A stretch of 51,217 nt of DNA, from positions 1 through 51,217 of IMG/VR virus record IMGVR_UViG_3300011115_000598, one strand, 5' to 3'. Shown in pieces: positions 1 to 51,217 of this stretch (positions within the stretch are counted from its first letter, which is position 1; the number at the start of each line of letters is the position of its first letter). This DNA is from a virus. Both the position numbers and the translations under genes were made by a program. The notes under the pieces are model-generated. The model searched no databases. It worked only from the letters and a program-made list of their open reading frames with translations, and was not told where the DNA came from.

Positions 1-1016
1 ACTTCAGATTGAAGTTCTAAAAGTTCTGCATTTTTCTTTGTGGCAATGACAATTGCTTTACGGCAATCTGCTAACTTAGATTCTTTATCTTGAATATGTT
101 TCTCTTTTTGAAACTTTGGTAGATTCTGACCACAGCACTTACATAATGCATTTTCTTTTAAAGATTCAATCTCTTCAACTAAAGCAGTTTCTAATACTTC
201 TGCTTTTGTTAACATTGCAGGAACATCTTTTAGAGCACTTAGGCTTGTTAACTTCTTGGTGAGTTTAGCCGATACATCTTTTAGATTCTTTTCATGCTTT
301 GCCTGAAGCACATTATCATTTGCAATCTTAGATGTGTAATCTTGAATAGAAGATTCAATAGCCTTTATCTCTTCTACTGCGGTAGTTTGAATTGTTTCTA
401 ATACTTCTTTTTGAGACTTAATCTTTTCATGAACAATTTTTAATAAACTTTCCTGTTCACCAAGCGATAGTTTAAGACTTGATAGTTGTCCTTTAACATA
501 CAGATTCATATCAGCAAGAATATCAAGGTTAAGCAGACCTTCAATGATCTTACGCCTTTCAGAAGGAGTCAGTTGCATGAAAGGAACAAAGTTTGATTTA
601 CCAAGAATTACTACCTGCTTGAATGCTGCATAATCAAATCCAAGAATATTTTCTTCAAACATCTCTTGGTAATCTTTAGTCTTAGCATTCTGGTCAAGCA
701 TTTCTCCATCTTTGAAGATCTCAAAGAATTTTGGTGCAAGACCACGGCGAACTAGGAAATGACAGTTAGACTTCTTGAATTCAATTTCAACAACACATTG
801 CTTGGCATTCACTGTATTAATAAGTTGTGGAATATTAATAGGTCTGAATGGCTTTCCAAACAAACCAAAGCACAAAGAGTCTAATAAAGCAAAAGACTTA
901 CCATGTCCATTAGTACCTGTGACTAAAGTTGTTTTATAATTATCAAGTTTGATCTCAGAAAAATTATTACCAAATGAACCAAAGTTTTTAAAACGAACTG
1001 TTAGAAAATCTATCAA
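1..1016 (-). CDS. 46: gp46-like recombination nuclease ATPase subunit (Rad50/SbcC family), partial
   Basis: The frame runs off the left edge, so only the N-terminal 338 residues are present. It has a Walker A motif GTNGHGKS at residues 34-41, a Q-loop segment (QVVILGKSN), a long coiled-coil-like stretch, and a CxxC zinc hook at C292-C295, all expected for Rad50/SbcC proteins. With gp47 it should form the complex that resects DNA ends for recombination-dependent replication. The start is inferred as TTG: an in-frame stop lies just upstream, an AAAGGA ribosome binding site at 1023-1028 sits 6 nt before it, and TTGA overlaps the stop of gene 47. The C-terminal Walker B lobe lies outside the window. 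Identity is firm from motifs and neighbours. Confidence 0.93.
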   Translation of the reverse strand, partial: MIDFLTVRFKNFGSFGNNFSEIKLDNYKTTLVTGTNGHGKSFALLDSLCFGLFGKPFRPINIPQLINTVNAKQCVVEIEFKKSNCHFLVRRGLAPKFFEIFKDGEMLDQNAKTKDYQEMFEENILGFDYAAFKQVVILGKSNFVPFMQLTPSERRKIIEGLLNLDILADMNLYVKGQLSSLKLSLGEQESLLKIVHEKIKSQKEVLETIQTTAVEEIKAIESSIQDYTSKIANDNVLQAKHEKNLKDVSAKLTKKLTSLSALKDVPAMLTKAEVLETALVEEIESLKENALCKCCGQNLPKFQKEKHIQDKESKLADCRKAIVIATKKNAELLELQSE

Positions 1017-2059
1017 TCTTCATCCTTTGACATTGCGGCATTATATGCTGAGTTTATAATATCAGCAAGCACATTTTTATTAATTGATTTCTCTATAACT
1101 GTATCAATCTCTTCATGAAGTAACTGTAGAGTATCTTTATGAATATCCACAGCCACTAGATCTGGATTTGCAGTCACATCTTCAGTCACAGACAATTCTG
1201 CTACCCCTGCTTCATAAAATTTATCCATGTACTTCTCAAAGGCTGGACCTTTAGTTCTATTCTTGATAAAGATCTTAACATATGTATCTTTAAACTTTGA
1301 GTAGTCTAACTTTTCTGGGTTGGCTTCATCGTAGTCAAGCGTATAGAAAAGCCTTTTTGGATTCTCAATAAATTCAAGCGTTCTTGTTGCAAAATCAAAT
1401 ACATGAAATCCTTTGGCTTCCCAAACGTCTGAGAAAGCCATCTGGTACTGTGATCCCAAGTAATGTATATTGTCCCGACTAGATTTAATGTGATAATGAC
1501 CAGTAAGAACATATTCAAATTTGTCAAAATGTTTTGGGTCATAGCCATGCTCAATAAAGATACCGCGAATACTCTGAAAGCCACACAACTCTAAATGCCC
1601 TAATAGTAGAGAGCAAGTGGTGTTGGTAATAAACTCTGCCGATTGAATTTGATTCTCTGGATTAATCCAAGGCAATAATGCCACACAACCAGCAGAGGTT
1701 TGAATCTCTATTGGTTCTGAATGAATCTCCCAGTTTGAATACTGTTGTGCAATTTCTTGTAAGGAATTGACTGTATTGTTATTCTTATAGTATGTATCAT
1801 GATTACCACAGATGGCAATACACTTTACGCCAAGATCTTGAAGTGGTTCAAAGAACCTTGTACGAACTTGTTGAAGTGTCTTAAAATTAATATATTTTCT
1901 ACGATCAAAAACATCACCTAGATGAAAGATGGTCTTAATATCGTTCTCTTTAATATATGGAAATAACTGTCCCTCAAAGAAGGACAGAAAGTATTCCAGG
2001 ACTATTGGGGAATCTGCTTTGTACCCAAAATGGGTATCGTTAAGAATAATTGATTTCAT
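1013..2059 (-). CDS. 47: gp47-like recombination nuclease subunit (Mre11/SbcD family)
   Basis: 348 residues. It carries the metallophosphoesterase motifs in order: D8-x-H10 near the N terminus, GDVFDRR at 48-54, GNHD at 85-88 and GHYH at 187-190. These residues bind the two catalytic metals in Mre11-type nucleases. The protein partners with gp46, encoded immediately downstream with a 4-nt TTGA overlap, to process double-strand ends during recombination-dependent replication. Its start overlaps the stop of the gp55 gene (ATGA), so 55, 47 and 46 look translationally coupled. Length is close to T4 gp47. Start is the ATG at the beginning of the conserved first beta strand (MKSIILND). Confidence 0.95.
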   Translation of the reverse strand: MKSIILNDTHFGYKADSPIVLEYFLSFFEGQLFPYIKENDIKTIFHLGDVFDRRKYINFKTLQQVRTRFFEPLQDLGVKCIAICGNHDTYYKNNNTVNSLQEIAQQYSNWEIHSEPIEIQTSAGCVALLPWINPENQIQSAEFITNTTCSLLLGHLELCGFQSIRGIFIEHGYDPKHFDKFEYVLTGHYHIKSSRDNIHYLGSQYQMAFSDVWEAKGFHVFDFATRTLEFIENPKRLFYTLDYDEANPEKLDYSKFKDTYVKIFIKNRTKGPAFEKYMDKFYEAGVAELSVTEDVTANPDLVAVDIHKDTLQLLHEEIDTVIEKSINKNVLADIINSAYNAAMSKDED

Positions 2060-2625
2060 AGATCCAATGTTGGTTTTTTAGATTTACGAGTCCGTTTTCC
2101 TTTTTTTGGTTTAAGCATAATATCAAATCTATCCATGTCAGAATCGGTTAAACCAAAGAAATCCCTACGACCAATATCAATTCCAGCATATGTTTCATTA
2201 AACCAATTATGAAAGTCTTTGTCATTCTTTTGTTCTGCAAATTTGTATTGAGTGTACTTTTCTCTTTTTTCTTTATTAATAATTCGAACAAAGGAAAACC
2301 AACAAATTTGAGTTAAGTAGCCAAAGGGGCTGGATGATTTAGTTGGATCAAAATTATCAACATATGTTATGCAGTTTAAAACGGCATCTGATACCATTTC
2401 TTCTCTGTAATGATAATTTGCAAAGTTTGGACGAAAAGATAGGCGAGTAGCAATTTTTAAAATGCACTCACCTATATAATCTGGTAACTTTGGTTTCTTT
2501 TTACCAATAGTTTCTGCCTCTTGTGTTTTGGTTTTATGTATAATTAAAGCATCTAATAGATCTTGATTACTCACGTAATCAGCATCTGATGCATTTTTCT
2601 TTTTGTATTTCTTTTTCACACTCAT
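2056..2625 (-). CDS. 55: gp55-like late sigma factor
   Basis: 189 residues, matching T4 gp55 in length and pattern: a basic N terminus, then a sigma region 2-like segment (about residues 75-125) containing NFDPTKSSSPFGYLTQ, followed by a KEKREK basic patch. In T4 this small sigma directs host RNA polymerase to TATAAATA late promoters, aided by gp33 and the gp45 clamp. The C terminus is very basic and ends TLDL, reminiscent of the clamp-binding tail of T4 gp55 but shorter. No Shine-Dalgarno is visible; a TATAAT directly abuts the ATG, so a GTG two codons in (2617-2619) may be the true, leaderless start. The gene overlaps 47 by ATGA. TATAAATA-like boxes elsewhere in the window support the role. 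Confidence 0.9.
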   Translation of the reverse strand: MSVKKKYKKKNASDADYVSNQDLLDALIIHKTKTQEAETIGKKKPKLPDYIGECILKIATRLSFRPNFANYHYREEMVSDAVLNCITYVDNFDPTKSSSPFGYLTQICWFSFVRIINKEKREKYTQYKFAEQKNDKDFHNWFNETYAGIDIGRRDFFGLTDSDMDRFDIMLKPKKGKRTRKSKKPTLDL

Positions 2626-2653
2626 ATTATATACTGAATCCAGTCAAATGCAA
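2626..2653 (-). promoter_or_regulatory. Candidate early promoter for gp55-47-46
   Basis: Read on the minus strand: TTGCAT (2648-2653), a 16-nt spacer and TATAAT (2626-2631). The -10 box touches the annotated ATG of gp55, so the predicted transcription start (about 7 nt downstream) falls on the GTG third codon at 2619. The 16-nt spacer equals that of the other early promoters in this window. The -35 is a weak match, so confidence is moderate. Confidence 0.45.
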
Positions 2654-2657
2654 TAAA

Positions 2658-3551
2658 TTATCTAAGAGATCTTAGGTATATCCAATTTGTGCCATCAAAT
2701 GTATTACGGTATTTATATTCTCCGGGAGATTGTTTGCTACTTACAAACATATAAGTTCGATCTTTCATACAAAAACTTAAAAAACAAAAATCTCCATTAT
2801 TTCGTGGATGATTTATTGGATCGAGTCTGGCATCAACTAAATTATTTCCTAATTTATTAATCAATAATCCCGAAATAGATTGATCGTGTCTATGTCCAAT
2901 TTTACCATATGTTTTTATTTCATGATCCCAAGAACCAAGACCAGCACATTCTTCGATGGTATTCCAATGAAGCCACTCTTCAGCAAAAGCAACAGATTTC
3001 TTATTTTTTTGAAGAACAATCATACCTGATGCATGTTGCAAACAATACTTATATTCTTGCATTCCCATAATATCCATACACTTCTCTAATGTAAAATTTT
3101 CATGTGTATGATCGGCAATATGTGTGTTATTACATACCCATACTGCACTAGCACTAAGTATTCCACCATTATATTCACACATACTTTTTATAACTTCAAT
3201 ATCATGTATTCCAGGAATTATTTGTTTATTTTCCCACCATTCTGGAGATACATCATTGTAAATTAAAAAATCACCATCATTTAATTGCTTTAAACCTTCA
3301 CATATAACAAATGGTTTATAACATCTACCATTCAAAGCAGGATCAGGATTATCTAGAAGTTTTTTATTATTTTTATAAAAACTAGTTTGTAGAATATCTT
3401 CCCACTTCCAAAAAGCAAAATTGGTAATTCCAAATTGCGGATTATCTAGAAATAATTTTAATATTTTATCTTGTGTATCAGAATACTTTCCGTCTTTTCT
3501 CTTATACCTATCATCCGACACAGTAGTAAATAAAACTTTAGAAGATGTCAT
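2658..3551 (-). CDS. Putative GT-A-like glycosyltransferase, function unknown
   Basis: 297 residues. I do not recognise a named family with certainty. The central segment DGDFLIYNDV resembles the acidic nucleotide-sugar/metal binding turn of GT-A folds, and the later segment GHRHDQSISGLL resembles a pattern seen in transferases of polysaccharide clusters. No signal peptide or membrane helix is visible, so it should act in the cytoplasm. It is the last gene of the sugar cassette before gp55, 1 nt from the upstream epimerase gene, so it is part of the same transcript. Sugar transfer is inferred mainly from context. Confidence 0.5.
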   Translation of the reverse strand: MTSSKVLFTTVSDDRYKRKDGKYSDTQDKILKLFLDNPQFGITNFAFWKWEDILQTSFYKNNKKLLDNPDPALNGRCYKPFVICEGLKQLNDGDFLIYNDVSPEWWENKQIIPGIHDIEVIKSMCEYNGGILSASAVWVCNNTHIADHTHENFTLEKCMDIMGMQEYKYCLQHASGMIVLQKNKKSVAFAEEWLHWNTIEECAGLGSWDHEIKTYGKIGHRHDQSISGLLINKLGNNLVDARLDPINHPRNNGDFCFLSFCMKDRTYMFVSSKQSPGEYKYRNTFDGTNWIYLRSLR

Positions 3552-3552
3552 A

Positions 3553-4458
3553 TTAATTTGTACTCAACCAATCTTTTAAATCAATTGTGGGAGACCAGTT
3601 TAATTTATTTTTAATTTTTCTATTATTGGCTATTGTATCCCTAGCCTCACCAACTCTTGGTGGAATATGTGTAATTTTAGATAAATCTGTTTCTATTTGT
3701 TTAGCAATCCAATTTACAGAATAATTTTTACCAGTACCTACATTAAAAATTTCTCCATTAAGAGATTTATCATATGTTGCAGCAAGAATATTTGCAGAAA
3801 CAACATCATTTACATGAACGTAATCTCTAGTTTGTTCTCCGTCTCCAACAACCGTTAATGGTTGATTATTATCTTTTAATCTTTTAAATATACCGATAAC
3901 GGGAGCATATGGACCTTTCTTTGGTTGATTTGGTCCATAGACATTAAAATATCTTAAACATGCAGTATCAACACCATACATTGAACTATACATTTTACAT
4001 GCATGTTCAGCATTCCATTTACTTAATGAGTAAGAGTTTAAACAATCTGGTGACATTTCTTCATGTAATATCCCTGTATTTTTTAATCCATATATAGCAG
4101 AAGTTGTAGAAAGAACTAATCTTTTTACATTATGCTTTTTACATAAAGAAAGCATATTAAGAGTTCCAATTAAATTTGTTTCATACGCTTTAATGGGATC
4201 TTCAATACAATTTTGAATTCTTGCTTCTGCCGCTAAATGTAATACAAAATCTGGTTTAGATCTATTAAAAACATCAGAACACATTACATGATCAACCACA
4301 CTATAGTGATAATATTTTGCTTTAAAATTAAAATAAAATTCATCATGTGCGTCCGAAGATAAATCATCTATAACATATACATCATGTCCTTCGGATATTA
4401 ATCGGTTGACAATATTAGATCCAATAAATCCGGCTCCACCTGTTATAAGATAATTCAT
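3553..4458 (-). CDS. NAD-dependent nucleotide-sugar epimerase/dehydratase (extended SDR)
   Basis: 301 residues, the usual length for UDP-glucose 4-epimerase-type extended short-chain dehydrogenases. The Rossmann motif GGAGFIG lies at 7-13, DDLSS follows the second strand, and the catalytic Y143-x3-K147 pair sits in NSYSLSKWNAEH. LRYFNVYGP and the downstream GEQTRDYVHVND block are typical of the substrate-binding half. It probably epimerises or dehydrates a nucleotide-activated hexose for the transferases next to it. The exact substrate cannot be read from the sequence. It overlaps the upstream GT6 gene by ATGA and is separated from the downstream gene by 1 nt. Confidence 0.88.
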   Translation of the reverse strand: MNYLITGGAGFIGSNIVNRLISEGHDVYVIDDLSSDAHDEFYFNFKAKYYHYSVVDHVMCSDVFNRSKPDFVLHLAAEARIQNCIEDPIKAYETNLIGTLNMLSLCKKHNVKRLVLSTTSAIYGLKNTGILHEEMSPDCLNSYSLSKWNAEHACKMYSSMYGVDTACLRYFNVYGPNQPKKGPYAPVIGIFKRLKDNNQPLTVVGDGEQTRDYVHVNDVVSANILAATYDKSLNGEIFNVGTGKNYSVNWIAKQIETDLSKITHIPPRVGEARDTIANNRKIKNKLNWSPTIDLKDWLSTN

Positions 4459-5168
4459 GTTGTAATTCTAATTTCTTTATGGTTTTTATTTACGTGTAAT
4501 ATTTTTGTAATACCAAATAATGGCCACAATTCTGGTTGAGCATATGTGGGTGGAAGAATTTTTGTTGGAGGATTATTTATCATATATCTATTCATATAAC
4601 TTTCATCGTGCCAACGTGCAATATAATTTTCTCTTAAATTTTCTTCCGTTGCATCTCGTAATAATTTACACATATTTACAAATTCTGCTGCTCTACCACC
4701 TTGAAAACAATTTTGATAATAGTAACTTCCTTCATTTAACGGAACATAGGCTTTACTTTTTTCATTTCTATCATAAGGAAATTTTTCTGCTGCTATACCA
4801 TTAGTTGGAAACCCAGGATGGATGACACACACTCTATCACCAATAATATTATCATCAATATTATCTTTCATTAACATATCACAATCTATATGATACACGT
4901 AATCATATTCTTTTAAAATATTTTCTACTGTTGCATAATATTGATAACGTAATAAAGAAATTAATGGAAAAGGAACATGAGTAAGATATATTGATTGATG
5001 GTTTACTCTTCCAGATAGAGTATCAAATTCTTGTGGTAAATTTGTAAAACAAAGAAAATCTACGGTTGCAGAATTATCTGGAAAAGCATATATACACATG
5101 CTTTCATAAAGCTCTTTAGCCATGTTCACATATTTATTTGTTGCTATTGTTAGAAATGCTATTTTCAT
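4455..5168 (-). CDS. Family GT6 glycosyltransferase (ABO/alpha-1,3-Gal/GalNAc transferase type)
   Basis: 237 residues covering only the GT6 catalytic domain, with no membrane anchor, as in bacterial members. Diagnostic features are the DCD metal/nucleotide motif at 95-97 within DYVYHIDCDM, NCFQGGRAAEF around 153-163 (donor-site loop), and WHDESYMNRY at 186-195 followed by PPTKILPPTYA, which mirrors the WxDESxLNxY...PTKxLSPxY block of vertebrate A/B transferases. It likely transfers Gal or GalNAc in alpha-1,3 linkage. Family knowledge: many bacterial GT6 enzymes have NxN in place of DxD; this one keeps DxD. The start overlaps the end of the upstream GT4 gene by 35 nt. Donor sugar is not predictable with confidence. 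Confidence 0.85.
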   Translation of the reverse strand: MKIAFLTIATNKYVNMAKELYESMCIYAFPDNSATVDFLCFTNLPQEFDTLSGRVNHQSIYLTHVPFPLISLLRYQYYATVENILKEYDYVYHIDCDMLMKDNIDDNIIGDRVCVIHPGFPTNGIAAEKFPYDRNEKSKAYVPLNEGSYYYQNCFQGGRAAEFVNMCKLLRDATEENLRENYIARWHDESYMNRYMINNPPTKILPPTYAQPELWPLFGITKILHVNKNHKEIRITT

Positions 5169-6108
5169 TTATAAATTCTTTCACTATATCAAGATACTCA
5201 TCACATATAACAGACCAATCAAAATGGTCAACTGCGTATTTTCTAATATCTGCTCTATATTTATCGTTATCCCAAATAGCTTTTTGAATTACCGGGATAG
5301 CTGATTCGTTTAAACAACCATTAGGAAGAACATGTATAAATGGAAGGGTTCTGTCAAGATTAGCTGCAGCTGTTTCTGATACAACTAGACTCAACCCTGC
5401 AGACAACGCTTCTGGTACAACTAATGGAGCAGCTTCCCCATCGCTAAGTAAGACAAGACATTTGTAGTTTGTAAGATTATTATATAAATCCGGTTTGGTC
5501 CATATACCACCGTATTTGCATGTATTATTTTCTTGAAACCTATTATCAATAATTGGACCAACAAAATCAACCATACATTTGTTTTCACAAATATTTGATA
5601 GATCTGCTTGGCGTTTTCTTTGTTCAATTTTTCCTAAACACAATGCTTCTCTTGTAGAAATATCAGAATATCTAAAATCTTTTGTTCTAGCACCATTTCT
5701 TAATGTTTTTATAAAACCATTATATCCTGCAGATTTAAAAAGATTAGTAATTTCTGGAGCTAAAGCAATAATACCTTTACTATTCAATACACCATCAAAA
5801 ATATCTCTCCACCCATTATATGTCGGATAATATTCTTTTATATAACCGTAATGAGTAGTGGTACAAAAAGGTTTATTTATTATTTGAGTTAAAACTCTAG
5901 CATGGTCATCATATTGTAAGTGCACAAAATCATAATTGGTATTATTTATATGATTTGCGACAGCATACAAGTCTCTACTATTAATAATATCAACATGAAT
6001 ATTTTTTTCTTGTAAGTATTCATATTGATCCCATATTAAACTTTCAACAGCCCCCCAATTATTTGGGGGTATTGGCATTATTCCTGGACCGATTAAAGCT
6101 ATTTTCAT
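5134..6108 (-). CDS. GT-B glycosyltransferase, GT4-like
   Basis: 324 residues. The N terminus MKIALIGPG with a glycine-rich first loop (PPNNWGAVE) and the C-terminal EAAPLVVPEALSAG segment match the acceptor- and donor-binding lobes of retaining GT4 enzymes, where the E-x7-E pair contacts the donor sugar. It is cytoplasmic and shorter than typical GT4 proteins (350-400). GKIEQRKRQ at the domain linker marks the start of the second Rossmann lobe. Overlaps the following GT6 gene by 35 nt and is 2 nt from the preceding gene. Substrate unknown. Confidence 0.8.
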   Translation of the reverse strand: MKIALIGPGIMPIPPNNWGAVESLIWDQYEYLQEKNIHVDIINSRDLYAVANHINNTNYDFVHLQYDDHARVLTQIINKPFCTTTHYGYIKEYYPTYNGWRDIFDGVLNSKGIIALAPEITNLFKSAGYNGFIKTLRNGARTKDFRYSDISTREALCLGKIEQRKRQADLSNICENKCMVDFVGPIIDNRFQENNTCKYGGIWTKPDLYNNLTNYKCLVLLSDGEAAPLVVPEALSAGLSLVVSETAAANLDRTLPFIHVLPNGCLNESAIPVIQKAIWDNDKYRADIRKYAVDHFDWSVICDEYLDIVKEFINENSISNNSNK

Positions 6109-6110
6109 AA

Positions 6111-6872
6111 TTAATGATACTCTATTTTAAATTTAGTTTTGTCTACTGCATGCGTAAATAATATTTTCCAAAATCTTTGAAATTGATCGTGGTAATTTTT
6201 TCCAATTGCAACTAACATTTCTTGTTGTAATTTTATATCTTCAAATGTAATTTGCCCATAAAATAACTTTAATAATTCTTCATACAGTAATTTGGGGTGC
6301 CGTAAAATTAAGTCTTTGGAAACAGAAAAACAAGGACCGTGACCCCATAAAATCATAGGTTGTGGTAAAGGACAATCATGAAAAATTTTTAAATAAATTT
6401 CTGTTGATAAATTAAATATTTTATATTTTTCATAATTGTATTTAAATTTAGGATTATTTGATACAATGGTATAATACAAATGTGGGTAGTTTGTATTTTT
6501 TAAATATTTGTCTTTTTCTTTAATATTAGGAATCCAAATTGTATACTCTGCATGCTGTCCCACATCACAAAAATCAAAATTAGGACATTTATTTAAAAGA
6601 TTATTTAAATTACATCCTTCATGGTCATTCCAATTTGATTTTGTAAATATTATTTTATCAGATAATTTATCATAATTATTTACAATATGCCATAAAAAAG
6701 AATAATCACATCTACCATAATTTGGTATATTGATACACATTTTATTTAAATCCAAATTTTGTAAAACATTACCTTTATTATAAATTGTTATTAAAATATT
6801 TGATGGTATACTATTTATCCAAGATAATTGATGTTCATCATTATATGTTGATGTTACTATTTCAATTTTCAT
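6111..6872 (-). CDS. DUF3431-like protein, probable glycan-related
   Basis: 253 residues. The order of segments ITIYNKGN, IPNYGRCDYSFLWHIVNNYDKL and IIFTKSN resembles the DUF3431 pattern (YNKG, then NxGR with a histidine-containing helix, then an F-x-Q/K strand). DUF3431 has no assigned enzymatic role that I know of, but members occur among sugar transferases. Codon use is extremely AT-rich. A 42-nt gap upstream, one of very few gaps in the cassette, holds a candidate promoter. Function is not claimed. Confidence 0.55.
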   Translation of the reverse strand: MKIEIVTSTYNDEHQLSWINSIPSNILITIYNKGNVLQNLDLNKMCINIPNYGRCDYSFLWHIVNNYDKLSDKIIFTKSNWNDHEGCNLNNLLNKCPNFDFCDVGQHAEYTIWIPNIKEKDKYLKNTNYPHLYYTIVSNNPKFKYNYEKYKIFNLSTEIYLKIFHDCPLPQPMILWGHGPCFSVSKDLILRHPKLLYEELLKLFYGQITFEDIKLQQEMLVAIGKNYHDQFQRFWKILFTHAVDKTKFKIEYH

Positions 6873-6876
6873 ATTA

Positions 6877-6904
6877 ATTATACAATATAATAAAATAAAT
6901 ACAA
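6877..6904 (-). promoter_or_regulatory. Candidate internal promoter in the sugar operon
   Basis: Minus strand: TTGTAT (6899-6904), 16-nt spacer, TATAAT (6877-6882), then TAAT and the ATG of the next gene. Spacer length matches the other early promoters, and the site lies in one of the few intergenic gaps of the cassette. The region is so AT-rich that a chance match is likely. Confidence 0.3.
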
Positions 6905-6914
6905 TAATTAAATA

Positions 6915-7640
6915 TTATTTTCTATGATTTCTGTTATGAAAAATACATGATGAGACATCATATTCAGAATATAGTGGATTAATTTCAACTATTGGATTAC
7001 TCTCTGAAAGTAATAAACTAAATAAAACATCCTGCCAACCGACATGTTGACATTCTGTTTTATAAAATGTGTCATAAATTGAATATATTTTACTCCAAGT
7101 TGTATTAAAACCTTCAAGATATTTTATTCTTTTTATAAAATTGCCACCGCACATACCCCAACCAAAAATATTAAAATTTATATTATTATTGCACAAATAA
7201 TTTTTTATTTCTTTTGAAAATTTATTATTAATATTAGAAAATGTTACATCCGAACTAATTTTATTAATTTCTATTTGTGAATTAACAATAACATCATCTT
7301 CTAATAAAAAAATATATTCTGAATTAGACATAGTACAACAGTTATAAAATCGCTTTAAATATTGATCACTTTCATTTTTAGTCCAGCCGTATGGGTGACC
7401 ACCACTTAAATTATTTTTTCTATGTTCTAATACTAATGGGTGCGTGTGATCATAGTAACCAATATTCAATTCATCATGAACATAGTGGCAATTATATTTT
7501 TTTGCTAAATCACTAAAATCATCACCACCATCACTTATAAGATATATAAACTCAGTTGGATGATGTTCTCTAAATTTTGAAAGTACATAATCTGTTTTAT
7601 TTTTATTTTTATATACTTGATAATAAACGGAAAAATTCAT
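6915..7640 (-). CDS. GT-A family glycosyltransferase
   Basis: 241 residues. The first half reads as a GT-A nucleotide-binding fold: an N-terminal strand, ISDGGDD, a long helix, and EYIFLLEDDVIV, an acidic EDD motif that would hold the metal and donor diphosphate. A histidine/tryptophan-rich segment follows (CQHVGWQDVLFSLLL). No membrane segment. It overlaps the upstream paralogue gene by ATGA. It probably adds one sugar to the phage-directed glycan; donor and acceptor unknown. Confidence 0.65.
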   Translation of the reverse strand: MNFSVYYQVYKNKNKTDYVLSKFREHHPTEFIYLISDGGDDFSDLAKKYNCHYVHDELNIGYYDHTHPLVLEHRKNNLSGGHPYGWTKNESDQYLKRFYNCCTMSNSEYIFLLEDDVIVNSQIEINKISSDVTFSNINNKFSKEIKNYLCNNNINFNIFGWGMCGGNFIKRIKYLEGFNTTWSKIYSIYDTFYKTECQHVGWQDVLFSLLLSESNPIVEINPLYSEYDVSSCIFHNRNHRK

Positions 7641-8599
7641 ATTAGTTTTAATGCAGATTCTATTCTATTGATGTAAGTATGATTGTCTTTAATATATTTC
7701 ATGGAATTTAAAATAAATTTTTTATCATTACTTTTTTCTATTGCTTTATAAAAAAGATTTGCGGTATTCGGTTCATATAAACAGTGGCCTTCCAATTCTT
7801 TATAAACCTCTTCGCTATTAGTTGTACCTAAATGACCACCACTAATAGATTTAAAAGTTCTGCATGGAACATATCCATTTCTTAAATGTTCTTGTCCACG
7901 TATATCAATACCTATAAGAGATTTTTTTGTTCGTAATATAACTTCTTCTTCAGGGAGTGGATTAGCAAATGGGTCATTGTGAATAAATGGAATATTATTT
8001 TTTTCACATTCTTTTATAAATGGAAGAAAAGTACTATAATTTTCACATCTTCCTACTGAAGAAATATTACCACAAAAATAAATTTTATTTTCTCTAGGAT
8101 AATTTACATCTTCAAAATTAATTTCATAGGGTAATTTGTTTGTTGCCCAAGTTATATAAAATTTGTCATAATCTTCAATAATATAATTAAAATAATCATT
8201 TTTTACTAAAACGTTTTGATATGTTTTTGGTTCATAATAACAACATTTTCCCACAGATACTGTATTTTTTTTATCTAAAGTATACGAATATACATGATCT
8301 TTGTGCCACACATGATTATATCTAACATCTATAAATTTTTTAACTCCCGCATTAATATATTTGGCTGGATTTGGACAAACATGTACAAAATATATACTAG
8401 ACGAGTTTAACGGTATATTTTTATCTGCAAAACCTTCGGTCCAAAATAAACAATTATTCCAATCAAAATTTTTTGGATAATCATCATCATGAAACCAATA
8501 TGTTTCATAATTTAAATGCTTAAAGGCTTTATAAAAAGCTTCATGTGCATAAGAATGCGTATGTGAGTGTAAAGGGTAGCCCCAAATAACAATTTTCAT
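7637..8599 (-). CDS. GT-B-like protein, tandem paralogue A
   Basis: 320 residues. It aligns end to end with the next upstream protein: both begin with a KI(V/I)IWG(Y/F)P strand, share the order TEG, YFVHV, IDxRY, and end with a (Y)VPCRxFKSIS(G/Y)GHLG block near residue 250. That C-terminal block looks like the donor-binding lobe of GT-B transferases, but I cannot place it in a numbered family. Overlaps both neighbours by ATGA. Likely arose by tandem duplication long ago, as the two copies differ widely outside the motifs. Probable sugar transferase, by context. Confidence 0.55.
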   Translation of the reverse strand: MKIVIWGYPLHSHTHSYAHEAFYKAFKHLNYETYWFHDDDYPKNFDWNNCLFWTEGFADKNIPLNSSSIYFVHVCPNPAKYINAGVKKFIDVRYNHVWHKDHVYSYTLDKKNTVSVGKCCYYEPKTYQNVLVKNDYFNYIIEDYDKFYITWATNKLPYEINFEDVNYPRENKIYFCGNISSVGRCENYSTFLPFIKECEKNNIPFIHNDPFANPLPEEEVILRTKKSLIGIDIRGQEHLRNGYVPCRTFKSISGGHLGTTNSEEVYKELEGHCLYEPNTANLFYKAIEKSNDKKFILNSMKYIKDNHTYINRIESALKLI

Positions 8600-9546
8600 A
8601 AAAGCTCCATTATTTTTAATAAACCTTTTGCTCTTTCAACAAAAGTATTTCGTTCTTTTACTAACTTCATTTGTTGAAGTATAAATTTTTTATCTTCTCT
8701 TTTTTCAATAACTTTTTCATGTAATTCTTCAATATTATTTGAATGAATATAATATCCATCTAAAAAATTATCCATTGTAATTGGGGCATCACTATTTCCG
8801 GCTCCCAGATGACCATAACTTATACTTTTAAATACCCGACACGGAACATATTTCCATTCATGTTGTTTTGGTCCCCTAAAATCTGGAGAAACATATGATT
8901 TTTGTATAATTTTTATATGTTCATCTTCATTTAAAAATTTATCAAAACATACTCTAGAAAAATCTATATTATTTTTTTCTTTTAATAAATTAGCAAATTT
9001 TAAAATACTATCAACATTATTGTGTGCTGCATTTAGTGTATTTTGTTGAGAGTTCCAATTTCCAGCATAATAATAACATTGATCTCTTTGAATATTTACC
9101 CAATCAAAATTTATTTCTTCTGGAAGTAAATCTGATGCCCAAGAAATATATGCTTTAGGATATTCTAGTGAATTTTTTTCTAAAAATACACCAGTTGCCA
9201 TTTTTTCTAACTTGTTAAAATCAACCGTATAATCATAAATACCATCATTTATATGGGTAACTAAGTACCGCAAATCAATAAAATTTTTTACATTATTTAA
9301 GAATTTATTAATATTTTTTGGAACATGAACAAAATAATTACTAGTTTTATTTATTGGAATAAAATTACAACAAGAACCTTCTGTAATAAAATTACAGTTA
9401 TTAAAATTATAATTTATATTGGGTTCATCTGGAAACCATGAAACTTCATACCCCAAATAATCAAAAGCCTTTTTAAAGGCACCGTGAGTAAACGAATGAG
9501 AACAACTTAAATAAGGAAATCCCCAAATTATTATTTTTTTTACCAA
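8596..9546 (-). CDS. GT-B-like protein, tandem paralogue B
   Basis: 316 residues from TTG at 9546. An alternative GTG at 9552 adds two residues, but the only ribosome binding site (GGAG at 9552-9555) overlaps that GTG and is 5 nt from the TTG, so TTG fits better. The protein is the diverged tandem copy of its downstream neighbour, sharing IIIWGFP, YFVHV, IDLRY and YVPCRVFKSISYGHLG. The start lies within the 3' end of the preceding gene, giving a 7-nt overlap and likely coupling. Predicted cytoplasmic sugar transferase; no substrate can be assigned. Confidence 0.55.
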   Translation of the reverse strand: MVKKIIIWGFPYLSCSHSFTHGAFKKAFDYLGYEVSWFPDEPNINYNFNNCNFITEGSCCNFIPINKTSNYFVHVPKNINKFLNNVKNFIDLRYLVTHINDGIYDYTVDFNKLEKMATGVFLEKNSLEYPKAYISWASDLLPEEINFDWVNIQRDQCYYYAGNWNSQQNTLNAAHNNVDSILKFANLLKEKNNIDFSRVCFDKFLNEDEHIKIIQKSYVSPDFRGPKQHEWKYVPCRVFKSISYGHLGAGNSDAPITMDNFLDGYYIHSNNIEELHEKVIEKREDKKFILQQMKLVKERNTFVERAKGLLKIMELL

Positions 9547-10274
9547 GAGCACTCCACTTTAATTTTTTTTGATTGTATTTTATTATTTTTTAAATGAGTA
9601 TATAAAAGTAATTCATTGCACCAATAACCATATTCATTTAAACACTGATATATTAAATTTTCTATATTAAAAAATAAATTAGAAACTACATTTATATTTT
9701 TACTGTTTGTTAAATTAAACCAATCATTTACATGAATATCTGGTTGACTGGTATCATAGTTTAAATAAAAATCATTTATAATAAAATTTGATATTAAAAA
9801 TTTATCATTTGGGGCATTATCATATCTCATCAATATGATAGAATCGTACTTAAACCCATTTTCTAACTCATACATGTATTTCATATTGATTGATTCAAAG
9901 ATTGAATACCACATACTATAACACCTAAAAATGGTATTGTCACTAAAATCTTTTAAAGAATATTTTAAACCATAATCATAACATTTTTTTATATTATACT
10001 CTGTAACCTGTTTTATATCACTATTTTTAAAAATTTTTTGTTTTTCAATTTTAAAATTTATGGGAGTTAATTTATTTAACAAATTTGTAGTATTTGTTTC
10101 TAAAAATTTATTTTCATATCCAGGACACATTTTTTTTATATTTCTGTCATTTTCATCAAACCAAGCATGAAAAAAAACATCCGCTGAATTAGGTTCAATT
10201 ACATTTGACAATATTGAAGATAATTTATAATTTAAATTTCTTGGCTGTCCATATAAACATACTGCTGTTTTCAT
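9540..10274 (-). CDS. GQPR-motif protein, probable glycosyltransferase
   Basis: 244 residues. The N terminus (AVCLYGQPRNL) and the ADVFFHAWFD segment recur in the protein encoded at 12316-13071 (ALCFSGQPRF, VDVFGHLWFD), so the two are dispersed paralogues. A central strand ends in YDSIILMRYDNAP, where the RxD may play the role of a DxD motif. I know this kind of protein from phage and capsule loci but not a formal family. It shares one base with the start of the preceding FkbM gene's stop. Transferase activity is inferred from context. Confidence 0.5.
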   Translation of the reverse strand: MKTAVCLYGQPRNLNYKLSSILSNVIEPNSADVFFHAWFDENDRNIKKMCPGYENKFLETNTTNLLNKLTPINFKIEKQKIFKNSDIKQVTEYNIKKCYDYGLKYSLKDFSDNTIFRCYSMWYSIFESINMKYMYELENGFKYDSIILMRYDNAPNDKFLISNFIINDFYLNYDTSQPDIHVNDWFNLTNSKNINVVSNLFFNIENLIYQCLNEYGYWCNELLLYTHLKNNKIQSKKIKVECSW

Positions 10275-10885
10275 CAGTCATTTCTTTCCAAAAATAAATG
10301 ATTTGTGCCCCAAGAAAAAAGAATTTTATGATTAGGAAAATAATTTTTATAAAACTCTATACCTTGGTTGGAATGAGTTTCAATTTCTAAAAATTTTATT
10401 GTTTTTAATAGTGTGGAATTTTCTATAATATTAAATTCTGCACCTTCAACATCCATTTTTAAAAAATCTATTGATTTAAAATTAAAAAATTCTAATTCAA
10501 ACAATTGACACGTTTCTTCAATTTGTGCAAAATTGTCATTATTTTTTATAACAGTATAGCCACCAACGTTACGATCACAACGCCAAAAATTAGCAAATGT
10601 TTTTCCATAATATATACCAAAATTTAAACATACAATTTTTGTATTATTTTTATATCTTTCAAATAAAAATTTATAATTATCTTTTTGTGGTTCTATTAAA
10701 TATCCAATTTGTATTGAATTAATATTTTTTAATAAAACATCAGATACACCACCAACATTTGCACCAACATCAGCAAATGTTTTTATATTATTTTCTTTTA
10801 ATATATTAATAACATCAATAAAATAACTATTTGTTTGCCATTCGTTTGTTGTGCACTCTAAATGTTCTTCTTGTGTGTCAGGCAT
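10274..10885 (-). CDS. FkbM-family SAM-dependent methyltransferase
   Basis: 203 residues. Motif I DVGANVGG is at 39-46, the acidic strand end YLIEPQKDN binds the SAM ribose, and DFLKMDVEGAEFNIIE at 140-155 is the FkbM signature. Such enzymes O-methylate sugars or related hydroxyls. In this cassette it would cap or decorate the glycan. The stop of this gene and the start of the next share a base; the previous gene ends 2 nt away. Confidence 0.85.
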   Translation of the reverse strand: MPDTQEEHLECTTNEWQTNSYFIDVINILKENNIKTFADVGANVGGVSDVLLKNINSIQIGYLIEPQKDNYKFLFERYKNNTKIVCLNFGIYYGKTFANFWRCDRNVGGYTVIKNNDNFAQIEETCQLFELEFFNFKSIDFLKMDVEGAEFNIIENSTLLKTIKFLEIETHSNQGIEFYKNYFPNHKILFSWGTNHLFLERND

Positions 10886-10887
10886 TT

Positions 10888-11445
10888 TTAATCCTTTTCA
10901 TATACTAACAATATATCATCGCCTCTATTTTTAAAACTTCTTAAATCAATAATTTTAAATTGTTTTAAAAATTCTTTGGGATACTCTTTTAACTGCTCTT
11001 CCCATACGTCTTCTATAATATATACTCCACCATGATTTATTTTATTTTTTAATATTTCAAATGTTTGGATAGAAAGATGGGATGCATGTGAAGCATCATC
11101 TATAATAATATCCATATTTGGAATATTATTAAATACAGTTGGATTTGTTTGATCACCTGGTGGCAATAAAGTAATAGTTTGTAATTCTTCTGGTGTGCAT
11201 TTTACATAATCGTATGTTTGATCTGCACCATAAATTTGTGCTAAAGGAAAAATTTTTTCCCACATTTTTAATGATGCTCCACCCGCTATTCCAACTTCTA
11301 ATAAATTTATTTTTTTATTTAAATATCTTATAAAATATTCAGAATAAAACTCTTCATATGCGTGACACGATCCTTTATCTGTTATTGGATCTCTGTCCCC
11401 AGATGAATACTCTATTATTATTTTTTTTATTTTTTCTTTATTCAT
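10888..11445 (-). CDS. Class I SAM-dependent methyltransferase, CmcI/macrocin-type
   Basis: 185 residues. LLEVGIAGGASLKMWEKIFP (48-67) is the SAM-binding motif, followed by IYGADQT and IIIDDASHASH (113-123), whose aspartates and histidines match the metal-binding site of CmcI/MycE-like O-methyltransferases acting on sugars. HGGVYIIEDV completes the fold. It is a second, different methyltransferase next to FkbM, so the glycan may be methylated at two positions. Overlaps the GT9 gene upstream by ATGA. Confidence 0.8.
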   Translation of the reverse strand: MNKEKIKKIIIEYSSGDRDPITDKGSCHAYEEFYSEYFIRYLNKKINLLEVGIAGGASLKMWEKIFPLAQIYGADQTYDYVKCTPEELQTITLLPPGDQTNPTVFNNIPNMDIIIDDASHASHLSIQTFEILKNKINHGGVYIIEDVWEEQLKEYPKEFLKQFKIIDLRSFKNRGDDILLVYEKD

Positions 11446-12314
11446 AGATTAACTCGTTTTTTAAAAATATTAAAAACTTCTATTGGTTTTATATCAGTAG
11501 TGGCAGCTTTAACATATTTTTTTGTATATAAATATTTATCAACATTTTTACCATATATTTTAATTAAATTATTGTAATTATATATTTCTTGATGTGGTGT
11601 ACATGTAAAAATTGAAAATGTTTTTACATGTGCAGCTATACCTATATGCATAGCTAGGGTATCACCACAGAATAAATAATCACTTTGTGCTATATCATTA
11701 ATATATTCTTTTATATTTTTTCTTTGTTTTAAAAATTGTACCGTATAATTTTCTTTTTCTAATAAATCTGCTAATTTGTGATAACCATCCCACTTTTTTG
11801 ATGGCCATCTATCTCCGCATCTAGTTTCTATGGATATTAAATTTTTTATTTTTTTAACGTTTGGTATATTAATATCATATTCTTCTCCACAATAATTAAT
11901 ACCTAAAAAATTAAAAAGATGTTCCTGGTATGATTGTGTATTTTGTTTTTTAAATTTATTTGCATGAACTATTCCATATTTTGATATGATCCCCATATCA
12001 AACCAACTTGAACAAGAGTCTGTATACTTTACTGTATCATCTTTAATATAAGATCCACATAAAATATTATATTTTATCAAAGTAGTTAATTTTGCACACT
12101 CAAAATCATCATCTAATGAAAGAACCAAATCAAAATATTTATTTTTTAAAAATTGTTTTGCTTTTTTAAATTCTATTTTTTTTATAGTTTTAGGTAAAAA
12201 ACATATATTTTCTTTTTTTGTAACCCAATAAATATCACCTTTTAACTTTTTTAATAAAGTTGTAGTTCTAACCACATCGCCAGATGCTCCACATTTTAGT
12301 ATAAGTATTTTCAT
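11442..12314 (-). CDS. Family GT9 heptosyltransferase-like protein
   Basis: 290 residues. The N terminus MKILILKCGASGDVVRTTTL matches the GT9 acceptor-lobe start (xxGDxxxTxPL-like), RWPSKKW (169-175) matches the linker before the donor lobe, and CGDTLAMHIGIAA (216-228) is the ADP-heptose donor-site signature with the conserved D and H. GT9 enzymes transfer heptose from ADP-heptose to lipopolysaccharide core. Its presence two genes from a heptose-activation module makes heptose the likely donor. Somewhat short (bacterial members about 320-350). Confidence 0.8.
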   Translation of the reverse strand: MKILILKCGASGDVVRTTTLLKKLKGDIYWVTKKENICFLPKTIKKIEFKKAKQFLKNKYFDLVLSLDDDFECAKLTTLIKYNILCGSYIKDDTVKYTDSCSSWFDMGIISKYGIVHANKFKKQNTQSYQEHLFNFLGINYCGEEYDINIPNVKKIKNLISIETRCGDRWPSKKWDGYHKLADLLEKENYTVQFLKQRKNIKEYINDIAQSDYLFCGDTLAMHIGIAAHVKTFSIFTCTPHQEIYNYNNLIKIYGKNVDKYLYTKKYVKAATTDIKPIEVFNIFKKRVNL

Positions 12315-12315
12315 T

Positions 12316-13071
12316 TTAAAATCTGGGTAAGGTTATGTGTATATTATGAGGCTGACTACCTATACCAAAACAGTCTATCATTTTTTTATGCATTAATTCT
12401 GGACACCATTTTCCCTCTGTTTCATCAATGCATTTGTCAAATATTAAAGATGATACCGAGAACACACTCATAAACGCATCCATAATTTTTGATGATCCGA
12501 AATTAAACCAATCAGCAATCATTCCATCAGACTGGTTTAATATTCCAGTATAGTTAATAATATTTAAATTATAATTTTTATAAATTATTGCAGTTCTAAC
12601 TTCAGAATCTGTTCTACATTTAATTACAACATCATATGTTAAATCATTTTCAAACTCATATAATTTTTTTAATTTACAAACTTCATTTAAACTATAAAAA
12701 TATGATAATGTATTATTTATTGTCCTATTTTTAAAATTTGGTTCTTTAGGATTGTTAATTGCCCCTTTCCAATAATTTTTTAAAGACGGATCAAATAACA
12801 AATTACTGTTTATAAATTTTTTACTTTTTTCTATTAAAAGTTTTTTAGGGTTATATAATGTTTGAAAATAATCTAAAGAATTTGAATCAATTCTTTGATT
12901 TATCCAGTTTCCATCACCTCCGTGTTTATATGGTTCATTTATAAGATTCTGATCAAACCATAGATGTCCAAATACATCAACATCATTATCTCTAATAACA
13001 TTTTCTTTTATTAGTGAATATGTTTCTTTCACAAATCTTGGTTGACCAGAAAAACATAATGCTATCTTCAT
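12316..13071 (-). CDS. SGQPR-motif protein, probable glycosyltransferase
   Basis: 251 residues, paralogous to the protein at 9540-10274: both open with (F/Y)xGQPR and have DVF(G/F)HxWFD around residues 35-45. A central TYDVVIKCRTDSEV strand-turn could bind the donor phosphate through RTD. Cysteine- and tryptophan-containing C-terminal segment EGKWCPELMHKKM parallels GYWCNELLLYTHL in the paralogue. Family not formally known to me. The 67-nt gap upstream holds a late-type promoter box and a hairpin, so it may start a sub-operon. Confidence 0.5.
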   Translation of the reverse strand: MKIALCFSGQPRFVKETYSLIKENVIRDNDVDVFGHLWFDQNLINEPYKHGGDGNWINQRIDSNSLDYFQTLYNPKKLLIEKSKKFINSNLLFDPSLKNYWKGAINNPKEPNFKNRTINNTLSYFYSLNEVCKLKKLYEFENDLTYDVVIKCRTDSEVRTAIIYKNYNLNIINYTGILNQSDGMIADWFNFGSSKIMDAFMSVFSVSSLIFDKCIDETEGKWCPELMHKKMIDCFGIGSQPHNIHITLPRF

Positions 13072-13086
13072 ATAAACTTTCTAATG

Positions 13087-13104
13087 TATCACCACAATGT
13101 GATA
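13087..13104. other. Intergenic hairpin
   Basis: TATCAC (13087-13092), 6-nt loop, GTGATA (13099-13104): a perfect 6-bp inverted repeat in the 67-nt gap between the cupin and SGQPR genes. No T-tract follows on either strand, so it is not a standard terminator; it could stabilise an RNA end or be an operator. Confidence 0.4.
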
Positions 13105-13112
13105 TATTTATC
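13105..13112 (-). promoter_or_regulatory. Candidate late promoter box (GATAAATA)
   Basis: GATAAATA on the minus strand, 33 nt before the ATG at 13071, in an otherwise empty intergenic gap. It differs from the T4 late consensus TATAAATA only at the first base. Confidence 0.4.
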
Positions 13113-13138
13113 ATGACAATAAAAATAAATTGTATAAT

Positions 13139-13498
13139 TTAATCACCCTTAATCAGTCTATAGCTATCACTTTCAAAATGTTCTGTTGAAAATTCAAATA
13201 ATTCTGTATCCTCGAGGGCTATCATTTGATGTCTTAATTCTTTTGGTATGTGAAATGATTCTCCAGAATTTAAAATAACATAATTAGCTGCCTCAATATT
13301 ATCTTCTTTAGAATATTTTAATATAATTTTTCCACTTTGTACATAAAATGTTTCATCTTTTAAAATATGATAATGCCAAGATACTTTTTTATCTTTATTG
13401 ATATACAGCAATTTACCACAATATTCTAATTTATTAACAATCCATTTCTCATATCCCCATCCTTTGGGATATATATTATTTAAAATATTCATTAGCAT
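13139..13498 (-). CDS. Cupin protein, mannose-6-phosphate isomerase type II-like
   Basis: 119 residues, one cupin barrel. PKGWGYEKWI near the N terminus, WHYHILKDETFYVQSGKI (cupin motif 1: HxH, then E and a late G) and FHIPKELRHQM (motif 2 with H) give the usual metal ligands. It resembles the isolated C-terminal isomerase/cupin domain of mannose-1-phosphate guanylyltransferase-isomerases. It may isomerise or bind a sugar phosphate feeding the pathway. The start overlaps the previous gene by 23 nt; ATG at 13498 has AAAGGA 4 nt upstream, and a second ATG two codons in is also possible. Confidence 0.75.
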   Translation of the reverse strand: MLMNILNNIYPKGWGYEKWIVNKLEYCGKLLYINKDKKVSWHYHILKDETFYVQSGKIILKYSKEDNIEAANYVILNSGESFHIPKELRHQMIALEDTELFEFSTEHFESDSYRLIKGD

Positions 13499-14192
13499 TT
13501 ATTCCTTTATCATCTATATATACATCACCAGAGGGTTTACCGAGAATCAATATATTATACTTTACACCCCAAGTATTAAGTTGTTTGACAGTAAAATTAT
13601 AATATTCTTCATATACTTTTGTAATATTTCCTTTAAATGTATTCATACCTCTAGCTGTATATAAAATTATAGTATTTCCTTCGCTATAAAGCAAATTAAT
13701 TTTTTCAATTCTTTCTTTTATAGGTTCTGCTAATACATATTTTCCATCAGTAATTGAACAAATAGTCCCATCAATGTCTATGACATATTTATTCTTTTTG
13801 TTAAAAATTTTATTTACCATAGAAGTTGTAGAATGGTTTGGAATTCTAGTAAAATATTCTATACATTTGGCATATTCATCTCCTATAATTTTTTTACCTT
13901 TCCAGTCACTACCTACAACCATAATATCAGGGGCCAATTTCTCTACAATGTATTTTAATTCATTATGTGTATCAAATATAATAACCTCATTAATTACTCC
14001 GATGGCCTCTAATATAGTTTTTCTATCTAATTGTGAATTTATTGGACGACAAATTCCCTTCATAGATTTTACTCTATTATCTGAATCTATAGCTACAGTT
14101 AAATGGTCCCCAAGAGACTTTGCATATTTAAAAAGCTCTATATGACCAACATGCAAAATATCAAAACATCCATTTACAAAAATTTTTTTCAT
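13476..14192 (-). CDS. Fusion: heptose-1-phosphate adenylyltransferase (HldE C-terminal type) plus HAD phosphatase
   Basis: 238 residues, two domains. Residues 1-130 are a cytidylyltransferase-like nucleotidyltransferase: GCFDILHVGH (8-17) with the HxGH signature and a later RIPNHSTTSMV (ISTT-like) motif, closest to the HldE/RfaE adenylyltransferase. Residues 135-238 are a HAD phosphatase: DIDGT with nucleophile D139, TAR at 179-181, K219 and DD in YIDDKG. In the ADP-heptose pathway, dephosphorylation at C7 precedes adenylylation, so this fusion could carry out both steps. The HAD part resembles capsule-type phosphatases more than GmhB, so that role is inferred. Overlaps the epimerase gene by ATGA. 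Confidence 0.8.
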   Translation of the reverse strand: MKKIFVNGCFDILHVGHIELFKYAKSLGDHLTVAIDSDNRVKSMKGICRPINSQLDRKTILEAIGVINEVIIFDTHNELKYIVEKLAPDIMVVGSDWKGKKIIGDEYAKCIEYFTRIPNHSTTSMVNKIFNKKNKYVIDIDGTICSITDGKYVLAEPIKERIEKINLLYSEGNTIILYTARGMNTFKGNITKVYEEYYNFTVKQLNTWGVKYNILILGKPSGDVYIDDKGINANEYFK

Positions 14193-14971
14193 GATAAATA
14201 TTCTTTAACAGTTTTAAAATTGTATTCACCCCATTCATTTTTTGAACACGTATAAGATTGATATTTATTTTTTAAATGTTCTGGAAATGGTATTGTTTCT
14301 ATTTCTCCACCATATTTATTGACAATTAATTCTGCTACATTTTTGAATGATATAGGATTTGAAGTTCCTAAATCATATATTCCAGAATCTTTATTGTTAT
14401 TCAAAACACATTTAATTACATCGTCTACACAAATAAAATCTCTAATATAATTTTCAGAATTTTGAAATATTTTAATTTTTTTATTTTCTAATATTTGTTT
14501 TGTAAATTTACTAATAGGGCTAGCTTGGTCTTTTTTATGTTCTTCTCCGGATCCATAAACATTAAAATATCTAAAACCTTGTATAAATTCAAAATCTTTT
14601 AAATTATCTTGTACCCAATAATCAATTTGAAGTTTTGATATAGCATAATAATTTAAAGGATTATAATGATTATTTGTGTGACCATACACGGATGCAGACG
14701 ATGCATATTTTACTGGAATTTTATATTTTATTGCTTTTTCAAATAAACTTAAAGTAAAATCGACATTATAATGATGAATTGTATTAATATTGTTTTCTAC
14801 TGTAGAAGAAATTGCACCTTGATGTATAATTAATTTTATTTTTTCCCAATTAGAATAATTTTTTAAAAAATCAAAACAATCATTTTGTTCTATAGCAACA
14901 ATATTATTTAAATTTAATTTATTTTTAAAATGGTTTCCAATAAAACCATTATATCCTGTAAGTAAAATCAT
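14189..14971 (-). CDS. hldD: HldD-like ADP-heptose 6-epimerase (extended SDR)
   Basis: 260 residues. Rossmann motif TGYNGFIG (G6, G9, G12); IIHQGAISSTVE (48-59) matches the HQGAxSSTTE block of HldD; Y109-x3-K113 is the catalytic pair in NYYAISKL; FRYFNVYG (133-140), then a KKDQASPISKF segment and a RDFICVDDV block also match HldD. HldD converts ADP-D-glycero- to ADP-L-glycero-manno-heptose. It is shorter than bacterial HldD (about 310). It sits between the kinase and adenylyltransferase genes with 4-nt overlaps on both sides, supporting one pathway. Confidence 0.82.
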   Translation of the reverse strand: MILLTGYNGFIGNHFKNKLNLNNIVAIEQNDCFDFLKNYSNWEKIKLIIHQGAISSTVENNINTIHHYNVDFTLSLFEKAIKYKIPVKYASSASVYGHTNNHYNPLNYYAISKLQIDYWVQDNLKDFEFIQGFRYFNVYGSGEEHKKDQASPISKFTKQILENKKIKIFQNSENYIRDFICVDDVIKCVLNNNKDSGIYDLGTSNPISFKNVAELIVNKYGGEIETIPFPEHLKNKYQSYTCSKNEWGEYNFKTVKEYLS

Positions 14972-15705
14972 ATTACTGTAACCCCTCTATGTTTCACTGC
15001 TTCTGCGGCACATTCATTAGCAAATATTATACTTTCACTGATATTGTTTGTTTGTAAATATTTAACACAGAGTCCTGCTATAAAAGTATCTCCAGCACCA
15101 GAAACATCTTGCACTTCTACTTTTTTTACTTTAAAGATTTTTCCAAGATGATCACAACCATCTGATCCCATTGTTTTGATAATTTTTGAATATAATATAT
15201 TATCAATATGTTCCTTAGAGTTATTGTATTCCGTATTATTTATTTTAATATATTTTGCAAAATTTAACCACGGACCTAATATTTTTTTAGTATCTACAAA
15301 TACATTTGAATGATTTTTGCAAATTGTTTCTATATCGTTTTCTGTTAAAAATCCTTTATTATAATCTGATATAACAATTAGATCATAGTTATATGATATT
15401 AAATTTATATCTATTCTTGGAATTTTTTCATCCGAATCAACTCGAAAAAAAGTATGATTACTTATTTTATGTACATATCTTGTTTTTGTTATATTACACC
15501 AATTAGAATTTGTAATAATGTCACATGTTTTTATTAAACTACTAATATTTCTTTGAACATTTTTTGCCATTCCAGGATTTTCATTTTGATCTTTTATGTT
15601 TAATATAGGAACAGGGATATCTGGGCAAAGTCTATGTGCATCACAATAAACAAATATGTCCCTACAGCTATCGCCTATTACTAGAACTTTATTTGTAATA
15701 TTCAT
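14968..15705 (-). CDS. HldE kinase-domain-like heptose-7-phosphate kinase (PfkB family)
   Basis: 245 residues. VLVIGDSCRDIFVYCD opens the fold as in RfaE/HldE domain I, CPDIPVPIL and PGMAKNV follow, and DVSGAGDTFIAGL (200-212) is the PfkB ATP/anion-hole signature with catalytic D206. Bacterial HldE fuses this kinase (about 310 residues) to the adenylyltransferase; here the two are separate genes and the kinase is trimmed. It would make heptose 1,7-bisphosphate from heptose 7-phosphate. Overlaps the epimerase gene and the upstream nucleotidyltransferase gene by ATGA. Confidence 0.82.
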   Translation of the reverse strand: MNITNKVLVIGDSCRDIFVYCDAHRLCPDIPVPILNIKDQNENPGMAKNVQRNISSLIKTCDIITNSNWCNITKTRYVHKISNHTFFRVDSDEKIPRIDINLISYNYDLIVISDYNKGFLTENDIETICKNHSNVFVDTKKILGPWLNFAKYIKINNTEYNNSKEHIDNILYSKIIKTMGSDGCDHLGKIFKVKKVEVQDVSGAGDTFIAGLCVKYLQTNNISESIIFANECAAEAVKHRGVTVI

Positions 15706-16727
15706 ATTAAAAAGGTATTCAATGTATCACTATCTCTTGGTATATTTATGGCTATTGCACGGGGATAAGGATTGGCTGGATTAAAATCATTTATAAGCAG
15801 TCGTTTACAATTTTGTAACCCCATAATTAATTGACATCCATTTAGTCCAATAGTGTTTAACATGTTTTTAGTTTCAACTCTAGCACTTTCTGGTCTAGCA
15901 GTAACAAATATAATTTGATGTTTTTCATCTATTAATTTTTTAATACAATCTATATTTTTTACTAATGGTATAGCTGGTAGCATGTAATCACTTTTTGATT
16001 GTGCTTTAATTATTGTTCCATCTATATCACAAAATATTACAGATTTGTCATTATAATTAAACCATTCTTCTGCTGTCCCAACATCAATATAATTTGATAC
16101 TACATTTTCAATAAAAAGTTTTTCATTAAACAAACAATACTGAATGATGTTGGAGACATATATTTCTTCATTACTTTTTGAAAGTTGTTCAAATGCTTCA
16201 CAATATAAATGTGCACTTTCAAACTTATATCCCCCAACACAAAATTTATCTGATATGACTTGTTTTTCAACAATATTTTGGACTATTCCCTGCTCGTTTG
16301 TTGTGATGTAACTTTTTGCTGCAGGCATTCTTATCAAATTATTATCACCAAATTTTGATATGCAGATATAGTTTCCTTTTGAATACACATGATCAAAAAA
16401 ACTATCGCAATCTTTAATTAAAATTTCTTTATTTAAATCTAAATTTGTTTTTTTAATAATTTGATAAACAGTATCAGCTGGCCCTGTAGTTTGTTTATCT
16501 AATACAACAATGTTAATTTTATTTCCTAATTCATGTTTTAACAATTGAGTTACATTATATCTTTCATTATGTTCTTTTAGAACACCAATTATTATATTAT
16601 GTGTATCTAAAAATGGTTCAATTGCAGAATGTAACATTAGTTTTCCAGAATAATCAACCAAAGAATACTTTGGTCTCATATTTGGAAATCTCGATGAGAG
16701 TCCAGCGGCGGGAACAATTATTTCCAT
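15702..16727 (-). CDS. Fusion: sugar nucleotidyltransferase plus HAD phosphatase
   Basis: 341 residues. Residues 1-220 form a Rossmann-like nucleotidyltransferase: PAAGLSSRF at 6-14 with K20 (the LGxGxGxR...PK type motif), TGPADTVYQI in the base-binding loop and KDCDSFF with D106/D108 for metal. Residues 228-341 form a HAD phosphatase with FCDIDGTI (nucleophile D234) and TARPE at 276-280. It probably activates a sugar phosphate to an NDP-sugar; a heptose guanylyltransferase (HddC) role is possible but unproven. This is a second, unrelated transferase fold fused to a HAD domain in this cassette. Overlaps the kinase gene upstream by 10 nt. Confidence 0.75.
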   Translation of the reverse strand: MEIIVPAAGLSSRFPNMRPKYSLVDYSGKLMLHSAIEPFLDTHNIIIGVLKEHNERYNVTQLLKHELGNKINIVVLDKQTTGPADTVYQIIKKTNLDLNKEILIKDCDSFFDHVYSKGNYICISKFGDNNLIRMPAAKSYITTNEQGIVQNIVEKQVISDKFCVGGYKFESAHLYCEAFEQLSKSNEEIYVSNIIQYCLFNEKLFIENVVSNYIDVGTAEEWFNYNDKSVIFCDIDGTIIKAQSKSDYMLPAIPLVKNIDCIKKLIDEKHQIIFVTARPESARVETKNMLNTIGLNGCQLIMGLQNCKRLLINDFNPANPYPRAIAINIPRDSDTLNTFLI

Positions 16728-17467
16728 AATCTTTCAATTTCCTTTAAAATAAAAAATTGGTCTGATGAATTTTTTTTTGTATATAAAAATACACGTAATA
16801 GCATCAGAATAACTAAACTATTATTGTTTACTATTGGATATTTTTCTATTAATTTTTTATCAACTATACTTAAATATTTTTTTAAATTTTTATCGTCAAC
16901 ATTACGAATAAACCATCCAGAACATAAATCTTGGCGCATTTTTGATATATCAAAAACCCATGAATCATAATCTATGGTAGACCCATCTATCATATAAAAT
17001 TTATCAATTTTTGAATAAATTATATTTTCTAATGTTAGGTCGCCATGGTATATAGAATGTGGTAGGACTTTTGGTAATCTATCAATCAACTCATTTTTTG
17101 TAAACGAAAATGGATTTGATTTATCCATCCATTCTAATTTTTTATAATAAATTTCTGTATAATCTTTATCAAATGAATTTATAGAAAATGCTGATATTAA
17201 ATTGTAAACATAATCTAAAAACTTATCTATAGTATAGATGTTTAAATAAGATCTCATATCTAAACCAGGTATATATTCCATATCTAAAAGATTATTTTCT
17301 TTTTGATAGATACAAGGAACATCAAATCCAAATGATTTTAATGTTTTTAATCTTTCATAATTTCGGTCAATGTTATCTATTTTTCTAATAAAAACTTTAT
17401 TATGATCACTCATAAGATAAATCTTACTTCCTGAATAACCATTTAAAGTTTTTAATATTTTTTCCAT
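16718..17467 (-). CDS. APH/choline-kinase-like small-molecule kinase
   Basis: 249 residues. HGDLTLENII (141-150) is the Brenner motif with catalytic D143, and MIDGSTIDYDSWVFDISKM (159-177) contains the metal-binding aspartate of the aminoglycoside phosphotransferase/choline kinase fold. Such kinases next to nucleotidyltransferases phosphorylate a sugar or choline before activation; the gene immediately downstream encodes exactly such a nucleotidyltransferase and overlaps by 10 nt. Substrate not predictable. Confidence 0.8.
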   Translation of the reverse strand: MEKILKTLNGYSGSKIYLMSDHNKVFIRKIDNIDRNYERLKTLKSFGFDVPCIYQKENNLLDMEYIPGLDMRSYLNIYTIDKFLDYVYNLISAFSINSFDKDYTEIYYKKLEWMDKSNPFSFTKNELIDRLPKVLPHSIYHGDLTLENIIYSKIDKFYMIDGSTIDYDSWVFDISKMRQDLCSGWFIRNVDDKNLKKYLSIVDKKLIEKYPIVNNNSLVILMLLRVFLYTKKNSSDQFFILKEIERLWK

Positions 17468-17472
17468 TGTAT

Positions 17473-18246
17473 TTATGCTAGCTTTTTAAAAAATGGAAGA
17501 TGTTTGTTATTAAGTTCAATGTATATATTAAATAAATCGGGATATTTTTTATAAAGAACTGCTAATAATATTTGTTCATTATTTACAATTCCGCGGTCAA
17601 GATAATATTCAAATTCTTTTTTAATTATACTAGCCATAGTTTTACAAATCTCTTTACTCCCACCAAATAGAGTTCCTACAAGCATACAATTAGAATCCCA
17701 TATATAAGTCTCTATATCTGAAAACGGGTAATATAATGTATTACGGTTGCCTTGTATATTAAATTTAGTTTTATCTAATAAAGAATAATTTGCTGGCCAC
17801 TTAGTTTTAAGATTTACATCATCAAAAAATCTACTACAACCTGCATCCATCCAAAAATAATAGTCAGTATCAAAATAATTTTGTTGAATAGCTTCAGTTA
17901 ACCATTCAAATTTTGAATATTGTATAACGTTATATAAAGATAAGTTACATTCAATTCTATTTGGATCAACTATTTTAGATTTATATTCTGAATTATTTAA
18001 TATTTTTATAATTTTATCATTATACTGGTAATATGGTATTTCAGATAGTGGTTTTACAATCACATTTACGTTGTCTGTTTTATTTTCTAATACAAAATTT
18101 AAAAATTTTTGTTCAGTATAAACAACTATTGGAACATTTAATTTTAATGTTTTTGCAAATATTTTTAAATAATATTCAATAGTTCTTCCATCACCATTTT
18201 TTTCTCTTCCGATATCATATAAGGCTGTAATTACTGTAGATGTCAT
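17473..18246 (-). CDS. HtrL/WlaTC-like glycosyltransferase
   Basis: 257 residues. The N terminus TVITALYDIGRE, the ERxxCNLSLYNVIQYSKF-like middle and WMDAG at 132-136 match HtrL_YibB-type proteins found in lipopolysaccharide and lipooligosaccharide loci. The MDAG would take the DxD place in a GT-A fold. NNEQILLAVLYKKYPDLF near the C terminus is also typical. It is separated by 3-5 nt from both neighbours. Function: sugar transfer, donor unknown. Confidence 0.7.
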   Translation of the reverse strand: MTSTVITALYDIGREKNGDGRTIEYYLKIFAKTLKLNVPIVVYTEQKFLNFVLENKTDNVNVIVKPLSEIPYYQYNDKIIKILNNSEYKSKIVDPNRIECNLSLYNVIQYSKFEWLTEAIQQNYFDTDYYFWMDAGCSRFFDDVNLKTKWPANYSLLDKTKFNIQGNRNTLYYPFSDIETYIWDSNCMLVGTLFGGSKEICKTMASIIKKEFEYYLDRGIVNNEQILLAVLYKKYPDLFNIYIELNNKHLPFFKKLA

Positions 18247-18249
18247 ATC

Positions 18250-19089
18250 TTAAAAATTTCTTGTTTTTACATACTCAAGACTTGTCATGTATTTAAGCAT
18301 ATGTTTTTTTGAATTATTTTTGCTTAAAATATCACTCCATAATTTTGTATTCTGTTTGGTATTTTTATTGGTATTGAGAGAAGAATCATTTTGTTTATGA
18401 TCCATATGAAATATATTTCCAGAATCAATCCAACCTATCTTATATCCTAATAAATAAAACCTATATAATCTCTCATAATCTTCTGGACCCCAGTCAATAA
18501 AAGATTCGTTTTCACCAAATCCATTTTTATAAGATTGAGTATTAAAAAACTGCATACCACCAGCACAAACTATACTATCTAATTCAGTATCAATAAAATA
18601 CCAAAGATGTGTGGGTTTATTTTCTGAAGTATATTTTTTAATAAGATAATCCATATATTCTGTAGATTTACTTATAAGTGTATTTCTTTGCGCATCATTT
18701 AATTGGCTTGTATAATACACAGCACCTTTTGGATATGGGTATACCAGATCATATCCTTGTATCAACATATCTTTACATTTTTTCATTGTGCTTGTTGGTA
18801 TAAGCATATCACAATCATAGTTAATAACATAGGGAGTAGTTACTTCAAGTAACATATCATTAAGAAGTCGTGTTCTATGAAAGGGAGCATTTTCTTCACA
18901 TTTTTCAAAAATATATTTTACACGGGGATGGTTTGGTGGAGTTATTTTAGAAGAAAAATCTAATTCTTTAATTATAATATTACATTCATAATGATGTAAT
19001 AAAAATTCAACCGCAGTTATGATATTTTTTATTCTATCTTCAGAATCTATACGTATTGGAATGATTGCTGTTATATCTTTAGTTTCCAT
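18250..19089 (-). CDS. GT-A glycosyltransferase, tandem paralogue 1
   Basis: 279 residues. ITAIIPIRIDS at the start, VNYDCDML near residue 100 (DCD metal motif) and the C-terminal FIDWGPEDYERLYRF block, which resembles the galactosyltransferase (Glyco_transf_7C) acceptor motif with the WGxED signature. The next upstream protein is a paralogue over its whole length; a 90-nt stretch encoding GENESFIDWGPEDYERLYRF and the next residues is identical in DNA between them. Cytoplasmic; donor likely UDP-Gal or a similar sugar by family, not shown. Confidence 0.72.
   Translation of the reverse strand: METKDITAIIPIRIDSEDRIKNIITAVEFLLHHYECNIIIKELDFSSKITPPNHPRVKYIFEKCEENAPFHRTRLLNDMLLEVTTPYVINYDCDMLIPTSTMKKCKDMLIQGYDLVYPYPKGAVYYTSQLNDAQRNTLISKSTEYMDYLIKKYTSENKPTHLWYFIDTELDSIVCAGGMQFFNTQSYKNGFGENESFIDWGPEDYERLYRFYLLGYKIGWIDSGNIFHMDHKQNDSSLNTNKNTKQNTKLWSDILSKNNSKKHMLKYMTSLEYVKTRNF
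18428..18517. repeat. 90-nt direct repeat, copy 1
   Basis: Identical base for base to 19263-19352 (offset 835 nt). It lies inside the first of two tandem glycosyltransferase genes and encodes the conserved WGPED region. Flanking sequence is well diverged, with a further shared tract of about 27 nt nearby (TGCATACCACCAGCACAAA region). Confidence 0.95.
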
Positions 19090-19093
19090 AGTT

Positions 19094-19927
19094 TTATTTT
19101 TTAGTATAGGCTAATGAATTCATATATTGAAACATATCTTTTTTTGTTTTAATAATGGTTAATATATTTTTCCAATTTTCTTTATTTTGTATATTATAAT
19201 GATTAAAATCATCATTGGCTTGTGATTTTTGATGATCCATGTGAATTATATTTTCTGATTCCATCCAACCTATCTTATATCCTAATAAATAAAACCTATA
19301 TAATCTCTCATAATCTTCTGGACCCCAGTCAATAAAAGATTCGTTTTCACCATATCCCTCAATATAAGATTTTGTTTTAAAAAACTGCATACCACCAGCA
19401 CAAAATACACCATCTAATTCAGTAGATTTAAAATAATTATAGATTATTTCATTTATATTAATAGCGTATTTTTTAATAAGATAATCCATGTATTCATTAT
19501 TTGGATCATTTAATAATTTTAATCTTTGTGGATTATCTAAAAAAAATGTCATATAAATATTACCTCTTGGATATGGATATACCAAATCATACCCAGAGTT
19601 TAACATATGAATACATCGTTTCATAGTACTTTGAGGAATTAACATATCACAATCGTAATTTACAACATATTTTGTTTTTACTAAAGATAACATCTCATTT
19701 AAAATTTTAGTTCTATGAAAAAAAGACGTATCTTGAACTTTTTCAAAAATATATGTTAATCTTGAATTATTGGGTAGTTGTATTTTTTGTGTAGAATCTA
19801 CTTCTTTTAAAATAATATTACAATTATAATATTTTAATAAAAATTCAATTGTAGTATTAATATTTTTAAGTCTATCAGTAGAATCTATTCTTACTGGAAT
19901 TATTGCTGTTAAATTTTTAGTATTCAT
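19094..19927 (-). CDS. GT-A glycosyltransferase, tandem paralogue 2
   Basis: 277 residues from ATG 19927, which overlaps the stop of the GT11 gene as ATGA; an upstream TTG four codons earlier is less likely. It has LTAIIPVRIDS at the start, VNYDCDML with DCD, and FIDWGPEDYERLYRF, like the next gene. About half the residues match the paralogue, yet the catalytic block is identical even at silent positions. Likely a hexosyltransferase working on a related acceptor. Confidence 0.72.
   Translation of the reverse strand: MNTKNLTAIIPVRIDSTDRLKNINTTIEFLLKYYNCNIILKEVDSTQKIQLPNNSRLTYIFEKVQDTSFFHRTKILNEMLSLVKTKYVVNYDCDMLIPQSTMKRCIHMLNSGYDLVYPYPRGNIYMTFFLDNPQRLKLLNDPNNEYMDYLIKKYAININEIIYNYFKSTELDGVFCAGGMQFFKTKSYIEGYGENESFIDWGPEDYERLYRFYLLGYKIGWMESENIIHMDHQKSQANDDFNHYNIQNKENWKNILTIIKTKKDMFQYMNSLAYTKK
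19263..19352. repeat. 90-nt direct repeat, copy 2
   Basis: Second copy of the perfect 90-nt repeat, identical to 18428-18517. The identity stops abruptly on both sides. Confidence 0.95.
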
Positions 19928-20712
19928 ATAATAGTCCAATCCTTACAATAAATGTCGGACCAGTTTTTGGGTACAGTTGCACTGTCACCAAACCATTTTG
20001 CTGGAGCAATAGTTTGTTTAGAATTACTAAGCCATGCCCCCCACCAACTAAAAGAACTATTTGCAATTATATGATAATCACATAAAGACATTGTACACAT
20101 ATCAATGTACTTATCATTACTTTCTGTAAATACCACTTTATGTTTTATAAAATCAAAAAACTTTGTTGCTTTTTCTACGTCATCACTGAATACATAAATT
20201 AATAAATCATCTGGAAGTAATTTTAATGCTTCTTGATAATATTCAACAGAACAAACAGGATGACAATCTTGAATTTTTAAATAATCACCAAGACGCAAAT
20301 GGATAGATATTGCTCTATTTTTTGTTAGAGACCTAATATCAGTTGCTTTTTGATAAATATTTTTATTAAAAGCATATTCAATTAAAAGTTGTTCTCTATA
20401 ATCAACAAAGTATTTTTCACTTTGAAAATATCCAGAAATATCAGTATTATCTGAAATTCCAAATATTCCAGGATTATATGTAAATTGTCGTTCTTGTGCT
20501 TTATTAAGATTTCTAAGTCTGCTGCTATCTTTAGCAGATAAATTAGAAAAACATTCTGGTAAATAAAAGTTATAATACTCGTTTTCTGTTTTTAATTCAT
20601 ACGGAACACCAAAATCATATTTTCTCGTTTTAGCAATAGAATATAATGTTGCATATTGAAACATTTGATTGCCAAATCTTCCATTTGAGCCTATACTATT
20701 ATATGTAATCAT
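19924..20712 (-). CDS. Family GT11 alpha-1,2-fucosyltransferase-like
   Basis: 262 residues. All three GT11 landmarks are present: GRFGNQMFQYA at 11-21, HLRLGDY at 138-144 (the HxRRxD GDP-fucose motif with L replacing the second R), and NSSFSWWGAWL at 218-228. GT11 enzymes move fucose from GDP-fucose to the 2-hydroxyl of galactose, as in H-antigen-like structures of lipopolysaccharide. No GDP-fucose synthesis genes are visible in this window, so the donor would come from the host or elsewhere in the genome. Overlaps the GT25 gene by ATGA. Confidence 0.87.
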   Translation of the reverse strand: MITYNSIGSNGRFGNQMFQYATLYSIAKTRKYDFGVPYELKTENEYYNFYLPECFSNLSAKDSSRLRNLNKAQERQFTYNPGIFGISDNTDISGYFQSEKYFVDYREQLLIEYAFNKNIYQKATDIRSLTKNRAISIHLRLGDYLKIQDCHPVCSVEYYQEALKLLPDDLLIYVFSDDVEKATKFFDFIKHKVVFTESNDKYIDMCTMSLCDYHIIANSSFSWWGAWLSNSKQTIAPAKWFGDSATVPKNWSDIYCKDWTII

Positions 20713-21344
20713 GGAAAAATTGAATTCCTATTTTCTAAACCATGTTTAGTAATTTGTTCCCATTTATTAGCAGATTCTCTAGCATTTGCCTGATAAAAAA
20801 ATGGATTATTTGGAGTATATACATTCATATGCCCCTGTAAAGATGCTGAACCAAGATCCCATGGACGATTAAATTGATTTATAAATTGTTTAGCAGCAGA
20901 TGACATAATTTGTCTATATTTTTGTGAAATATATAAAATAGCATGTGTTGCTAGTATTCCACCAATTTTTAAATATTCTGAATTTAATTGGGCAGTCTTA
21001 TAATATACATTACCATGTGAGACTCCAAGATAAACTCCATCAGTATCATCTGGTATTTCTATAATTGGATTAAAATGTTCTGTAAATTCTGCATCATCTT
21101 CTAAAATTAATAGAGGAGTTGGATATACAAAATCATCTAAAATATCAATATGAGATTGACCACACCCTTTATAATGAGCAATTTCTTTGGGTGTTCCAAC
21201 TGGTGGATCAATAACACATGCCGATTTACGATATGTGTATTTAAATCCATGTTTAGTTAAACGTTCTTGCATATCTTCTGCATTTTTTGTTGCAGAATCT
21301 AAATTAATCCAGACTACTGGTATTTCTCGTAAATCAATAATCAT
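20709..21344 (-). CDS. Family GT25-like LPS glycosyltransferase
   Basis: 211 residues. VWINLDSATKNAEDMQERL at 11-29 matches the first GT25 strand and helix (xINLxxxxxR), GCGQSHIDIL (60-69) the conserved G-C-xxSH turn, and LLILEDDAEF at 78-87 the EDD metal motif. GT25 enzymes add galactose or similar sugars to lipopolysaccharide. First gene of the minus-strand sugar operon, with GAGG 4 nt before ATG and a sigma70-type promoter just upstream. Confidence 0.82.
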   Translation of the reverse strand: MIIDLREIPVVWINLDSATKNAEDMQERLTKHGFKYTYRKSACVIDPPVGTPKEIAHYKGCGQSHIDILDDFVYPTPLLILEDDAEFTEHFNPIIEIPDDTDGVYLGVSHGNVYYKTAQLNSEYLKIGGILATHAILYISQKYRQIMSSAAKQFINQFNRPWDLGSASLQGHMNVYTPNNPFFYQANARESANKWEQITKHGLENRNSIFP

Positions 21345-21358
21345 ATAACCTCGTGTTA

Positions 21359-21386
21359 AATATAATACAACTTATAAAGATGTCAA
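21359..21386 (-). promoter_or_regulatory. Early (sigma70-type) promoter of the sugar operon
   Basis: Minus strand: TTGACA (21381-21386), 16-nt spacer, TATATT (21359-21364). The predicted start is about 21352, giving a leader of roughly 8 nt with GAGG at its 5' end. Its -35 box forms an inverted repeat with the -35 of the divergent uvsY promoter. Confidence 0.75.
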
Positions 21387-21395
21387 GTTATTTAG

Positions 21396-21423
21396 TTGAC
21401 ATTTTCTTGACTTCTATTATAAT
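21396..21423 (+). promoter_or_regulatory. Early (sigma70-type) promoter of uvsY
   Basis: TTGACA (21396-21401), 16-nt spacer, TATAAT (21418-21423): a perfect match to the sigma70 consensus except for the short spacer. Six bases separate the -10 box from the ATG at 21430, so the predicted transcript starts at or next to the start codon. Confidence 0.8.
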
Positions 21424-21429
21424 ACAAGC

Positions 21430-21867
21430 ATGAATCTAGAAGACCTTAAACTGAATATTTCCAAAGATGCATCTGTTGACTCCTCAGAACTAGGAAATGA
21501 GGCTATTAGAACTCCTCAACTGCATAGTAAGTATCTGTGCCTCCATGCAGACTTTAAATTAATTTTATGTAAGGGTGTTAATGATCTAGCCATTCTTAAA
21601 CTGCGTAAGTGGAAAATCTTCACTGGTAAGGCGAGTCGAGAAGAACTAGAGGAATGGGGAGAAGATCCAAATGGATTAACCTTACTCAAGACCGATGTGG
21701 AAAAGTTTATAGAGGCAGATCCTAAAGTTATTGAACTAAAATTAAAAATTGCCGTCATTGAAGTTAAAGTTAAGATGGTTGAAGAATTTTTAAAAGTTCT
21801 TAATAATAGAAACTTCTCTATTAAGTCTGCTATTGATTGGTTTAAGATGACTCAGGGTATTGTCTAA
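21430..21867 (+). CDS. uvsY: UvsY-like recombination mediator
   Basis: 145 residues, same size as T4 UvsY (137). The N-terminal MNLEDLKLNISKDASVDSSEL parallels MRLEDLQEELKKDVFIDSTKL in T4; the C-terminal helix around RNFSIKSAIDWFKM parallels RGFAIKHIQDMRAF. UvsY loads the UvsX recombinase on gp32-covered single-stranded DNA. The gene lies upstream of uvsW, a neighbour it also has in T4. No Shine-Dalgarno is present, consistent with a leaderless message from the adjacent promoter. Confidence 0.85.
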   Translation: MNLEDLKLNISKDASVDSSELGNEAIRTPQLHSKYLCLHADFKLILCKGVNDLAILKLRKWKIFTGKASREELEEWGEDPNGLTLLKTDVEKFIEADPKVIELKLKIAVIEVKVKMVEEFLKVLNNRNFSIKSAIDWFKMTQGIV

Positions 21868-21873
21868 TCTTAC

Positions 21874-21881
21874 CATAAATA
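21874..21881 (+). promoter_or_regulatory. Late promoter box CATAAATA before uvsW
   Basis: CATAAATA ends 4 nt before the GTG start of uvsW. T4 uvsW is a late gene, which supports this box. No ribosome binding site lies between. Confidence 0.6.
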
Positions 21882-21885
21882 TTAA

Positions 21886-23388
21886 GTGGATGTCGAAGTT
21901 GAATCTATAGACGAAGTTCGTTACTATATAAAAACAGAAAAGGGAGTCAAACAAGAACTGAGAGATTATTTCTCGTTCATGATTCCTGGTGCTGAGTATA
22001 TGCCATTGTTTAAAAGGCGTATATGGGATGGTAAGATACGATTATTTGATATTCTATCTTCCACCCTACCAAGAGGTCTTAAATCTTACCTGAGTAAGTT
22101 TTGTAAAGACCGTAAATACACTTTAAATATTAAAGAGAGTAGGAATCCCCTATGCATAACGGAGGAGAAACTTCTGGACTTCTACGATACCCTGAAAGTT
22201 TCTGTAAAGAAACAGCGGGTCAAAATGCACCCCCACCAAAGTCAAGCAATTCTGCACGCTATCAACGCTCACAGGTGTGTAATAATATCTCCGACAGGTT
22301 CTGGAAAAAGTTTAATAATTTACGTCTTGCTCCGCTATCTACTATCCGTAATCAAATCAGACAGAAAGATTTTAGTTTTGGTTCCAACGGTGGGGCTAGT
22401 TACACAGATGGAAACAGACTTCTTTGATTACTCAAAGACAGATCCTTCTTGGCTATCACGAAAATATATTCATAAAATTAGTGCTGGGCTTGAAAAAGAT
22501 ACTAACAAACAAGTAATTGTTTCTACTTGGCAGTCTATATACAAATTACCACGAGAATGGTTTGATCAGTTTGATGCTATCTTCTTTGATGAGTGTCACC
22601 AAGCCAAAGCAGAATCAATTAACCTAATTGGTCAAAAATTAACTAAAGCTTGGTTTCGTATTGGTACTACTGGCACTCTAGATCAAACACAGGCACATCG
22701 TTTGAGCATAGAAGGTATTCTAGGACCTGCTGTACAATTCATTCAAACAAAGAGCCTAATGAACAAAGGGTTGCTTGCTACTCTTGCTGTTGACTGTATT
22801 GTATTGAAGTATACAGATCAAGAGAAGCTGGATATGAAGAAGCAAAAATATCCTGATGAAATCAAGACTATAATAAGTAACAGTAGGAGGAATGAATTTG
22901 TCAAAGAACTCGCAATTCATACCAAAGGCAATACACTCATCCTCTTCAACTATGTCGAAGGACACGGGAAACCTTTACACGCTCTCATTGAGGCAGCAGG
23001 AACGGATAAGAAAGTATATCTTATTCACGGAAAAACAGAAGGTGAAGCAAGAGAAGCCATTCGCCGCATCGTGGATACACAAACTAATGCCATCTTGGTT
23101 GCGAGTTACGGTACTACTAGTACTGGCATTAACATTGTCAACATTGATAATCTTATCCTTGCCTCTCCTACGAAATCTGTAATACGTTTACTACAGAGTA
23201 TTGGTAGAGGTTTACGAGTATCTGATAAAAAGAAAACTTTAAAAGTTTATGATATTGTTGATGACCTTTGTTATATGTCATACAAAAACCATGTTTACAA
23301 ACATTTTGAAGAACGAATCAAAATTTATAAAAAAGAAAAGTTTGATTACAGAATAATGTCAATGCCACTGCCTTCCGATGATAAATAA
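21886..23388 (+). CDS. uvsW: UvsW-like SF2 DNA/RNA-DNA helicase
   Basis: 500 residues. The N-terminal domain (DVEVESIDEVRYYI ... RRIWDGKIRLFD ... LPRGL) matches T4 UvsW, then helicase motifs: PTGSGKS at 136-142, VPTVGLVTQM (Ia), DECH at 235-238, GTTGTL (III), and QSIGRGLR (VI). UvsW unwinds R-loops and branched recombination intermediates and helps switch from origin- to recombination-dependent replication. Start is GTG at 21886: an in-frame TAA lies directly upstream and the N terminus aligns with T4. Preceded by a late box. Confidence 0.93.
   Translation: MDVEVESIDEVRYYIKTEKGVKQELRDYFSFMIPGAEYMPLFKRRIWDGKIRLFDILSSTLPRGLKSYLSKFCKDRKYTLNIKESRNPLCITEEKLLDFYDTLKVSVKKQRVKMHPHQSQAILHAINAHRCVIISPTGSGKSLIIYVLLRYLLSVIKSDRKILVLVPTVGLVTQMETDFFDYSKTDPSWLSRKYIHKISAGLEKDTNKQVIVSTWQSIYKLPREWFDQFDAIFFDECHQAKAESINLIGQKLTKAWFRIGTTGTLDQTQAHRLSIEGILGPAVQFIQTKSLMNKGLLATLAVDCIVLKYTDQEKLDMKKQKYPDEIKTIISNSRRNEFVKELAIHTKGNTLILFNYVEGHGKPLHALIEAAGTDKKVYLIHGKTEGEAREAIRRIVDTQTNAILVASYGTTSTGINIVNIDNLILASPTKSVIRLLQSIGRGLRVSDKKKTLKVYDIVDDLCYMSYKNHVYKHFEERIKIYKKEKFDYRIMSMPLPSDDK
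23380..23387 (+). promoter_or_regulatory. Candidate late box GATAAATA
   Basis: GATAAATA overlaps the last codons of uvsW and precedes a strong AGGAGG ribosome binding site at 23392-23397 for the next gene. Since it also encodes Asp-Lys-stop, a chance match is possible. Confidence 0.4.
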
Positions 23389-23403
23389 ATTAGGAGGGTT
23401 ACT

Positions 23404-24078
23404 ATGTCTGACGAAGTACAAGAAACTCCCTTTAGTGGTATTGTTAGAGTTGTTAAACTTATAAATGGCGATGAACTAATTGGATTAGTTCGTGATGCAC
23501 AATTAGATAAAATTGTAATAGCATTTCCAGCTAAAATTGATTGTGCGTTATCAAGAGATCAGAGTGGAGATCTTATTGAATATTTTAAGTTAACCAATTA
23601 CGCATCCAATTTACAACTATCAGAAATTTCACTGAATAGAACTTCTATATTGTATACAGGAGTGCCTACTGAAGATCTTTCCAAGATGTATGATGTATTT
23701 TTTCATACAATGCAAATAGACCCAAAATCTGTAATGAATAATACTAATGAAGATTTGGTAGTAGGTCCAGAAGCTGGACTTATGATGCTAAATGAACTTT
23801 TTAATAATGAAGATTTTGTAAATTTTGTCAACGATATGATAGACACCTATGAAGGTGCTGAAATTATGATAGATGTTGATGATGATGGAGAAGAAATAGA
23901 AGAATCTGAGAAACAGGAACCGTCTGTAGAGGATTTATTAGTTGAGGAGGCTCCGAAGCCACCTAAGCCTATAAAACGCCGCACAATGAATCCTGAGACT
24001 AATAAACTACCTTATAAACCAGATGGCGACCCAAATAAGGCTGAAAGTTGGCCAGATAATCCTTCAGAATACCTTTAA
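23404..24078 (+). CDS. Lsm/Sm-like domain protein with acidic, proline-rich tail
   Basis: 224 residues. SGIVRVVKLINGDELIGLVRD (11-31) has the Sm1 pattern (strand, NGxxxxGxV, strand), and a second set of strands follows through ISLNRTSILYTGVP. Sm folds bind RNA, so an Hfq-like or scaffold role is possible, but I know no characterised relative. Residues 160-190 are strongly acidic, then a Pro/Lys-rich segment (APKPPKPIKRR) and a low-complexity C terminus. Strong AGGAGG site. It converges on the gene at 24075 with a 4-nt overlap on the opposite strand. Confidence 0.6.
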   Translation: MSDEVQETPFSGIVRVVKLINGDELIGLVRDAQLDKIVIAFPAKIDCALSRDQSGDLIEYFKLTNYASNLQLSEISLNRTSILYTGVPTEDLSKMYDVFFHTMQIDPKSVMNNTNEDLVVGPEAGLMMLNELFNNEDFVNFVNDMIDTYEGAEIMIDVDDDGEEIEESEKQEPSVEDLLVEEAPKPPKPIKRRTMNPETNKLPYKPDGDPNKAESWPDNPSEYL

Positions 24079-24632
24079 CCTAAATTATTGGGTGCATCTG
24101 GGACAATTTCATAATGCGAGTACTTAAAACTACAAGATGCTTTTTGTGGTATTAAATCAGCTGAATCAGATTGAAAGTTTATACCAGATAAAGATACTGG
24201 TATAATATGTTTAAAATTTACTGCAAATAAAATGCTATTGCATACCTGGTTAGATCCTGTTGAAAATTTTGTTAATGGATCGTAAATATACAAACTAGAT
24301 TTAAAATGCCAATCTTGATAGTCAAGATTGTATTGAGTATCATTTGCAATATTTGAAATATTACGTATCCAAGAATATAAACTTTTCCAATTTGTAAGAT
24401 CAGAATCAACAATAAACTCAATACTTAAGGCATCAAAATTAACTCCCATTGTTGGAATTGGAATTGTTGTACCCAGTGTAGTTGGTTGATTTTGTTCGTT
24501 TATTTTTATACCAGGAATATTGGCTTTCTGACACATCAATTCCATTTGGTTTGTACCACGTCCAAATACCAATTTAAATTGATTATTATAAAGAATATTA
24601 ATATTATTTGAGCAGGATGAAGTACTTGACAT
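24075..24632 (-). CDS. gp19/tail-tube-like virion structural protein
   Basis: 185 residues. The pattern NNQFKLVFGRGT...CQKANIPGI...PTTLGTTIPIPTMGVNFDALSIEFIVDSDLTNWKSLYSWI is one I associate with marine T4-like structural proteins of the tail-tube superfamily: a strand, then IPG, a beta hairpin and a W-x-x-L-Y-x-W helix. It lies just after the capsid gene's terminator, with a GATAAATA late box 5 nt before its ATG, so it is a separate late unit. Exact virion position is unknown. Confidence 0.55.
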   Translation of the reverse strand: MSSTSSCSNNINILYNNQFKLVFGRGTNQMELMCQKANIPGIKINEQNQPTTLGTTIPIPTMGVNFDALSIEFIVDSDLTNWKSLYSWIRNISNIANDTQYNLDYQDWHFKSSLYIYDPLTKFSTGSNQVCNSILFAVNFKHIIPVSLSGINFQSDSADLIPQKASCSFKYSHYEIVPDAPNNLG

Positions 24633-24637
24633 AAAAA

Positions 24638-24645
24638 TATTTATC
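24638..24645 (-). promoter_or_regulatory. Late promoter box GATAAATA
   Basis: Minus strand, 5 nt before the ATG at 24632, placed between the capsid terminator and this gene. No Shine-Dalgarno fits between. Confidence 0.65.
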
Positions 24646-24652
24646 CAAAAAG

Positions 24653-24682
24653 AAAGACCTCCCCATTTCTGGGGAGGTCTTT
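24653..24682 (-). terminator. Intrinsic terminator of the capsid gene
   Basis: Perfect 13-bp inverted repeat: AAAGACCTCCCCA (24653-24665), 4-nt loop, TGGGGAGGTCTTT (24670-24682). On the minus strand it is followed by CTTTTTGG, a T-rich end 24 nt after the gp23 stop. It would also work on the plus strand. Confidence 0.92.
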
Positions 24683-24705
24683 GTGTTTTATTACATAGTC
24701 ACTTT

Positions 24706-26145
24706 TTATGAGATAGTGTTACCATGTAGATTCTTGATATTACTGAGACGATAATACTGGTTGAGACCAGAAGTTAGGGTGTCAGCATCAGGAACCTTGC
24801 TGCTATTTACAACAAACGGATTAGCAACTACGCCGTAACGGGTCTTGAAGGCGATCTTTGGTTGGAAAGTATTAGGATCGACTGCACGAACCATTTGGAG
24901 CGGAACGTATGGGCAATAGAAGAGACCTGCATCATAAGCAGATTCACCCTTGTAGCCAGCAACAAAGAAGCTGTAGCCAAGTGGTGAATATGGATCGATA
25001 TAGACCTTAATCTTGCCATGAAGAAGACCAGCAAAGGTGCTTTGTGTGTCATCAACATTTAGTTGAGGAGCGATTGCTGGGCTTAGACTCATGAAGCCTG
25101 ACATAGCGAGGGCTGCTGCGGTATCACTATCGCAGATAATGAAGTTGCCCTTACCACGACGGGTTTCCTTAGCGATTGCATTGCACTCGCGCTCGATTTG
25201 GAAGCTGAGACCACGGAAACGTTCAGCAGACCAACGGCCGTCTGAATCGTTATCGAGATCGTAAGTACCTCTGGTATCAAGATCGGGTTGTTGTGAACCA
25301 GACTTAGCTACGTAGTAAATGGTCTTGATGATTTCACGATTGATTTCAGCAAGAATTTCAGTACTTAGCAAGTTGGCAAGTTCAGCTTCAGCATCAAGTC
25401 CGTGAACGGCCTTGAGATCTTGTGCAAGTTCAACAGTGTAATTACTGCTTAGTGCACGAGTCTTAGCTTGAACAGCAACACGGTCAATGCTGAAGGACAT
25501 TTGATTCCAGTTAGCATAACCAGCACCACCTGCACCAGATGCACTACCAATACCTTCACCTTGATTGGTGATGATACCACGTAGAGCTTGTAGAGCAGCA
25601 TTATCTGCTGGGACTACTGCATTAGCTGCAGCATAGTTCCAGCCTGCGCTGAGACCGTTACCTCTACCAGATGCACCAAAGGAACCGAGGGTCCAACCCG
25701 AACCACCGAAGGATGGTTGTGGCTCTTGGAACATAGCTTCGGTATAAGTTGCACCAGCATATGAGGTAGCTGAACCACTGCCTTGATAATTTGCACGCAT
25801 GGCAAAGATCAAACCAGTTGGAGCTGTCATTGGTTGAACGCCGCAGATGTCATATGCCAAAAGATTTGGCATAGCACGACGAACTAGGCTAATAAGTACT
25901 GGGTCGTAACCAGAAACTTGACCGGTGTTGTAACCGGTTGAGGTAGCTGGACCACCAAGATTGTTATTGCCACCCATATCTTCGCTTAGATATTGTGAAC
26001 GAAGAGTTTGCTCTTGGTTCTCTAAGAGGACTGCGGTGACTTTTCTGCGGTAATCATCTTTGATTGCAGGAAGAGCGTCATGATTAAGGACGGGATTCCA
26101 TTTTTCTGTTAAAATGTCGTAAGGTGTGTTTTCTTGAAAATTCAT
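24706..26145 (-). CDS. 23: gp23-like major capsid protein
   Basis: 479 residues. The N terminus EKWNPVLNHDALPAIKDDYRR, then SGYDPVLISLVRRAMPNLLAYDICGVQPMTAPTGLIFAM (residues 95-133) and GRGNFIICDSD match T4-like gp23 strongly. LSE at 53-55 is a candidate gp21 cleavage site of the (L/I)xE type, which would remove the scaffold-facing N terminus during maturation. Base composition is richer in G and C than the surrounding genes, as expected for a highly expressed product. AGGAGA ribosome binding site; followed by a strong terminator. Order 20-21-22-23 is the T4 order. Confidence 0.97.
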   Translation of the reverse strand: MNFQENTPYDILTEKWNPVLNHDALPAIKDDYRRKVTAVLLENQEQTLRSQYLSEDMGGNNNLGGPATSTGYNTGQVSGYDPVLISLVRRAMPNLLAYDICGVQPMTAPTGLIFAMRANYQGSGSATSYAGATYTEAMFQEPQPSFGGSGWTLGSFGASGRGNGLSAGWNYAAANAVVPADNAALQALRGIITNQGEGIGSASGAGGAGYANWNQMSFSIDRVAVQAKTRALSSNYTVELAQDLKAVHGLDAEAELANLLSTEILAEINREIIKTIYYVAKSGSQQPDLDTRGTYDLDNDSDGRWSAERFRGLSFQIERECNAIAKETRRGKGNFIICDSDTAAALAMSGFMSLSPAIAPQLNVDDTQSTFAGLLHGKIKVYIDPYSPLGYSFFVAGYKGESAYDAGLFYCPYVPLQMVRAVDPNTFQPKIAFKTRYGVVANPFVVNSSKVPDADTLTSGLNQYYRLSNIKNLHGNTIS

Positions 26146-26172
26146 TGTTATGTACTCTCCTATTGAGTAAAA

Positions 26173-26180
26173 TTATTTAG
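26173..26180 (-). promoter_or_regulatory. Candidate late box CTAAATAA for gp23
   Basis: Minus strand CTAAATAA between gp22 and gp23, about 27 nt upstream of the gp23 ATG. It matches the CTAAATA form also found before gp22 and the fibre gene at 48116. Confidence 0.5.
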
Positions 26181-26192
26181 TAAAATTTGTGT

Positions 26193-27248
26193 TTAGACTT
26201 TTCTATTCATTCGACCAAGTGCACTAGCATACCCTTCAACTAAAGTTCCGGGAATGTTCATTGGCTTGGCAAATGAATCAACTGCATCAACAACACGAGT
26301 TGGTGTAGGTTTCGATCCTGACATGTAATTATCCTTGATGGCAACTAGCTTCTCACGATATTCATCGGAAGTTGCGAATTTAACATTTTCCATCAAATTT
26401 TGAAGTTTGAAAACTTGAGTATCTGCAAGATCTCTTGTTTCGGCTACAAAAATACCTGCGCATTCGGTGAGAGAAACTTCTTTACGAAGGTTCATATTCT
26501 CATTCATGCTATTGTTTAGTTTAGTTTCGAGTTCACGATTTTGAGCATATAGTTCATCAAGAACATTATACTTCTCGGCTGGAACATCGATATAGTGATT
26601 CTCGAAAAGATTCTTTAGACCACCAATGAAGTTTTCAGCGATTTGGGTTTTAATACCTTGTTCAACTGCAACAGCATTTTCGGTCATCCACTCTTCGACA
26701 ACATAATCCAGATAATCATCAACCTTCTCTACAAGAGTTTCGGTAACGGTATCTAGATGAGTTTTAACACCTTCATCGAGTTCAACTAAAATATTGGTTA
26801 GATTCTTCTCAACTCTGTCTTTAACAGCAGCTTCAAAAATTGCTTCTAGTTGATTTAAGAGAGATTGTGAAACATTTTCACCAAGAATATTTGAAATGGC
26901 ATTACGGAATTCTTCAGAGACTTCTGTAACATCATCATCCCCTTCTTCTTTATTATCTTCTTCTTCTTCATCTGTTGCAGTTGCAACATTTTCTTCATTT
27001 TCATGTGAAGCATCTTGATATGCAGCAGTTGAAAATGTTCCAGGTGCAGTTCTCATTGTAACTGGGGCACCCTGGTTACTCATGGAGACTTGGGTTACTG
27101 CAGCTCCACTGGTATTAACGGGTGAAGGTATTTGTGAACCACGACCTGTCATGTCCATATCAGACTTTCCAGACATGTCAACTACACCTTTGCTCATGGC
27201 TGAGGCAACGGCTTCTACGAGTGAGGTTTTGTTATTTTTCTTTTGCAT
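26193..27248 (-). CDS. 22: gp22-like prohead scaffold protein
   Basis: 351 residues. The first 120 residues are low-complexity with an acidic run (EEEEDNKEEGDDD), then a long helical body. VDDYLDYVVEEWMTENAVA followed by FIGGLKNLFENHYIDVPAEK is the hallmark of T4-like gp22. It forms the core around which gp23 assembles, and gp21 later degrades it. The N-terminal extension is long compared with T4 gp22 (269 residues). Located directly upstream of gp23 as in T4, with a CTAAATATT box and an AAGGA-type ribosome binding site. Confidence 0.92.
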   Translation of the reverse strand: MQKKNNKTSLVEAVASAMSKGVVDMSGKSDMDMTGRGSQIPSPVNTSGAAVTQVSMSNQGAPVTMRTAPGTFSTAAYQDASHENEENVATATDEEEEDNKEEGDDDVTEVSEEFRNAISNILGENVSQSLLNQLEAIFEAAVKDRVEKNLTNILVELDEGVKTHLDTVTETLVEKVDDYLDYVVEEWMTENAVAVEQGIKTQIAENFIGGLKNLFENHYIDVPAEKYNVLDELYAQNRELETKLNNSMNENMNLRKEVSLTECAGIFVAETRDLADTQVFKLQNLMENVKFATSDEYREKLVAIKDNYMSGSKPTPTRVVDAVDSFAKPMNIPGTLVEGYASALGRMNRKV

Positions 27249-27271
27249 TTCGATTGATCCTTGATCTTGTA

Positions 27272-27279
27272 ATATTTAG
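27272..27279 (-). promoter_or_regulatory. Candidate late box CTAAATAT for gp22
   Basis: Minus strand CTAAATAT, about 23 nt before the gp22 ATG, in the 44-nt gap after the 239-residue gene. Same core as at 26173 and 48083. Confidence 0.5.
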
Positions 27280-27292
27280 CGTAAAATTATTT

Positions 27293-28012
27293 TTAAAATC
27301 TGGGTAAAGGTGGTAATCCCTGTTTTTGTTCTCTTGTACTTAGCTCATTATCAGAAAGTCTTTGTTGTCTAGCTGCTCTATAAGCATCATCTGCTTCTCG
27401 ATTTTGAGTATCTGTTGTTTTTGGTTCTGCTGTCTCTATGCTAGTTTTTGGAACCAGTGGTCGGAACCATCCCGGTGTACCTGCACCTTCCCAACGTAGT
27501 TTTGTTTGCATAGGAACAATATCCTTTATTTGAGCCTCCATACCAGGAGCCCCACTTAAGGTTTCGGCATCAGCCATGGCTTTTCCAAATAGATCACCCA
27601 TAGCTCCACCAACTAATTTACTCGCTTCACCACCACCAAACAAATTAGTTGCCTGTTGAGCTAATTTTCCACCAAGTAGTTGACCAGCTGCTCCAGCAAC
27701 TTTTCCACCAGCAGCAATTCCAGCAACATCTGTTAATCCAAGTTGTGTACCCCATGGAGTTTTGGATGGTTGAGTGCCTAATAAAATATCACTAACAGAT
27801 TTTGTTGGTTTTGATTTTTCTGGACTTGCTGATGTTCCAGAACTATTCAATCCACCTGATTGTGTATCACTGGTATTTTTATTAACTTCTGCTTTAGCTT
27901 TTTTGGTTTTAGCTGTAGTCTCTTGTGCAAGAGTGGCTTCTTCCAATTGAATATTTTTATTCAAAACTTGAATAAGCTCATTACGTATAGAATCTATTAT
28001 TAATTTGCTCAT
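27293..28012 (-). CDS. Unknown protein between gp21 and gp22 (prohead or internal protein?)
   Basis: 239 residues, not recognised. The N terminus is a short helix (LIIDSIRNELIQVLNKNIQLEEATLAQE), followed by a Ser/Thr/Lys-rich linker, a Gly/Ala-rich segment (AAGGKVAGAAGQLLGGKLA, about residues 98-118) and a charged tail. LEEA near residue 23 could be a gp21-type cleavage site. It shares a base with the gp21 gene, so the two are coupled. By position it is likely packaged in the prohead core; T4 has no gene here. Confidence 0.5.
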   Translation of the reverse strand: MSKLIIDSIRNELIQVLNKNIQLEEATLAQETTAKTKKAKAEVNKNTSDTQSGGLNSSGTSASPEKSKPTKSVSDILLGTQPSKTPWGTQLGLTDVAGIAAGGKVAGAAGQLLGGKLAQQATNLFGGGEASKLVGGAMGDLFGKAMADAETLSGAPGMEAQIKDIVPMQTKLRWEGAGTPGWFRPLVPKTSIETAEPKTTDTQNREADDAYRAARQQRLSDNELSTREQKQGLPPLPRF

Positions 28013-28656
28013 TAGATATTTCTAAAATATTGTTCAAACAGTTTAACAATATTTTTTTCAAGAGAACGTCCACTAGAATTTTTAATTAGTTTCTTAGCAA
28101 CTTCGGTATGACGTTCACTCCATGAATTATTTTCGTAAATCCATTCTTTTCCTTCCATAATACCATTAACAAAAGCATTAGGGGCAGAAGGATCTGCAAC
28201 GATATCAATAGCAGCAAGCATAAAGTCTTCTTGTACTTCTTGATATCCATTCTTGGACTTAAGAGAACCCATACCACGAGTTGATACGCCCAATTGCGCA
28301 CCTTCATCAATTAGATTTTTTACAATCTTTCCCATTGGAGTATCTAGAACTTTTGCTTTACCGTAAATACTTTTTCCATCTTCGTAGAGTTCTTTAACAA
28401 TGTGAGATACTCTATCAAGATTTACAGTAGGACCTGTTGGGTGGTTTAATTCACCCAAGGCTCTACCTTTATTCACATATTCATTAATGTATCGGTTGGT
28501 TTCTTTGGCTAGAGTATTTTTTGGATAGATTCTACCATTACGATTCTTTACATCCGATTGCATAAAAATGCCTTCGATGAAATATGTCTTTTCACCGTTA
28601 CCAACATTTTCTTTAATGTATTTAATATCTTCTGTGATTTCAGTAATTAATTTCAT
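28012..28656 (-). CDS. 21: gp21-like prohead core protease
   Basis: 214 residues, the size of T4 gp21 (212). NRNGRIYPKNTL, GELNHP with catalytic H72, DRVSH (81-85) and VSTRG with nucleophile S125 are the herpes-virus-protease-type active-site blocks of this family. It cuts gp22, gp23 and other prohead proteins at (L/I)xE sites during capsid maturation. Its ATG overlaps the stop of the small upstream gene (ATGA). Confidence 0.95.
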   Translation of the reverse strand: MKLITEITEDIKYIKENVGNGEKTYFIEGIFMQSDVKNRNGRIYPKNTLAKETNRYINEYVNKGRALGELNHPTGPTVNLDRVSHIVKELYEDGKSIYGKAKVLDTPMGKIVKNLIDEGAQLGVSTRGMGSLKSKNGYQEVQEDFMLAAIDIVADPSAPNAFVNGIMEGKEWIYENNSWSERHTEVAKKLIKNSSGRSLEKNIVKLFEQYFRNI

Positions 28657-28811
28657 TGATTTGGTCTCATTAAATTTTGGGCAACCGTTTTATATTGGTC
28701 TTGAAGTTTTTTACCAACTTTAGAATATATTAATTTTGAAGCATTATCTTTAAATGCAACAGCATTTTCTTCAATAACATTTTTGATGATTTGTCTTGTT
28801 TGGTTTTTCAA
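28653..28811 (-). CDS. Small 52-residue protein at the gp67/gp68 position
   Basis: A TTG-start frame of 52 codons that fits exactly between its neighbours: TTGA overlap with the upstream stop and ATGA overlap with the gp21 start. The product is a basic amphipathic helix (RQIIKNVIEENAVAFKDNAS, then KLQDQYKTVAQNLM). In T4 the small prohead core proteins gp67 and gp68 lie here between 20 and 21, so a prohead core role is proposed. The exact tiling argues it is real despite its size and non-ATG start. Confidence 0.65.
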   Translation of the reverse strand: MKNQTRQIIKNVIEENAVAFKDNASKLIYSKVGKKLQDQYKTVAQNLMRPNQ

Positions 28812-29224
28812 ATTAGTAATCCTTTGGTATGGTTATAAAAATCAACATGGCGTTTAAAACTAGTACAATTTTCAAATATTTCTACAGCCATTTTTTGTCT
28901 GTTTTTAACACTCAATGTTTCAAATAAATTTTTAATTGCATTTATATCAGACTCTGTAATATTTAGAAGACTATTATTTTTAAATTGATATTTTCCTTCT
29001 TTAAAAGTATTAATAAAATTAATAAATTCTTTTAATTCATCAGTTTCTGGAGTTGGTATATATCCATTTAAAAGATGTTTAGAAGCATTTTTGTATATTT
29101 CATCAATAGAACTATTCAATTTAAATGCCAGTGTATGAATTACATTGGTTTTAAAGCGGTCTTCATTGAGACCAGCTAGCCCCATTAATCCATTTTTTAA
29201 TAAAATTCTATTAAGCTTACTCAT
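28808..29224 (-). CDS. Unknown protein after portal, possible prohead core protein
   Basis: 138 residues, helical, with no recognised domain. It begins MSKLNRILLKNGLMGLAGLNEDRFK and contains a central segment ITESDINAIKNLFETLS. Overlaps the gp20 stop by ATGA and the next small gene by TTGA, so it belongs to the 20-21-22-23 late unit. In T4 this slot is taken by gp67/gp68. Sequence similarity to those is not evident to me. Confidence 0.55.
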   Translation of the reverse strand: MSKLNRILLKNGLMGLAGLNEDRFKTNVIHTLAFKLNSSIDEIYKNASKHLLNGYIPTPETDELKEFINFINTFKEGKYQFKNNSLLNITESDINAIKNLFETLSVKNRQKMAVEIFENCTSFKRHVDFYNHTKGLLI

Positions 29225-30783
29225 TGTGGTGGTTGTCCAGTTTGTTGTGCCGCTTGTTGTTGAGCCATTGCTGCCATTTGTTCAGCCTGGATGCGTTGTC
29301 TGTCTACCTGCATCTGTTGGTCAAGAACTTTCATTTCTTCTTCGGTTTGTTTTAATACATTTCTACGGATATACTCAGTAGAATAATATTGTCCAATATA
29401 TGGTTGAACCATAGAAATAGTCTTCAAACGTTCAGCTAAAATTTCTGCTTCTTTTAGATCCCAGAAATAATTATCAGTGTTGTAAATAAATCTGATTTCA
29501 TTTTTAAGCTCACGCCAATCGTCATCAGTCATTACACCTTTAAGCAACAACTGAACACGTAAAATATCCATAAACAATTTAGTAAATTGATGCCGGAGAC
29601 GTTCAATAAATTTATAAAACTTTACTTCTTCTCTTGTAATTTCAACAGATCTACCCATATTAAAACCAGTAGATTCTGATGTCAGACGACTAACAGGTAC
29701 ATTTAAACAATTGTATAATTTCTTTTTAAAATATTCAACATCTTCAATTTGAGAAGTAGATTGTAAACCTGGTAAAGTTGTGATTTCGGTACCACGTGAT
29801 CCTTCTCTGCGTGGCAACCAATAATCTTCCAATACAGAAAGATGGTTTCTTTCATCGCGGATTTCACCTGTAGCTTGATTATATGTGACTCGATTTCGGA
29901 ATCGACTCATCATATCTCGCATGTATTGTTCAGCTTTTTGTTTTGGTAACTGACCAACATCAACATAAAATACTCTGCGCTCAGGAGCACGTGCAATACG
30001 ATAAACAAGTAGAGCATCTTCTAATTGTCTTAACATATTTAATGGACGAATTGCTTTATGCAAAAATCCAATTACACGTTTAGTGTTAAGATCAACAACA
30101 CCAGATGGAATATATGCAACACTGTCCATAGACAAATGCAAACCACCCGGACCAGTCATCATATAAGATTCTTTATCTGTATTCGTGTATAGATAATATT
30201 CTTCAATATTTTTAATAACAGATATAGTTTGTCCTTTGACATTATCTATTTCTTTATTAACTTTACGAACCTTTTTAATTTTTAAAGGATCGATTGGTAG
30301 TATTTCTTGAATACCAGTATTGGGCAGATCTTTATCAATAACTAAACTATAAAAGATTTTTGAATCAATATACCATCTTCTAAAAATTTCAAAACTTTTT
30401 CCATTAAAATCTAATAAATCCAACACTCTATCAAATTCTTTATAAATTTTATACTTGATAGGTTCAGATATTGGAAGATCTTTTAAATCAATTTTTACTG
30501 GTTTTCTATCGGTACCCGGTACGATTGTTGCATTTACAATTTCGTCAATTGCATTATCTATTTCAGGATACATAGACATGTTTCTGTATTGCATTACAGA
30601 AGCATTTTCATCACGTAAATTAGCAGCATAATCTAGAGCAGTACCAAAAAACCCACCAGCTTCAACAGTTACTGTACCATCAAATATTTCTGGAGCAGTA
30701 AACGATTGAATACTTTTTTCAGCCTGAGCTGCTTTTTCAGCTTTTTTCTTACCAATTTGAAATCCAAAAAGTTCTATGTCCAT
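29221..30783 (-). CDS. 20: gp20-like portal protein
   Basis: 520 residues, same size as T4 gp20 (524). NMSMYPEIDNAIDEIVNATIV near residues 68-88, the ISVIKNIEEYYLYT strand, APERRVFYVDVGQLPKQKAEQYM (clip/stem region) and RSVEITREEVKFYKFIERLR are typical of T4 portals. Twelve copies form the DNA entry channel and the prohead initiator. The C terminus is Gln/Ala-rich (QAEQMAAMAQQQAAQQ), a low-complexity tail. Confidence 0.95.
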   Translation of the reverse strand: MDIELFGFQIGKKKAEKAAQAEKSIQSFTAPEIFDGTVTVEAGGFFGTALDYAANLRDENASVMQYRNMSMYPEIDNAIDEIVNATIVPGTDRKPVKIDLKDLPISEPIKYKIYKEFDRVLDLLDFNGKSFEIFRRWYIDSKIFYSLVIDKDLPNTGIQEILPIDPLKIKKVRKVNKEIDNVKGQTISVIKNIEEYYLYTNTDKESYMMTGPGGLHLSMDSVAYIPSGVVDLNTKRVIGFLHKAIRPLNMLRQLEDALLVYRIARAPERRVFYVDVGQLPKQKAEQYMRDMMSRFRNRVTYNQATGEIRDERNHLSVLEDYWLPRREGSRGTEITTLPGLQSTSQIEDVEYFKKKLYNCLNVPVSRLTSESTGFNMGRSVEITREEVKFYKFIERLRHQFTKLFMDILRVQLLLKGVMTDDDWRELKNEIRFIYNTDNYFWDLKEAEILAERLKTISMVQPYIGQYYSTEYIRRNVLKQTEEEMKVLDQQMQVDRQRIQAEQMAAMAQQQAAQQTGQPPQ

Positions 30784-30805
30784 TATTGTTTCCTAATAAA
30801 AAATA

Positions 30806-31408
30806 TCAATTGTTGGTTATTTTTTGACCATTGACCGACAGTTCAATATAGTCATAAACCATAATAACTACAAAGCTATTTAACGAATTTGGATTAGACA
30901 TATTAAAACTGATAGGTTGAACCGAGGTTGGCCAGCATCCATGCATCGTAAATGTTTTTAATGGATTATTAGTTTCTCCATCGATGTGTAAATGATGAAT
31001 TTTCCAATTATTTGCTTTATATTTTGCTGAATCTGCTTGTGTAGTTGAAGATACAGAAGATTGAAAAGACTGATTGGTATCATGGTTATTGATAGTGTTT
31101 TGCCATTTATGAAATTTTTTCCATAAATTTCCATCAGTATTACTATAATCATCTAATACAACAAAGGACCATGTTCCATAATCCGTTTCTCCTGGATAAT
31201 GATACTTTCTTCCAAAATAATCATATGATAATGTTTTAGCAGATAATTGAGGAATCTGTGTAGATCGTATATGAAATTTAGTAAATGCGGAAGTATTTTG
31301 CATATTACCAGCAACAGATGAAAATCCTGGAATATCACCTTCAACAAAAAACCGATTGGCTCTTGATCCGCCATTAAATTGTTGTTTAAAATCGGTGATT
31401 GATGCCAT
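30806..31408 (-). CDS. gp19-like tail tube paralogue
   Basis: 200 residues. It shares the N-terminal signature SITDFKQQFNGGSRANRF with the gp19 protein upstream, the YFGRKYHYPGETDYGTWSFVVLDD segment (tube inner-strand region) and the C-terminal CWPTSVQPISFNMSNPNSLNSFVVIMVYDY. An inserted Ser/Thr/Gln-rich stretch (about residues 114-126) sets it apart. It may form a specialised ring at the tube end. Only 1 nt separates it from the gp19 gene. Confidence 0.8.
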   Translation of the reverse strand: MASITDFKQQFNGGSRANRFFVEGDIPGFSSVAGNMQNTSAFTKFHIRSTQIPQLSAKTLSYDYFGRKYHYPGETDYGTWSFVVLDDYSNTDGNLWKKFHKWQNTINNHDTNQSFQSSVSSTTQADSAKYKANNWKIHHLHIDGETNNPLKTFTMHGCWPTSVQPISFNMSNPNSLNSFVVIMVYDYIELSVNGQKITNN

Positions 31409-31409
31409 C

Positions 31410-31943
31410 TTATATTCCTTTTACGTAATTGATTTTATCAAATACCATCTGTACTGTGAAAGAAACTAAATCTGTGGAAGACATGTTTAAATCAATTTGA
31501 CTTACAACTGATGGCCAACATTTTTGTAATTGCACATGTCTAATTATAGCCCCATTCATATCATACTGATATATTTCCCACTTTTTTTGTAAAGTACGGT
31601 GAGTATAATCCTGAGATACGTGTGTTTTGTGACCATCCATCAATTCTTTCCATCTATTAAATGATTTCCAGAGATTGTTGGTGTTGCTATCATCATACAC
31701 TGTAATAGACCATGGTGAATATTGTCGATCTCCAGCATAATTGACAGGTCTGCCTCTATAAGGAATTGTAATAGTATTTACCTGAGCAATTGGAAATTGA
31801 GTTGCAACAATTTTAAAAGTAGTATCGTTTGTGGCTGGTGGCATTCCAGGCCAACCATCTACAATCTTTACCTCGAATCTGTTGGATCGGGTACCACCAT
31901 TAAAACCTTGTTTGAAATTGGTAATACTATTTGAATTAGCCAT
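31410..31943 (-). CDS. 19: gp19-like tail tube protein
   Basis: 177 residues (T4 gp19: 163). SITNFKQGFNGGTRSNRFEVKI at the start, then IPYRGRPVNYAGDRQYSPWSITVYDD and LQKCWPSVVSQIDLNMSSTDLVSFTVQMVFD at the end match the tube-protein fold. Hexamer rings stack to form the tail tube inside the gp18 sheath. It lies between gp18 and a second tube-like protein; order 17-18-19-20 is the T4 order. Confidence 0.9.
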   Translation of the reverse strand: MANSNSITNFKQGFNGGTRSNRFEVKIVDGWPGMPPATNDTTFKIVATQFPIAQVNTITIPYRGRPVNYAGDRQYSPWSITVYDDSNTNNLWKSFNRWKELMDGHKTHVSQDYTHRTLQKKWEIYQYDMNGAIIRHVQLQKCWPSVVSQIDLNMSSTDLVSFTVQMVFDKINYVKGI

Positions 31944-31950
31944 TTGGTTA

Positions 31951-33249
31951 TTATGAAACTAGGTTTACATTAATTGTAAAGGAATCGGCACTCAATATTG
32001 GTTTTACTATAATTGTAATATTCAATGCTTGAGCATTGTCTATATTATTTGTTGAATCACAAATAATCTGTGTTTTAGTTGTATCCAAATACTGATTATA
32101 TTTTTCTAAGTATATTGTTATTTCAGATGTCAGATTACTGCGTGTAGTTGCATTATTAACAAAATACAAATATTTAAGAGCAATATTAGTGCTATCATTG
32201 GTTATAGACATTTTTAGTCTAGCTGGACCAACTCTTTCATCTACAGTAACGGCTGTTGATATACCTGTAGTTGCTCCAACCAAATCTTGTCCTAAAAATG
32301 GGGGTAAATAATTAACAAAGAAATTTACTCTATTTTTTCTCAATGTATCTTTATCTTTAGTATTTTCCCAACCAATTGCATTTATTATTGTACCATTTAG
32401 AACAGTAGATCTACTTAAACCACCGACACTTAAATATAGTTCATTACGTTCTTTAGCTCGTGTAAATGCACCAGCAACATCTGGTGTGGCAGCAAGGGTA
32501 TATGTGATTTTTGTATTAGCTGCAACAGAATCTGTCGCAAGATTTGTAATAGTTTTAAGACCACAAACATTGAACATTCGATTTGCAAATGATGATCCAG
32601 CAACTAAAGAAGTTCCAGGAACTAAAGTATCATATGGTGGTAATACAAAGCTAGATCCAACTACTCCAGTTGTATCTGCTACTGACGGAAATATAGCAGT
32701 AAGATATGGTTTGTTAGAAACATACTGGCACAGCGAACTAGATGCTGTAGACCCAAAAAGAACATCTAATGTAGTACTATTGTCTGTTTCATATGTGTTT
32801 AAGCCAGTTGTGGTTCCAGAAACAACTAAAGTTCCACCGTAAGCCAAATAATTTATAGCATATAAAAAATCTGTTCCCGAAGTCAATCCATATAATACAG
32901 ATCCAGTAGTTTTAAACAGTCCATATGTTCCACCTTGCGTAGTATCAGATACTAAAGCATAAGTTACGCCACCTAATTGATTTAAATCAGCTACTAAATC
33001 ATTGGCATTAGTATAGACAATGTATTTGGCTGCAGTTGAACCCAATGCTGGTGAATATTTGGTTGCACGAGAATATACAAGCCAACCAAACAATCCACCT
33101 GGATCCTTTTCAGCCGCACCATTTTGACCGCTAAAAGCTGGTTGATTAAAAGTTGAACCTGCAATAAATCCAGTTAATAGTGGATTGAGTGCGGTTTCGG
33201 TCTGATATTGACTACTGTTTGTGAAAGAGCTTAGTGATGGGTTGGGCAT
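31951..33249 (-). CDS. 18: gp18-like tail sheath protein
   Basis: 432 residues, shorter than T4 gp18 (659). The C-terminal half has RKNRVNFFVNYLPPFLGQDLVGATTG, a region giving IYLEKYNQYLDTTKTQIICD and NNIDNAQALNITIIVKPILSADSFTINVNL, which fit the conserved core that binds the tube. The N-terminal half is Gly/Ser/Thr-rich and variable. The missing length matches the T4 protruding domains, which many sheaths lack. Placed between terminase and gp19 as in T4. Preceded by a perfect TATAAATA box and AAAGG. Confidence 0.82.
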   Translation of the reverse strand: MPNPSLSSFTNSSQYQTETALNPLLTGFIAGSTFNQPAFSGQNGAAEKDPGGLFGWLVYSRATKYSPALGSTAAKYIVYTNANDLVADLNQLGGVTYALVSDTTQGGTYGLFKTTGSVLYGLTSGTDFLYAINYLAYGGTLVVSGTTTGLNTYETDNSTTLDVLFGSTASSSLCQYVSNKPYLTAIFPSVADTTGVVGSSFVLPPYDTLVPGTSLVAGSSFANRMFNVCGLKTITNLATDSVAANTKITYTLAATPDVAGAFTRAKERNELYLSVGGLSRSTVLNGTIINAIGWENTKDKDTLRKNRVNFFVNYLPPFLGQDLVGATTGISTAVTVDERVGPARLKMSITNDSTNIALKYLYFVNNATTRSNLTSEITIYLEKYNQYLDTTKTQIICDSTNNIDNAQALNITIIVKPILSADSFTINVNLVS

Positions 33250-33270
33250 TTTAAACCTTTATATCTCAAT

Positions 33271-33278
33271 TATTTATA
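33271..33278 (-). promoter_or_regulatory. Late promoter TATAAATA for gp18-19
   Basis: A perfect T4 late consensus on the minus strand, 21 nt before the gp18 ATG, leaving room for a leader with an AAAGG ribosome binding site. Confidence 0.75.
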
Positions 33279-33282
33279 CTTT

Positions 33283-34935
33283 TTATACAGGGTACCAAAC
33301 ATCATTACCATCCGAAAACCTCCCAGAGTCATCATTTTCATCATTAGCAACAAACAATATATTATCATCTTCTGGATTTTGGCGGTTTTCGTAATTCATT
33401 TTTGAAGATTCTATTAAATCAGAAAAATATTCTTGTCTAGTTAACCATGCAAAAAATACCAAACTCATGACTAAATCATCATGTTGCCCTTCTTCGGCTT
33501 TATAGGTATTCGATCTAGATACAAATGACATCAACTCAACAATAATTCTTTCATCGTTTAATAAAATTTTATTTTCTTCAATTAAACGTTTTAAGATTGC
33601 ACACCCAATTTTTTTAGTTTGAGCTGTTGTTCTTATTCCCATTTCATTTTTACCCACTCCACCAAATCCATGTGATAAGACCTGACCCTTTCGTCCTAAT
33701 ACTTTTGTCATAAGAACATTATCATATTCCAAATCAGTATGTAAAATATTAGATACCTGTCCACCCAGATCATTTGTTTCAATAAGAACATAAGCATTAT
33801 TATATGCTTTTGCTGCATTTAAAATTATAGATGGAAAATTAAATGGGCTAATAGTATTATTTCTAAAAGTTGCTACTACTTTATATGGTGTTGTGGTCCC
33901 ATCAATTACGGTAAACGCCGAATAATCAGAACCCTGTCCACGGGATACATCTGCCTGTAAAAAATAAATTTTTTCAGATTGAGGTAGTTCAAATACTTTA
34001 TATCCTTCAACGTTTTCTGATATGGGTTCTTCTCCTGCTAATACATTTAATTTTGTTGATGAAATTAAAGTATTGGAAGATCCCAAGAAACTACAACCGT
34101 ACTCTTGGTTAAACTGTTCTTGGCTGGTATTTGCAATCTGTTCTTCTGCCCATGCATTATCTCTTCTTGGACCACCCGGAGTAATTGGTACCTGTTTCCA
34201 ATCAACTTCTACTGGAACAAATCTATTTTTAAGTTTATGACCTTCTGCGCGGTTTGCATCAACCCACAATTTATGAAAATGATTCATTCCATTTGGAGTA
34301 GATACTATTATCAATTTGGTAGTCATACCAGCAGAAATGGTAGGGTACGTAGAAGAATAAAAATCTTCTGCTATATGTGAAGGTAAGAACGCATACTCAT
34401 CTAACAACAATAGGTTATACGAGCCACCACGGATCGCTGACGAGGATGTTGCGTCACAAACCACTCTAGACCCATTTTCTAATTTTAAACTCGTCTTGTT
34501 CCATTCTACCACTCCTTGTTGTAAGAAATGTGGTAAATTTTCATACGCCAATTGAAGTTTGGCAAATAATTCATCTTTTGCGGTCTTTAATTTATTAGCA
34601 AGAATAGCTACGTTAACACTCTGATTAAATGTAACATAATGGCAAATATAACCAATTACCGATGTAGATTTTCCAGACTGTCTGGGCCATTTTGATATAA
34701 CAAAACGATTTTTATGAATCTGGTTTACAAATTCTTCTTGATAATCATATAACTTGAAAGGCATGATACCTTTATCAAGAGTTTTAACTTTTACATATTT
34801 ACTACAAAAATAAACAGGATCATTGGCGCACTTAACATATTCTTCCAGTTGCTCTTTAGTATACTGAATATCAATGCCAGGTGGCTTTAATTTGGGATTA
34901 TTTCTATAACCCTGGTTACCGTTGTTTAGGCTCAT
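33283..34935 (-). CDS. 17: gp17-like large terminase subunit
   Basis: 550 residues. ATPase: RQSGKST at 85-91 (Walker A), LLLLDE at 175-180 (Walker B with catalytic E180) and STPNG at 212-216 (coupling motif). Nuclease (RNase H fold): D329 in QADVSRGQGSDYSAF, E386 in LIETND, and HDD at 485-487. It pumps DNA into the prohead and cuts the concatemer. Overlaps the gp16 gene by 20 nt. Confidence 0.97.
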   Translation of the reverse strand: MSLNNGNQGYRNNPKLKPPGIDIQYTKEQLEEYVKCANDPVYFCSKYVKVKTLDKGIMPFKLYDYQEEFVNQIHKNRFVISKWPRQSGKSTSVIGYICHYVTFNQSVNVAILANKLKTAKDELFAKLQLAYENLPHFLQQGVVEWNKTSLKLENGSRVVCDATSSSAIRGGSYNLLLLDEYAFLPSHIAEDFYSSTYPTISAGMTTKLIIVSTPNGMNHFHKLWVDANRAEGHKLKNRFVPVEVDWKQVPITPGGPRRDNAWAEEQIANTSQEQFNQEYGCSFLGSSNTLISSTKLNVLAGEEPISENVEGYKVFELPQSEKIYFLQADVSRGQGSDYSAFTVIDGTTTPYKVVATFRNNTISPFNFPSIILNAAKAYNNAYVLIETNDLGGQVSNILHTDLEYDNVLMTKVLGRKGQVLSHGFGGVGKNEMGIRTTAQTKKIGCAILKRLIEENKILLNDERIIVELMSFVSRSNTYKAEEGQHDDLVMSLVFFAWLTRQEYFSDLIESSKMNYENRQNPEDDNILFVANDENDDSGRFSDGNDVWYPV

Positions 34936-35362
34936 TATTCACAACCTCTGCTTCGATTATTTTATCGGTGCTTCTATCTTTATTTAAGAGGTTTTGAAGA
35001 TCCTTAGTTGACCCAACAAAAACTGAATTATTTGTTTGTGAAACTTTTGTTCCAGCAGATGCCGTAGTATCTTTGGCTTTTTTATGTACATCTAAAACAT
35101 TATTGTTTAAGTCTGCCATAGTTTTTAATAAAATAGCAACTACTTCAAATGCTCTTGGACTATCTGATTCTGTAGCAACTTTCAAAGCTGCTTCTAATGC
35201 TACATTACCATTACCAATTAAATCCTTTAAATTTGATTGTACAAAAGTATAATCTTTTTGAAAACTAGCAGCATCATATGTACCCCCAGCAACCAGTTTT
35301 GTTTCTTTTTCTGGTATAGCAGGGACATTAAAAAAATTAGACAAATTTTTATTTATATTCAT
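34916..35362 (-). CDS. 16: gp16-like small terminase subunit
   Basis: 148 residues (T4 gp16: 164). Central helical hairpin around FVQSNLKDLIGNGNVALEAALKVATESDSPRAFEVVAILLKTMADLNNNVLD matches the T4 gp16 oligomerisation core. It forms a ring that stimulates the gp17 ATPase and selects DNA. The C terminus (residues 105-148) is variable. The start follows the gp15 stop directly, with no gap. Confidence 0.9.
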   Translation of the reverse strand: MNINKNLSNFFNVPAIPEKETKLVAGGTYDAASFQKDYTFVQSNLKDLIGNGNVALEAALKVATESDSPRAFEVVAILLKTMADLNNNVLDVHKKAKDTTASAGTKVSQTNNSVFVGSTKDLQNLLNKDRSTDKIIEAEVVNNEPKQR

Positions 35363-36034
35363 TTATTCTAATCCAAAATCTATACCGGCACATGCACCAA
35401 CAGTATCAATAACATCTGTTGGGAAGATTTTTCCAAAAATATATGATTTAGCAGTAAAATTTAAAGAAGATATATTAATTCTTCGTGATGATAAATCTCC
35501 ATCAAATCTTTCACTAATACTATTGCCAGTCATAACAATTGGAATATTTACAGCACTATGAACATCATTCATATTTAATTGAATAAAGTGTTCTGGATTA
35601 AAATATGGAATAATTTGTTCTATGATTTGTAAAGTATCATCAATGTGTCTTGTATATACAAACAAAGAAAAATTAACATTAACCGGAACTTCTTGGTAGA
35701 TCACATTACCTGAAGTTTGACATACACCATTAACTTGATTTAAAGAACTAGCATCAGAAAATTTATTTCTTCTTCTCCCTGGATCGGGAGATATTGATGT
35801 AATCATATAACTTAACTTAGGTAGTTGAGTTTCAATTCTAGTTGTATCGGTAATTGATGAAGGTTCTAAAAGACGACGAATAAATTTTTCTTGAGGAGCA
35901 TATGTAATAGGAACTCTAATTTGAAGTGCATCTCCACCATCAGGATTGGCATGTTCTACAATAATATTATTAAACAATGTTCCAAAACCAACTACAAGTT
36001 TTCTTAAATTTTTATTATAAAAATGTCCAAACAT
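35363..36034 (-). CDS. 15: gp15-like tail sheath stabiliser/terminator
   Basis: 223 residues. MFGHFYNKNLRKLV, LQIRVPITYAPQEKFIRRL, ETQLPKLSYMITSI and LFVYTRHIDDTLQIIEQIIPYFNPEHF match T4 gp15 blocks in the same order. It caps the sheath and links the tail to the neck. The protein lacks the C-terminal extension of T4 gp15 (272 residues). Sits between 14 and 16 as in T4. Confidence 0.94.
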   Translation of the reverse strand: MFGHFYNKNLRKLVVGFGTLFNNIIVEHANPDGGDALQIRVPITYAPQEKFIRRLLEPSSITDTTRIETQLPKLSYMITSISPDPGRRRNKFSDASSLNQVNGVCQTSGNVIYQEVPVNVNFSLFVYTRHIDDTLQIIEQIIPYFNPEHFIQLNMNDVHSAVNIPIVMTGNSISERFDGDLSSRRINISSLNFTAKSYIFGKIFPTDVIDTVGACAGIDFGLE

Positions 36035-36046
36035 TATAATTTCCTT

Positions 36047-36709
36047 TTAACTATCGCAAGATGCAAATGGATTATTTGCATCAAATGTATATCCCATAGC
36101 TTCCGTTTGTAGAACATCATTTATTCCCGCAGTTGTTCCAATTCCATTATTAAGTGGAATAATTGTAGAACCTGAAAGACCTTTAGTGTTAGTCATCACA
36201 TTATCAATATCTTTATTAAAGGTATTGATTTTTTCATAACTGTAAGTGAAGAGTTCCGCTGTTATAAAATACGAATAAAGTTTTCCAAGTGGATAAAAAG
36301 GATTTTCATGCTCAACAAAATTAATTTCAAATAAGGATTTTGAAAGGGGAAAATATATTAAATCTCCTTCTCTTGGTCTAATAATTGTTGCATCATTATC
36401 TGTAACTTCTTGTCTAAATCTTTTACGTGCCATTATTAAAGAAAGTTTATCTTTAATTTCTAAACCAAATTGAGAGATGATATCTGTTCCTTGAAAACCT
36501 CTAAAATCTACAATATACATTTCTATGGTATATGTTTTTTCAAAAGATGTTCCCGGATCTTCACCAAACAGTTTATCAATATTAAGATATTTTCTTGGGA
36601 CATATAGGCAATCCTGACCCATACCTTGAATAAGTTCAATAGTAACACTTTCAATCAGATTTTGTTCTGATGTAACTGTTGTAGTGTTTATGTATGGATT
36701 TATTGCCAT
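36047..36709 (-). CDS. 14: gp14-like neck protein
   Basis: 220 residues. The N-terminal NLIESVTIELIQGMGQDCLYVPRKY, the middle EMYIVDFRGFQGTDIISQFGLEIKDKLSLIMARKRF and EGDLIYFPLSKSLFEINFVEHENPFYPLGK match T4 gp14 (about 256 residues). It joins the head to the tail with gp13. AGGA-type ribosome binding site; 1 nt from gp13. Confidence 0.93.
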   Translation of the reverse strand: MAINPYINTTTVTSEQNLIESVTIELIQGMGQDCLYVPRKYLNIDKLFGEDPGTSFEKTYTIEMYIVDFRGFQGTDIISQFGLEIKDKLSLIMARKRFRQEVTDNDATIIRPREGDLIYFPLSKSLFEINFVEHENPFYPLGKLYSYFITAELFTYSYEKINTFNKDIDNVMTNTKGLSGSTIIPLNNGIGTTAGINDVLQTEAMGYTFDANNPFASCDS

Positions 36710-36710
36710 G

Positions 36711-37538
36711 TTATCCTATGAATGGATCAATTGGAAGTTCGTGTGTCTTGAGCAAGACATTATCAATTTCAGCCAATTCTCGTATAGCTTCTTGCATTAT
36801 TGCAGGTGCATCTAGTTTTGCTCCACCCGGTAATGGTACACCAGAAAATTTCATTAAATTTTGTGCCCATTGTTTTTTAAGCATTGCAGAGTAATATTTT
36901 TTAAATATTCTATCATCGTATACTTTAGGATACAAATCTGGGTCTACTCTAACATAGGCTTCAATTAATAAAAATTGGCTAGCAGATAATTTTGAATAAT
37001 CTGTATCTAAAAATAGTCTATTTGTTGTTTTTGTATATGTAAATGATGAAGGATAATTAAACATATCATTTACTAATTTCAAATAACTCATACCCTCCAT
37101 ATATGCTGCCATAGGTCCAGAAGAAAATCCACTTTGATTCATATAAAGACCAAAAAAGTCAAATAATGTTAATTGATATCTCAAATCAAATATATAATCA
37201 CCAACAGCATTTCCTGTAGGGAATGCTTTATTAACTGTTAATATATCATCAGCAGCTGGCCAGTAACCAGTAGAGCCATTAGCCATTGTTCTTACTTGTG
37301 CACCAAGAGCAGGACCAAAAGTAGATGTATCAAAATGCTTTAACAACATGTCCTGTTGTGTTATTTGATGAACAAATAGGGCTCTTTGATTAAAATCAAA
37401 ATGCCTTTCATTCATATAGTCTAAAGCTTCATCTAATCTATCTTCTGCCTGTTGCTGATCAATGTTGACCTGTATGACAGGTGCGCCCAATGAACGAAAG
37501 GTATAATCTATAAACTCTTGACGAGTGGTTATGCTCAT
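36711..37538 (-). CDS. 13: gp13-like neck protein
   Basis: 275 residues (T4 gp13: 309). FIDYTFRSLGAPVIQVNIDQQQAEDRLDEALDYMNERHFD at the start and PLPGGAKLDAPAIMQEAIRELAEIDNVLL...PIDPFIG at the end match the T4 neck protein. It plugs the portal after packaging. The upstream CATAAATA box sits 8 nt before the ATG. Confidence 0.92.
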   Translation of the reverse strand: MSITTRQEFIDYTFRSLGAPVIQVNIDQQQAEDRLDEALDYMNERHFDFNQRALFVHQITQQDMLLKHFDTSTFGPALGAQVRTMANGSTGYWPAADDILTVNKAFPTGNAVGDYIFDLRYQLTLFDFFGLYMNQSGFSSGPMAAYMEGMSYLKLVNDMFNYPSSFTYTKTTNRLFLDTDYSKLSASQFLLIEAYVRVDPDLYPKVYDDRIFKKYYSAMLKKQWAQNLMKFSGVPLPGGAKLDAPAIMQEAIRELAEIDNVLLKTHELPIDPFIG

Positions 37539-37546
37539 GATAAAAA

Positions 37547-37554
37547 TATTTATG
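37547..37554 (-). promoter_or_regulatory. Late promoter box CATAAATA for gp13
   Basis: Minus strand, 8 nt upstream of the gp13 ATG, overlapping the 3' end of the preceding gene. No Shine-Dalgarno fits between. Confidence 0.6.
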
Positions 37555-37996
37555 AATTCTTAAATAGTTTATTAAATTCAGCAAATATTTTTTCATTTTC
37601 TTCACTTCTATTTACAGTAATCTGTATATATTGAAGTTTTTCAATATCATAATTTTCTACAGCTTCTTTGTGTATTCTAGCTTCTTTACTATAAAAATTT
37701 GGATCATAATTAGTAAAACCAGGCATTTTTTGAGGACAGTTAAGAGTTGGATAATCTAATTTTGAATATTCTTCTTTTCCACGTAATAGCCATGTGTGTT
37801 TTTTATCTCCACACCCACATCCGTTACAATAAAAATAATCAGACGATTTGCTCTTTTTTAAAAAAGGACAAGAATTAATAGTATCACTTCCAAAACAAGA
37901 CAAAACTCTAAGTTGTTTTGTTGATAAATCAACATTTTTGTTACTAAAACCTCTAGAGGCTATAGAAGCAGCAAACATAATTATTTGTTTTAACAT
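37550..37996 (-). CDS. Cysteine-rich, probable zinc-binding protein of unknown function
   Basis: 148 residues from ATG 37996; a GTG three codons upstream (38005) is also possible. CPFLKKSKSSDYFYCNGCGCGDKKHTWL holds four cysteines and a histidine in a zinc-ribbon-like arrangement, followed by YPTLNCPQKMPGFTNY. The N terminus has a weakly hydrophobic helix (QIIMFAASIASRGF) that also recalls a signal segment. It sits between neck and baseplate genes, so it may help assembly or be a minor virion component. I do not know a characterised homologue. Confidence 0.6.
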   Translation of the reverse strand: MLKQIIMFAASIASRGFSNKNVDLSTKQLRVLSCFGSDTINSCPFLKKSKSSDYFYCNGCGCGDKKHTWLLRGKEEYSKLDYPTLNCPQKMPGFTNYDPNFYSKEARIHKEAVENYDIEKLQYIQITVNRSEENEKIFAEFNKLFKNS

Positions 37997-37997
37997 C

Positions 37998-38615
37998 TTA
38001 GACACTCACATATGTTACAACAGTTCCCGCAGGAATAACATAATAATTTAAAAATGGTTTATATGCTTCTGGTACATTTCCAGTAATTTGTATAAACCCA
38101 GGAGCAGTAGTAGATACTTTTGTTGTACTATAACTCAATCCAAATAGTGAAGTAAGTACCCATTTAATGGAATCCGGAGTACCCTTTTTATCAAAATAAT
38201 TAGTATCTGCTTTTATAGCAAATTTTCTAATATTTGGAAGAATTGGTGCAAGAGCCCCACTAAAGTCACATCCAGAAAAATAATAATCTGCTAATGCTTC
38301 TAAAAATATAGAGTTCATCAACAACGGGGATCTAAGTGTATTCCATTCTAATTGTGCACCATATCCATATTCAATGCTGAATAACCATCTTAAATAATTT
38401 TTAATTAAAACGGTAATGTTTACTTCTGTTGGTCTGTCGGTTGCTTCTCTAACAATCCAAGATGGAAATAGTGATTCAATTGTTAAATTGTCACCTTTCC
38501 AATAATTACCTTGAATATTATAAAATTCAGAGCCATATTTTTCTTTAGCCAATTGGACTAATTTATTAATTTTACCTGTTAATGATACGGGAAGATGGTT
38601 AAGAAGTAATATCAT
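37998..38615 (-). CDS. Tail protein I-like baseplate wedge protein
   Basis: 205 residues. KKGTPDSIKWVLTSLFGL (about residues 143-160) is the conserved xxGTxxAxxxxLxxLxG element of P2 gpI-type tail proteins, thought to bind the gpJ/gp6 wedge protein. Order gp25, gp6, this gene equals P2 W-J-I. T4 gp7 takes this role in T4. Overlaps gp6 by ATGA. Confidence 0.65.
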   Translation of the reverse strand: MILLLNHLPVSLTGKINKLVQLAKEKYGSEFYNIQGNYWKGDNLTIESLFPSWIVREATDRPTEVNITVLIKNYLRWLFSIEYGYGAQLEWNTLRSPLLMNSIFLEALADYYFSGCDFSGALAPILPNIRKFAIKADTNYFDKKGTPDSIKWVLTSLFGLSYSTTKVSTTAPGFIQITGNVPEAYKPFLNYYVIPAGTVVTYVSV

Positions 38616-39703
38616 AGACTGTATATAACACTAATGCCTGCAAGGGTTTGCGTTGCTAACAATGATAACAACAATGTTTGACTTGACGAATCTAAATCGC
38701 TAACATAAACTTTAACTGTTGATGGGTTGGTATCATTAGCAACTGTTATTAATGTTTTATCAGATGTACCGGGAATACCCGATGCTGCAATTGCATTTTT
38801 AAAATCTTCTAAAGTTACACATCGTTGCATACTATTAGCATTAAATGTGTATTTTGCTTTTGCCATATTTAAAGTTAATGCATCATAACCACCAGATGCG
38901 GTTGAAACATATGTAGATGTAATATAACTTGGCATACTAATCATTGCACCATTTCCAACTGCACCACTCGATAAAACACCCTGGATACCAACTCGTTTTG
39001 ATGTTGTTATTGTTGTTGCATTTGGTAGATTATTTGTTACTAAATAATTTCCATCTGATGCATGCATTACAGTAAAAATATTTTGATTTCCTGTAGATGT
39101 ATTATTTCCTTTATCTACTCTAGTCCAATATGTCTTTACAGCACCTACACCCGAAACATCTTCAGTATAAAAAGAAATTGTTCTTGGATCTATATCTTTT
39201 GGTATAATACATGATTGACTTGTATAATCGTAATTTGTATACACAACAGTACCAGTACCGGCATATAAATTAGTATAATATCCAATACCATCACCGTTAA
39301 TAGGATCAATATTGTAAAAATATAATTGGGATCCATTGGCAGATTGTGCATTAAATGTTGTATAACGCAATACACCACCAGAAATTGTAGAAGATAATGT
39401 TGCTGAAATCTTAGCAGATTGTGAATACGGAATAAGAATTGAATTTAACGAAGCTGCTGCTAATACACCTTCTACCATATTTGCTGTTACAGGCCAAGAA
39501 TTGGTGTATCCAAACTGTGCATATACTCCAGCATATGCTGTTGAGGTAGCTAATATTTGAACTAACATATTAGCAGCAGTACCTTCATCAGTAAAATTAA
39601 TATCAACTAATTCAGGTTGTTGTTGAAAAAAAGATGTTAGAGATGAAACAATATCATCAAAATCTAACGATGCTACATTTAAATTTTTAATATCATATGT
39701 CAT
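38612..39703 (-). CDS. 6: gp6-like (gpJ) baseplate wedge protein
   Basis: 363 residues, closer in length to P2 gpJ (302) than to T4 gp6 (660). DINFTDEGTAANMLVQILATSTAYAGVYAQF at 34-65 matches the helical N-terminal domain of gp6/gpJ; the C terminus has a SGGYDALTLNMAKAKYTF and RCVTLEDFKNAIAASGIPG block typical of the gpJ family. It forms the inner ring of the baseplate. Overlaps both neighbours. Confidence 0.8.
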   Translation of the reverse strand: MTYDIKNLNVASLDFDDIVSSLTSFFQQQPELVDINFTDEGTAANMLVQILATSTAYAGVYAQFGYTNSWPVTANMVEGVLAAASLNSILIPYSQSAKISATLSSTISGGVLRYTTFNAQSANGSQLYFYNIDPINGDGIGYYTNLYAGTGTVVYTNYDYTSQSCIIPKDIDPRTISFYTEDVSGVGAVKTYWTRVDKGNNTSTGNQNIFTVMHASDGNYLVTNNLPNATTITTSKRVGIQGVLSSGAVGNGAMISMPSYITSTYVSTASGGYDALTLNMAKAKYTFNANSMQRCVTLEDFKNAIAASGIPGTSDKTLITVANDTNPSTVKVYVSDLDSSSQTLLLSLLATQTLAGISVIYSL

Positions 39704-40080
39704 TAAAGTTTAACCTCTATCGTGCAAATTCCATTTTGTGTTTTAAGTCCGTCACGTATATAAAAATTAATATTAAACCGCATCAAATTATCATCGGAGT
39801 ATACTAATGTAGTTACAACATCTGTCATAGACGGTATTGCTGCTTGTATTGCAGACGCAACCAATACTTCAATTACATGTTTATTTGCTTGTCTATCAAA
39901 AAGATATGTAAATAGATTACATCCAAAATTATGATTTAAATGTTCACCTTGTTGTGTATTACACACATTTTCAATTTGTTGAACATACATGTTAAAGTTA
40001 CTTACCATTCCAAAATCTTTCAACTTTGCAGTGGTAGTAACTTTTTGTAACAGGATATCAAAATCTTTGGTACTAGGCAT
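39703..40080 (-). CDS. 25: gp25-like baseplate wedge protein
   Basis: 125 residues (T4 gp25: 132). LLNHNFGCNLFTYLFDRQ-like segment (HLNHNFGCNLFTYLFDRQ, 53-70) matches the gp25/GPW core (RxxxPxxGxxLxxLLFEP type), followed by two strands. It nucleates sheath polymerisation and is the wedge core with gp6. A CATAAATA box lies exactly 6 nt before the ATG. Confidence 0.88.
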   Translation of the reverse strand: MPSTKDFDILLQKVTTTAKLKDFGMVSNFNMYVQQIENVCNTQQGEHLNHNFGCNLFTYLFDRQANKHVIEVLVASAIQAAIPSMTDVVTTLVYSDDNLMRFNINFYIRDGLKTQNGICTIEVKL

Positions 40081-40086
40081 TCATAA

Positions 40087-40094
40087 TATTTATG
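40087..40094 (-). promoter_or_regulatory. Late promoter box CATAAATA for gp25
   Basis: Minus strand; 6 nt (TTATGA) separate it from the ATG at 40080, so T4-type initiation would place the RNA 5' end at the start codon. Confidence 0.65.
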
Positions 40095-40098
40095 AAGA

Positions 40099-40827
40099 TT
40101 AATAAGGACTGTCTGTAGCAAGTTGTGTTAATGTTAAACGACTTTCATGTGTTCCACTATTGGTTATTACATGTTTAATAGCAACAATCCAATATTTTCC
40201 ATTGACTATTGAAAATGCTTGATTCTTTGGATTTTTGCTAATTCCAGTAACGTTAATAGCCACAACAGATCCAACTTTATATTTAAAATCACCAGAAGTG
40301 GTAAACTCAACCTTTGGACCAAATTGTACACTATCAATAAATTCTTGTCGTTTTACTGGAGTGTCGTTATTTGTATTCCAAAAAGTTGCTACATTTTGAC
40401 GCAATTTAATATATGCTTCGTATTTTGGTCCATATTCTGGGCAAGTACAGCTAAACGATGCTTCTGGTGTTCCCCATAAACAACCAAGCCAATCAGCACC
40501 CAGAACAGTAGATTTTGCAACTTCAATACATTCATTTGATGAATTAGATAAAAATACGTCTACCAATTTAGGTTGACCAACAACATTTCCACCAGTACCT
40601 GTACCTGGACCAGCCCATATATTTCCAGAAGATACTCCAAGAGCCGCCGCTGTAGCTTTTATTGATGGAAATCTATCAAAACAGTTTTGAAGTGTTGGAG
40701 GAGAAGAAGTAAATCCACGAGTAATTTGTGCATTAGCACAAGTATATTCTTCTTTAGAAGAAAATGGCATCAAAGCTTCATTTAAATTATTAGATCCTAA
40801 AACCTTTTTTTGGCCACCGTTAATCAT
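40099..40827 (-). CDS. Baseplate hub-associated protein, unknown
   Basis: 242 residues. The last 70 residues (KYKVGSVVAINVTGISKN ... GKYWIVAIKHVITNSGTHESRLTLTQL) look like the OB/tail hub barrel end of gp27/gpD-type proteins (strand, then YxVxxVxHxxT...TxLxL). The N-terminal part contains FDRFPSIKATAAALGVSSGNIWAGPGTG and a Cys pair. Located next to the long gp27-like gene, so a hub partner is plausible. Not assigned to a named T4 gene. Confidence 0.5.
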   Translation of the reverse strand: MINGGQKKVLGSNNLNEALMPFSSKEEYTCANAQITRGFTSSPPTLQNCFDRFPSIKATAAALGVSSGNIWAGPGTGTGGNVVGQPKLVDVFLSNSSNECIEVAKSTVLGADWLGCLWGTPEASFSCTCPEYGPKYEAYIKLRQNVATFWNTNNDTPVKRQEFIDSVQFGPKVEFTTSGDFKYKVGSVVAINVTGISKNPKNQAFSIVNGKYWIVAIKHVITNSGTHESRLTLTQLATDSPY

Positions 40828-40836
40828 GTTAATCCT

Positions 40837-42831
40837 TTATTGACACGTACCATCAACAACATTTTCTGCAGTAAAATAATATAAATATTTTCCCAAATCA
40901 GCTGGGCTAACTTTATTATGACTATTAGTTAATAAATCTGTATACGAAACAACATTCATTTTTACAATATGTTGTATTTTTCCTGCAGTTTCATTAAATG
41001 TTCCTGCGGTTACTCCAATAGGTCTCCATTTAAAATTACCTGTCGTTATACCAACCCAACCGGGTGCCAAATATTGAGAATTTCCAGATATTCCCATTGC
41101 ACGTTCATTTAAATTAATAGCCCATGTTTCGTCTTGTGATCCAACAGTACCTTTCCAGACTTTATCTTGTTCCCAACGCTCAACCTGATGAATATAATAT
41201 GTTCCACCACTACCTGTAGGTGATCCACTTGGTCCAGTTGACCCGTAAGGACTATTAAAATTTAATTTAACCCAATTATATCTATAAGGACCAACCATTG
41301 TAACTGGAACTTGATTTTGTTGTTGTGCAACTATTTTATTATCTTTTTGATAATCAGTTAATAATGCAAAAAAAGATTGTTGTTCTTTTGCCATACAACA
41401 CAAGACATACATAACAAAATTTTGTTTTTCTATTTGTCTTATTATTTCAAGCCGATCACTAGCAGCAGTACCAGTTAGTTCAGCTTTAAAAGTAGTATTA
41501 CGAATATAAAGGATATTTGCTAAATTAGTTAATCTACCATTTATACCTGTTGGTGGTAATAATTTTTCATCAGGATAATGTGGGTGAACTTCAGTCATAT
41601 CAAACATATTTTTCCACATTTCAGAATTATCCACATAAGCAAAATAACCAGTTGCACCCATATAATTTAAACCAGCAAATTGTTTTTTGGTACCATAATC
41701 TTGCCCCAAGTGTGTTAATGGGGAATTATTATTTACTGGTTTTAAATCATTATAGTAACCCCAGTGTGTGTCGCACTGAATTTCATCCGATCCACCTGTT
41801 GCTCCAGTTCCACCCTTAGAAGAAATTAATTCAATATTATATTTTTCTCCTTCATCTTGAAATTGAAAACTCAATAAAGAAGCATAATTGGTATTACCGT
41901 GATTTGCATCATAAATTTTTGGAGTTTTTCTTGTATAATGATAATTTTTAGAAACATATTGATTATTTGGGTCAGTTCTTAAATATGATATCTTTCTGTA
42001 ACTTTTTCCATCTGAAAGTTTTTGAATAACAGCATCACCATTGAATACACCAAAACGCAAATAATTAGAATCTAAAATGGTATTAGTAGCATTTGGATCT
42101 AATTCTATATTATCTGAAAAATATTTAAAATTAACTTTATTATTAAAATCTGTCCAAAACATAAATCTGGGACCATTACCTAAACCAGATATATTTGATG
42201 GAAGAGCCGCGCTAGCCAAATAATTAAGATATTGAATAACATTATCAGTTGGGCTTTCAGTTCTATATTCTTTTGGATTTAAAGGTTTATACACAACATA
42301 ATTTGATGTTGTGTCTACATCAGATGGTGTAGTAACTGAATCCTGTGTTACCTTAGACAAAACATTTTTATCAATGTATTTTACAAACTCCGAGACTCCA
42401 TATACTTGGGGAATAGACCAATTTGGATCTACTTTAAGTAATTCTGCATTTAATGATGTAGAAGATGCATGTTTGTAATATGCATTAGTAAAATAAATAC
42501 TAATAAAATTTTGTTCTGTTGCGGATGCAACATTTGTAATATAAGCCGTGGATGTAATTTCAAATATAGAAAACGAAGCATCCATATAATCTAAACGCAA
42601 TTTAGATATTTTATTTGCCGCAATATAGGAAACAATATCAGTTAAATCACGAACTATTAGTGCACCAGATGGAAAAATATCAGTTATACTTTCAGTAAAT
42701 TCAATACGTTCAAATTGACATTGATCGTTTTTATTACTAATTTCTAAAATAATTTTACTATCTTTATCTAATAAAGATATGAATTTTATAGTAGAATAAC
42801 TGGGATTAAACTTATTATCTGTATTTGCCAT
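40837..42831 (-). CDS. gp27-like baseplate hub protein (large)
   Basis: 664 residues, much longer than T4 gp27 (391). The first 200 residues have the beta-rich pattern of gp27/gpD barrels (FERIEFTESITDIFPSGALIVRDLTDIVSYI). A middle glycine-rich stretch and a C-terminal segment HQVERWEQDKVWKGTVGSQDETW complete it. Gene context (next to gp25, gp53, gp48) supports a hub. A fused, gp27-plus-extension protein is one explanation for the length. Confidence 0.6.
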   Translation of the reverse strand: MANTDNKFNPSYSTIKFISLLDKDSKIILEISNKNDQCQFERIEFTESITDIFPSGALIVRDLTDIVSYIAANKISKLRLDYMDASFSIFEITSTAYITNVASATEQNFISIYFTNAYYKHASSTSLNAELLKVDPNWSIPQVYGVSEFVKYIDKNVLSKVTQDSVTTPSDVDTTSNYVVYKPLNPKEYRTESPTDNVIQYLNYLASAALPSNISGLGNGPRFMFWTDFNNKVNFKYFSDNIELDPNATNTILDSNYLRFGVFNGDAVIQKLSDGKSYRKISYLRTDPNNQYVSKNYHYTRKTPKIYDANHGNTNYASLLSFQFQDEGEKYNIELISSKGGTGATGGSDEIQCDTHWGYYNDLKPVNNNSPLTHLGQDYGTKKQFAGLNYMGATGYFAYVDNSEMWKNMFDMTEVHPHYPDEKLLPPTGINGRLTNLANILYIRNTTFKAELTGTAASDRLEIIRQIEKQNFVMYVLCCMAKEQQSFFALLTDYQKDNKIVAQQQNQVPVTMVGPYRYNWVKLNFNSPYGSTGPSGSPTGSGGTYYIHQVERWEQDKVWKGTVGSQDETWAINLNERAMGISGNSQYLAPGWVGITTGNFKWRPIGVTAGTFNETAGKIQHIVKMNVVSYTDLLTNSHNKVSPADLGKYLYYFTAENVVDGTCQ

Positions 42832-42840
42832 ATGTCATAC

Positions 42841-43686
42841 TTATTTAAATGTTACTAAATTAGAAATAATGATACCAATTTTACCTGGCAAAAATACTTT
42901 AATATTTTTATTTTGTGCCGTAATATACTGCAAACCAGTTAGCGTTAAACCTGCACCAGTATTTGTAGCCGGTGGTGGGGGTACAGCTGAAGGAACTATA
43001 GGATAATCTCCAGTTCCCGATAAAATAACTTGACCTTCATCTGGAACAGATTCAACTGCAACATCTTCAATTGTTGGAATTTTATTAACCGTAGAAAATG
43101 CATCAACACTATTTACAACAAGAGTTGTGTAACCTGTACCACCTTGTGGTTTATTAAAAACAGCAAGATTATCATTTGAAGTACTTGTTATAAAATTATT
43201 TACTTTTGGTCCTTTTAACGTTACACGACCAGTATAATAATCAGTTGATTCAACTAGAGCAAATCCACCAGTTAAACTAAAATTACCAACAGAACTGTAT
43301 TCCCATTTTTTACCAGATGTAACACCATATGGTGCAAAAATAGATGCTGCGCCAACTACAGAAATAGGTGTTTCAAAAGTTTCATCGTTAACCAATAAAC
43401 TAGTACTCAATTTATCTTTATTATTAGATTTATATAAAGATACATTATAAGAAGCCAGCTCAAAGGGATCGATATAATTATTAGCTAATAAAAATAACCA
43501 TATAGAATTATTATCTTCATATACATTTTGTGATAATTCAATTAATGTTGAATGATCGTCTAATAAAACATCTTGAGTTTGTGCTAAAGTTGTATTTACT
43601 TCATAATGACTAAAAAAATCACATATAGTAAAATCACCTATTGTGGAAGCAAAAGTCTTAGAAGGAAGATTTGAAAAGTATTTCAT
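42841..43686 (-). CDS. 53: gp53-like baseplate wedge protein
   Basis: 281 residues (T4 gp53: 196). The segment LIELSQNVYEDNNSIWLFLLANNYIDPFELA (about 48-78) matches the ELANAIYGNPQLYWVLLMCNDNYDPY block of T4 gp53, the signature of this wedge protein. The rest is a beta-rich extension with a proline-rich turn (PSAVPPPPATNTGAG). It links wedges around the hub. 10 nt from the hub gene and 3 nt from the gp48-like gene. Confidence 0.75.
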   Translation of the reverse strand: MKYFSNLPSKTFASTIGDFTICDFFSHYEVNTTLAQTQDVLLDDHSTLIELSQNVYEDNNSIWLFLLANNYIDPFELASYNVSLYKSNNKDKLSTSLLVNDETFETPISVVGAASIFAPYGVTSGKKWEYSSVGNFSLTGGFALVESTDYYTGRVTLKGPKVNNFITSTSNDNLAVFNKPQGGTGYTTLVVNSVDAFSTVNKIPTIEDVAVESVPDEGQVILSGTGDYPIVPSAVPPPPATNTGAGLTLTGLQYITAQNKNIKVFLPGKIGIIISNLVTFK

Positions 43687-43689
43687 ATA

Positions 43690-44475
43690 TTAACTCAAGT
43701 ACTTAGCAGCAATTTCAGACTTAGACAATACTTGACCACCACGTGGTTCAGTTGGATCATATGTACCGGTTTCAAATTCTTGAAATACTAATCCAAGTAA
43801 AGTTACATTTGAATGTCCACTTGGTGTAAATCTTAAAATTGGATCAACATCATCATTTCTTTTAACTATTACGGTTTTTAATACTAAAGTTAATGGACGA
43901 CCTAAAAAGTCTCCATCTATACGTTGACCATTTAAACCTTCCATGGTAATAGACCATAAATTTTGTGGGTATGATCGTTCCGGTAACCCAGAAGCAACTG
44001 TAGGATATGATGATTTATAAAATGTACCTACAATATTATCAATAGCTTTTGCTTCATCAACATTTTTAGGTACCATAATATATTGAAAGAAATATTGTTT
44101 TCTTCCTTCGGATGTCATAGTAAGTTCGGTTACATTACTAAAACGTCTAAAAGTTGATGTTGCAAAAGTTTTTTCATAATAAAACAAAGCTGGTTGGAGT
44201 AGTCTGGTAGCAAGATTCCCAAGTCCACCACTATTTGCTATACCAGCTGAAGTTAATACAGGAGCTACTGGATTATCATTGGATATACCAAATTCGTGTG
44301 CAACTTGGTATCCGGGGTCTTTGGGTAGAGGTAGTTTAATTTGAGCAAACGACCTTCCGGGAATATCTGTAGGGCGACGTTCCGTACTTTTTAAGGAGTA
44401 TGGTGCAGCATAGAAATAAATCCAGCCGATTTGCTCGCTTGCATAACTACCAAGTGGGTATTGTACGAATGCCAT
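43690..44475 (-). CDS. gp48-like baseplate tail tube cap protein
   Basis: 261 residues. RFSNVTELTMTSEGRKQYFFQYIMVPKNVDEAKAIDNIVGTFYKSSYP (about 112-157) resembles the gp48 core that caps the tube base. The N-terminal PLGSYASEQIGWIYFYAAPYS is membrane-neutral. With gp54 in T4 it starts tube assembly. The start is preceded by TATAAATA 7 nt upstream and faces a divergent gene 4 on the other strand. Confidence 0.6.
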   Translation of the reverse strand: MAFVQYPLGSYASEQIGWIYFYAAPYSLKSTERRPTDIPGRSFAQIKLPLPKDPGYQVAHEFGISNDNPVAPVLTSAGIANSGGLGNLATRLLQPALFYYEKTFATSTFRRFSNVTELTMTSEGRKQYFFQYIMVPKNVDEAKAIDNIVGTFYKSSYPTVASGLPERSYPQNLWSITMEGLNGQRIDGDFLGRPLTLVLKTVIVKRNDDVDPILRFTPSGHSNVTLLGLVFQEFETGTYDPTEPRGGQVLSKSEIAAKYLS

Positions 44476-44482
44476 ATACCAA

Positions 44483-44490
44483 TATTTATA
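44483..44490 (-). promoter_or_regulatory. Late promoter TATAAATA for gp48-like gene
   Basis: Perfect late consensus on the minus strand; 7 nt lie between it and the ATG at 44475, in a 33-nt divergent gap. Confidence 0.75.
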
Positions 44491-44495
44491 AATTT

Positions 44496-44503
44496 GATAA
44501 ATA
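44496..44503 (+). promoter_or_regulatory. Late promoter box GATAAATA for gene 4
   Basis: Plus strand; 5 nt (TTTTA) before the ATG at 44509. Forms a divergent pair with the TATAAATA box at 44483. Confidence 0.65.
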
Positions 44504-44508
44504 TTTTA

Positions 44509-44934
44509 ATGGCGTATAGAACTAAATATTTACCTAAAAATCCTAATAAGTATATAGGTGATATTACAGCCATTACATGTAGATCTTTGTGGGAAAGACA
44601 TGTTTGTAAATTTTTGGATGAAAGTTTACAAATAACAAAATGGTCTTCTGAAGAAATTGTTATCCCATACTATAGTCCTATTGATAAAAAAATTCATAAC
44701 TACTATCCAGACTTTTTAATTGAACTCAGTATAAACGAGACTGTAGAACATTGGTTAATTGAAGTAAAACCAAAAAAACAAACTTATTTAAAAGAAAATG
44801 CTTCTAAAAAAGAAACATTGACTTGGATAATAAATACTTCTAAATGGAATGCCGCAAAAGCGTATTGTGCTAAAAACAATATGTTATTTAAAATTTTAAC
44901 AGAAAAAGAACTTTTTTCAAATGCCAACAAATAA
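44509..44934 (+). CDS. 4: gp4-like head completion protein (nuclease-fold)
   Basis: 141 residues from ATG 44509; the open frame extends upstream, but MAYRTKYLPKNPNKYIGD is the natural N terminus, matching T4 gp4. CRSLWERHVCKFLDE, TKWSSEEIVIPYYSPIDKKIHNYYPDFLIEL and WLIEVKPKKQT follow T4 gp4 and the restriction-endonuclease-like (TnsA-like) fold with D-x..-ExK. In T4 it completes heads before tail joining and has been called gp50. Overlaps the next gene by 14 nt. Confidence 0.85.
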   Translation: MAYRTKYLPKNPNKYIGDITAITCRSLWERHVCKFLDESLQITKWSSEEIVIPYYSPIDKKIHNYYPDFLIELSINETVEHWLIEVKPKKQTYLKENASKKETLTWIINTSKWNAAKAYCAKNNMLFKILTEKELFSNANK

Positions 44935-45472
44935 TTCAATTACAAATATAAAAGATTATTTTTCTCGTCACGGCGGACTTCAAAGAAATAACCGATACCA
45001 AGTATATTTTGAAAACCTTCCAAGTGGAATAGGACAAGGTAATGCTTTAAATATTCAAGCTTTAAACGCTACTATAGGCGCAAGAGCTATAGATGCGATT
45101 GCTGATAATTTAACAGGATTTGGGTATGGTCGTGCTATTCCAAGAAATCAAAAATTTATGGGTGGTGTATTTTTAGCTTTCCCTATCACCAATGATAACC
45201 ATATTATGAAATTGTTTGATAATTGGTTTAACGCCATATATGCTGGAAAAAAACAAAAAAAGAATTTTACGGTTCAGTATTATGATACCTTGGTCAAAAA
45301 CACAAATATGATTGTTGATGTGTTAGACCCAAATGGTAATGTAAATACAAAAATTAGATTCTTTGAAGTTTATCCTTTAGAGACACAACCAATAGAATTT
45401 TCTATGATGGAGAATAATCAGTATTCAGTATATCAGGTGTTAATGAATTATCGCGAGTTTGTTTACTTATAA
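44921..45472 (+). CDS. gp19-like tube/baseplate protein (gp54 position)
   Basis: 183 residues. The N terminus SITNIKDYFSRHGGLQRNNRYQVYF repeats the signature of the gp19 proteins at 30806 and 31410, so it is a third relative. It then has AFPITNDNHIMKLFDNWFNAIYAG and EVYPLETQPIEFSMMENNQYSVYQVLMNYREF, the tube fold. It is near the gp48-like gene, and gp54 (gp19-like fold) pairs with gp48 in T4, so it may be the gp54 analogue. Translationally coupled with gene 4 by overlap. Confidence 0.65.
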   Translation: MPTNNSITNIKDYFSRHGGLQRNNRYQVYFENLPSGIGQGNALNIQALNATIGARAIDAIADNLTGFGYGRAIPRNQKFMGGVFLAFPITNDNHIMKLFDNWFNAIYAGKKQKKNFTVQYYDTLVKNTNMIVDVLDPNGNVNTKIRFFEVYPLETQPIEFSMMENNQYSVYQVLMNYREFVYL

Positions 45473-45482
45473 GGATTAAAAT

Positions 45483-46139
45483 ATGATTGAAAATATAATT
45501 GATTTGTTGCCTACTTATAGCACTGAACTACCATTCAGTAAACAAAAAGTATTATTTACACCATTTAAAGTGAAAGACGCTAAAAATATTTCTATTATTC
45601 TTCAAGAAGATAATAAAAAATTAGCTCTTATTGCAATGGTCAATGTATTAAAGAACTGCACAAAAAACATTGTAATACAAGATCTATGTCTAGCAGATGC
45701 TGAATATTTGTTTTTACAAATAAGAGGAAAAAGCATTGAAGAATATATTACATTAGTTTTTAATGATATTAAAAAACAAGTTAATATTAATGAATTAAAA
45801 ACAAGAAATGCAATTCATACATCCGAAATTATAATAGGAACAAATTTAAAAATTGTTCTTGAAACACCACAAATTAAAGATCTATTAGAAATAGATACAC
45901 TTAATAAAGAAGATATTGTTAAAGCATGTATTAAAAAATTAATTATTAAAAATGAAATATATCATACAAATAAATTTGTTCCAGATGAACTAAAAAATGT
46001 TACAGAGAATCTACCATTATCCTTTATGGTTAAAGTTGATGAATTTTTAAAAAATCAACCAGAGGTATATGTTGAATTAGATTTTGGTAATGAAAAAAAG
46101 GAGGTCTCTGGGATTTTGAATTTTTTTACTTATCGGTGA
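45483..46139 (+). CDS. 26: gp26-like baseplate hub/tail assembly chaperone
   Basis: 218 residues (T4 gp26: 208). LPFSKQKVLFTPFKVKDAKNISIILQED, then AMVNVLKNCTKN and LCLADAEYLFLQIRGKSIEEYI match the T4 baseplate-hub assembly family. AAGGA ribosome binding site. Near the end, GAA AAA AAG places a slippery A_AAA_AAG heptamer in frame at 46094-46100; a -1 shift there yields a 280-residue transframe protein using the following frame instead of stopping at EVSGILNFFTYR. Confidence 0.82.
   Translation: MIENIIDLLPTYSTELPFSKQKVLFTPFKVKDAKNISIILQEDNKKLALIAMVNVLKNCTKNIVIQDLCLADAEYLFLQIRGKSIEEYITLVFNDIKKQVNINELKTRNAIHTSEIIIGTNLKIVLETPQIKDLLEIDTLNKEDIVKACIKKLIIKNEIYHTNKFVPDELKNVTENLPLSFMVKVDEFLKNQPEVYVELDFGNEKKEVSGILNFFTYR
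46094..46100 (+). other. Programmed -1 ribosomal frameshift site A_AAA_AAG
   Basis: The heptamer occupies codons 205-206 of gene 26 in the correct phase (A, AAA, AAG). The -1 frame has stops (TAA, TGA) 2-3 codons upstream and is then open without interruption to 46324. The AAG overlaps AAGGAGG, a strong Shine-Dalgarno-like string with no suitable start codon 5-10 nt downstream. A T_TTT_TTT run at 46121-46127 is a second in-phase slippery string. Confidence 0.75.
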
Positions 46140-46324
46140 AATTCTTTGATTTATATGATTTTTATAAAACAAATTTCACCTTAATAACTAATTTTTCTTG
46201 GAATCTTACTGAATTAGAAAATATGTTTTTTTGGGAAAGAGAAGTATATATTAAATTACTGAGCGACTATAACGAAGAACAGAGAATTAAGAAAAATCAA
46301 TTACAACAAGGACATGGATTTTAA
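46136..46324 (+). CDS. gp51-position frame, likely C-terminal part of a gp26 frameshift product
   Basis: The 62-codon frame begins with GTG overlapping the gene 26 stop (GTGA) but has no ribosome binding site. It lies in the -1 frame of gene 26, and from the A_AAA_AAG site the -1 frame reads GGLWDFEFFYLS and then the present protein. The body LTELENMFFWEREVYIKLL is a compact helix pair. T4 gene 51 follows 26 in the same place. Expression by frameshift, giving a gpG-GT-like pair, is the favoured reading; coupled re-initiation at GTG is the alternative. Confidence 0.65.
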   Translation: MKFFDLYDFYKTNFTLITNFSWNLTELENMFFWEREVYIKLLSDYNEEQRIKKNQLQQGHGF

Positions 46325-46851
46325 TGAATTCAGATAACAATACAAATGAATTTAAGTTAGATGTATCTGCAGATATGCAGGTTCTTAATACCAATATAGA
46401 TTCTTCGGATTCCTCTCCTAGTTCTGTTATTCATCCACACAGAGATATATCGGCAGTGGACAGTATTCCTTTTACACCATCTCAGGACGTAGAAGGAATT
46501 GAAAATATATTATTTCAGTCTTATCCATCATTAGAACTTCCAGAATCTATGATCTTTGAACCAACTGCAGAAAAGATTAAACCTTCTGCACAGGTACATC
46601 AATCTGCCTTACACGGAATAAATTTTCAAGTAAAAGTTCTTCCAGAAGAAGCATTGGATAAAGCCACAGAAGTTGGAAATAATTTAAACTTGGTAAGAAA
46701 AGATTTAGAAAGTCTTTCAAGTCAGATGCGCAATCCAGACAATCGGCTCAATGCACGAGATAATTATGATGAGAAAATTACTATTCCTGCGGCAAATTTA
46801 ATATTTGAAAGTAGAAAAAATAGAATGACTCAACAACCTGAATGGGTATAA
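46324..46851 (+). CDS. Unknown protein at the end of the gp4-26 operon
   Basis: 175 residues, no recognised domain. It is rich in Ser, Asp and Asn and lacks hydrophobic segments, so it is probably disordered at its N terminus (DSSDSSPSSVIHPHRD). A helical stretch around EEALDKATEVGNNLNLVRKDLESLSSQM follows. The start overlaps the preceding stop (TAATG). Followed by a terminator. T4 places gene 27-28 here, but no similarity is evident. Confidence 0.5.
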   Translation: MNSDNNTNEFKLDVSADMQVLNTNIDSSDSSPSSVIHPHRDISAVDSIPFTPSQDVEGIENILFQSYPSLELPESMIFEPTAEKIKPSAQVHQSALHGINFQVKVLPEEALDKATEVGNNLNLVRKDLESLSSQMRNPDNRLNARDNYDEKITIPAANLIFESRKNRMTQQPEWV

Positions 46852-46852
46852 A

Positions 46853-46874
46853 AAAAGCCCCTTGCGGGGCTTTT
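46853..46874. terminator. Bidirectional intrinsic terminator
   Basis: AAAAGCCCC (46853-46861), loop TTGC, GGGGCTTTT (46866-46874): 9-bp stem with T-runs on either strand. It ends the plus-strand operon at 46851 and the gene 32 transcript ending at 46876. Confidence 0.9.
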
Positions 46875-46875
46875 C

Positions 46876-47733
46876 TCAATCATTCTCCATTTCGGAGAAG
46901 TACTTTAGAGGATCCTTTTCCTCAATGTCTTCACGGATTGTAGTATCCGTTACATCATCTTCAATGCTCTTTGACTCGGTAAACTGAGCACGAATATCGT
47001 CTCCAGTTGCCTTCTTGAGTCGAGCCTTGAGTTCATCATAACTCTTGAACTGACTCTTGTCGGTAAACTCCTTGAGAGCATATTGCTTCTTCCAAAGTTC
47101 CTCTAGCTTCTTATCATCTCCACCAAGAAGAGGAGCAGGAGCAGCAAACTCTGAACGATCATAGTTCACATATCCACCGACATTCCGAATCTTAATCTTG
47201 AAGTCTGCGCCAGTCCAAAAGTTAAATGGATCAACAGCAGTCTCATCCTTAAATTCTGGGTGAGCAAGTGCTTGAATCTTTTGGAAGATCTTGGTACCAT
47301 ACTGATAAAGAAAAACCTTTCCCTTATTCTCTGGATTTGCTGGATCTTCAACAACAAGAATGTTGGAGATGTAAGTCAACTTGCGCTTACGATTACGTGC
47401 AATATTCTTGTCATCCTCGATACCACTATTCCACAGTTCGGTATTTGCCTCGCAAACAGGACACTTCTCTCCAAGAGTAGTTGGGCAGTTTTCAAACAAC
47501 CATCCACCCTTGCCCTTGAAAGCATGACTGTAAACTGAAACGAAAGGAGTATCTTCTCCTTCAATTTCTGGAAGGAATCGAATTACTGCATAACCGTTTC
47601 CAGCCTTATCAATACCAGGCTTCCAAAGACGATCATCTTTGTAACTCTCCTTTGAGGTGAGCTTATCCATGCGCTCGGTTAGTGATGCGACTGAGTTCTT
47701 ACTCTTCTTCTTGAAATCTGAAAAATTTGCCAT
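46876..47733 (-). CDS. 32: gp32-like single-stranded DNA-binding protein
   Basis: 285 residues from ATG 47733; a TTG seven codons upstream is not likely, as it lies in a leader hairpin. The core WKPGIDKAGNGYAVIRFLPEIEGEDTPFVSVYSHAFKGKGGWLFENCPTTLGEKCPVC includes the zinc ligands (His, Cys, CxxC) found in T4 gp32. ILVVEDPANPENKGKVFLYQYGTKIFQKI is the second OB strand set. The C terminus (DDVTDTTIREDIEEKDP...EMEND) is acidic, the usual site for partner binding. It coats replication and recombination intermediates. Confidence 0.95.
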   Translation of the reverse strand: MANFSDFKKKSKNSVASLTERMDKLTSKESYKDDRLWKPGIDKAGNGYAVIRFLPEIEGEDTPFVSVYSHAFKGKGGWLFENCPTTLGEKCPVCEANTELWNSGIEDDKNIARNRKRKLTYISNILVVEDPANPENKGKVFLYQYGTKIFQKIQALAHPEFKDETAVDPFNFWTGADFKIKIRNVGGYVNYDRSEFAAPAPLLGGDDKKLEELWKKQYALKEFTDKSQFKSYDELKARLKKATGDDIRAQFTESKSIEDDVTDTTIREDIEEKDPLKYFSEMEND

Positions 47734-47750
47734 ATGTATCTTTTCTTTCC

Positions 47751-47767
47751 CCAAGGATCTACCTTGG
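47751..47767 (-). promoter_or_regulatory. Hairpin in gene 32 leader (possible autoregulatory site)
   Basis: CCAAGG, 5-nt loop, CCTTGG: a perfect 6-bp inverted repeat 18 nt before the gene 32 ATG, followed in the RNA by an A-rich unpaired stretch (GGAAAGAAAAGATACAT). In T4, gp32 represses its own translation by binding an unstructured leader next to a pseudoknot; the layout here is comparable. Confidence 0.5.
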
Positions 47768-47782
47768 CCTAAACGTTACTAC

Positions 47783-47810
47783 ACTATACAACGAAAACCA
47801 AATCAGTCAA
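47783..47810 (-). promoter_or_regulatory. Early promoter of gene 32
   Basis: Minus strand: TTGACT (47805-47810), 16-nt spacer, TATAGT (47783-47788), then GTAGTAAC. The extension TATAGTGTAGTAAC is identical to that of the promoter at 50665. It overlaps the end of gene 33. Confidence 0.8.
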
Positions 47811-48036
47811 TAGGTAATTTTCTAGATTTGGTCTTTTTCATAAAATGGAGCTCTTGAGCTTCAATTTGAATTTTTTCTATAATTGGTTTTGTTAATAGTT
47901 TACCTGCTGCACTAGGATCTAATCCCATTTCACTAGATAATTCTAATACACAATCCATAAAAGATAATTTTGTGGACATAGCCCTATCAATTACTTTGTT
48001 TGAAAATTTTTCTTTTGCTGTGTCGTCAATATACAT
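47803..48036 (-). CDS. 33: gp33-like late transcription co-activator
   Basis: 77 residues, shorter than T4 gp33 (112). FMDCVLELSSEMGLDPSAAGKLLTKPIIEKIQIEAQELHF aligns with the T4 region FIIEKMVEEFGMSYLEATTAF...SGIIEKIQSEA. In T4 gp33 bridges RNA polymerase and the gp45 clamp to activate late promoters; genes 32 and 33 are near neighbours there too. The C-terminal clamp-binding motif of T4 (TLDFLL) is absent; the protein ends SRKLPID. Start lies 5 nt after a TATAGT -10 box. Confidence 0.82.
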   Translation of the reverse strand: MYIDDTAKEKFSNKVIDRAMSTKLSFMDCVLELSSEMGLDPSAAGKLLTKPIIEKIQIEAQELHFMKKTKSRKLPID

Positions 48037-48041
48037 AATAC

Positions 48042-48069
48042 ACTATACCACCATAATTAAGAAATCCAA
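48042..48069 (-). promoter_or_regulatory. Early promoter of gene 33
   Basis: Minus strand: TTGGAT (48064-48069), 16-nt spacer, TATAGT (48042-48047), then GTATT and ATG at 48036. Shares TATAGTGTA with the other two minus-strand early promoters on this side. It predicts a leaderless or nearly leaderless transcript. Confidence 0.65.
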
Positions 48070-48082
48070 TAATTAATTTGAC

Positions 48083-48090
48083 CTAAATAT
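48083..48090 (+). promoter_or_regulatory. Candidate late box CTAAATAT
   Basis: Plus strand CTAAATAT followed 25 nt later by the ATG at 48116, with AGAGGA (48105-48110) as ribosome binding site. Same core as the boxes before gp22 and gp23. Confidence 0.55.
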
Positions 48091-48115
48091 TCCTAGATCT
48101 ATTTAGAGGACATTC

Positions 48116-49048
48116 ATGCCAAACATTATCATTGAAACTGGTGGAGCAACTGCATCTGTCGCAACAGACGTTGCTCAACTTTCCGGAATAACTACAAATT
48201 TTCAAATATTTAAACTTGGATATGGTGTTACTGGATCAATATCACTTGTAACCTCCAGTAGCCCCTTACCTGTATCCATTGGAACTACTCTTAGTGCCAA
48301 TATTACTGGTTTCAGTGGTCCAATGAGTATTCAAGGCGTTGCAAGTGGCACTCCAGTGGTTGTAAGTGGTACAGTTATAGTTTCTGGTACCACCGGATCA
48401 GCCGTATATGTAAAAACCTTTACTGGATCACAAGTAGAAGTAACTGGTGGAAGATATCGTGACAGAACAACAGATTCAATATCTGTATATGGTCCTGCAG
48501 GATCAACATTCATTTATGCTAACTTAGTTTCAAGTGTTGGAGTTGCTGTTGGTACAGTATCAAATCCAATATACGCTAATATTATTGGTGCAACTATCAG
48601 TGCGACCATTCCTTCTTTAGTTACCGTTACTGGTTTATCTGGAGCAACTGCAATTGGCGTAAATGTTGGTAATACTGTAGGAATCAATGATACAGCCATT
48701 CTTGCTGGTATGACCGTTATAAACAGCCAAGTTATTGGAATGAGAACAGATTTGCAGGCTCTTGGAGTTGGACGGGCTACTGCCTTTAAGACTGGAAGAT
48801 CCAGTTTGACATCTGCTTCAGCAACCCAGATGGATTCAGCTGGATATACCTGCTACGCTGGAATTAATATTCGTGCTATATCTACAAATACAGATTTTGT
48901 ATATCTTGGAAACAGCAGTGGTCTAGTTGGTGCATCTGGTTATGCTCTAGATCCAGGCGAAAATGTATTCCTTAATATTCAAAATACAAATAAAGTTTAT
49001 GCAATTTCTAATACAGGAACACAAGTCATAACATATATGGCTTCATAA
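48116..49048 (+). CDS. Virion structural protein, fibre-like beta-rich
   Basis: 310 residues, rich in Gly, Ser, Thr and Val with alternating strands (PLPVSIGTTLSANITGFSGPMSIQGVASGTPVVVSGTVIVSGTTGSAVYV), a pattern of head or tail fibre repeats. There is no signal peptide. The C-terminal YAGINIRAISTNTDFVYLGNSSGLVGASGYALDPGENVFLNI resembles a decorated tip or head-fibre domain. It is transcribed with the next gene from a late box; a function as fibre or decoration protein is inferred from composition. Confidence 0.6.
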   Translation: MPNIIIETGGATASVATDVAQLSGITTNFQIFKLGYGVTGSISLVTSSSPLPVSIGTTLSANITGFSGPMSIQGVASGTPVVVSGTVIVSGTTGSAVYVKTFTGSQVEVTGGRYRDRTTDSISVYGPAGSTFIYANLVSSVGVAVGTVSNPIYANIIGATISATIPSLVTVTGLSGATAIGVNVGNTVGINDTAILAGMTVINSQVIGMRTDLQALGVGRATAFKTGRSSLTSASATQMDSAGYTCYAGINIRAISTNTDFVYLGNSSGLVGASGYALDPGENVFLNIQNTNKVYAISNTGTQVITYMAS

Positions 49049-49049
49049 T

Positions 49050-50348
49050 ATGTCATTTGTTTTAAATGCTGTAAAATCGTTTACCAATTATGGTATAGTT
49101 CTTTCTGGAACTACCACCGATCCAGCATTAACTAAAGGATTCTTTTTAAGTAGTCCAAATATTTCAATTATTGGAAATTCATGTTATATTGATTATTCAA
49201 ATACTTCAAATATTTCAGATCTTACATACTTAAACAAGTTATTTTTTACTGCTCCAGTTGGAACAACATATTCAATATCATCTGGAGATTACTATGATGA
49301 ATTTAAAAATGTAAGAACAGATATATCTGGTGTTTTTTCTAAATCTAGTTTTACAAATAATGGTAAATTATTAATTGGATCTATAGTATCTGGATTAACA
49401 TATACTTCTAATTACTCTTATTATGATAAAAGTTATTTTATTAACCCACCACAATATACAACAGGTTATACCGGTGCGGCTACTTTAAATTTTATTACTA
49501 ATAACATTACCAGCAATCCTGCAAAATCTTTTATAAATTCCGGACCAATTGGAAGTTGCTTTAGCCAAGAAGAATATGTTGAATTAAGTGGAACAACTTT
49601 AAATGCAGGAAAATTAAAAATTAATTCAGTAATTAAACTGAAAGATAATAAAGAATTACTATATGTTGATAATACACTAGTTTCAGAAAATCTAGGAGCT
49701 ACTGCAACATCATCTACTTTTTATATTCGTGGAAACGCCAATCCAGATATTTTAAATAAAAGTAGAAAACTATTGGGATGTTATATTATATACGACTCTA
49801 ATGGAAATCAAACAAGTTGTTTTGAAAATCAAAATCAACTTCAAGGATTTTTAAGATCACAGGCAACTGCTGTTGGTTATTCTGCATATTGGGTACCATG
49901 TCTTGATTGCTCTAGATTAACAGACAATGCTTTAAATGCTGCATCAAGTGATAAAACATTATTCTTTGATGCGAATGTTTTCTTTTATATAACTCAACAA
50001 GCTTTGGCAACTGTAAATGATGCTTTAGAAGTAGTTTTATCATATGTCTATACATTAAATTCTAATGCTGTTAGTAATTCTAATTTACAAGCAACAAGTG
50101 CCATAACATTTACAATTGATAATGGATTTAAAATTGATTTGAGTCACCCAAGTCTTAAGGGTTTTGAAGTAGAAGCATATCTAGATTCATCATATACAGT
50201 TCCAATGTCTCAATACATATATAAACTTGGAATTCTAGGATTTGACCAAGCAAGTTTAATATATCAAAAAACAACATCAAGTTCAAAATTGATTTATTTA
50301 CAGTTTACCGGTCCAACAGTAATTAATGTGCAGATTACTGTAATATAA
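49050..50348 (+). CDS. Virion structural protein, unknown
   Basis: 432 residues, Ser/Thr/Asn/Tyr-rich, beta-rich by pattern, no recognised domain. It follows the fibre-like gene after 1 nt, so the two are co-transcribed and may form a joint virion structure. Two cysteines in VPCLDCSRL sit near residue 288. A C-terminal beta domain (KLIYLQFTGPTVINVQITVI) ends it. Terminated by a strong hairpin. I call it structural from composition and position only. Confidence 0.5.
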   Translation: MSFVLNAVKSFTNYGIVLSGTTTDPALTKGFFLSSPNISIIGNSCYIDYSNTSNISDLTYLNKLFFTAPVGTTYSISSGDYYDEFKNVRTDISGVFSKSSFTNNGKLLIGSIVSGLTYTSNYSYYDKSYFINPPQYTTGYTGAATLNFITNNITSNPAKSFINSGPIGSCFSQEEYVELSGTTLNAGKLKINSVIKLKDNKELLYVDNTLVSENLGATATSSTFYIRGNANPDILNKSRKLLGCYIIYDSNGNQTSCFENQNQLQGFLRSQATAVGYSAYWVPCLDCSRLTDNALNAASSDKTLFFDANVFFYITQQALATVNDALEVVLSYVYTLNSNAVSNSNLQATSAITFTIDNGFKIDLSHPSLKGFEVEAYLDSSYTVPMSQYIYKLGILGFDQASLIYQKTTSSSKLIYLQFTGPTVINVQITVI

Positions 50349-50375
50349 AAAAACCCCACCTTACGGTAGGGTTTT
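50345..50375. terminator. Intrinsic terminator, bidirectional
   Basis: An A-run, then ACCCCACC (50351-50358), loop TTAC, GGTAGGGT (50363-50370) with one C-A mismatch, then T5. It ends the structural operon at 50348 and, read on the minus strand, the regulator gene ending at 50397. Confidence 0.85.
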
Positions 50376-50396
50376 TTATTAAAATTTTAAACTAAC

Positions 50397-50633
50397 TTAT
50401 CGACTACGTGAGCGAACAACTCGGTAGTGTGCACGTCCCTTGACGGTCTCACGAACTACAGTGTACTTGAGATCCATACGATCAAAAGCCTCACGAAGGT
50501 TACTCATTGTTGCGCGCATATTGGCAACCTTAAAACGCTTACGGGCCTCACATGCATTTAGCGGAGTGCCGGTACGCATATAATCAAACACCTTCTGAAT
50601 CTTTGTCGGACGGTCAACAGTAGTAATATCCAT
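50397..50633 (-). CDS. Small basic winged-helix-like regulator
   Basis: 78 residues, strongly basic, ending RVVRSRSR. The helices KIQKVFDYMRTGTPLNACEARKRF, NMRATMSNLREAFD and the hairpin YTVVRETVKGRAHYRVV follow a winged-helix order (helix-helix-helix-hairpin). It could bind DNA. No characterised relative is known to me. It has its own sigma70-type promoter, a 12-bp palindrome between -10 and start, and AAGGAA as ribosome binding site. GC content is higher than in neighbouring genes. Confidence 0.6.
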   Translation of the reverse strand: MDITTVDRPTKIQKVFDYMRTGTPLNACEARKRFKVANMRATMSNLREAFDRMDLKYTVVRETVKGRAHYRVVRSRSR

Positions 50634-50644
50634 AAAACTTTCCT

Positions 50645-50656
50645 TTCTTATAAGAA
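50645..50656. promoter_or_regulatory. 12-bp perfect palindrome, possible operator
   Basis: TTCTTATAAGAA lies in the leader, between the -10 box (50665-50670) and the ATG of the regulator gene at 50633. Its position allows self-regulation by the encoded protein or formation of a weak RNA hairpin. Confidence 0.45.
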
Positions 50657-50664
50657 GTTACTAC

Positions 50665-50692
50665 ACTATACACCCTATATTTGACCTGTCAA
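50665..50692 (-). promoter_or_regulatory. Early promoter of the small regulator
   Basis: Minus strand: TTGACA (50687-50692), 16-nt spacer, TATAGT (50665-50670), then GTAGTAAC. Close match to the gene 32 promoter. Confidence 0.8.
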
Positions 50693-50700
50693 GTGATTAT

Positions 50701-50708
50701 TATAAATA
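50701..50708 (+). promoter_or_regulatory. Late promoter TATAAATA for the metallopeptidase-like gene
   Basis: Perfect late consensus, 21 nt before the ATG at 50730, with GAGGAGG (50718-50724) as ribosome binding site between. Confidence 0.7.
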
Positions 50709-50729
50709 ATACTGACTGAGGAGGACTTT

Positions 50730-51217
50730 ATGGAACAGAAGAGTCGTCAGTTTATAAAATATGTACGTCAGCATCTTGCCCAATATGGTATGAAACTTAT
50801 TATTGGACGTGGTAAATGCGTCAACGTAGACGGATTTCGCTGTTCTGGGTGTTTTGATGAATCTGGAAAGGCTATTCGTATTGCTAGACAATGCAATCAG
50901 TTTTTACATGTGCTTGTTCATGAATATTGTCATTTTCTACAATACATCAATAGTAGTAAAGTTTATAAAAAGTCATATAAAGCCTCAAATATTGTAGATG
51001 GATGGTTAAAAGGTAAAAATTATGCTGCTAAAGATGTTAAAAGAGCATTTTTTATTGTTCGATCTATGGAAAGAGATTGTGAAAAACGAGCAGTTCGTAT
51101 TATTAATGAATTTAAATTAAAAATTGATACTAAAATGTATTCAAAACGGGCTCACGTATACATCTATAGTCATTTCATGATGGAAAAATCACGAAAGTTC
51201 TATTCTTTTAAACAAGA
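50730..51217 (+). CDS. HExxH zinc metallopeptidase-like protein, partial
   Basis: At least 162 residues; the 3' end is cut by the window. HEYCH at 64-68 (LVHEYCHFLQY) is a gluzincin-type HExxH zinc motif, and SMERDCEKRAVRI about 50 residues on could give the third ligand glutamate. Two cysteine pairs (CVNVDGFRCSGC) lie in the N-terminal part. Such small metallopeptidases occur in aquatic phages, with no role I know. It is driven by a TATAAATA box, so it should be made late, perhaps for virion maturation or lysis. Confidence 0.7.
   Translation, partial: MEQKSRQFIKYVRQHLAQYGMKLIIGRGKCVNVDGFRCSGCFDESGKAIRIARQCNQFLHVLVHEYCHFLQYINSSKVYKKSYKASNIVDGWLKGKNYAAKDVKRAFFIVRSMERDCEKRAVRIINEFKLKIDTKMYSKRAHVYIYSHFMMEKSRKFYSFKQ

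Follow-up and report, generated by a model that had tools for sequence, protein, structure and literature searches.

The lambda gpG/gpGT pair and other G-T frameshifts are said to have been set out by Xu, Hendrix and Duda in 2004. In lambda, the short and long chaperones act on the tape measure protein and the tube protein, respectively (PMC5009743). The 2016 review of recoding by Atkins described the tail-chaperone frameshift as conserved "except T4" (PMC5009743). Tail assembly chaperones of T4-like phages were identified by Vladimirov, Gautam and Davidson (2022, Virology 566:9-15), as cited in PMC10885494 and PMC12846349. According to the PRFect paper, which cites that work, some T4-like phages carry a short gene and a long fusion gene, with no frameshifting (PMC10885494). 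Poly-T slippery sequences in "TAC-N genes of T4-like phages" are also cited (PMC12846349). The chaperone frameshift of Vandenendeviridae and Andersonviridae (phage Adele, PMC12846349) differs from the one considered here, as it uses a GTTTTT motif and belongs to a different phage family. A search by gene names found no earlier report of a 26/51 frameshift, the 2022 study being represented by the papers that cite it. The initial annotation of the DNA analysed here knew of no demonstrated frameshift for the T4 26/51 pair. That holds for T4, which has none, although the chaperones of T4-like phages had been recognised in 2022. The literature thus already covers the T4 chaperones and, reportedly, slippery poly-T sites of T4-like phages. 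The breadth of the survey, a two-part stimulator with covariation, a 16-nt Shine-Dalgarno (SD) spacing in one clade, and the inverse occurrence of the heptamer and a separate long gene may be new.

In this study, we analysed a 51,217-nt stretch of DNA from a T4-like phage, called the window, in which gene 26 is followed by an open frame at the position of gp51. The features are listed in Table 1. Gene 26 begins with ATG and ends with TGA at 46137-46139. It lies in a short plus-strand operon with the order gp4-like head closure gene, gp54-like tube gene, gene 26, -1 extension, and 175-aa ORF. As in lambda gpG/gpGT, there is a short chaperone with a predicted -1 shift near its 3' end, a short extension in the next frame, and a tube gene upstream. 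Unlike lambda, no sequence similarity to gpG/gpGT was found, and the next gene is the 175-aa ORF, with no obvious tape measure gene. A position beside the tape measure gene is typical of G-T type frameshift genes, though it does not define them. Tape-measure-like genes lie two genes downstream in HTVC008M and Cr30, and several relatives have, instead of the 175-aa ORF, a long gene in the vicinity that is tape-measure-like or of another kind. A terminator-like palindrome, AAAAGCCCC-TTGC-GGGGCTTTT at 46850-46876, separates the operon from gene 32 on the minus strand and is probably a two-way terminator. Promoter and terminator scans around the operon gave nothing above chance.

Table 1. Coordinates of the features at the gene 26 locus of the window
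Feature	Position	Strand	Basis or remark
Upstream gene, tail tube / gp54-like	44921-45472	+	phrog_45 tail tube, E 2e-14
Gene 26, short tail assembly chaperone, 218 aa	45483-46139	+	PF12322 T4_baseplate, phrog_150
A_AAA_AAG, site proposed in the initial annotation	46094-46100	+	phase of gene 26; not conserved
AAGGAGG, SD-like, presumed stimulator, 16 nt 5' of the heptamer	46098-46104	+	anti-SD duplex energy
T_TTT_TTT slippery heptamer, supported -1 shift site	46121-46127	+	phase of gene 26, conservation
-1 frame extension, 65 codons and TAA; gp51 domain, predicted C-terminal part of the 280-aa long form	46127-46324	+	phrog_634
Stem-loop, 3' stimulator (presumed from presence and conservation)	46135-46180	+	folding z, covariation
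Downstream ORF, 175 aa	46324-46851	+	ATG overlaps the extension stop (TAATG)

The gene 26 product matched PF12322 with 91.4 bits (E 8.5e-26) and the baseplate hub family phrog_150 with E 1.9e-24, and the -1 extension matched phrog_634, baseplate hub assembly catalyst, with E 1.5e-15. The fusion of the two scored higher against phrog_150 than gp26 alone (102.8 versus 87.6 bits), because the phrog_150 model extends over the junction. An AlphaFold2 model of gp26 had a pLDDT of 86.8. Over residues 1-85, this model aligned at Z 7.2 with 2OB9, the tail assembly chaperone of HK97, which ranked second and above unrelated rows; the value is middling by the yardstick of the tool. The first row was 3FGX (Z 7.7), both alignments falling within residues 1-94, and the next row had Z 5.4. 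A Foldseek search of the PDB with the model gave no significant match (E 0.9-2, with about 2 for the HK97 chaperone), the HK97 chaperone emerging only in the subsequent Z-scored alignment, and solved structures searched by sequence with the gp26 profile and T4 gp51 gave nothing relevant. The predicted gp26 fold, taken with the 2022 identification of T4-like chaperones, tends to support a short/long chaperone pair.

We compared the junction in 181 loci, consisting of the window, 160 loci from viral contigs found in two scans, and 20 named phages. Clustering at 70% protein identity left 66 representatives. T_TTT_TT(T/C), a heptamer of the X_XXY_YYZ form, was present in the phase of gene 26 in 181/181 loci and in all 66 representatives below 70% identity, as TTTTTTC in 40 and TTTTTTT in 26. 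The loci belong to cyano-, pelagi-, rhizobio-, vibrio-, aeromonas- and other T4-superfamily phages. Of 269 other Phe-Phe pairs in the same loci, used as a control, 83 were slippery in this way. The heptamer was also kept at 50-54% GC, in Sinorhizobium phage phiM7 (50%) and Stenotrophomonas phage Mendera (54%), in which TTT is the rarer Phe codon. The naive log10 P of this conservation is about -25, a guide value only, as it assumes independent lineages. The frame that follows gene 26 was -1 in every locus, the contig ending inside the extension in 2 of the 181. Over 54 codons, the -1 frame was free of stops in 66/66 representatives; the other frames never were, with means of 5.8 and 5.5 stops. 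The AT-rich window contains 110 T_TTT_TTY strings on its two strands. Neither this heptamer nor A_AAA_AAG is unusual alone. What counts is conservation, and T_TTT_TTT is conserved whereas A_AAA_AAG is not. From these comparisons, a -1 frameshift at T_TTT_TTT very probably gives the short and the long tail assembly chaperone. The frameshift of the gpG/gpGT type that had been proposed to fuse gp26 to the frame at the gp51 position is thus supported, the T heptamer and the -1 frame being conserved in relatives.

The initial annotation had placed the shift at A_AAA_AAG, with AAGGAGG as an overlapping stimulator, giving a 280-aa product in which GGLWDFEFF replaces EVSGILNFF. Much of that description was correct. 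The coordinates and phase of A_AAA_AAG were confirmed, and the heptamer is a strong one, that of dnaX. Two -1-frame stops lie just 5' of it, and from 46094 the frame runs without a stop to the TAA ending at 46324, so that the claimed opening just upstream and the transframe length of 280 aa both held. The T heptamer, a second in-phase site 27 nt 3' of A_AAA_AAG, had been missed. A_AAA_AAG was found in 4 of the 181 loci, the window and three others (L011, L013 and L024), compared with T_TTT_TT(T/C) in all, and is missing from 177. The comparison of junctions in relatives, which the same annotation had proposed, therefore bore out the frame relation and not the A_AAA_AAG heptamer. In 18 of 37 distinct window-type close relatives, a -1-frame stop lies between the position of A_AAA_AAG and the T heptamer. 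The T heptamer itself marks the exact opening of the -1 frame in 9 representatives, in which no site farther upstream can serve. Between the two positions, codon differences in the gene 26 frame were 1741 synonymous to 1274 non-synonymous, indicating coding constraint, whereas those in the -1 frame were 262 to 3217, indicating none. 3' of the T heptamer, the -1 frame is the constrained one. A shift at A_AAA_AAG would also discard the G-x-x-FF end of gp26, which is invariant, and AAGGAGG overlaps A_AAA_AAG, whereas a stimulator of the SD type should lie 5' of the site at which the shift takes place. The candidate was rejected on its rarity, the intervening stops and the lack of -1 coding constraint, and we consider it very improbable. 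A_AAA_AAG is probably incidental to AAGGAGG, and a minor extra use of it may occur in the window alone.

As the products of the two sites would be equal in length, they can be told apart at the bench only by a peptide or a mutant. The junction peptides predicted for the window are EVSGILNFFYLSVK for a shift at the T heptamer, GGLWDFEFFYLSVK for a shift at A_AAA_AAG, and EVSGILNFFTYR for reading without a shift. The peptide KK-GGLWDFEFF proposed earlier is probably wrong, and EVSGILNFF-YLSVK is expected.

The gp51 frame might instead encode an independent small protein. The stop of gene 26 is overlapped by a GTG at 46136-46138 (GTGA, 46136-46139), as had been noted, at which ribosomes could re-initiate if they did not use another local start. 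Overlaps of the GTGA and TAATG types occur here and in some relatives, and databases annotate gp51 as a separate gene. Against this, the first 20 codons of the extension lack ATG, GTG and TTG altogether in 8 of the 66 representatives and lack ATG in 20. A start with an SD-like 4-mer was present in only 4 of the 66. The homology of T4 gp51 crosses the junction, and an independent start would leave the conservation of the heptamer and the hairpin unexplained. Independent initiation was rejected on the missing starts and SD sequences among the representatives and has little chance of being right. Slippage of RNA polymerase on the T run would be another way to join the frames, and the DNA of the window clade does carry seven Ts in a row. 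However, the run is only T6C in most representatives, in phages reaching 54% GC, and both the conserved SD-like element and the hairpin a few nt beyond the heptamer are of a kind to which ribosomes respond. Polymerase slippage is therefore extremely improbable as the source of the fusion.

The T_TTT_TTT heptamer lies within a recoding cassette. A dnaX-type recoding cassette consists of a 5' SD-like element, a heptamer and a 3' stem-loop. The window has the same three parts; unlike dnaX, its heptamer is of the T_TTT_TT(T/C) type, and the SD-like element of the window clade is displaced by about 8 nt in the 5' direction. In 21 window-type representatives, the mean anti-SD duplex energy at the offset of AAGGAGG was about -8.8 kcal/mol, versus +0.65 elsewhere. 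AAGGAGGT, 16 nt 5' of the heptamer, is nearly invariant in window-type loci, where no conserved start codon follows AAGGAGG, a near-perfect SD sequence. In cyano-type loci, the SD-like element is of the GAGGGA type and is most pronounced 8-15 nt upstream of the heptamer. In representatives that have Glu at this position, its codon was GAG rather than GAA in a ratio of 27:6, versus 242:511 for the rest of these genes (p 1e-8). As the spacing is 16 nt in the window clade versus about 8-9 nt in the cyanophage type, the stimulator role of the element in the window clade is uncertain. AAGGAGG had been put forward as a stimulator overlapping its site. It is indeed kept in the window clade, but as a presumed stimulator located 5' of the T heptamer.

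The stem in the window (z -3.4) has 9 bp, pairing 46135-46143 with 46172-46180, and 7 nt separate it from the heptamer. For the 60-nt stretches 3' of the heptamer, the mean folding z relative to shuffles was -2.19, versus -0.09 in controls (p 1e-16). Across 28 distinct relatives, 98% of the stem cells were paired, and 3 pairs were altered on both sides. The covariation score was 0.171, versus 0.110 +/- 0.011 in shuffles. In two of these pairs, neither change alters the amino acid (Val GTA/GTG with Phe TTT/TTC, and Lys AAG/AAA with Asn AAC/AAT), so that protein constraint cannot account for the changes. The compensatory changes in this stem may represent few events or a single evolutionary episode. 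In L063, L070, L071 and L084, a similar 5' arm (CGGTAAGAT) lies with a nearer 3' arm (ATCTTACCG) about 5-30 nt 3' of the heptamer, which suggests that the hairpin is kept while its partner sequence moves. By their presence and conservation, the SD-like element and the hairpin are predicted to be stimulatory signals. It is conceivable, though we lean against it, that the window clade has a variant cassette in which a strong AAGGAGGT at 16 nt, about twice the cyanophage spacing, works with the conserved hairpin, which some members appear to re-form with a different 3' arm.

In T4, gp26 (208 aa) and gp51 (249 aa) are encoded on opposite strands, and both match PF12322. T4 gp51 scored 284 bits against the fusion model phrog_150 over residues 3-248, and its alignment with the predicted transframe proteins runs through the junction, against EGLQSFF-RISMAHEDLESYYKINF. 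T4 gp26 thus resembles the short form, and T4 gp51 is colinear with the whole predicted long form across the junction. The difference is that T4 has two separate genes without the heptamer, gene 26 ending in GAG TTC TTT GAG (Phe-Phe kept, G TTC TTT in place of the slippery run), whereas the window has one gene and a predicted -1 shift. The heptamer was absent from gene 26 in 6/6 sampled phages with a separate long gp51, T4 and five more, with or without Phe-Phe. About 1,330 records carry such a separate long gp51. Straboviridae hold both encodings, the frameshift type in KVP40-like phages, Ah1 and S13, and separate genes in T4, 44RR and RB49-like phages. Among the T4-superfamily lineages sampled, the site is kept in all that have no separate long gene and missing from the six that have one, which is the likely reason that T4 is the exception. 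On sequence homology, gp26 and the predicted transframe protein of the window are the short and long tail assembly chaperones of the T4 superfamily. Klebsiella phage CP-p-KP-21068 (PV864763.1, L193:1501-2792) has a long gp51 gene and a short gp26 gene in tandem on the same strand, flanked by gp54 and gp25. Such a tandem would stand midway between the frameshift type and the T4 type with its divergent genes, as expected after duplication.

From the sequence comparisons, we infer that the shift occurs and that a minority of ribosomes make it. Most ribosomes would read gene 26 to its stop and produce the 218-aa short chaperone. A minority would be held by the upstream SD-like sequence and the downstream stem-loop. 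These ribosomes would slip back by one base on T_TTT_TTT (46121-46127), the two Phe tRNAs re-pairing, and continue in the -1 frame to 46324. The predicted 280-aa long chaperone would read ...EVSGILNFF-YLSVKFFDLYDFYKTNF... across the shift. By analogy, the short and the predicted long form are the counterparts of lambda gpG and gpGT. As in lambda, the short form would bind the tape measure protein, and the long form would recruit the tube protein via the gp51 domain.

The gp51 frame should probably be joined to gene 26 in a single CDS annotation. What hundreds of cyanophage records call "gp51, baseplate hub assembly catalyst" is probably not a free-standing protein and instead forms the C-terminal end of a transframe product. 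Lacking a start of its own, the frame is overlooked or cut short in public records. It is unannotated in L005, L006, L092 and L093, and is given an internal start in L004, L098, L100, L101 and L010.
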